32,424 nucleotides of DNA. It comes from an uncultured Desulfuromonadales bacterium. Lineage in GTDB: Bacteria > Desulfobacterota > Desulfuromonadia > Desulfuromonadales > Trichloromonadaceae. Shown piece after piece: positions 1 through 32,424 of the stretch. Numbering within the stretch: position 1 is the stretch's first letter; every line of letters starts with the position of its first letter. The notes under the pieces are model-generated. The model saw only the letters and a list, made by a program, of their open reading frames with translations. It was not told the origin of the DNA and searched no databases. The stretch is taken from the NCBI GenBank assembly GCA_945787465.1, contig CALZIZ010000080.1, positions 1 to 32,424 on the forward strand, read 5' to 3'. Position numbers and translations under genes: made by a program.

Positions 1-489
1 ATCCCCATGAACCTGGGGCAGATGAACGGGGAGATGCTCTGCCAAAAAGATGCTTTTCTCTGTGCCGCTTTCGGCACCGGGGTGAACATCGCCTTTCAGC
101 GCAAGCTGGGGGCCGGATTTTTCGGCGGAGAAGGGTTTATCCTGCAGCGCCTGCAGGGCGACGGCATGGCATTCGTTCACGCCAGCGGCACAATAATTGA
201 AAAAGAATTGCGTGGTGAAACCCTGCGCGTTGATACCGGATGTCTTGTCGCTTTCGAGCCGACGGTCGACTATGATATCGAACGGGCCGGCAGCTTAAAA
301 AGCATGTTTTTCGGTGGCGAGGGCCTGTTCCTGGCTTCCCTGCGCGGTCATGGCCGGGTCTGGTTGCAGAGCCTGCCCTTCAGTCGGTTAGCCGACCGAA
401 TTCTGGCCCATGCGCCTTCGGCAGGAGGCAGCGACCGAGGCGAAGGATCGGTTCTCGGTGGGTTGGGACGGATGCTTGACGGCAACTGA
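1..489 (+). CDS. AIM24 / TIGR00266 family protein, 3' part
   Basis: The reading frame is open from base 1, so the gene begins upstream of the window and only the C-terminal ~162 residues are visible. Family features seen are the [10 protein letters not shown] segment, the glycine-rich block [24 protein letters not shown] and a second FFGGEG repeat. These are typical of the AIM24/TIGR00266 beta-helical proteins, which are widespread in bacteria and of unknown biochemical function. The ATG at base 7 of the ORF track is internal to the domain and is not a likely start. The C-terminus is a short low-complexity tail ending in GRMLDGN. Family assignment is fairly secure; function is unknown. Confidence 0.8.
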
Positions 490-634
490 TTCTAGTACAG
501 ACGGGCGAAAGTCCGTTGCTGGATTCGGTCGCCGCTGCATCCCGACCCGCTGCGTTGCTCGGCGGTTGAATATGGCTCAATATTCTCCGGGTTCTCGGGG
601 GGTGGCACGGGGGCGGGGCTTGTTCAAGAATGAC

Positions 635-663
635 CTGTTGTTTGAAGATCCTTATGCTATACT
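635..663 (+). promoter_or_regulatory. possible extended -10 promoter for the 72-residue protein
   Basis: TATACT is preceded directly by TGC, giving an extended -10 (TGnTATACT). A poor -35 (CTGTTG) lies 17 bases upstream. It sits about 100 bases before the next gene. The prediction is from sequence only. Confidence 0.35.
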
Positions 664-761
664 GGATCTACTCCATGAACCTGAGACCTGTTAACCGGTA
701 TGCTCCAGGCTGAAGCATTGGGCCGGCTTGAGGGCAGACCCTGACGGCAGAAGGAGGAACT

Positions 762-980
762 ATGTCTGAGATGTTCAAAGGTGCAGAAAATCCTGAAATG
801 GGCGCTAACATGGACCAAAACCTCGAGCGACTGGATGTCGATCTGGAGATCATGGAGAAACACGCTGCTGATCTGGCGCGCGCCGAGCAGAATATTCAGG
901 AAGAAATGCGGAAGTGGGACCGCGAATACAAGGACGCCAAATTTCATAGTGTCCCCAAACCCCGCAAGCACCTGCGTTGA
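762..980 (+). CDS. small conserved-looking coiled-coil protein, 72 aa
   Basis: A 72-residue protein that I cannot assign to a named family. It is well supported as a gene: an ideal AAGGAGGA Shine-Dalgarno lies 6 bases before ATG, a probable promoter lies upstream and a strong intrinsic terminator follows within 30 bases. It is therefore monocistronic. The middle is charged and heptad-like (MDQNLERLDVDLEIMEKH and onward, about residues 17-55), suggesting a single amphipathic helix or short coiled coil. The tail is basic (KPRKHLR). There is no signal peptide, membrane segment or Cys motif, so it is probably cytoplasmic. The overlapping +1 frame ORF (781-987) is a shadow. Confidence 0.7.
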   Translation: MSEMFKGAENPEMGANMDQNLERLDVDLEIMEKHAADLARAEQNIQEEMRKWDREYKDAKFHSVPKPRKHLR

Positions 981-1003
981 TCATTAAATAAACAATAAAA
1001 TTG

Positions 1004-1037
1004 AAAAATGGGTGCCTCCAGGGGCACCCATTTTTTT
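1004..1037 (+). terminator. intrinsic terminator after the 72-aa gene
   Basis: TGGGTGCC pairs perfectly with GGCACCCA around a 6-base loop. The stem is preceded by A5 and followed by T7, so it could also work in the reverse direction. Confidence 0.9.
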
Positions 1038-1093
1038 CTAGTTTTTTCCATGATCAGTGGAGACGGAGGCGCTGTTCGTGCAATAAACCGAAT

Positions 1094-1121
1094 TTGCCCT
1101 TGCCGCTATTATGAATATGAT
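1094..1121 (+). promoter_or_regulatory. possible sigma-70 promoter of fbp
   Basis: TTGCCC, a 16-base spacer and TATGAT lie about 60 bases before the fbp start. The match is moderate. No copy of the TCA operator is seen here. Confidence 0.35.
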
Positions 1122-1183
1122 CTAAACTATCCGACAATTTTTTTTTCTTAGCAACCAACCAGTTTTATGGAGAAGGAGCAGTA

Positions 1184-2125
1184 ATGGGCGAACCGGGACA
1201 AACGAAATTTCAGACTGGCTTACGGCGTTATCTTCGCGAAATGGAAGTGGATCGGGATCTCACCCGGCTGATTTGTGAAATTGCCAATGCCTCCAAATAC
1301 ATCATCAACTCCATTCGCACCGGTGACCTTGGGGTTGCGGGAACCTCTAACCTTTACGGCGAGGATCAGTTGGCCCTCGACGTATTGTCTGATCGTATCA
1401 TTCGCAAGCGCCTCTCCCATTCCGGGGTGGTGGCCAATATGGTTTCTGAGGAAACCCCCGAAATTGTTTCAGTCTCTACAGATGTTGAGGGTAAGTATTC
1501 GGTGGCTTTTGATCCCCTTGACGGTTCGTCCCTGGTCGACGTCAACCTTGCTGTGGGGACCATCGTTTCAATTTATGAAGGCGGCAATGTTCTGCAGCCC
1601 GGTCGCAATCAGGTCGCCGCCATGTATATCCTCTACGGGCCGCGTACCACTCTGGTCTATTCAAGCGGAGATGGTGTGCACGAATTTGCCATGAACCAGC
1701 TGATGGAATACACCCTGGTTCAGGAGAATCTCCAGATGGCTCCCAAAGGAACCATTTATTCTCCCGGCGGTCAGCGTAATCTCTACACCCCCGGTATCGA
1801 GAAGTTCGTCAGTTACATGGAGCAAAACGGGGCGAAACTTCGCTATAGCGGCGGGTTTGTCCCGGATATCAACCAGATCCTGGTCAAAGGCCAGGGGGTT
1901 TTCATGTACCCCCACCTTCAGGACAAGCCCATGGGGAAACTCAGGGTGCTTTATGAATTGAATCCCATGGCCTATCTGATTGAGCAGGCCGGTGGCGCCG
2001 CATCGACCGGTCGTGGGCGCATTCTCGACCTGGAGCCTCAGGGTATTGATGATCGTGCGCCGGTATTTATCGGCAGCAAAGAGGATGTGGCTATGGCCGA
2101 AAGATTTATTGCCGAGGCCGGTTGA
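1184..2125 (+). CDS. fbp: fructose-1,6-bisphosphatase class I
   Basis: Hydrolyses fructose 1,6-bisphosphate to fructose 6-phosphate in gluconeogenesis; cytoplasmic and Mg-dependent. At 313 residues it is slightly shorter than E. coli Fbp (332). The sequence shows the class I signature FDPLDGSSLVDVN (residues ~109-121) with metal-binding acidic residues, an upstream SEETPE metal motif, and the usual C-terminal GGAASTG block followed by DRAPVFIGSKEDV. The start is ATG with GAAGGAG 5 bases upstream. It stands alone between two terminators and converges on korC. An organism growing on acetate would need it for sugar synthesis, which fits its place beside TCA genes. Assignment is secure. Confidence 0.95.
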   Translation: MGEPGQTKFQTGLRRYLREMEVDRDLTRLICEIANASKYIINSIRTGDLGVAGTSNLYGEDQLALDVLSDRIIRKRLSHSGVVANMVSEETPEIVSVSTDVEGKYSVAFDPLDGSSLVDVNLAVGTIVSIYEGGNVLQPGRNQVAAMYILYGPRTTLVYSSGDGVHEFAMNQLMEYTLVQENLQMAPKGTIYSPGGQRNLYTPGIEKFVSYMEQNGAKLRYSGGFVPDINQILVKGQGVFMYPHLQDKPMGKLRVLYELNPMAYLIEQAGGAASTGRGRILDLEPQGIDDRAPVFIGSKEDVAMAERFIAEAG

Positions 2126-2142
2126 TAACAGTTTATCCACAT

Positions 2143-2186
2143 GACAAAAAAAGCCCGGCAGCGAATCGCTGCCGGGCTTTTTTGTC
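2143..2186. terminator. bidirectional terminator between fbp and korC
   Basis: A long near-perfect stem: A7 then GCCCGGCAGCG on one side, CGCTGCCGGGC then T6 on the other, with a 3-base loop. It serves the convergent fbp (+) and korC (-) transcripts. Confidence 0.95.
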
Positions 2187-2205
2187 AGGCGACTGTAAAG
2201 CTCGA

Positions 2206-2751
2206 TTAGAGCAGAGCCTTGACCTTTTCAAAGCCGAGGTTGTAGGCCTTCTCGTTTAGCTCGAGGAAAGCCTCGGGAACCTTGGCCAGAACGGCCTTGA
2301 GGCCGGTCTCGCGAGAGACCACCCCGGTTAGGGCGATCATGGCGCCGAGGGCCACCACATTGGCGACGATCTCACGGCCAAGCTCGTCCTTAGCGGTGCG
2401 CATGATCGGCATCTTGTAGAGCTTGAACTCCCCTTCGGGGGGGGTGGGCACGAAATCAGCGTCCACCAGCAGAACGCCGCCGGCTTTGATGCCGTTGGCA
2501 TACTTGTCGGCGCTTTCCTGGGTCATGGCCAGGCAAGCGTCAACAATGGTCGCCTTGGGGTAGTCAATGGGGGTATCCGAGATGATAACCTCGGATTTTG
2601 AGGCACCACCGCGGGCCTCAGGGCCGTAGCTCTGGGACTGAACCGCGTACTTTGTCTCAATGATGGAGGCCGCTTCGGCCAGGATGATTCCGGCGGTGAT
2701 CAGACCCTGACCACCGGCGCCGGAAAATCGAATCTCATATCTTTCAGCCAT
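2206..2751 (-). CDS. korC: 2-oxoglutarate:ferredoxin oxidoreductase gamma subunit
   Basis: The gamma subunit (181 aa) of the KorABCD complex, which converts 2-oxoglutarate, CoA and oxidised ferredoxin to succinyl-CoA, CO2 and reduced ferredoxin. The N-terminus RFSGAGGQGLITAG is the signature of the 2-oxoacid:acceptor oxidoreductase gamma domain, and the SQSYGPEARGGASKSEV block is typical. The start is ATG with AAGGAGAA about 8 bases upstream. It is the last gene of korDABC, 34 bases after korB, and ends at a strong terminator. The gene order with mdh and icd matches what is known from Geobacter. Specificity for 2-oxoglutarate rather than another 2-oxoacid is inferred from this context. Confidence 0.92.
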   Translation of the reverse strand: MAERYEIRFSGAGGQGLITAGIILAEAASIIETKYAVQSQSYGPEARGGASKSEVIISDTPIDYPKATIVDACLAMTQESADKYANGIKAGGVLLVDADFVPTPPEGEFKLYKMPIMRTAKDELGREIVANVVALGAMIALTGVVSRETGLKAVLAKVPEAFLELNEKAYNLGFEKVKALL

Positions 2752-2785
2752 CGATTTGTTCTCCTTGTTCGCTGGATTGTCAGAA

Positions 2786-3601
2786 TCAGGCGCCTTTGGC
2801 CTTGGCGATAACCTGGGCGTACTGCTCAGTGTACTCGGGCTTATCTTCCTTGTACAATACGCCAGTCAGGACCTTGCCCTCGAGCTGCTCGGCGGTCATC
2901 TTGGAGGCCGCGGCCACGGGGACAGCGATATCCTTGAGGCGCTTCATCATGTCGACAACGCTGCGGAACTTGTTACGGCGACCGTAGGTGGTGGGGCAGT
3001 CGTCGAGAACCTCGATGACGGAAATGCCCTTGTGCTTGATACCTTCTGCGATCAGCTTGTCGATCTGAGTGGCGTGGAAGGCGGTGGTACGGGCCACAAA
3101 GGTGGCACCGGCGCCGATGGCCAGCTTGCTGATGTCGAAGGTGGGGTCGGGGTTGCCGTAGACGGTGGTTGAAGCCTTGGCACCGGTGGGGGTGCAGGGC
3201 GAGAACTGACCGCCGGTCATGCCGTAGATGCTGTTGTTGAAGATGACATAGGTCATGTCGATGTTACGGCGGCAGGCGTGGATGAAGTGGTTACCGCCGA
3301 TGGCAGTACCGTCGCCGTCGCCGCCGACGCAGATCACATTCATCTCGGGCTTGGCCATCTTGACGCCGGTTGCAAAAGCGGCAGCACGGCCATGAGCGGT
3401 GTGCAGGGTGTTGAAATCGACATAGCCGGGCAGACGGCTGGCGCAACCGATACCGGAAACGATAGCGGTATTGTCTTTGTCCAGACCGCAGATGTCGATG
3501 GCCCGGATCAGGCCCTTCATCGCGATGCCGTGGCCACAGCCGGGGCACCAGATGTGGGGCAGCTTCCCGGGACGCAAATATTTATCGTAATCGAAAGCCA
3601 T
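2786..3601 (-). CDS. korB: 2-oxoglutarate:ferredoxin oxidoreductase beta subunit
   Basis: The thiamine-diphosphate-binding beta subunit (271 aa). It shows WCPGCGHG near the N-terminus (Fe-S/TPP region), GIGCASR, the TPP motif beginning GGDGDG and continuing to the conserved NN of IFNNSIYGMTGGQ, and the SPCTPTGA block. The ORF track starts 34 residues too early, inside korA. The ATG at 3601 (MAFDYDKYLRPG) has AAGGAGG 11 bases upstream and leaves one base after the korA stop, so translation is probably coupled. It acts with KorA, KorC and the KorD ferredoxin subunit in the oxidative TCA cycle, or in reductive 2-oxoglutarate synthesis. Confidence 0.94.
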   Translation of the reverse strand: MAFDYDKYLRPGKLPHIWCPGCGHGIAMKGLIRAIDICGLDKDNTAIVSGIGCASRLPGYVDFNTLHTAHGRAAAFATGVKMAKPEMNVICVGGDGDGTAIGGNHFIHACRRNIDMTYVIFNNSIYGMTGGQFSPCTPTGAKASTTVYGNPDPTFDISKLAIGAGATFVARTTAFHATQIDKLIAEGIKHKGISVIEVLDDCPTTYGRRNKFRSVVDMMKRLKDIAVPVAAASKMTAEQLEGKVLTGVLYKEDKPEYTEQYAQVIAKAKGA

Positions 3602-3602
3602 G

Positions 3603-4736
3603 TTACTTAACCTCCTTGACTTTGTCCATGATCTGGCCGGGATTGATCGGCTCACCGTCGACGCGGCCGATGTGGACGACATCGCTGTCGCCCTTGACCA
3701 CACGCTCGACCTCGAGGTTCATCTGACCAAGGTTCATCTCGGGAACGATGATCGCTTTGGCCTGTTTGCCGAGCTCTGCAACGCGCTTCTCAGGGAAGGG
3801 CCAGAGGGTGATGGGACGGAACAGGCCGGCCTTGACGCCCTCTTTGCGCAGTTCGTTGACTGCGTAACGGGCCGAGCGGGCGGTCGAACCGTAGGCGAAG
3901 ATAATCACTTCGGCATCCTCGGTGAGGTATTCCTCGTTCAGCTCGATATCGGCCTGGGCACCGTCAACCTTGCGGATCTGCCGGCGCTGCTCGTCGTCAA
4001 CCAAGCTGGCCTTGGTTGTCGGGAAACCATCCTCGGCCTTGTTCAGACCTGTGACGTGAAAACGGTAACCCGAGCCGAAAGCGGCCAGGGGCGGAACATC
4101 ACCGAAGGAGGTGTCGAAGGGCTTGTAGTCTTCGGGGCCGACACTGGGAGTAGTGCGGTCGATGACTTCGAGGTCACCGGGCTCGGGGAACTCGATGCGC
4201 TCACGGCTGTGACCGACGATCTCATCATAGAGAACCTGGACGGGCATGCGGTACTTTTCGGCCAGGTTGAAGGCGCGAACCGTTTCGGAGAAAATCTCCT
4301 GGCAGGAGGAGGGCACCAGGGCGATAGCGGCATGGTCACCGTGAGTCCCCCATTTGGCCTGCTGTACATCGGACTGGCCGGGGCCGGTAGGCATACCGGT
4401 CGAGGGGCCGCCACGCATGACGTTGATGATGACGCAGGGAACTTCGGCAATACAGGCATAGCCGATCAGTTCCTGCTTGAGGGAGACACCGGGACCGGAA
4501 GTCGCGGTCAGGCACTTGGAACCGGTCAGAGAGGCACCGATGACCGAAGCCATGGCGGCGATCTCGTCTTCCATCTGAATGAATTTGCCACCGACCTTGG
4601 GAAGTTCAACGGACAATACTTCCGCAACTTCAGTCGAGGGGGTGATGGGGTAACCACCGAAGAAATTGCAACCGGCGTATAAGGCACCTTGGGCGCAAGC
4701 TTCGTTCCCCTGGAGCAGAGCAACTTTTTTAGCCAC
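3603..4736 (-). CDS. korA: 2-oxoglutarate:ferredoxin oxidoreductase alpha subunit
   Basis: The alpha subunit (377 aa), carrying the pyrimidine-binding and CoA-related domains. It shows GGYPITPSTEVAE near the N-terminus, followed by ATSGPGVSLKQE and MRGGPSTGMPT, all characteristic of the KorA/PorA family, and a C-terminal transketolase-like domain (FAYGSTARSARYAV; LWPFPEKRV). The start is GTG at 4736, preceded by AGGAGGTC, 22 bases after the korD stop. The 360-residue ORF on the plus strand over this interval is a shadow created by codon bias. The single-base gap to korB suggests a stable alpha-beta stoichiometry. Confidence 0.94.
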   Translation of the reverse strand: MAKKVALLQGNEACAQGALYAGCNFFGGYPITPSTEVAEVLSVELPKVGGKFIQMEDEIAAMASVIGASLTGSKCLTATSGPGVSLKQELIGYACIAEVPCVIINVMRGGPSTGMPTGPGQSDVQQAKWGTHGDHAAIALVPSSCQEIFSETVRAFNLAEKYRMPVQVLYDEIVGHSRERIEFPEPGDLEVIDRTTPSVGPEDYKPFDTSFGDVPPLAAFGSGYRFHVTGLNKAEDGFPTTKASLVDDEQRRQIRKVDGAQADIELNEEYLTEDAEVIIFAYGSTARSARYAVNELRKEGVKAGLFRPITLWPFPEKRVAELGKQAKAIIVPEMNLGQMNLEVERVVKGDSDVVHIGRVDGEPINPGQIMDKVKEVK

Positions 4737-4758
4737 GTAACCGACCTCCTATGAAAAA

Positions 4759-4956
4759 TTACTTCTTGTGAACCTTGATGGCAAAATCAGGGCAGCGAAG
4801 CTCGCACTGCATACAAGCGATGCAGGCTTCGGGCTTGGCGACCTTGACAACGAATGCATCCATCTCCAGGACCTTTGTGGGGCAGAACTCAGCGCAGATG
4901 CTGCAGCCCTTGCAGTACCTCTCGATGACTTCTACTTCCGCTTTCGCACTGCTCAT
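4759..4956 (-). CDS. korD: 2-oxoglutarate:ferredoxin oxidoreductase delta (ferredoxin-like) subunit
   Basis: A 65-residue 2[4Fe-4S] ferredoxin subunit with two cluster motifs, CKGCSICAEFCP and CIACMQCELRCP. It passes electrons from the TPP site of KorB to external ferredoxin. It is first in korDABC. The ATG has AAAGGAGA 12 bases upstream. The leader carries a copy of the TCA operator and a small hairpin whose loop is complementary to this Shine-Dalgarno, listed separately. Assignment comes from the Cys motifs and position. Confidence 0.93.
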   Translation of the reverse strand: MSSAKAEVEVIERYCKGCSICAEFCPTKVLEMDAFVVKVAKPEACIACMQCELRCPDFAIKVHKK

Positions 4957-5025
4957 TACCGTCTGTCTCCTTTAGTTGGTGTAACCGTATCCAACGGCGT
5001 TATAAAACGGCGAAATATTATCACA

Positions 5026-5045
5026 TCTGGCGGAGGAGCGCCAGA
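5026..5045 (-). promoter_or_regulatory. leader hairpin with anti-Shine-Dalgarno loop before korD
   Basis: On the minus strand TCTGGCG and CGCCAGA form a perfect 7-bp stem around the loop CTCCTC. The loop is complementary to the AGGAG of the korD ribosome-binding site about 60 bases downstream. The pairing is seen in sequence; a regulatory role is inference. Confidence 0.4.
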
Positions 5046-5070
5046 AAATTGTGTATACAATGTACAATTT
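5046..5070 (-). promoter_or_regulatory. TCA-type operator upstream of korDABC
   Basis: The core at 5052-5066 matches TGTATACAGTATACA at 13 of 15 positions. It is flanked by outer arms AAATTGT / ACAATTT that are perfectly complementary over 7 bp. It sits 90 bases before korD and just past the mdh terminator. No good -35 is visible here, unlike the other three copies. Confidence 0.7.
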
Positions 5071-5109
5071 CAGTGGGATTAAAAAGGCAAGACCGAAAAT
5101 CAACTGCCA

Positions 5110-5145
5110 CAAAAAAAGGGCAATGTCGCCATTGCCCTTTTTTTG
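5110..5145 (-). terminator. intrinsic terminator of mdh
   Basis: GGGCAATG and CATTGCCC form a perfect 8-bp stem around TCGC, flanked by A7 and T7. It separates mdh from korDABC. Confidence 0.95.
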
Positions 5146-5168
5146 TTCCAGCAACCAGGTCCTGGCTC

Positions 5169-6137
<969 letters not shown>

Positions 6138-6221
6138 TTACACAGGTAGTTTCGCCGACCGTAATATAGGCTGGCACGGATATGACCATGTTTCGATCAA
6201 AACGATCAATGCAGATAGCGG

Positions 6222-6255
6222 TGTATACAGTATACAAAAGTCTTTTGCCTGTCAA
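6222..6255 (-). promoter_or_regulatory. mdh promoter with overlapping palindromic operator
   Basis: On the minus strand TTGACA (6250-6255) is followed after 15 bases by TATACT. The perfect palindrome TGTATACAGTATACA (6222-6236) covers the -10. Eighteen bases around the palindrome are identical to the copy before icd. The layout suggests repression by promoter occlusion. Confidence 0.75.
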
Positions 6256-6394
6256 GAGCCTTTGCGTGATGGAGTAGTTTTATCTTATTAGACCGTACAG
6301 AACATCTGTCACCTGTTGGATTCATTAAGTTTGAACCGGAAAGGGACCCAGGTGTTCTTGTTGTTTGCCGGTTTGCCGGAGCTGCATAAAAAAG
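6256..6394. other. intergenic spacer between mdh promoter and icd terminators
   Basis: Part of the 365-base gene-free stretch between mdh and icd. Apart from the mdh promoter/operator at one end and two terminators at the other I see no ORF with a ribosome-binding site and no further structured element. Confidence 0.5.
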
Positions 6395-6422
6395 AAAAAA
6401 CCCGCCGTGTGGCGGGTTTTTT
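6395..6422 (-). terminator. second terminator downstream of icd
   Basis: AAAAAACCCGCC pairs with GGCGGGTTTTTT around GTGT. It is strong in both directions; on the minus strand the T run continues as TTTTTTCTTTTTT. Confidence 0.85.
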
Positions 6423-6441
6423 ATAATCCAGGTTCAATAAA

Positions 6442-6479
6442 ATAAAAGCTAAGGCAACGGATGTTGCCTTAGCTTTTAT
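6442..6479 (-). terminator. first terminator downstream of icd
   Basis: A 17-bp perfect stem (AAAAGCTAAGGCAAC and its complement) with a GGAT loop begins 12 bases after the icd stop. On the minus strand it ends in TTTTATTTTATT. Confidence 0.85.
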
Positions 6480-6490
6480 CTGCTATGCCT

Positions 6491-8815
<2,325 letters not shown>

Positions 8816-8899
8816 CTAAACGTAGGGGCCCTTTGGATGGCGCGCCTGTATTTCAGGTTGGTCGGCCGTTTTTTTGGCAGGAATTCAGCCTCTGAAATG

Positions 8900-8933
8900 T
8901 GTATACAGTATACAAAGCATTAGTTGGTGTCAA
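8900..8933 (-). promoter_or_regulatory. icd promoter with overlapping palindromic operator
   Basis: On the minus strand TTGACA (8928-8933), a 15-base spacer and TATACT are followed by the rest of the palindrome TGTATACAGTATACA (8900-8914). The spacing and operator position are the same as before mdh. Confidence 0.75.
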
Positions 8934-8934
8934 G

Positions 8935-8968
8935 AAAAAAGAAAGCCCCGGGGAGGCACTCCCCGGGG
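8935..8968 (-). terminator. terminator of the LysM lipoprotein gene
   Basis: CCCCGGGGAG and CTCCCCGGGG form a 10-bp stem with a 3-base loop. On the minus strand it is followed by CTTTCTTTTTTC. It lies 28 bases after the stop and directly abuts the icd promoter. Confidence 0.85.
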
Positions 8969-8996
8969 TAATTTCAGGCGTGAAACAAACAGGTTT

Positions 8997-9695
8997 TTAA
9001 TTCGTCTGATCTCCGGTCGCATTCATAGGTGAATCGACGGGAAAAATGTCTGATTGACGCGCGGCTTTGCGGGCTTCGTCGATTTCGTGTTCGCTGAGTT
9101 GGCGGGGTATGGTGAGGACTTGTCCCTTGTAGACCCTGCGGGGATCTTTTATTTGATCTCGATTGGCCCGGTAAATCAGGGGCCAGAGCAAGGGGTCGAC
9201 ATAGATTTCTTTGCGCCCGGCGATGGTCCAGAGATTTTCATCGTCGCCGACCTCGTAATACCGAATGGGTGGCGGCGGTGGTTTCGGTTTGGGCGTTGGC
9301 CGCGGCTTGGGCTTGGATGGTGGCGGCGGTTTAGGCTTGGGTGTTGGTGGCCGTTGCGGTGCGAGGCGGGCCGCCTTGAGGGCTTCTTCCTGCAGTTTTT
9401 GCTCTTCAGAGAGACGATCCTGTTCTTCCCAGGCCATGAATTTGGCGCGATAGGCTCGGGAGGCGGCCCGGGGCAGAATCTCTCGGGCAAGGGAATATTT
9501 GCCGGTATTAAAGAGGTATTCGCCGTCTTTCAGGGCGTTGATTGCTGCCTGGTATTCCTCGGGGGCCAGGTCCTCTGCCCCTGAAGAATAGGCTTGGGCG
9601 ACGGCCTTGCGGGCAAGGTTCAGCTCCTCCCTGGGCGGGGAGGCGCAACCCCAGAGCAGAGTCAGGGTCAGCAGGGCGAGGAGAGGCTTGATCAT
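8997..9695 (-). CDS. LysM-domain lipoprotein with DUF4398-like N-terminal region
   Basis: A predicted envelope lipoprotein (232 aa). Residues 1-17 form a signal peptide ending in a lipobox-like LLWGC, with Cys17 the likely lipidated residue. Residues ~25-100 are helical and alanine-rich (LARKAVAQAYSSGAEDLAPEEY), resembling DUF4398. Residues ~112-145 are a Pro/Lys linker made of repeated PTPKPKPPPP-like units. A C-terminal LysM-like domain (~148-197: YEVGDDENLWTIAG through YKGQVLTIP) probably binds peptidoglycan. No strong Shine-Dalgarno is visible before the ATG. A hairpin upstream and a terminator downstream make it its own unit. The likely role is linking membrane and cell wall; the exact function is unknown. 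Confidence 0.8.
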   Translation of the reverse strand: MIKPLLALLTLTLLWGCASPPREELNLARKAVAQAYSSGAEDLAPEEYQAAINALKDGEYLFNTGKYSLAREILPRAASRAYRAKFMAWEEQDRLSEEQKLQEEALKAARLAPQRPPTPKPKPPPPSKPKPRPTPKPKPPPPPIRYYEVGDDENLWTIAGRKEIYVDPLLWPLIYRANRDQIKDPRRVYKGQVLTIPRQLSEHEIDEARKAARQSDIFPVDSPMNATGDQTN

Positions 9696-9729
9696 ATATT
9701 AACCAGGATAGCCCAACGGCGTGGCGTTT

Positions 9730-9764
9730 AAAAAACGCAGGCGCGGCAGCCGGGGCCGCCGCGC
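9730..9764 (-). terminator. probable terminator of aspS
   Basis: On the minus strand GCGCGGC and GCCGCGC form a GC stem (10-base inner part able to pair further), followed after 5 bases by T6. The gap before the T run makes it less than ideal. Confidence 0.55.
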
Positions 9765-9788
9765 TGAAGACAGAAAAAGCTCTACGTC

Positions 9789-11477
9789 TTAACCTTGCTT
9801 GGCGCGGGCCGCCAGGCGGATGGACAGCTCCTTGAGCTGTTTTTCATCCACCTCACCGGGGGCTTCAGACATAAGGCATGTGGCTTTCTGGGTTTTGGGA
9901 AAGGCGATGACATCGCGAATCGAATCGGATCCGGTCAGAATCATCACCAGGCGGTCGAGGCCAAAAGCGATGCCTCCGTGGGGGGGGGCTCCGAATTCGA
10001 GGGCATCGAGCAGAAAGCCGAACTTGGCCTGGGCCTCTTCCTCGTTGATTCCCAGCATGTTGAACATGCGGCTCTGGACCTGCTGGTCATGGATACGGAT
10101 GCTGCCCCCGCCGATTTCGGAGCCGTTGAGGACCAAGTCGTAAGCCTTGGCGCGCGCCTTGCCCGGTTCGCTGTCGAGCAGCTCGATATCCTCGTCAAGC
10201 GGAGCCGTAAAGGGGTGGTGGACCGCCACATGGCGGCGCTCCTCGCCGTCCCATTCGAGCAGGGGGAAGTCGGTGATCCAGGCGAAACGGTAGTCGCTCT
10301 TGTCGGCGAGACCGAGCTTCTGGCCGAGGTGGCCACGCAGGCGGCCGAGGGACTCATTGACCACCGAGGTTCTGTCGGCGCCGAACAGCAGCAGGTCGCC
10401 GACCTGTGCTTCGAGGGCCTGGTTGATGGCTGCCTTTTCTTCATCGGTGAAAAATTTGCCGATGGGCGACTGCCATCCTTCCTCGTTGACCTTGACGTAG
10501 GCAAGACCCTTGGCGCCGTAGATCTTGGTGAACTCCGTCAGGTCGTCCATCTCCTTACGGGAGAAACCGGAACAGCCCTTGGCATTGATCGCCTTGACAA
10601 CGCCCCCCTGGGAGACGGCGTCGGCGAAAACCTTGAAGCCGCAGCCTTCAACCAGCTCGGAGATTTTTTTCAGCTCAAGGCCGAAACGCAGATCAGGATT
10701 ATCGACCCCGTAGCGGTCCATGGCTTCGGCATAGGTCATGCGGGGCATGGGCAGAGTGAGTTCGACGTCGATTGTTTCTTTGAAAACCTTGGCGATCATC
10801 CCTTCCATGATCGAGATCACGTCATCGCGATCAACGAAACTCATCTCGCAGTCGATCTGGGTGAACTCGGGCTGGCGGTCGGCGCGCAAATCCTCATCGC
10901 GGAAACAGGGAACCAGGTAGTCGCGGGCCCCCTCGGGAGTGCTCTTGGTCAGCACCGGGGTCTCGATGTCGAGAAACCCCTGCTCGTCAAGGTAGTTTCG
11001 CACCGTGCGGGTGACCTTGTGGCGCAGGATCAGGTTCTGTTGAACATTGGTGCGACGCAGGTCGAGATAGCGGTGCTTAAGGCGCAGGTTCTCGGCGACG
11101 TCGGTAAATTCATCAAGCATGAAGGGCGGAGTCTTGGCCATGTTGAGCACCTTCAATTCACGGATCTCGACTTCGACTTCGCCGGTCTTCATTTTAGGGT
11201 TGACCGTCCCCTCGGGGCGGGGTGACACAACCCCCTTTATGGCGAGGACAAATTCGTTGCGCACGGCCTCCGCTTTTTTGTGGGCCGCGGGGTCGCGGTC
11301 AGGGTCCAGGGCCAACTGGATGATGCCGTCGCGATCGCGCAGGTCGATAAAAATCAGGCCACCGTGGTCCCTGCGGCGTTGCACCCAACCCATCAGGCAG
11401 ACGTCCTGGCCGATATTGGCGGCGGTTACCTGGCCGCAATAGTGGGTTCTTTTCCAGTCACCGAGCATGTCGTTCAA
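9789..11477 (-). CDS. aspS: aspartyl-tRNA synthetase
   Basis: Charges tRNA(Asp), and perhaps tRNA(Asn), with aspartate; class II, bacterial type. At 562 residues it has the N-terminal anticodon-binding OB fold ([22 protein letters not shown]), motif 2 ([18 protein letters not shown]), an inserted GAD domain (~residues 280-400) and motif 3 ([13 protein letters not shown]). I choose TTG at 11477 because GGAGG lies 8 bases upstream and the N-terminus [15 protein letters not shown] aligns with Geobacter-type enzymes; ATG at 11468 is the alternative. His38 in RRRDHGG replaces the Leu of discriminating enzymes, which suggests a non-discriminating AspRS working with GatCAB (inference). A consensus promoter and a palindromic leader precede it. 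Confidence 0.95.
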
Positions 11478-11535
11478 GAATATATCCTCCAAAAAATAGA
11501 AAAGTTTTATACAGCCTGAATCCCGTTTCGATAGC

Positions 11536-11556
11536 AGAGAACAAAATTTGTTCTCT
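11536..11556 (-). promoter_or_regulatory. perfect palindrome in the aspS leader
   Basis: AGAGAACAAA and TTTGTTCTCT are exact inverted arms around a single central base. It lies about 30 bases downstream of the predicted -10 and 59 bases before the aspS start, so it would be in the 5' untranslated RNA. Flanking TCCCG/CGGGA (11521-11525 and 11557-11561) can extend the fold. It may be a hairpin or an operator. Confidence 0.5.
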
Positions 11557-11584
11557 CGGGAGCCGGCAGAAGGCCGAAGTGATA

Positions 11585-11614
11585 ATTATACAAACCCTTT
11601 TCGACCATCGTCAA
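11585..11614 (-). promoter_or_regulatory. sigma-70 promoter of aspS
   Basis: On the minus strand TTGACG, an 18-base spacer and a perfect TATAAT lie in the hisS-aspS gap. This makes aspS at least partly independent of hisS. Confidence 0.7.
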
Positions 11615-11631
11615 GGGATATCCCCGTTCGC

Positions 11632-12891
11632 TCAGGCGCCGTCCCGTCGCTGCAGTAGAATTAATTCGATATCGGCCAGGGGCAGTTCCTCCTGGGTGCC
11701 GCCATCCATGTCGCGCAGCACCGCCACCTGGCGGGCCAGTTCGTTTTCACCAAGGATCAACACCTGCCGGGCGTTGAACTTTCCGGCGCGGCGCAGCTGG
11801 GACTTGAGGCTTTTGCCCTCGTAATCCATCTCGGCCTGCATGCCCTGGCGCTGCAGTCGGGACATGAGCACGAAGGCGAGCTGCGCGGCCTCTTCGCCCA
11901 TGGCGGCCAGAAAGAGTTCGGGGCGTGGGGGCTGAACGCGTTTTTCGCCAAGCATCAGCACCAGCCGCTCGACGCCCATGGCAAAGCCGATTCCTGGCAG
12001 GGCTGGGCCCCCCAGGTCGCGGATCAGTCCGTCGTAACGGCCCCCGGCCGCTACCGCATTCTGCGCCCCCAGGCTGCCGGTGACCATTTCGAAGGCGGTT
12101 TTGGTGTAATAGTCGAGGCCGCGAACCATCCGGTCATTGACCGAAAAATCGATCTGCAGATCCTTAAGGTGGCGTTGAACCGCCGAAAATTGGTCATCGC
12201 AGCTCCCGCACAGGTGTTGGAGCACCGAAGGGGCCTGCCCGGTGGCCTCCTTGCAGGCCGGAACCTTACAGTCGAGCACCCGCAGCGGGTTCGATTCGTA
12301 GCGTCGACGACAGTCCGCGCACAGCGCATCGAGCTTGGATTTCAGGTAATCGAGCAAGGCGTTCCGGTAGCCTGGACGACACTCGGGGCAGCCCAGCGAG
12401 TTGATCTGAAGAGCGACGTCCTCGATGCCCACGGCCTCGAAGTAGTGGGCGAGCATGGCCAGAACCTGGGCATCGATCTTTGGGTCTTCGACACCGATGG
12501 CCTCGACGCCGATCTGGTGAAATTGGCGGTACCGACCTTTCTGGGGGCGTTCGTAGCGAAACATGGGGCCGGTATAGAAAAGTTTGGCGACGGGATCCTG
12601 CGAATAAAGCTTGTTCTGGATGAAGGACCTCATCACCGGCGCGGTTCCCTCGGGGCGAAGGGTCAGGGAATTGCCGCTTTTGTCCTCGAAGGTGTACATT
12701 TCCTTTTCCACGATGTCCGTGGTTTCGCCGATTGAGCGGCAGAAAAGTTCGGTCTTTTCGACCACCGGGACGCGGATCTCGGAAAAGCCGTAGGCCTTGA
12801 AAATCTTGCGCGCCTGTTCTTCGAGGAACTGCCAGGTCTCAATGTCGCCCGGCAGGATATCATTCATGCCTTTAATGCCTGTAATACTCAA
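11632..12891 (-). CDS. hisS: histidyl-tRNA synthetase
   Basis: Charges tRNA(His); class II synthetase, 419 residues, normal for bacteria (~420). Motifs seen are the N-terminal ITGIKGMNDILPGD, motif 2 (FRYERPQKGRYRQFHQIGVE), the HisA signature LDYYTKTAFE, and motif 3 (GIGFAMGVERLVLML). A C-terminal anticodon-binding domain covers the last ~95 residues. The start is TTG at 12891 with AAGGTGAGG 9 bases upstream; no ATG fits the conserved N-terminus as well. It lies 62 bases after the cyclase gene in the same direction. The Cys-rich stretch CPECRPGYR... CADCRRR is part of the family's insertion domain. Confidence 0.95.
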   Translation of the reverse strand: MSITGIKGMNDILPGDIETWQFLEEQARKIFKAYGFSEIRVPVVEKTELFCRSIGETTDIVEKEMYTFEDKSGNSLTLRPEGTAPVMRSFIQNKLYSQDPVAKLFYTGPMFRYERPQKGRYRQFHQIGVEAIGVEDPKIDAQVLAMLAHYFEAVGIEDVALQINSLGCPECRPGYRNALLDYLKSKLDALCADCRRRYESNPLRVLDCKVPACKEATGQAPSVLQHLCGSCDDQFSAVQRHLKDLQIDFSVNDRMVRGLDYYTKTAFEMVTGSLGAQNAVAAGGRYDGLIRDLGGPALPGIGFAMGVERLVLMLGEKRVQPPRPELFLAAMGEEAAQLAFVLMSRLQRQGMQAEMDYEGKSLKSQLRRAGKFNARQVLILGENELARQVAVLRDMDGGTQEELPLADIELILLQRRDGA

Positions 12892-12922
12892 CTGATTTTA
12901 CCTCACCTTGATTAGATTGTTT

Positions 12923-12948
12923 GCAACCGGCGCAGGAGTGTCGGTTGC
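12923..12948 (-). other. hairpin between the cyclase gene and hisS
   Basis: GCAACCG and CGGTTGC pair over 7 bp around a 12-base loop, 5 bases past the cyclase stop. There is no T run, so it would be a weak or factor-dependent terminator at best. Confidence 0.3.
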
Positions 12949-12953
12949 TTGAT

Positions 12954-14372
12954 TCAAATTCCGGATGGCTCTGGATTTTCCACGAGACCCTCGACCCGGT
13001 ACACGTCCACCGGCAGCTGCTTGCCCTTGAGCACCATAGGTTCCATCAGGGTCGCCTTGACCCAGGGGCCAACCTTCTCGTAGGTCGCCCCCGAGATCAG
13101 GACTTCGCCGGGGCTGGCGATGCCCTGCAGGCGGGCGGCCACATTGACATTGTCGCCGATCACAGTGTATTCCATTTTTGTCGCCGAGCCGATGTTGCCG
13201 GCGACCACCGGGCCGGTGTTGATGCCGATGCCCATGGCCAGGGAGGGCAAACCCCGGCTCTGCTGATGGCGGTTGAATGCCTCGACTTCGCGCTGCATGG
13301 CAAGCGCGCAGCGTACCGCCCTCAGGGGGTCGTCCCCCAGGGATACTGGGGCGCCGAACAGGGCCATCACCGAGTCGCCCATCAGCTTGTCGACCATGCC
13401 GTTGTTCTCAGATACGACCTGGATCATCCGGGTGAAATAATCATTAAGCAGCGACACGACCTCGGCTGGCGGCAGCCTTTCGGCAAGACCGGTAAAGCGC
13501 CGGATGTCTGAAAACAGGATGCTGACCTCTTTTTCTTCTCCCCCCAGGGTCAGTTGATCTTTATGCTTGAGGATCTCTTCAGCCAGGGGTTTGCTGACGT
13601 AACGTTCGAAGGTGTTACGCAAAAATTCCTTTTCCTGCAGGCTGATCGCCATCTGGTTGAAGGCGGTGGTCAGTACCCCCAGTTCGTCGCGGCGTTTGAG
13701 CTCGATGTGCTGATTGATCTGTCCTTCGCCAATGGCCCTTACCCCTCGGACCAGGGCATGCACAGGGCGCACGAAGATGCTCGCCAGGACAAAAGCAAGC
13801 AGGCTGCCCACCCCAAGGGCTGCAGCAGCCAATATCAGCAGGCGTCGGCGCATCTGGGCGATTTCCGCGTTGATCAGCTCTTCGGTCAGCCCCAGGTGTA
13901 TCTGACCAAGAAGGACAGGGTTTTTTGCCACCGAGAAGATCGGCACCTCCAGGTCAAGCAGGGAAACCCCGTCCAGGGCGGTGCGTACCACTCGATACCC
14001 TTCCTCAGCGGCCAGCGGTTGGGCGTCCGGAGCGGGGTCGAAACTTCTGCCGACCCTTGAGGTGTCGTCTGCTGCCCGGATGCGTCCCAGGTGGTCGACG
14101 ATCAGCGCATACCTTACGCCCGGAGATTTCCGGGCATTTTTGACGGCCGAAAAGAGATACAGGTCATCGCCGGTCAGCAGGGGGTCTTCGGCATTGAAGG
14201 CTATTCCGCGGGCGATGCCGAGCCCCTTGTCGATATTTTCCTTGATCAGGGTCTGGCGCATCTGCTGGCCGAGCAGCACCATGACTGCCAGCAGCAGGAT
14301 GCCTCCGAACAGGGCCAGCAGCAGGGCAAACCTGAAGCGCAGGCTGAAGATAAAGCGGATGCGTTCAGCCAT
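12954..14372 (-). CDS. membrane-bound class III adenylate/guanylate cyclase with HAMP domain
   Basis: Predicted to make cAMP (or cGMP) from NTP at the inner membrane. The 472 residues show TM1 (~12-34), a periplasmic sensor of ~140 residues, TM2 (~178-200), a HAMP linker (~200-255) and a class III catalytic domain (~275-455). Catalytic features seen are metal aspartate 289 in ILFSDIRRFTG, metal aspartate 333 in KLMGDSVMALFG with the preceding Lys, and the IGDNVNVAARLQ segment supplying transition-state Asn and Arg, so it looks active. It overlaps the TPR gene by 8 bases and is the third gene of the GGDEF-TPR-cyclase operon. The sensor ligand is unknown. Confidence 0.88.
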   Translation of the reverse strand: MAERIRFIFSLRFRFALLLALFGGILLLAVMVLLGQQMRQTLIKENIDKGLGIARGIAFNAEDPLLTGDDLYLFSAVKNARKSPGVRYALIVDHLGRIRAADDTSRVGRSFDPAPDAQPLAAEEGYRVVRTALDGVSLLDLEVPIFSVAKNPVLLGQIHLGLTEELINAEIAQMRRRLLILAAAALGVGSLLAFVLASIFVRPVHALVRGVRAIGEGQINQHIELKRRDELGVLTTAFNQMAISLQEKEFLRNTFERYVSKPLAEEILKHKDQLTLGGEEKEVSILFSDIRRFTGLAERLPPAEVVSLLNDYFTRMIQVVSENNGMVDKLMGDSVMALFGAPVSLGDDPLRAVRCALAMQREVEAFNRHQQSRGLPSLAMGIGINTGPVVAGNIGSATKMEYTVIGDNVNVAARLQGIASPGEVLISGATYEKVGPWVKATLMEPMVLKGKQLPVDVYRVEGLVENPEPSGI

Positions 14373-16845
14373 TGCCGAATTCCTTGATTTGCTTCAGTTT
14401 GCGCCGGGCCTTGTCGATATTCATGCGCGCCTTGTCATGGTCGGGCTGCAGGATCAGGACCCGGTCCCACAATGAGATGGCCTCTTCATACCGCCCCTGG
14501 GTATAAAATTCAATCCCTTTTAGGTACAGGCGTTGTTTATCCCCAGGCTGAAGGCCCGATTTTTTCAGCTCGGACAAGCGCTCCATCTCCTCGAGGGCCT
14601 TACGGTGGTAAGGGTCCATTGCGAGCAGTTTCTGCCAAAGAGCCCTGGCGCCTTCGATGTCCCCTGAAGCCAGGGCCTTTTTGCCCTGTCCCAGCAGTTC
14701 GCTTAATTGGCGGTCCATCCGCTGGTGGCCACGCTGCAGGCCCGCCAGGGCGTCTGGGTTGTCCGGGGCGGCATCGAGGATCTTCCGGTATGCGGCGAGG
14801 GACTCCTTGAGGTTTCCGGCTTCGAGAAGCTTTTCGGCGTTTGCCAGCTGCTGGCGGATCGAGCGGCCGGCCTGCTCCCTGATGTCCTGTTTTTCCTGCA
14901 GGGCCCAGGGGTTTTGCGGGTCCAGCCTCAGAACTTTTGCATATAGGGCCTCGGCCTGGCGGAAGTCCTCTTGTGCTGCGGCTTTGCGGGCAGCGTTCAA
15001 GAGGCGGTCAAGCCTGGTTTGCAGGACCTGCTCCAGGGCCTTCAGTTCCTGACGCACCCTGGGGGAGTCTTCTAGCTTCAGCGCCTGGTTGAAATGCCCG
15101 CGTCCTTCAGAGAAGCGGCCAGCGTCCCGGGCCTTGCGCCCTTTTTGCAAAAGGTCGGCGACTGTCGCATCGAGTTGGGCCTCGAGCGCCGTAAGGGCGG
15201 CACTGGCCCCTTGGTGGTTCGGGGCATGGGTGAGGGCCTGTTGCAGCAGGCTGCGGGCATCACGATAGCGGTGTCGGGCTTGCGCCCGGTGGGCCTGGGA
15301 AGTGGCCTCTTCGGCGAGTTGGAATCTGCGATTCTCAATGTCTTTCAGACCCTTCAGGGCCTCGGAGGTGTTCGGCGCAAGGGCGAGGGCTCGGTTCAGC
15401 GCCGCTTCGGCGGCTGAAAGTTTCCCTGTCTCCAGCAGTTTCAGGCCCTCAGCCAGGGCCAGGGTCAGGTCGTTTCTCAGCCTGGCCAATGCCTGTTGTT
15501 CAAGTTCGCCTCCCCCCGGAGAGTCGGGCACCAATTCAAGTCCATTGCGGACCAGTTCAAGGGCCTCGCCGGGGTGCTCGGCCTGCAGGGCTTGCCGGCT
15601 TTGGGTGAACCAGGTTTCTGCCTGGGCGCTCAGCATTGCCTCGGCCTCCTCAAGTCCTGTCCGGGCCCGCAATTCATCCGGCCGCAAATCCAGCGCTTGC
15701 TCGAAACGATGCCGGGCCTCAAGGGGATCCTTCTGCTCAAGCAGATTCTGGCCCTGGTCCAGCAGTTGCCGATAGGCACCTTGTTCGGCGGCGATCAGGT
15801 TGGCCGCGGCACTGCCAAGGGCGGGGTCGAGCTGCACGGCCCGGTTCAACAGGCTATAGGCGGCCTGGTATTCCTTGAGGGTCAGGTGGATTTTGCCGGC
15901 AAGAGCAAGGACCTTGGCTTCTGCGGCGGATTCACCGAGCAGCATAGAGAGGGTTTCAAGGGCGAGACGGGTTTTGCGCTGCTGCAACATGGTCAGTGCA
16001 GTGTTGTAAAGCATGGCCTGAATGCTCTGGCGGACTTCGCTTCGGGCCTTTGGGTAGGCCTGATTGAGTTTTTCCACCGATGCAACCAGTTGTCCCTGGG
16101 AATAATCGAGGTAACCCAGGTAATAGTCGGGCAGGGGGCTGGTCTGGTCGAGGGGGCGGGCTTTTTCAAATGCCTTCCGTGCTGCTGCATGGTCGCCATT
16201 TTCGAGCAGGCTGGTCCCCTGGTTCATGTGCAGGGCAAAGAGATACGCCCGGGTCGGCAGGTCGTTCGGGTCATGCTCCAGGTAGGTGGTGAAGTGGTTG
16301 AGGGCCAGGTCGTTACGGCCCTGCTTTGCATAAAGGTCTCCAAGCAGCCGGTGGACCTCCAGCCGGTTCGGAGCGAGCTCAAGCACTCGCTGAAAAAGCC
16401 CGGCAGCCTCATCGAGAGCCTGGTTGTCGAAAGCCCCGAGCGCCAGGTTGAAGTAGGCGTCAGCAAGGGGGTAAAGGTCGGGGGAGTCCAGGGCGCCGAG
16501 TTCTTCGGCTCTGTCGAGATAGAGCAGAGCGCTGTCGTAATCGCCGGTCCGGGTCAGGGCGAGGCCCAGGTTGTAGTTTGCCTCGATGGAGTCGGTGAAA
16601 GCCGGGTAGGCACGCCTGAATTCGACAATCGCCTCCTGGTCTTGTCCCTCAAGCAGCAGCGTCACCCCGAGAAAATAGTGCAGCGGCAGGTTGTCCGGAT
16701 CGACAGCCAGGGCGGCATGGTAGCGCTGGATCTGGAGGTTGGCCGTGCTTGGGGCAGGGGGGGCGGCATTCTGAGCGGGTGCGATGTCCGGAAGGAGGAT
16801 CGTCATGCCGCAGAGGATGGCCACGACGATGGTCCTCAGGCTCAT
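14365..16845 (-). CDS. exported TPR-repeat protein, 826 aa
   Basis: A long TPR solenoid with an N-terminal signal peptide (residues 1-24, ending APAQN) and no other membrane segment, so probably periplasmic. TPR units begin near residue 40 (LHYFLGVTLLLEGQDQEAIVEF) and recur to the C-terminus (YLKGIEFYTQGRYEEAISLW). At least ten are recognisable, and the middle section is more helical and degenerate with many AL/LEE repeats. The start ATG overlaps the GGDEF gene stop as ATGA, and the end overlaps the cyclase start by 8 bases. It could be a scaffold or ligand sensor for the membrane cyclase; that is inference from the operon. Confidence 0.85.
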   Translation of the reverse strand: MSLRTIVVAILCGMTILLPDIAPAQNAAPPAPSTANLQIQRYHAALAVDPDNLPLHYFLGVTLLLEGQDQEAIVEFRRAYPAFTDSIEANYNLGLALTRTGDYDSALLYLDRAEELGALDSPDLYPLADAYFNLALGAFDNQALDEAAGLFQRVLELAPNRLEVHRLLGDLYAKQGRNDLALNHFTTYLEHDPNDLPTRAYLFALHMNQGTSLLENGDHAAARKAFEKARPLDQTSPLPDYYLGYLDYSQGQLVASVEKLNQAYPKARSEVRQSIQAMLYNTALTMLQQRKTRLALETLSMLLGESAAEAKVLALAGKIHLTLKEYQAAYSLLNRAVQLDPALGSAAANLIAAEQGAYRQLLDQGQNLLEQKDPLEARHRFEQALDLRPDELRARTGLEEAEAMLSAQAETWFTQSRQALQAEHPGEALELVRNGLELVPDSPGGGELEQQALARLRNDLTLALAEGLKLLETGKLSAAEAALNRALALAPNTSEALKGLKDIENRRFQLAEEATSQAHRAQARHRYRDARSLLQQALTHAPNHQGASAALTALEAQLDATVADLLQKGRKARDAGRFSEGRGHFNQALKLEDSPRVRQELKALEQVLQTRLDRLLNAARKAAAQEDFRQAEALYAKVLRLDPQNPWALQEKQDIREQAGRSIRQQLANAEKLLEAGNLKESLAAYRKILDAAPDNPDALAGLQRGHQRMDRQLSELLGQGKKALASGDIEGARALWQKLLAMDPYHRKALEEMERLSELKKSGLQPGDKQRLYLKGIEFYTQGRYEEAISLWDRVLILQPDHDKARMNIDKARRKLKQIKEFGNG

Positions 16846-18218
16846 GGAGTTTGGATCTCCCGGGCTCCCCGGATAACATTGCGCACCTTTTTGCCTTCAT
16901 ACATGGCGCGGTCGGCCAGATCGATCATGCCACGTTTGTCGGTGGCGTTTTCAGGGAAGGTCGCGTAGCCGACGGTGCAGGTGAGGCGGGCATTGATGCC
17001 GTCTTCCGCCAAAAAGAGATGCTCCGCGATAGAGCTGCGGATTCTTTCGGCCACCACCGCTGCTCCCTGCGAGTCGGTTTCGACCAGCAGGGCGGTAAAC
17101 TCATCGCCGCCGTAGCGAAAAACAATGTCGACTTCGCGAACGCACTTCTGCAGCAGTACGGCGATCTCTTTAAGGGAATGGCTGCCGGCAAGATGGCCGT
17201 GGGTGTCGTTGACTTCCTTGAAGTGGTCGACGTCGATGAAGACCAGGGCAAATTCAAGGCCGTAACGTTCGGAACGGCGGATTTCCTGATTGAGAACGAT
17301 CTGCAGGTAGCGGTAGTTGTAGAGGCCGGTCAGATCGTCGGCATAAATCAGATCGCGGGCTCCCTGGTAGCGGTAGGCGTTTTCAAAGCCCAGGGCTGTC
17401 TGTTCAAAGAGAAAGGAGAGGTTGTCCTGGGGGATGGGCCGGGAAAAGTCTTTTTTAACGGGATTGAACAATACCAGGGCCCCCTTGATTTTCTTTTCGC
17501 AGCGCAGGGGCAGCAGGCAGACTGATTTCACGTTTTGGGGCCAATCGGGCGTCGGCGAAAGTTGCTTGTCGCTCAGATGGCAGATGCCGGCAAGACCCTT
17601 GAGGTTCGGCAGCAGAGCCTGCGCGAGGGTCAGAGCCTCGGCTTCATTCTGGCCTTCGGCACCGACAAGGCGGGAGATCTTGTTTTTCTCCAGCAAAAAG
17701 CCGAAACCACGGCCCTCGCTGCCGATTTCCTGAAGCAGGGTGGCGGTGGCCAGGGGCAGCAGACGGTCGATCTCCAGCATGGAGGCGAGATTCTGGCCCT
17801 TTTGAAACAAGCGGATCTGGGTCTTCAGCAGCAGGTTTTCATCGAGCAGGCGCCGTTGTTCAACACAGGTACGGACCAGGTGGCGGAGTTCTTCAGGGTC
17901 GAAGGGTTTGATCAGGTAGTCCCGGGCGCCGCTTTTGAGGGCCTGGATCGCTGTTTCGAGCGTGGCATGGCCGGTGGCCAGAATGACCTCCGGTGGGTTG
18001 TCGATGGCCCTGGCCAGGCGCAAAACCTCGAGCCCGCAGAGCCCGGGCATGACCATGTCGGTCAAGACCACGTCGACCCCGCCCTTGCTCAGTCGGGCCA
18101 ATGCTTCATCCCCGGAAGAAACCGCTTCGACATGGTAGCCATCCTCGCTTAACAGTTCTGCATAGAGGCGGCGAAAAAATAATTCATCGTCCACAACCAA
18201 GATGGTGGGCTTCTTCAT
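16842..18218 (-). CDS. REC-GGDEF response regulator, probable Hypr cGAMP synthase (GacA-like)
   Basis: A response regulator with a dinucleotide cyclase output, 458 residues. REC domain ~1-120 (VVDDE acidic pocket, Asp54 phosphoacceptor in VLTDMVMPG, K in LIKPFDPEEL). A GAF-like middle region spans ~150-285. The GGDEF domain is ~295-450 with intact YGGDEF and an RxxD inhibitory site (REVD) five residues upstream. Residue 346 is Ser in GHLAGSHSL, where canonical diguanylate cyclases have Asp (GHxxGD). This is the substitution that defines Hypr enzymes such as Geobacter GSU1658 (Ser347), which makes 3',3'-cGAMP. The start at 18218 is chosen over 18314 because GGGAG lies 9 bases upstream and MKKPTILVVDDE begins the REC domain. 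It is first of three overlapping genes. Confidence 0.9.
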   Translation of the reverse strand: MKKPTILVVDDELFFRRLYAELLSEDGYHVEAVSSGDEALARLSKGGVDVVLTDMVMPGLCGLEVLRLARAIDNPPEVILATGHATLETAIQALKSGARDYLIKPFDPEELRHLVRTCVEQRRLLDENLLLKTQIRLFQKGQNLASMLEIDRLLPLATATLLQEIGSEGRGFGFLLEKNKISRLVGAEGQNEAEALTLAQALLPNLKGLAGICHLSDKQLSPTPDWPQNVKSVCLLPLRCEKKIKGALVLFNPVKKDFSRPIPQDNLSFLFEQTALGFENAYRYQGARDLIYADDLTGLYNYRYLQIVLNQEIRRSERYGLEFALVFIDVDHFKEVNDTHGHLAGSHSLKEIAVLLQKCVREVDIVFRYGGDEFTALLVETDSQGAAVVAERIRSSIAEHLFLAEDGINARLTCTVGYATFPENATDKRGMIDLADRAMYEGKKVRNVIRGAREIQTP

Positions 18219-18274
18219 TCCGGGTTTCTCCCTGTTGATTTGACCTGGAAGGCTAGCAAAATCGCTTGGTTCTG

Positions 18275-20686
18275 TCAACGGAAAAGGCCTTTTTGCCAGC
18301 TGCTGGCCCGCCACCCGGAGCCGTCGCTGAGAAACCGCAGGGTGCCCTGCAGGTCGGTGCGGTAAATGGTCGTATGGTTGCGAATGAAGGTGCTGACGAC
18401 CTCGGGGTGGGGCAGCCCGTAAGAGTTGTTGTATCCGGCCGAGATAAAGGCGATCTGGGGGGTGAGCCGTTGGGCAAGCAATCCGGGTGAAGAATGGCGG
18501 CTGCCGTGGTGGGGTACCTTCAGCAGGGTTATGGCCTGGTCGGGCATCTCTTTAAGCAGCCAGGTAATGCCCTCGGTCTCGAGATCGCCGGTCAGCAGGA
18601 CTGCATCCTTTCCGGTGCGGGCGTAAACCGCGAGGGAGCGGTCATTGGCCGAGCTGGCCCCCTGTGGGGGGACGTACAGGGCCAGGGCACTTCCGGAAGA
18701 ATCCTCAAGGGCGGTCCAGCCTTGGGCAAAGCAGGTCCGGGGGATGTTCCTTTCAACCACGGCTTTGTGCAGTGACCAGTTCAGGTTCTGAGCGGGGATC
18801 GCGCTCCAGAAAGCCTTTACCGGAAAATGCTCGAGGATGTAACCGAGCCCCTTGCGGTGGTCGGGGTGGTCGTGGGTCAGGATGACCGCCTCGAGTTCGT
18901 GAACCCCCAGCCGCCCCAAGGCCGGCGCGACCAGGCGTTCGCCGACATCGAAGGTGTCGCTGCGTAAGCCTCCGCCATCGATCAGAAAATGACGGCCGTC
19001 CGGCAGGCTGAGCAAAGTCGCATCGCCCTGGCCAACGCTCAGGGCAATCACCCGCAGGTTGCCTGAAGCAGAGAACGGGTCGGTCAGGAGAAGGCCGGAT
19101 GCTGCCAGCAGAATCAACGTCCCCGGGCGTTTCATCAGCCGTGAAAGGGGCAGAAGCAGCAGGCCGACCAGCAGAAAGACTCCACCCGTCTGGACCGGCG
19201 ACAGGTGCAGGGTCCAGCCGCCCATGCCGGGCAGGTGAAGGGCCCAGTCGACCATGGCTTCGAGGCCCCTGACCGTCTGTGCGCAGATGAAGAAAAGGGC
19301 GCCGGCCGCAGGGGGCCAGACGGTGGTCAGCAGCGCCCCGCCAAGACCGAGAGGGATCGCCACCAGGCCGATCAGGGGGACTGCGGCCAGGTTGGTGATC
19401 AATCCCGCCGGGGCCAGGGCGTGAAACTGGACGAGTGCCAAGGGGGCGGTGGCCAGGGTTGCGGCCAGGGTGGTGAGCAGCAGCGTCGTTAAATGCCGAA
19501 TCGGCCCGGGAAGGGGGGGCACGCTACTCTGCCAGCGGGGAACCCAGACCAGTATCCCCAGAAGACCTGCGCAGGAGAGCTGAAAAGACGGTTGGTACAG
19601 GGCCAGGGGGTCGAAAACGAGAATGATGAATGCGGCGGCGAGCAGAGCTCTGATGGGTGAGGTTCGGCGGGATAGCAGCAACAGCAGCGCGCCGGCCAGG
19701 ATCATGAAAAAGGCCCGCCGCGTCGGCAGGGCGCCCCCGGTAAAGATCAGGTAGCCAAGCAGAAGCGGCATCATCATCAGCGGCAGGTAGCGACGCGGCG
19801 GGCCGAGCTGCAACAGGCGGTCGCTGAGGCAGTAGCCAAAACGGCACAGGGCGTAAAGCAGCGCGCAAACCATGCCAAAATGGAAGCCGGATATTGAGAA
19901 GAGGTGGGCGACCCCGCCGCGGGCCAGCATGCTGCGCTGGGTGGCGGGGATACTGTTTTTCTCGCCGATGACCAGGGCCTTGACCAGGGGAGCCTGTTCG
20001 GTCGTTGCCGTTTTGTCGATAAGCTGGGCCACCCTCAGTCGCAGCCGTTGCAGGGCAAAGTGAATTCGGTCTTTAGGCCCGGCGGGAAAAACTGCGATAT
20101 CGCTTGCTGAAGAGACAAAGGCGGTGGCGAAAATTTTCGACCCTGCAAGGTGCCTTGCGAAAGAAAATTCACCCGGGGTTCCAAAGGGGCGCGGAGCCCT
20201 GAGCCTGCTCCTGAAGCGGATTCGGTCTCCAGGAGCAAGGGGCAGGCCTGCGTCGTCGACATAAATGCGCAACGTTCCGCTGGCCGGGGCGGCAATGCCG
20301 TTTGCCCCCACCCGGGTCGCTTCGAGATCGATCAGGGCCTTTCCGCCGGCCCGGTCGACGCTCGTCAGCACAGAGCCCTCGATGGTAACTGGCTGCTCGC
20401 CGACGAAGCTGCTGATATGTCCCGGAATCGAAGGGGGCCTCAGGTGCAGGTGGGAAAGGGAGATGCCGAAGAGAAGAAAAAAGGCGCCCAGCAGCAGGCC
20501 GGCAAACCGCCTCCGGCGCAGCAACGCCCATAGCAGGGCCACCCCTACCGGGGCCAGAAGCCATGGACTGCTGGGGCTAAGATAAGGGGCGATGGCCAAT
20601 CCCAGGCCAAAGGCCGCAAGAAAGGCAGGCAGCCCCAAAGAATTACCTTCCGGCCGCCAGCGCAGCAAGCAGGGAGAGGAACTCAT
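18275..20686 (-). CDS. comEC: DNA internalisation competence protein ComEC/Rec2
   Basis: Inner-membrane channel for single-stranded DNA uptake, about 800 residues as usual for the three-domain form. N-terminal DUF4131 region with several membrane helices and an OB-like segment (residues ~1-220). The Competence domain is ~240-510 (ARGGVAHLFSISGFHFGMVCALL; FTGGALPTRRAFFM). A C-terminal metallo-beta-lactamase domain (~560-800) has LSVGQGDATLLSLP, the metal motif THDHPDH, LLTGDLE and PHHGSRHSS, so the nuclease-like site is intact. The listed ATG overlaps the upstream gene by 44 bases and has a weak ribosome site; TTG at 20638, 7 bases after GGAAGG, may be the real start. The REC-GGDEF gene begins 56 bases downstream. 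Confidence 0.93.
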   Translation of the reverse strand: MSSSPCLLRWRPEGNSLGLPAFLAAFGLGLAIAPYLSPSSPWLLAPVGVALLWALLRRRRFAGLLLGAFFLLFGISLSHLHLRPPSIPGHISSFVGEQPVTIEGSVLTSVDRAGGKALIDLEATRVGANGIAAPASGTLRIYVDDAGLPLAPGDRIRFRSRLRAPRPFGTPGEFSFARHLAGSKIFATAFVSSASDIAVFPAGPKDRIHFALQRLRLRVAQLIDKTATTEQAPLVKALVIGEKNSIPATQRSMLARGGVAHLFSISGFHFGMVCALLYALCRFGYCLSDRLLQLGPPRRYLPLMMMPLLLGYLIFTGGALPTRRAFFMILAGALLLLLSRRTSPIRALLAAAFIILVFDPLALYQPSFQLSCAGLLGILVWVPRWQSSVPPLPGPIRHLTTLLLTTLAATLATAPLALVQFHALAPAGLITNLAAVPLIGLVAIPLGLGGALLTTVWPPAAGALFFICAQTVRGLEAMVDWALHLPGMGGWTLHLSPVQTGGVFLLVGLLLLPLSRLMKRPGTLILLAASGLLLTDPFSASGNLRVIALSVGQGDATLLSLPDGRHFLIDGGGLRSDTFDVGERLVAPALGRLGVHELEAVILTHDHPDHRKGLGYILEHFPVKAFWSAIPAQNLNWSLHKAVVERNIPRTCFAQGWTALEDSSGSALALYVPPQGASSANDRSLAVYARTGKDAVLLTGDLETEGITWLLKEMPDQAITLLKVPHHGSRHSSPGLLAQRLTPQIAFISAGYNNSYGLPHPEVVSTFIRNHTTIYRTDLQGTLRFLSDGSGWRASSWQKGLFR

Positions 20687-21785
20687 TCATTTTCGCTTCA
20701 GACGGGCGGCCGGTTTGTCCTTGCAGGCCGACCAGGTTGAGGAAATCGTCAGGGTTCGACTTTTTAGGTACGATCTCAAGCAGGTCGATGCCGCCTCGGG
20801 GCGGCAAGTCAAGTTGTAGGTGGTTGATCCCGGGTTCGAGAAAGAAATCTCCCAGCACCCGGTCCTCAAGAAAGGCAGGGAATTGGATTGGTCGGGCCGG
20901 CTGGCCGTTCAGGGCGACGCCAAGAGGCGTTTCGCCGGTCCCCTTGAGTTTGAGGCTGTAGAACCCCTGGCGGGAAATCCTGAATGGCAGATCGAGGCTA
21001 ACTGCATGGGGGCCCGCCCTGACCCAGCGGCCCTGGCTCGGTTCACCGAGGTGGCGAATGTCGGTGATCTCAGCGCCTTGAGGCGGGGGCGCCGATTCAG
21101 CTTCGATGGTCTGCAGGGGCTTGGCTGAAGGCAGCAGGCTTTGCAGTTGCAGCGCCTGTACGGCCGTAACGGCCAGGTCCTCCCAGCTCAGGGGCTGGTC
21201 GAGATTCCAATTCGGTAGCGGATGGATGGCCGCAAGGCTGGGAGCTTTCAATTCGAGGTAGTCGACGGCGCCATTAGGGGGGATTTGGATGGTCAGTTCA
21301 TGTGCCCCCGCTTCGAGGTCGATGGCTCCAAGCTCAGCCAGGGTAAAATGATCCTGGCCGTTCGCGGTGAAGGTCTGGCCTGCCAGCTCAATCTGGTGTC
21401 CTGCCAGGCGCAGTGCGGCGTTAATGCTGTAAGTGCCACCCAGGGGGAGAAAGAAACGCAGATGGGTTTGGGTGGGGGTGGAGATGCCGCTCAGCCAGCC
21501 TGTGCCGCTGAATGGGCCGAAGGTCGCATAGCTTTTGACCGAAACCCGGTCATCGGGCTGATGGTTCTCTTCGGCCTCGATGCGCAGGTTGCGGCTGCCT
21601 TCGAGAATTTTCAGATAATCGGCGTCTTCGGGGTTGTCCGGCAGTCCGAAGGACCAGCCCAGGGCATCGACCAGATTGACCATCCAGTCTCTTTGCTTCA
21701 GCGTCGACTCGATTTCGGCTGCCATGCCCGATCCGGCAAAAAGCATCGCCAAGCCGAGGGCCATCACAAGTTTAAAAAAGGGCAA
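20643..21785 (-). CDS. secreted protein with two carbohydrate-binding-like modules
   Basis: A 380-residue exported protein of unknown function. I choose TTG at 21785 because GGGAGG lies 7 bases upstream and the resulting N-terminus (MPFFKLVMALGLAMLFAGSGMAAE) is a clean signal peptide; the ORF track start is 23 residues longer with no ribosome site. Two similar beta-rich modules are visible, each opening with an IEAE element (LRIEAEENHQP near residue 69; QTIEAESAPPP near residue 224) and closing with a GAVDYLEL or GIDLLEI strand. This resembles CBM6/CBM35-like jelly rolls. No catalytic domain is seen. Its stop codon lies within the comEC coding region, so the two are probably co-transcribed. 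Confidence 0.7.
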   Translation of the reverse strand: MPFFKLVMALGLAMLFAGSGMAAEIESTLKQRDWMVNLVDALGWSFGLPDNPEDADYLKILEGSRNLRIEAEENHQPDDRVSVKSYATFGPFSGTGWLSGISTPTQTHLRFFLPLGGTYSINAALRLAGHQIELAGQTFTANGQDHFTLAELGAIDLEAGAHELTIQIPPNGAVDYLELKAPSLAAIHPLPNWNLDQPLSWEDLAVTAVQALQLQSLLPSAKPLQTIEAESAPPPQGAEITDIRHLGEPSQGRWVRAGPHAVSLDLPFRISRQGFYSLKLKGTGETPLGVALNGQPARPIQFPAFLEDRVLGDFFLEPGINHLQLDLPPRGGIDLLEIVPKKSNPDDFLNLVGLQGQTGRPSEAKMNEFLSLLAALAAGR

Positions 21786-21900
21786 GGCCTGCCTCCCTAG
21801 TCCATTACCAGGTTGAAGATGGCAAAAGGGTAGCACAGGGACGACGCTTTGCAAAGCCGCCGGCTGGAGTTTTTTGGGAGTTTTGAAGCTCTCCTGGCCC

Positions 21901-22116
21901 TCAGCCCATGCGGCAGTGGCGCAACCGTGCTTCTGCCCGGCGGTAGTTGCTCAGCTGCTTGTGGGGGCCGTCGGACCTCTTGCGGACGTGGGGGTCGGCA
22001 TCCCCCCGTTGGGCGGTCGGTTTTGCTCGGCCGGAGCCGGATTGCCGAGGCTGTTTCGGCGGCAGATAACAGAATCCAGCGTACAAAAAGCCCATCAGCA
22101 TAAGAATTTCAAACAT
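21901..22116 (-). CDS. possible small single-span membrane protein, 71 aa
   Basis: Supported mainly by an excellent AGGGAGGCG 6 bases before the ATG and a hydrophobic N-terminus (MFEILMLMGFLYAGFCYLPP) that could form one membrane helix. The remaining ~50 residues are basic and low in hydrophobics (RRAEARLRHCRMG), with no motif I recognise. It precedes the secreted-protein gene by ~115 bases on the same strand. The tail could be a chance reading frame, so a shorter product or no product is possible. Confidence 0.4.
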   Translation of the reverse strand: MFEILMLMGFLYAGFCYLPPKQPRQSGSGRAKPTAQRGDADPHVRKRSDGPHKQLSNYRRAEARLRHCRMG

Positions 22117-22205
22117 GAGAATCGCCTCCCTGGGGTTGATGGCTATAAGCCTAAATGACCCCTGTGACAGAATATGTCGCGGGTAGGTCGGTTAGGGAAG
22201 CGCAG

Positions 22206-22234
22206 TTGGTTTTTTGTTTCAGACGATGTATAAA
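22206..22234 (+). promoter_or_regulatory. weak promoter candidate upstream of the repeats and ABC-F gene
   Basis: TTGGTT, a 17-base spacer and TATAAA. It would transcribe through the heptamer repeats into the ABC-F gene. Prediction only. Confidence 0.25.
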
Positions 22235-22247
22235 GCGAAGGGCAGAA

Positions 22248-22296
22248 GCCGGAAGCCGGAAGCCGGAAGGTAGAAGGTAGAAGGTAGAAGGTAGAA
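22248..22296. repeat. two adjoining heptanucleotide tandem arrays
   Basis: (GCCGGAA)x3 at 22248-22268 is followed without a break by (GGTAGAA)x4 at 22269-22296. A related sequence in inverted orientation (CCTTCTACCTTCTG and neighbours) follows at about 22353-22373, so the whole could fold back on itself. Confidence 0.9.
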
Positions 22297-22391
22297 GGTC
22301 GGGCGTGGGATTTTGGTGTTGGCCTGGCTGATGCCTGTCGGCTTTTCTTCTGCCTTCTTCCTTCTACCTTCTGAATTCTCTTTTTTTTCAC

Positions 22392-24281
22392 AGCAAACGG
22401 CAGTGGGCATACGGACCCCGTACCGTTCTCGACGGCATAAGCTTTACCGTCAAGGAAGGAGAGAAAATCGGCATCATCGGTGCCAACGGCTGTGGTAAGT
22501 CGACCCTGCTGCGCATCCTTGCGGGGCTGGAGGATGCCGATTCCGGCCAGGTGATGCGCAAGCGTGGCCTGGTTGCCACATACCTGCCCCAGGAGCCCGA
22601 GCTTGATCCCGAACTGACGATCAGGCAGACCCTCGATGCCTGCCTCAGTGATGCGCGGCAGAAACTGCAGCGTTACCAGCAGATCATCGAGGTTCTCGCT
22701 GCTTCACCGGGAAAGGAGGACAAGCGCCTTCTGGATGAGCAGCACAGTCTTCAGGGCTGGCTTGACCTGCACCAGGGGTGGAGTCTCGACCACAAGGTCG
22801 ATCAGATGTGCGAGAGGTTCGGCATCGCCGATACGACGCAGCAAGTCGGCAACCTCTCCGGCGGTTGGGTCAAGCGGGTGGCCCTGGCCGGCACTCTGCT
22901 CAAGGAGCCCGAACTGCTGCTGCTCGATGAGCCGACCAACCACCTCGACGCCGATACCATCGCCTGGCTGGAAGAGGGCCTCAAGGCCTACCCGGGAGCG
23001 GTGATGCTCGTCACCCACGATCGATATTTTCTCGACCGGATCGCCAGCCGCATGTTCGAAATCGATGCCGGGGCCCTGACGCTCTACCAGGGGGGCTACA
23101 GTGCCTACCTGGTACAAAAGGGGGAGAGACTCGAACAAGAGGGCCGCGCCCAGACCCGCCTGGCGAACCTGTTGCGTCGCGAGGAGGCCTGGCTGCAGCG
23201 CGGGGCCAAGGCCCGTACCACCAAGCAGAAGGCCCGCATCGGTCGCGTGGATGACCTGCGGCAGCAGAAGAAGACCGTTGGCAGCCGGGAGGTCAAACTC
23301 GAGTTCGGCGCCGGTCAGCGCCTCGGCGGCACCATCCTCGAATGCAACGGGCTGGGCATGGAGCTGGGCGGGAAGAAACTTTTCAACGATCTCGGGCTGA
23401 TCATGCGCAAGGGCGAGCGGATCGGTATTCTCGGGCCCAATGGTTGCGGTAAGTCAACCCTGCTCAAGACCGTGCTCGGCGAGCTGCAGCCGACTGCCGG
23501 TGAGGTGGTCCTCGGCAAGAATACAAAGATCGGCTACCTCGACCAGCAGCGCAGCGGTCTCGACCCCACCCAGTTCGTTCACGAGGCGGTGGGCGAGGGC
23601 GACTGGGTTGACCTCGGCGGCCAGAAAAGGCACAAAACAGGTTACCTGCAGGATTTTCTCTTTCAGCCAGAGGAGCAACGAAAGCGCATCTCGACCCTGT
23701 CGGGCGGCGAGCGGGCGCGGCTGTTGCTGGCCTGCATGATTCTCGAGGGGGCCAACCTGCTGGTGCTCGATGAGCCGACAAATGATCTCGACATCCCCAC
23801 TCTGCAGGTCCTTGAAGAAGCACTCACCGATTATGCCGGCTGCGTGCTGGTGGTCACCCATGACCGCTATTTTCTCGACCGGGTGGCTACCGGGATTTTG
23901 AATTTCGAAGACCGGGGGAAGGTGGTCTTCTACGAAGGCAACTACGAGACCTTCTGCACCCTCAAGGCCCTGCAGCTCGAAGAAACCAAAGAGAGACAAA
24001 GGGTTCAGGAGAAGAAGGCGGCTCCGGCGCCGGTGCGTGAGAGAAAGCGCACCGGGCTGAGTTATAAAGAAAAGTTGGAGCTTGAGAAGATTGAGGAGCA
24101 GATCGAAGGACTCGAGGAGCGAAAGGTAGAGCTCGAACGGCTGCTGGGCGATCCTTCCTGTCTCGAAGGGGGCCACGACCGGCTGAAAGAACTGGGCCGT
24201 GAATTCAACGAAGTCGAGGTGCTGCTGGTCGAACGCTTTGAGCGCTGGGAAGAGCTGGAACTGAAAAAAGAGGGGGGCTGA
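22392..24281 (+). CDS. ABC-F family ATPase (Uup-like), 5' end disrupted
   Basis: A soluble tandem-ATPase ABC-F protein of the Uup/EttA type, acting on ribosomes or, for Uup, also DNA structure. NBD1 has Walker A GANGCGKST, signature LSGGWVKR and Walker B LLLLDEPTNHLD. NBD2 has GPNGCGKST, LSGGERAR and LLVLDEPTNDLD. A charged C-terminal coiled coil of ~75 residues is Uup-like. Homology runs in frame from about 22407 (AYGPRTVLDGISF), but upstream in this frame there is no ATG, GTG or TTG before a stop near 22329. The first canonical start (GTG 22551) would remove Walker A of NBD1. The 5' end appears replaced by the repeat-bearing sequence; a T8 run at 22381-22388 is a possible slip site. It is either a recent pseudogene, uses an unusual start, or contains a sequence error. 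Confidence 0.8.
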   Translation, partial: SKRQWAYGPRTVLDGISFTVKEGEKIGIIGANGCGKSTLLRILAGLEDADSGQVMRKRGLVATYLPQEPELDPELTIRQTLDACLSDARQKLQRYQQIIEVLAASPGKEDKRLLDEQHSLQGWLDLHQGWSLDHKVDQMCERFGIADTTQQVGNLSGGWVKRVALAGTLLKEPELLLLDEPTNHLDADTIAWLEEGLKAYPGAVMLVTHDRYFLDRIASRMFEIDAGALTLYQGGYSAYLVQKGERLEQEGRAQTRLANLLRREEAWLQRGAKARTTKQKARIGRVDDLRQQKKTVGSREVKLEFGAGQRLGGTILECNGLGMELGGKKLFNDLGLIMRKGERIGILGPNGCGKSTLLKTVLGELQPTAGEVVLGKNTKIGYLDQQRSGLDPTQFVHEAVGEGDWVDLGGQKRHKTGYLQDFLFQPEEQRKRISTLSGGERARLLLACMILEGANLLVLDEPTNDLDIPTLQVLEEALTDYAGCVLVVTHDRYFLDRVATGILNFEDRGKVVFYEGNYETFCTLKALQLEETKERQRVQEKKAAPAPVRERKRTGLSYKEKLELEKIEEQIEGLEERKVELERLLGDPSCLEGGHDRLKELGREFNEVEVLLVERFERWEELELKKEGG

Positions 24282-24567
24282 GAGGGGCTGGGGCGATTGA
24301 TTCTGAATTGTAACGTCTATTCGACCTGAATCCATCTTGAGTCAAGGCCGAAGGCTGGATTCCCGCCCAAAAGCTCTGCGGGAATGACGGTTGCTTCTTG
24401 AATGCACGGTCGTCATCCCCGAGGGGTTTTGTCGGGGGGGGGGCAGGTTTTCTGCCCGTTGCAGACTGAATTGGGCTGAATAATTACGAATAGATTACAA
24501 TTTTGCAGGTCTTGTAAACCCTTGTGACGCGGTTCCCGGCTCTGTCTCTGCTGCACCGACTTCGCCA
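24282..24567. other. gene-free region after the ABC-F gene with small hairpins
   Basis: No gene is supported. It holds the inverted repeat listed separately, a CCCCGA/TCGGGG hairpin (24417-24437) running into a run of ten G, and a perfect GGGCAG/CTGCCC hairpin (24441-24457). None has a proper T tract, so the terminator for the ABC-F gene is uncertain. Confidence 0.6.
24359..24385. repeat. REP-like inverted repeat
   Basis: ATTCCCGC and GCGGGAAT flank an 11-base loop and are followed by GACGG. The form resembles the dispersed GGAATGACG-type intergenic repeats of many proteobacteria; copy number cannot be judged from one window. Confidence 0.5.
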
Positions 24568-24602
24568 TTGACAATGCTTCGGTGAATCGTATACAGTATG
24601 CA
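24568..24602 (+). promoter_or_regulatory. acnB promoter with overlapping TCA operator
   Basis: TTGACA (24568-24573), a 16-base spacer and TATACA. The operator CGTATACAGTATGCA (24588-24602) matches the mdh/icd palindrome at 13 of 15 positions and covers the -10, about 150 bases before acnB. Confidence 0.7.
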
Positions 24603-24748
24603 ATGTTTTTGATCCGGAACAATGGTTCTTCCAGCGCTCGACCGTGCTTTGCTTGGTTGAAAATGCAGCTGGTTCAGGTGATTTAGGAACACTCGGGCGA
24701 CGGGGACGGGAGCCGTTCACGTCGCAATATTTGAAATGGAGGAGAGAA

Positions 24749-27280
24749 ATGATCGAAGCTTATCTGAAGCACCAAGAGGAGCGTAATGCCCAGGGCATTC
24801 CCGCGCTGCCTCTTAACCCCGAGCAGACCGCCGAGCTGTGCAAACTGCTGCAGGCGCCCCCCGCGGGCAAAGAAGAGTTTCTTCTCAACCTGCTCAAAGA
24901 TCGCGTTTCCCCCGGCGTCGACCCCGCCGCCGAAGTCAAGGCCGCCTTCCTCGGCGAGATCCTCGTCGGCAAGGCCAGCTCGCCCCTGATCAACAAGATC
25001 GACGCCGTCAAGATCCTCGGCACCATGATCGGTGGCTACAACGTGCAGCCTCTGATTGAGGCCCTCAAGGACGCTGAGCTCGCCGAAGAGGCCGCCTGCG
25101 CCCTCTCCGGCCTGACCTACGTCTATGACGCCGCCGCCGAGGTCATCGAGCTCTCCAAGAGCAACGCCGCGGCCAAGAAGGTCGTCGAGAGCTGGGCCGC
25201 CGCCGAGTGGTTTACCAATAAAGCCGGCGTTCCCGAGACCATCACCGTCAAGGTCTTCAAGGTCGAAGGCGAGATCAACACCGACGACTTCTCCCCCGCA
25301 GGAGATGCCTGGAGCCGCCCCGACATCCCCCTGCACGGCCTGGCCATGGGCAAGACCCGCTTCCCCGGCGGCATCCAGGAGATCGCCAAGTGGCGCGAAG
25401 CAGGCCACCAGGTCGCTTTCGTCGGCGACGTGGTCGGAACCGGCTCCTCCCGCAAGTCGGCCTGCAACAGCGTGCTCTGGTACATCGGTGATGACATCCC
25501 CTGCGTGCCCAACAAGCGTCGCGGCGGCGTCATTATCGGCAGCGTCATTGCCCCGATCTTCTTCAACACCGCTCAGGACTCCGGCGCTCTGCCGTTGCGC
25601 ATGGACGTTACCAAGCTCGGCATGGGTGACGTGATCACCATCAACACCGCCAAGGGCGAGGTCACCAACGAAGCTGGCGAAATCGTTTCGACCTTCGACA
25701 TCAAGCCGAACACCGTGCCTGACGAGTTCCAGGCGGGGGGCCGTATCCCCCTGATTATCGGTCGCTCGCTCACCACCGAGGCCTGCGAGGCCCTCGGCAA
25801 AGGTGAGCCTGAGATCTTCGCCAAGCCGGACAACCCGACCCCCAAGGCCGGTCAGGGCTACTCCCAGGCGCAGAAGATGGTCGGTCGCGCCTGCGGCGTC
25901 GAGGGCATTCTCCCCGGCACCGCCTGTGAGCCGATCATGACCACTGTCGGTTCCCAGGACACCACCGGCCCGATGACCGCCGACGAGATCAAGGAGCTGG
26001 CCTGCCTGCGCTTCAAGTCCCCGATGGTCATGCAGTCGTTCTGTCACACCGCTGCTTATCCCAAGCCGGCCGATGTGAAGATGCACGCCAACCTGCCCAA
26101 GTTCATCGCCGAGCGCGCCGGCGTGCCCCTGCGTCCCGGCGACGGGGTCATCCACAGCTGGCTGAACCGCCTGTTGGTACCCGACACCGTCGGCACCGGT
26201 GGTGACTCCCACACCCGTTTCCCCATCGGCATCAGCTTCCCCGCCGGTTCGGGCCTGGTCGCCTTCGGCGGCGCCCTCGGCTTCATGCCCCTCGACATGC
26301 CCGAGTCGGTGCTGGTTCGCTTCAAGGGCGAGCTCAACGAAGGCATCACCCTGCGTGACGCCGTCAACGCCATCCCCTACTGGGCCATCAAGCAGGGCCA
26401 TCTGACCGTTCCCAAGAAGAACAAGGTTAACATCTTCAACGGCCGCATCCTCGAGATGGAAGGTCTTCCCGACCTCTCCGTCGAGCAGGCGTTTGAGCTG
26501 ACCGACGCCGCCGCCGAGCGCTCCGCCGCTGCCGGCTGCATCCAGCTCTCCGAAGAGTCGGTCTGCACCTACCTGCGCTCCAACGTCGCTCTGATGAAGA
26601 AGATGATCGCCGATGGATACCAGGACCCCGAGACCCTGCAGAACCGCATCGATGCCGTAAACGAGTGGCTGAAGGAGCCCAAGCTGCTCAAGGCCGACGC
26701 CAGCGCCGAGTACGCCGCGGTCATCGAGATCGACCTGGCCGAGATCACCGAGCCGATCCTGGCCTGCCCCAACGATCCCGATGACGTCAAGCTCCTCAGC
26801 GATGTTGCAGGCACTCCGATCCAGGACGTTTTCCTCGGATCCTGCATGACCAACATCGGCCACTTCCGCGCCGCCGCCGAGATCTGGCGCGGCCAGAAGT
26901 TCAACCCCAGCATCCGCACCTGGATCTGCCCCCCGACCCGCATGGATCAGGAAAAGCTCAAGGAAGAAGCGGCATTCTCGGTTTACAGCGCCATGGGCGC
27001 CCGCATCGAGATCGCCGGTTGCTCTTTATGCATGGGTAATCAGGCCCGCGTGCCCGACGGGGTGAACATGTTCTCCACCTCGACCCGTAACTTCGATGAC
27101 CGTATCGGCAACGGCGCCAAGGTTTACCTCGGCTCCGCCGAACTCGGCGCCGTGACCTCCAACATGGGCAAACTCCCCACCCCGGCCGAGTACCTGGCCG
27201 TGTACAAGGAGAAGGTCGCGCCGAAGAAGGACGAGATCTACCAGTACCTGCAGTTCGATGAAATGGAAGGCTACAAGTAA
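24749..27280 (+). CDS. acnB: aconitate hydratase B (bifunctional)
   Basis: Isomerises citrate and isocitrate through a [4Fe-4S] cluster in the TCA cycle, and may also act on 2-methylcitrate-derived substrate. The 843 residues fit AcnB (865 in E. coli). The order is AcnB-type: N-terminal HEAT-like helical domain (~1-155), swivel domain (~165-380, EGEINTDDFSPAGDAW), then the catalytic domains. Cluster ligands are Cys699 (FLGSCMTNIGH), Cys758 and Cys761 (CSLCMGNQ), each offset by 11 from E. coli Cys710, 769 and 772. The ORF track start is 35 residues early; ATG at 24749 follows GGAGGAGAG. It is transcribed alone, between the operator-bearing promoter and a terminator. The 726-residue minus-strand ORF is a shadow. 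Confidence 0.97.
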   Translation: MIEAYLKHQEERNAQGIPALPLNPEQTAELCKLLQAPPAGKEEFLLNLLKDRVSPGVDPAAEVKAAFLGEILVGKASSPLINKIDAVKILGTMIGGYNVQPLIEALKDAELAEEAACALSGLTYVYDAAAEVIELSKSNAAAKKVVESWAAAEWFTNKAGVPETITVKVFKVEGEINTDDFSPAGDAWSRPDIPLHGLAMGKTRFPGGIQEIAKWREAGHQVAFVGDVVGTGSSRKSACNSVLWYIGDDIPCVPNKRRGGVIIGSVIAPIFFNTAQDSGALPLRMDVTKLGMGDVITINTAKGEVTNEAGEIVSTFDIKPNTVPDEFQAGGRIPLIIGRSLTTEACEALGKGEPEIFAKPDNPTPKAGQGYSQAQKMVGRACGVEGILPGTACEPIMTTVGSQDTTGPMTADEIKELACLRFKSPMVMQSFCHTAAYPKPADVKMHANLPKFIAERAGVPLRPGDGVIHSWLNRLLVPDTVGTGGDSHTRFPIGISFPAGSGLVAFGGALGFMPLDMPESVLVRFKGELNEGITLRDAVNAIPYWAIKQGHLTVPKKNKVNIFNGRILEMEGLPDLSVEQAFELTDAAAERSAAAGCIQLSEESVCTYLRSNVALMKKMIADGYQDPETLQNRIDAVNEWLKEPKLLKADASAEYAAVIEIDLAEITEPILACPNDPDDVKLLSDVAGTPIQDVFLGSCMTNIGHFRAAAEIWRGQKFNPSIRTWICPPTRMDQEKLKEEAAFSVYSAMGARIEIAGCSLCMGNQARVPDGVNMFSTSTRNFDDRIGNGAKVYLGSAELGAVTSNMGKLPTPAEYLAVYKEKVAPKKDEIYQYLQFDEMEGYK

Positions 27281-27309
27281 GCCTTTCTTTGGACTGTTAT
27301 TTAGGAGGG

Positions 27310-27344
27310 AAAAGGCCGCTTCCGTAAGGGAGCGGCCTTTTTTC
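27310..27344 (+). terminator. intrinsic terminator of acnB
   Basis: AAAGGCCGCT and AGCGGCCTTT pair, extended by TCC/GGG around GTAA, and the stem is followed by T6. Confidence 0.93.
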
Positions 27345-27745
27345 TTGCTCTTGGTTTAAATTATAATAGAGTTCAGCAGTGTACGGTATGGTTATGGCCA
27401 CCCCTTCGCTTCGCTCCCTGGAGACATAGAGGCTCAGAGGAAAACTTTGATTTATGCGGACCGGCTTGAAACAGACTCCATGTTCCTTTGGGGTTATCCT
27501 GGATTTCAGGGTGAGTCGGTGTTGTTCGGTTCGCGGGATTGAATCCGAAGGGGTTTCAGGGTTGGGTTGATCAATGCTGGCGAATTCTGGATAGATCTGC
27601 TGAAAAACCGGACCCCCCCCAAAAATGCCAATAATCCCCCTTTTTGTGCGGCATCAACCCCGCCACCCGAGCCCCCATCAGCCGTCACCCGATTTCGGAG
27701 CATGGGGGAGTTTCCCTTCTGCAAGGTGATGTATCTCCTTTCCCC
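27345..27745. other. gene-free region upstream of the sigma-54 unit
   Basis: About 400 bases with no convincing gene. The 115-residue minus-strand ORF (27506-27853) has no ribosome site or recognisable domain. It holds an inverted repeat CCCCCAT/ATGGGGG (27672-27708, 23-base loop) and a run of eight C, but nothing I can name. Confidence 0.5.
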
Positions 27746-27761
27746 GTGACAACCCTGTAAC
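27746..27761 (+). promoter_or_regulatory. inverted repeat, possible activator site for the sigma-54 promoter
   Basis: GTGACA and TGTAAC are inverted arms (5 of 6 complementary) with a 4-base spacer. The repeat lies 35 bases upstream of the -24 element. A role as an enhancer-binding-protein site is inference; such sites are often further upstream. Confidence 0.3.
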
Positions 27762-27795
27762 ATTTTTTCGATTAACATTTCATTGCTTCTCACTG

Positions 27796-27811
27796 TGGCC
27801 TGAGGATTGCA
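27796..27811 (+). promoter_or_regulatory. sigma-54 (RpoN) promoter
   Basis: TGGC-N7-TTGCA with exactly ten bases between the GG and GC dinucleotides, matching the -24/-12 consensus TGGCACG-N4-TTGCA at both invariant pairs. It lies 87 bases before the YidC-like gene. Transcription would begin near 27822. Confidence 0.65.
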
Positions 27812-27827
27812 TTCTCCCTTAAGCGGT

Positions 27828-27873
27828 CGGTCCACCATGGGATGCCTCCCCAAAAGCTACGGCCTCAGGACCG
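27828..27873 (+). other. possible structured leader RNA
   Basis: CGGTCC and GGACCG close a 46-base element that contains a GGGA-TGCC-TCCC hairpin and an unpaired CAAAAGCTACGGCCTCA strand. It lies entirely between the predicted start of transcription and the first start codon. It does not match a riboswitch class that I can identify with confidence. Confidence 0.3.
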
Positions 27874-27897
27874 GGAAACACGACACAAAGGTTCGAG

Positions 27898-29772
27898 ATG
27901 CGAAAACCTTTTTACAGCGGTATGTTGAAGAGACTCATACTTTCTCATGCATGGCTTCTGCTTTCACCGCTTCCAGCCATTGCGCTGCCCACTCCTGACA
28001 TCCTTGTCGGATTCGCCAACATTCTCCCCCTGATTACCGGAGCGGCCTTTACCTTGGCGGGTGGAGGCTACTACCTTTTAAAGAAACGGGTCGTGCCCCG
28101 AACCGGCGAGTTTGTTGCAGGGTCCATCTTTGGCGTGACCCTGTTATTGATTTTTGTTCTCGGCTTTGCCGGTTACTCGTGGAACCAGAGTCGGCAGACG
28201 GAACGCATAAGGAACCTTACCGCCTACCTGCGCTGTGACTTTTCGGCCCACGAATCGTTCGCCAACTCCAAGGCAGGGCGAAGAATAAACAAGTTGAAGT
28301 GGCGCCGTCACGGAAATTTCAGGGCAATTGCCATGGAAAAGGTGGCGGACAATCTTCGTAAAGAACCGAATGCCGCCTTGATCGCCACTTACCGAACCAG
28401 CATTGCCTACGCTTCGGGAATCCCTGCCATCGATCTGGAAGGGGAACTCCTTCCCTTCGAGTACCTGCGAAAAATGGAACTCCCTGCCCATCTCGCTGAA
28501 CTCAAGGCGAAAGATCTCTACCTGGTAGGCTTCTCTCCTTACGGTCGCCCTCCCGAAGAGTATCCCCAACTTATGCCGATTTTTAAGAAGTTCGAGCATG
28601 TATACATCGTTTCGGGAGCCTCATCGAAACACCGCTACGTTTACCAGCAAGATGGTTCCTTGCGGCCGATCGACACCGAAGCACGCTTGATCGACTGGCC
28701 GGTCAGGCGTGAAAAATGGGTGAAGGATGAGCGAAGGGTTCAATTTCCCGAAATGACCAGGCTCGTTGCCGATACCGAGGTTGTCAAACTTTTGGCGGAT
28801 GAGCGGATCCGCCTCGTTGCCCCTTACGACAGTTCCCTGCGGATGGAGCACACCTACCTCGATGTGTATCTCAAACGTCTACTCCTTGGTATCGACCCCG
28901 ACCGCGTCCTGACCATCGACCTTAATTCGGCCAAGGCGAGTCAGAACCTGGAAAAACTGGCCGGAGAACTCGATGGAGAACCGTTTCTGGTCATCGGCAT
29001 CACCAAGTATGACTGGGTCTACAGCGGTCTCGATTTCGCTTTTGACATGTGGGAGAAGTTTGAACACAATCCGGACCGGTTCCGCCTTGTCGGGTTTACC
29101 ACGCGGCTTCCTGAGGTGGTGGCCTTGAGCTGGATGACGCAGAAAGAAGAGGGCTTGATCGAGCGTCTCAAGGGGCCGTTCTGGAATTGTCTTGGATGGT
29201 TGAAACAACAGATGCACATTTCCACAGGGGCCGCGATTCTTATCTTCGCCGTACTTCTTAGGATCCTCTTCTTTCCCATTGGAATGCTTGAGGCCGGCTC
29301 ACGGATGGTTCGCATGCAGGTCAAATTGGCCGTCGGCACAAAATCCAGACCCCTATGGAGCGGCTCAAACCCTGAACTCCTTCGTCATTTGGGAGCCCAT
29401 GGGGGCTGGGAATTATTGGGAACACTCGTTACCCTGGCGCTGATCATGCCGGCCTATCGATTGCTGACCTCGGCCCCGGAAACGGTCCTGAACGAAGGTT
29501 TCTTCTGGATCGAAAAGTTGGGTGAACCGGATATCCTCTTCAGCATCCTGGCGGGCGCGCTGATCTTCGCAAAACTGATGCTCGGAAAAAGGCCGGATAA
29601 ATTGCGCCTCTACCTGCCTCTATCCGCCGCCTTTTCCCTGCTCCTCTGTTTTCTGCCGAGTAGTCTGATCATCTACCTTACCGGGGTGCTCCTGGTTACC
29701 ACGACTCAGGATTTAATCGCGCTGCGGCGCAGCAGGCGCTCACTGAGCCGCGCCCTATTGGGGGGATTATGA
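27898..29772 (+). CDS. membrane protein with C-terminal YidC/Oxa1-like domain
   Basis: A 624-residue inner-membrane protein. The N-terminus is signal-like (residues ~9-30), followed by TM helices at ~35-62 and ~74-96. A soluble region (~97-440) holds two alpha/beta segments of loosely rhodanese-like pattern (IPAIDLEGELLPFEYLRK; RLVAPYDSS...DRVLTIDL), an uncertain call. Residues ~443-610 align by eye with YidC: AILIFAVLLRILFFPI keeps the groove arginine (Arg455) and Pro, then LALIMPAYRLLTSAPE, GFFWIEKLGEPD, and FLPSSLIIYLTGVLLVTTTQ like the final YidC helix ending in Q. A housekeeping insertase is unlikely given the different soluble domain and position. Start ATG with AAAGG nearby. It overlaps the next gene as ATGA. 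Confidence 0.7.
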   Translation: MRKPFYSGMLKRLILSHAWLLLSPLPAIALPTPDILVGFANILPLITGAAFTLAGGGYYLLKKRVVPRTGEFVAGSIFGVTLLLIFVLGFAGYSWNQSRQTERIRNLTAYLRCDFSAHESFANSKAGRRINKLKWRRHGNFRAIAMEKVADNLRKEPNAALIATYRTSIAYASGIPAIDLEGELLPFEYLRKMELPAHLAELKAKDLYLVGFSPYGRPPEEYPQLMPIFKKFEHVYIVSGASSKHRYVYQQDGSLRPIDTEARLIDWPVRREKWVKDERRVQFPEMTRLVADTEVVKLLADERIRLVAPYDSSLRMEHTYLDVYLKRLLLGIDPDRVLTIDLNSAKASQNLEKLAGELDGEPFLVIGITKYDWVYSGLDFAFDMWEKFEHNPDRFRLVGFTTRLPEVVALSWMTQKEEGLIERLKGPFWNCLGWLKQQMHISTGAAILIFAVLLRILFFPIGMLEAGSRMVRMQVKLAVGTKSRPLWSGSNPELLRHLGAHGGWELLGTLVTLALIMPAYRLLTSAPETVLNEGFFWIEKLGEPDILFSILAGALIFAKLMLGKRPDKLRLYLPLSAAFSLLLCFLPSSLIIYLTGVLLVTTTQDLIALRRSRRSLSRALLGGL

Positions 29773-31865
29773 CCGCGCAGAAACAGGTACTCTGCACACT
29801 CGACGAGGCCGACCGCGAAGGCGTCGGCAACAAGGCCCGCCGTCTTGCCAGGCTCCACCAGGCCGCACCGTCCTTATTCGATGTCCCCACGGGAATCCTG
29901 CTGTTTTCCGGCTTTGCCATTGAGGGACATGGTGCACTTCTCGAAAAGGTTCTTCCCGAACTAGGAAATGGCCCTTTTGCGGTGCGCTCCTGCGGGTTGG
30001 AAGAAGATGGCGCCGACCAGAGCATGGCCGGCAAGTTTCACACCGAACTCGAGGTTCCCGTTTCCGGGCTAGGCGCTGCCATCGACAAAGTCAGGCAATC
30101 GTTCGGAGAGAATTCCTGCAATAACTCGGTGCTGATCCAGAAAATGCTCCAGCCCGATTTCGCAGGGGTTCTCTTCACCCGCTCTCCGGAGAACCAGGGT
30201 CTGGCCAGCTGCGAATTCACCGCGGGAACGGCGGAGGCACTCGTCTCGGGCAAGACCGAACCCCAGCGGGCCGATTCCGGAAGGTGGAGCGCCAACCTCT
30301 ATCCGCCCCAGTCGGGTTTGCAGGGGAAAATGCTGGCCCATCTGTTTCTGGCAGGGATGATTATCGAACAATTCATGGGAGGCCCGCAAGATGTCGAGTG
30401 GGCCTACGATTCCAGCAAACGGAAGTTAACCATCCTCCAGTGCCGGGACATCACCACCGGGGTCGGCTCCCCGATACTGGCCGAGGAACAGGTTCGCGTC
30501 GCCGGGATCGCCCTGGCCTCCAAGACCCAAAAACCCGACCGACCTATTTTTCACAACGCGGCCGTCCGCGAGATCGTCTCATCCCCCACCCCTCTGACGA
30601 GGTCCTTCATCGAGGGACTTTACGATCCCGAAGGGTCTCTGGGGCTGGGTTTCGGCCTGCTCGGCCTGCCCCACCCCCGCCTCGACACCCCGTACGTGAG
30701 CTCCCTGTTCGGCAAGCTGTACGCGAATATCGAGGTCGAGCGCAAACTGTTCCGATCCGGGCCGAGACTCTGGTGGGCAATCCGCAGGCTGAAAAAGCGC
30801 CTGAGATCAGAACCCGAGGCACTCATGACCTGGCTGGCGGCAAAGGTCGATGCGCTGTCGGAGCATGCCCCCGAAGACCCGCTCGAAGAGCACGACCCCG
30901 TGGTTCTGGTGGCACAGGTCATGGAGCGTATTCGCTCGTTTACCCGGGAGGTTTATCCGACGGCTTACGCCGCGACCCTTCTGGCGCAACTCTCCGGCGA
31001 AGAAGCCCGGGGTGTCTCTTCGACCGGCCGGATGATGCGCGACCTCTCCCGTCTTCACCATACCGGGGATGTCGAAATCTTTTTAAAGGAGTGGGGACAG
31101 CGCAGCGCCAATGACTACGAACTCGCCGAGCCGCGATTTGCCGAGAGCCCGGAGAGCGCCGTCGAATACGCCAGGACCTTCTCCGATCTCCCCTGGCACG
31201 AGGAACCAGCCGGGCAGAGTTTCATCCAACTGAAAGAACTGGCCAAAGACAGGGCGGTCCGCCGGCTGGCCCCCCTGCGCAAACGCCTGATGGCCCTGGA
31301 ACGGGCCTTGGGGCTCGAGCCGGGCGCGATCTATTACCTGCAGATCAAAGACCTCGAAGCGATCGCAGAAGACTTGATCCCCCCCCTGGGCGTACAGCAG
31401 CTTTACCGGAAGAGAAAAAGGCAGGAAGAGGCATGGGAAAAAATCGATCTGGGGGATGAAATAACCCTTGAGCAGCTAGAATGGCTCGAGGCCGGTACCC
31501 CCCGGTCGGGCGGCCTTTCGGGGAAAATGATCTCCTCGAAAGAACCGTTCAGGGGAATTGCGCGGCTCGTCACAACCATCCCGGAGTTTCCCTTGAGCGG
31601 AGACGAAATCTTGATTACCCGGTTTCTCGAGCCCGCACTCGTCGGCCACTTCCCCAAAAGTCTCGGATGCATTGCCGACATGGGTGGTGCCCTGTCTCAC
31701 GCCGCCATTGTTGCACGAGAATTATCTTATCCCGTACTGGTCCTTCCCGGGGCAAGCACAACCATTCTCGATGGAGACCTGATTGAGGTCAGTGCAGATG
31801 GATCAATCACCATTCGCCGTACCGGTACCGATAAGCTGAAGGAGCCCGAAAGGGGTCGCTGTTGA
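29769..31865 (+). CDS. PEP-synthase/rifampin-phosphotransferase-like enzyme without PEP-binding barrel
   Basis: A 698-residue dikinase-type phosphotransferase. The N-terminal ATP-grasp (PPDK_N) domain, ~1-240, has GNKARRLARL (Lys22), VRSCGLEEDGADQSMAGKF, VLIQKMLQPDFAGVLFTRSP and DVEWAYD...LQCRDIT with the ATP-site Glu, Gln and Arg. A central helical region (~260-580) is unlike known families to my eye. The C-terminal swivelling domain carries the phosphohistidine His644 (GGALSHAAIVAREL). The PEP/pyruvate TIM barrel that follows this domain in PpsA and PpdK is absent. The order ATP domain, variable middle, His domain is that of rifampin phosphotransferase, so the substrate is probably a small molecule other than pyruvate. 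Translation is coupled to the YidC-like gene. Confidence 0.82.
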   Translation: MTAQKQVLCTLDEADREGVGNKARRLARLHQAAPSLFDVPTGILLFSGFAIEGHGALLEKVLPELGNGPFAVRSCGLEEDGADQSMAGKFHTELEVPVSGLGAAIDKVRQSFGENSCNNSVLIQKMLQPDFAGVLFTRSPENQGLASCEFTAGTAEALVSGKTEPQRADSGRWSANLYPPQSGLQGKMLAHLFLAGMIIEQFMGGPQDVEWAYDSSKRKLTILQCRDITTGVGSPILAEEQVRVAGIALASKTQKPDRPIFHNAAVREIVSSPTPLTRSFIEGLYDPEGSLGLGFGLLGLPHPRLDTPYVSSLFGKLYANIEVERKLFRSGPRLWWAIRRLKKRLRSEPEALMTWLAAKVDALSEHAPEDPLEEHDPVVLVAQVMERIRSFTREVYPTAYAATLLAQLSGEEARGVSSTGRMMRDLSRLHHTGDVEIFLKEWGQRSANDYELAEPRFAESPESAVEYARTFSDLPWHEEPAGQSFIQLKELAKDRAVRRLAPLRKRLMALERALGLEPGAIYYLQIKDLEAIAEDLIPPLGVQQLYRKRKRQEEAWEKIDLGDEITLEQLEWLEAGTPRSGGLSGKMISSKEPFRGIARLVTTIPEFPLSGDEILITRFLEPALVGHFPKSLGCIADMGGALSHAAIVARELSYPVLVLPGASTTILDGDLIEVSADGSITIRRTGTDKLKEPERGRC

Positions 31866-32286
31866 TTTGGGGATTTGTCGTCTTTTGTATGGCGAGGGGG
31901 GGCTGACCGAGCCAACCGACCGATTTGATAGCAAAAATTTCCTGCAAAAGGACCTAGTATGGCCTTAAACGCCCTTTTTTAGATGTAAAAAGGGGCAATT
32001 AAACGTGAGTCCGTGAGTTCTGACCGGGCAATAACGCAAGTCATTATATCCGCCGAAGTATAGCGAAGGCGGGTGACCTGCCTGAGCGTTCAAAAAATCA
32101 CCGGCAAACCGTTGGGTGCGCCTCAGCCTTTTTGAAACACTTATAACGCACGCTGTTGGGGTCTGTACGGGAGGGGGCCGCGTAGGTGGCAACCCCGCCG
32201 CGACACGCCGGTTTTCGTTGGCAGGATCGAAGACCAGGCACTGGGGTCAGGATTGCAATATGGGAAATTGTTGCTAAGATTTCCGC
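31866..32286. other. gene-free region with inverted repeats upstream of the transposase
   Basis: 421 bases without a supported gene. It has a GCCC-T6/A5-GGGGC hairpin (31971-31996), CCGCC/GGCGG (32050-32072), and GTGCG/CGCAC at about 32116-32153, then a GC-rich GGGGG...ACCCC segment. The palindromes may be REP-type sites served by the adjacent transposase (inference). The minus-strand ORFs here look like chance. Confidence 0.5.
31971..31996 (+). terminator. terminator-like hairpin after the YidC-like/phosphotransferase operon
   Basis: A 10-bp stem (GCCCTTTTTT with AAAAAGGGGC, one G-T pair) around AGATGT, 106 bases past the stop codon. The T run is inside the stem rather than after it, so function as a terminator is doubtful. 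Confidence 0.35.
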
Positions 32287-32424
32287 ATGGCACGTAAACC
32301 GCGCATCCATTATCCGGGCGCCCTTTATCATGTTATTATTCGGGGCAATGATCGGCAGGACATTTTTTTCGACGCAGAGGACCGCTGTCGCTTCTACCTG
32401 TTGCTGCAGGAGGGGGTCGAGCGT
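32287..32424 (+). CDS. REP-associated tyrosine transposase (Y1_Tnp), 5' part
   Basis: Only the first 46 residues lie in the window. MARKPRIHYPGALYHVIIRGNDRQDIFFDAED-type N-termini are characteristic of RAYT/IS200-like Y1 transposases, including the conserved YHVIIRGN strand and the IFFD turn. The HUH motif and catalytic tyrosine would lie beyond the window. The start ATG at 32287 has only a weak upstream ribosome site. Many RAYTs are domesticated single-copy genes that act on nearby REP palindromes; whether this one is mobile cannot be judged here. Confidence 0.85.
   Translation, partial: MARKPRIHYPGALYHVIIRGNDRQDIFFDAEDRCRFYLLLQEGVER

Follow-up and report, generated by a model that had tools for sequence, protein, structure and literature searches.

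A probable GacA ortholog of the Hypr GGDEF type in a Trichloromonadaceae bacterium and two candidate cGAMP riboswitches ahead of non-cytochrome genes

Hypr enzymes are reported to make up about 0.17% of GGDEF domains (PMC9140294). The closest described system is GacA of Geobacter (GSU1658; Gmet_1914, structures 5VS9 and 6d9m). In the GacA structure Ser348 of the G. metallireducens protein touches the Watson-Crick face of the base (PMC6456294), and mutation of the serine to aspartate makes GacA a pure diguanylate cyclase (PMC6456294, PMC9140294). The specificity of Hypr enzymes is loose, and c-di-GMP and c-di-AMP can be made as well (PMC6456294, PMC9140294). Ser-type Hypr enzymes require GGDE[F/Y], and 94% of the predicted diguanylate cyclases have an Arg at the cross-dimer position (PMC6456294). 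Two further systems from other lineages and with other phenotypes were compared by description: Bd0367 of Bdellovibrio, likewise a Hypr GGDEF protein with serine (PMC9140294), and the Hypr enzymes GacA and GacB of Myxococcus (PMC8844925). Ligand preference of the GEMM-I riboswitches depends on position 20 in Vc2 numbering, where G goes with c-di-GMP and A with cGAMP; a c-di-GMP riboswitch with the change G20A becomes able to bind cGAMP (PMC6274999). This position is a selectivity factor and no hard filter (PMC9262584). We read A14 of the cGAMP riboswitch structure as its equivalent.

We analysed a stretch of 32,424 nucleotides (the window) that encodes a REC-GGDEF protein of 458 amino acids on the minus strand (16842..18218). 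The gene starts with the ATG at 18218, ends with the stop codon at 16842-16844 and shows GGGAGA upstream of the ATG. With this start the serine discussed below is residue 346, as the preliminary description had it, whereas the 490-aa mechanical ORF (GTG 18314) would make it residue 378; the ORF coordinates and motifs given there were also right. All features of the protein lie on the minus strand. The receiver domain spans residues 6-115 (17874..18203; Pfam PF00072) with the phospho-acceptor D54 (codon 18057..18059), and the GGDEF domain spans residues 292-444 (16887..17345; PF00990). The unassigned middle part sits in a GAF-like position; Pfam called a GAF domain in only 1 of the 16 aligned members, and GAF is named in the molecule title of 6d9m. 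The selectivity motif reads NDTHGHLAGSHSL, in which Ser346 (codon 17181..17183; S347 in GSU1658) replaces the Asp of diguanylate cyclases. We found the GGDEF motif (residues 370-374, 17097..17111), Asn337 and the I-site R361-E-V-D364 (17127..17138) with R392 intact, in agreement with what had been claimed for GGDEF and the RxxD I-site.

Of the solved structures in the PDB, 6d9m, which shows the GacA GGDEF domain from G. metallireducens, is the closest match (E=9e-57). The alignment covers 154 residues without a gap and places Ser346 on Gm Ser348 and Tyr302 (codon 17313..17315) on Gm Tyr304, the cross-dimer residue. Serine at the guanine-contacting position was thereby confirmed, as Ser falls on Ser and there is no Asp. 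For full-length GSU1658, 6d9m and the Geobacter-like genome G161 served as stand-ins. Relatives came from 118 searched genomes belonging to the order, and 89 full-length proteins besides that of the window were aligned. Ser346, Asn337, Asp329, G370, G371, D372, E373, R361, D364 and R392 are invariant in 89/89 relatives and the receiver Asp54 is kept in 88/89. Chance or a sequencing error as the origin of Ser346 is ruled out by the serine in every one of these relatives, and the invariance of the Hypr residues points to strong selection on the signature. Position 302 is variable: Y in 40, H in 39, Q in 4, F in 2 and L, V, S and N in one relative each, with Arg in none; taken by itself it is not diagnostic, since His or Gln also occurs at this position in some Asp-type GGDEF domains of the genome. 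The protein thus combines Ser for the guanine-contacting Asp (PleD D344), where Hypr domains have Ser or Thr, GGDEF rather than GGEEF together with that serine, in agreement with the rule for Ser enzymes (PMC6456294), and a cross-dimer residue other than Arg. Its placement among the Hypr GGDEF proteins is well supported by these residues, and the non-Arg residue would favour cGAMP. We infer 3',3'-cGAMP as the main product.

The genome has 45 matches to PF00990. Among the domains with a readable motif, serine together with a canonical GGDEF occurs in the window protein only, and many others carry Asp at the selectivity position. Two further Ser proteins (L283 and L284) have GGDDY/GGDDF and appear from their sequence to be HAMP-like membrane proteins. 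By look only, they resemble GSU1937, the second Hypr protein of G. sulfurreducens, a HAMP membrane protein with GGDDF (PMC8835794); GSU1937 shares the serine with the window protein but differs in its HAMP domain and GGDDF.

We placed the protein in a maximum-likelihood tree built from 56 GGDEF domains. It fell into a clade with Gmet_1914 and the relatives of the order (support 98/91), and those GGDEF domains of its own genome that were included fell outside this clade. Relatives from other lineages (L044 from Silvanigrella and L046 from Myxococcales) are only about 33% identical. The gene neighbourhood agrees with the tree. A comEC-like competence gene (18275..20686, minus strand; PF03772) is the upstream neighbour in the same direction and is kept beside gacA across the class: comEC adjoins gacA, followed by hisS, in 8/8 compared genomes and for L042. 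Among these are four genomes from outside the order (G157, G161, G186 and G261). One of these, G157, has a domain 94% identical to the Gmet_1914 stretch, from which we take its family f24 to be probably Geobacteraceae. The window differs from GacA of Geobacter in having two genes between gacA and hisS, a TPR-repeat gene (14365..16845, minus strand), the ATG of which overlaps the gacA stop (ATGA), and a gene for an sCache-HAMP class III adenylate/guanylate cyclase (12954..14372, minus strand). Both are also found in G020 and G049. Domain searches and synteny identified hisS at 11632..12891 (minus strand), and a domain search placed acnB at 24644..27280 (plus strand). Both genes are indeed nearby, as the preliminary description had pointed out, but they are not adjacent: hisS lies downstream, separated from gacA by two genes, and acnB on the other side. 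In G157 and G161, two Geobacter-like genomes, acnB is the gene next to hisS. The nearly identical residue number, also put forward for orthology, is true but weak alone; the argument rests on the alignment, the tree and the synteny.

The match of Ser to Ser in 6d9m, the invariant residues, the position in the GacA clade and the comEC-gacA-hisS order argue for a GacA ortholog, i.e. for an enzyme of a kind already known. The REC-middle-GGDEF layout, the serine with GGDEF, the Tyr at the cross-dimer position, the I-site and the comEC-gacA-hisS surroundings are all shared with GacA of Geobacter or Geobacter-like genomes. We regard the orthology to GSU1658/Gmet_1914 as well supported by these sequence comparisons. 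A recent acquisition of gacA was considered and dropped, as both the conservation and the gene order speak for vertical inheritance.

Searching the genome with RF01051 we found ten GEMM-I riboswitches. Vc2 position 20 corresponds to Rfam position 11. We located it by counting from the start of each match without allowing gaps, a reading that we checked against the Rfam alignments for the riboswitches of this genome. Two of them carry A at position 20 (leaders L222 and L223; C188:6678-6762 and C110:8530-8607) and eight carry G. For comparison, A20 occurred in 17/19 riboswitches of the Geobacter-like control genome G161, where the genes behind such switches include a pilM-like gene and genes for multiheme cytochromes. 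The two A20 riboswitches resemble Geobacter GEMM-Ib in the A at position 20, in A47 and in a terminator-like hairpin downstream; they differ in that A20 is followed by GC and not CU, in their targets and in being only 2/10. Across the gacA-carrying genomes of the order 18/60 riboswitches have A20, compared to 0/10 in family f18, which lacks gacA and has G20 throughout (p=0.054); with G161 added the contrast reaches p=0.005. Since f18 is a single clade, the absence of A20 there is weakly consistent with a link between gacA and A20. GEMM-I riboswitches were looked for and not found in the gacA carriers G002, G004, G006 and G054, and thus riboswitches cannot be the sole output of gacA in the order.

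The predominance of G20 (8/10, c-di-GMP type) speaks for the first alternative, namely that the enzyme is promiscuous with c-di-GMP as its main product in the cell and cGAMP as a by-product. Hypr enzymes do yield mixtures in vitro, and Cabther_A1065 and Ddes1475 make more c-di-GMP (PMC6456294). However, these two enzymes have Arg at the cross-dimer position, whereas the window protein has Tyr302 like GacA and Arg occurs in 0/89 relatives, and the many other Asp-type GGDEF domains of the genome could supply c-di-GMP. We consider this explanation improbable.

The reading that we prefer, with a probability of roughly 0.87, is that the window gene encodes a GacA ortholog, a Hypr GGDEF enzyme making mainly 3',3'-cGAMP that is most likely read by the two A20 GEMM-I riboswitches. 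In the proposed mechanism the protein would act as a dimer, in which each GGDEF domain would bind ATP or GTP via Ser346 and Asn337 and the GGDEF motif would hold Mg. Linkage of the bound pair would yield cyclic dinucleotides, for the most part 3',3'-cGAMP, and the REC domain and product feedback at the intact I-site would probably tune the activity. The two A20 riboswitches would then most likely read cGAMP and act on the terminator, with ligand and direction of switching both being predictions.

Downstream of leader L223 we found a gene for a REC-GAF-HD-GYP protein, in which the HD and HHExxDGxGYP motifs are present, and then one for a 2160-aa Calx-beta/cadherin adhesin. Leader L222 is followed by an ORF for a 706-aa lipoprotein-like product. 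In both leaders a G+C-rich inverted repeat and a T run lie ahead of the ORF. The RNA fold of L222 contains a terminator hairpin, and in the minimum-energy structure of L223 the terminator region is paired otherwise; neither fold is proof of switching. At E<=1e-90 the HD-GYP protein has a relative in only one of the 118 genomes searched, the related complete genome G020 (59%). An A20 riboswitch between two tandem REC-GAF-HD-GYP genes occurs in this genome and in G020, where a relative of the adhesin also follows (35% over 349 aa) and a second A20 leader precedes a gene for a GGDEF-EAL protein (L288). The likely cGAMP outputs are, to judge by these leaders, the cyclic-dinucleotide phosphodiesterase, the adhesin and the lipoprotein-like gene. 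Since HD-GYP enzymes can degrade cGAMP, as PmxA of Myxococcus does (PMC8844925), feedback is plausible, and the wiring suggests that cGAMP may act back on cyclic-dinucleotide turnover.

The preliminary description had further proposed GEMM-Ib riboswitches through which the enzyme would control extracellular electron transfer. The GacA ortholog and A20 switches (2/10) do exist, but no A20 switch lies before cytochrome or pil genes, and the octaheme cytochromes behind L225 and L226 have G20 leaders of the c-di-GMP type. The regulon thus differs from that of GacA in Geobacter in being mostly G20, with A20 before the HD-GYP/adhesin and lipoprotein-like genes, and for this reason the electron-transfer role known from Geobacter should not be transferred to this bacterium. 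We would go further only tentatively and at somewhat less than even odds: the pathway may have been rewired such that rising cGAMP turns on the HD-GYP phosphodiesterase and the adhesin via the A20 switch, with feedback or cross-talk, and the cytochromes would answer to c-di-GMP. If so, related octaheme-cytochrome genes switched riboswitch ligand between species. Their leaders are G20 here, in G020 and in G014 and A20 in G047 (40-45% identity between genomes), which suggests such a change, the genes being paralogs with putative orthology.

A second alternative, slightly less probable than the first, is a contaminating contig, so that gacA and the riboswitches may stem from different organisms. 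The contamination of the assembly is 6.27%, the GGDEF genes L028 and L029 are near-duplicates, and gacA is 79% identical to that of G020, a genome of another family, compared to 62-65% for genus g2 of its own family. The neighbouring genes, however, are almost as close to the own-family genome G005 as to G020 (hisS 77 vs 79%, aspS 75 vs 77%), and the HD-GYP riboswitch locus on a separate contig has its only close relative in G020 too, so both contigs agree. That the GGDEF domain is catalytically silent and serves as a c-di-GMP receptor is hardly credible: the I-site residues are invariant in the relatives and c-di-GMP was bound to GacA on purification (PMC6456294), but the catalytic D329, N337, G370, G371, D372 and E373 are equally invariant in the 89 relatives, and GacA, a close homolog, has activity.

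The kind of enzyme is thus known, and what is particular here are the likely cGAMP switches before phosphodiesterase, adhesin and lipoprotein genes and not before electron-transfer cytochromes. In some gacA carriers no GEMM-I riboswitch was detected, and in others A20 switches lie before non-cytochrome genes; the enzyme is thus retained as its outputs vary. This makes the role of cGAMP outside Geobacter testable. With gacA present in nearly all sampled families of the order and its serine invariant, cGAMP signalling would be ancient in the class and vertically inherited, rather than peculiar to Geobacter.

In the window, gacA (the predicted cGAMP synthase gene) and hisS are separated by genes for a TPR protein and an sCache-HAMP class III nucleotidyl cyclase (12954-16845). 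The same insertion is present in genomes G020 and G049, and the gacA locus is probably one operon with two nucleotide-signal enzymes.

A cGAMP-type (A20) GEMM-I riboswitch flanked by two tandem REC-GAF-HD-GYP genes and followed by an adhesin gene was observed in two genera, in our own assembly (C110:6578-10160, leader L223) and in G020 (C1:3273227-3276518). Among related octaheme cytochrome genes the leader carries A20 in G047 (L302), whereas G20 was found in our own genome (L225 and L226), G020 (L289) and G014 (L270); judging from position 20, the riboswitch ligand may have switched among these relatives. Two further GEMM-I riboswitches have C20, in place of the G of the c-di-GMP type or the A of the cGAMP type: L292 (G020:C1:230820-230913, minus strand) and L384 (G034:C1:1137077-1137166, minus strand).

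Two membrane proteins whose selectivity residue is Ser and whose motif reads GGDDY/GGDDF (L283:2535-3869 and L284:1935-3236, both minus strand) resemble GSU1937, the second Hypr enzyme of G. sulfurreducens, and in a REC-GGDEF relative (L043, JAABSF010000166.1) the selectivity residue is Arg (GHLIGRMVL) with GGDEF intact. The GGDEF genes L028 and L029 of our own assembly (contigs C160 and C263) are near-duplicates, perhaps from strain mixture or contamination.

In family f18 of the same order (e.g. G042, G052 and G018) we found no gacA ortholog, and GEMM-I riboswitches are scarce or absent. G002, G004, G006 and G054 all retain gacA and no GEMM-I riboswitch was found in them, so these four genomes must have a different cGAMP receptor.
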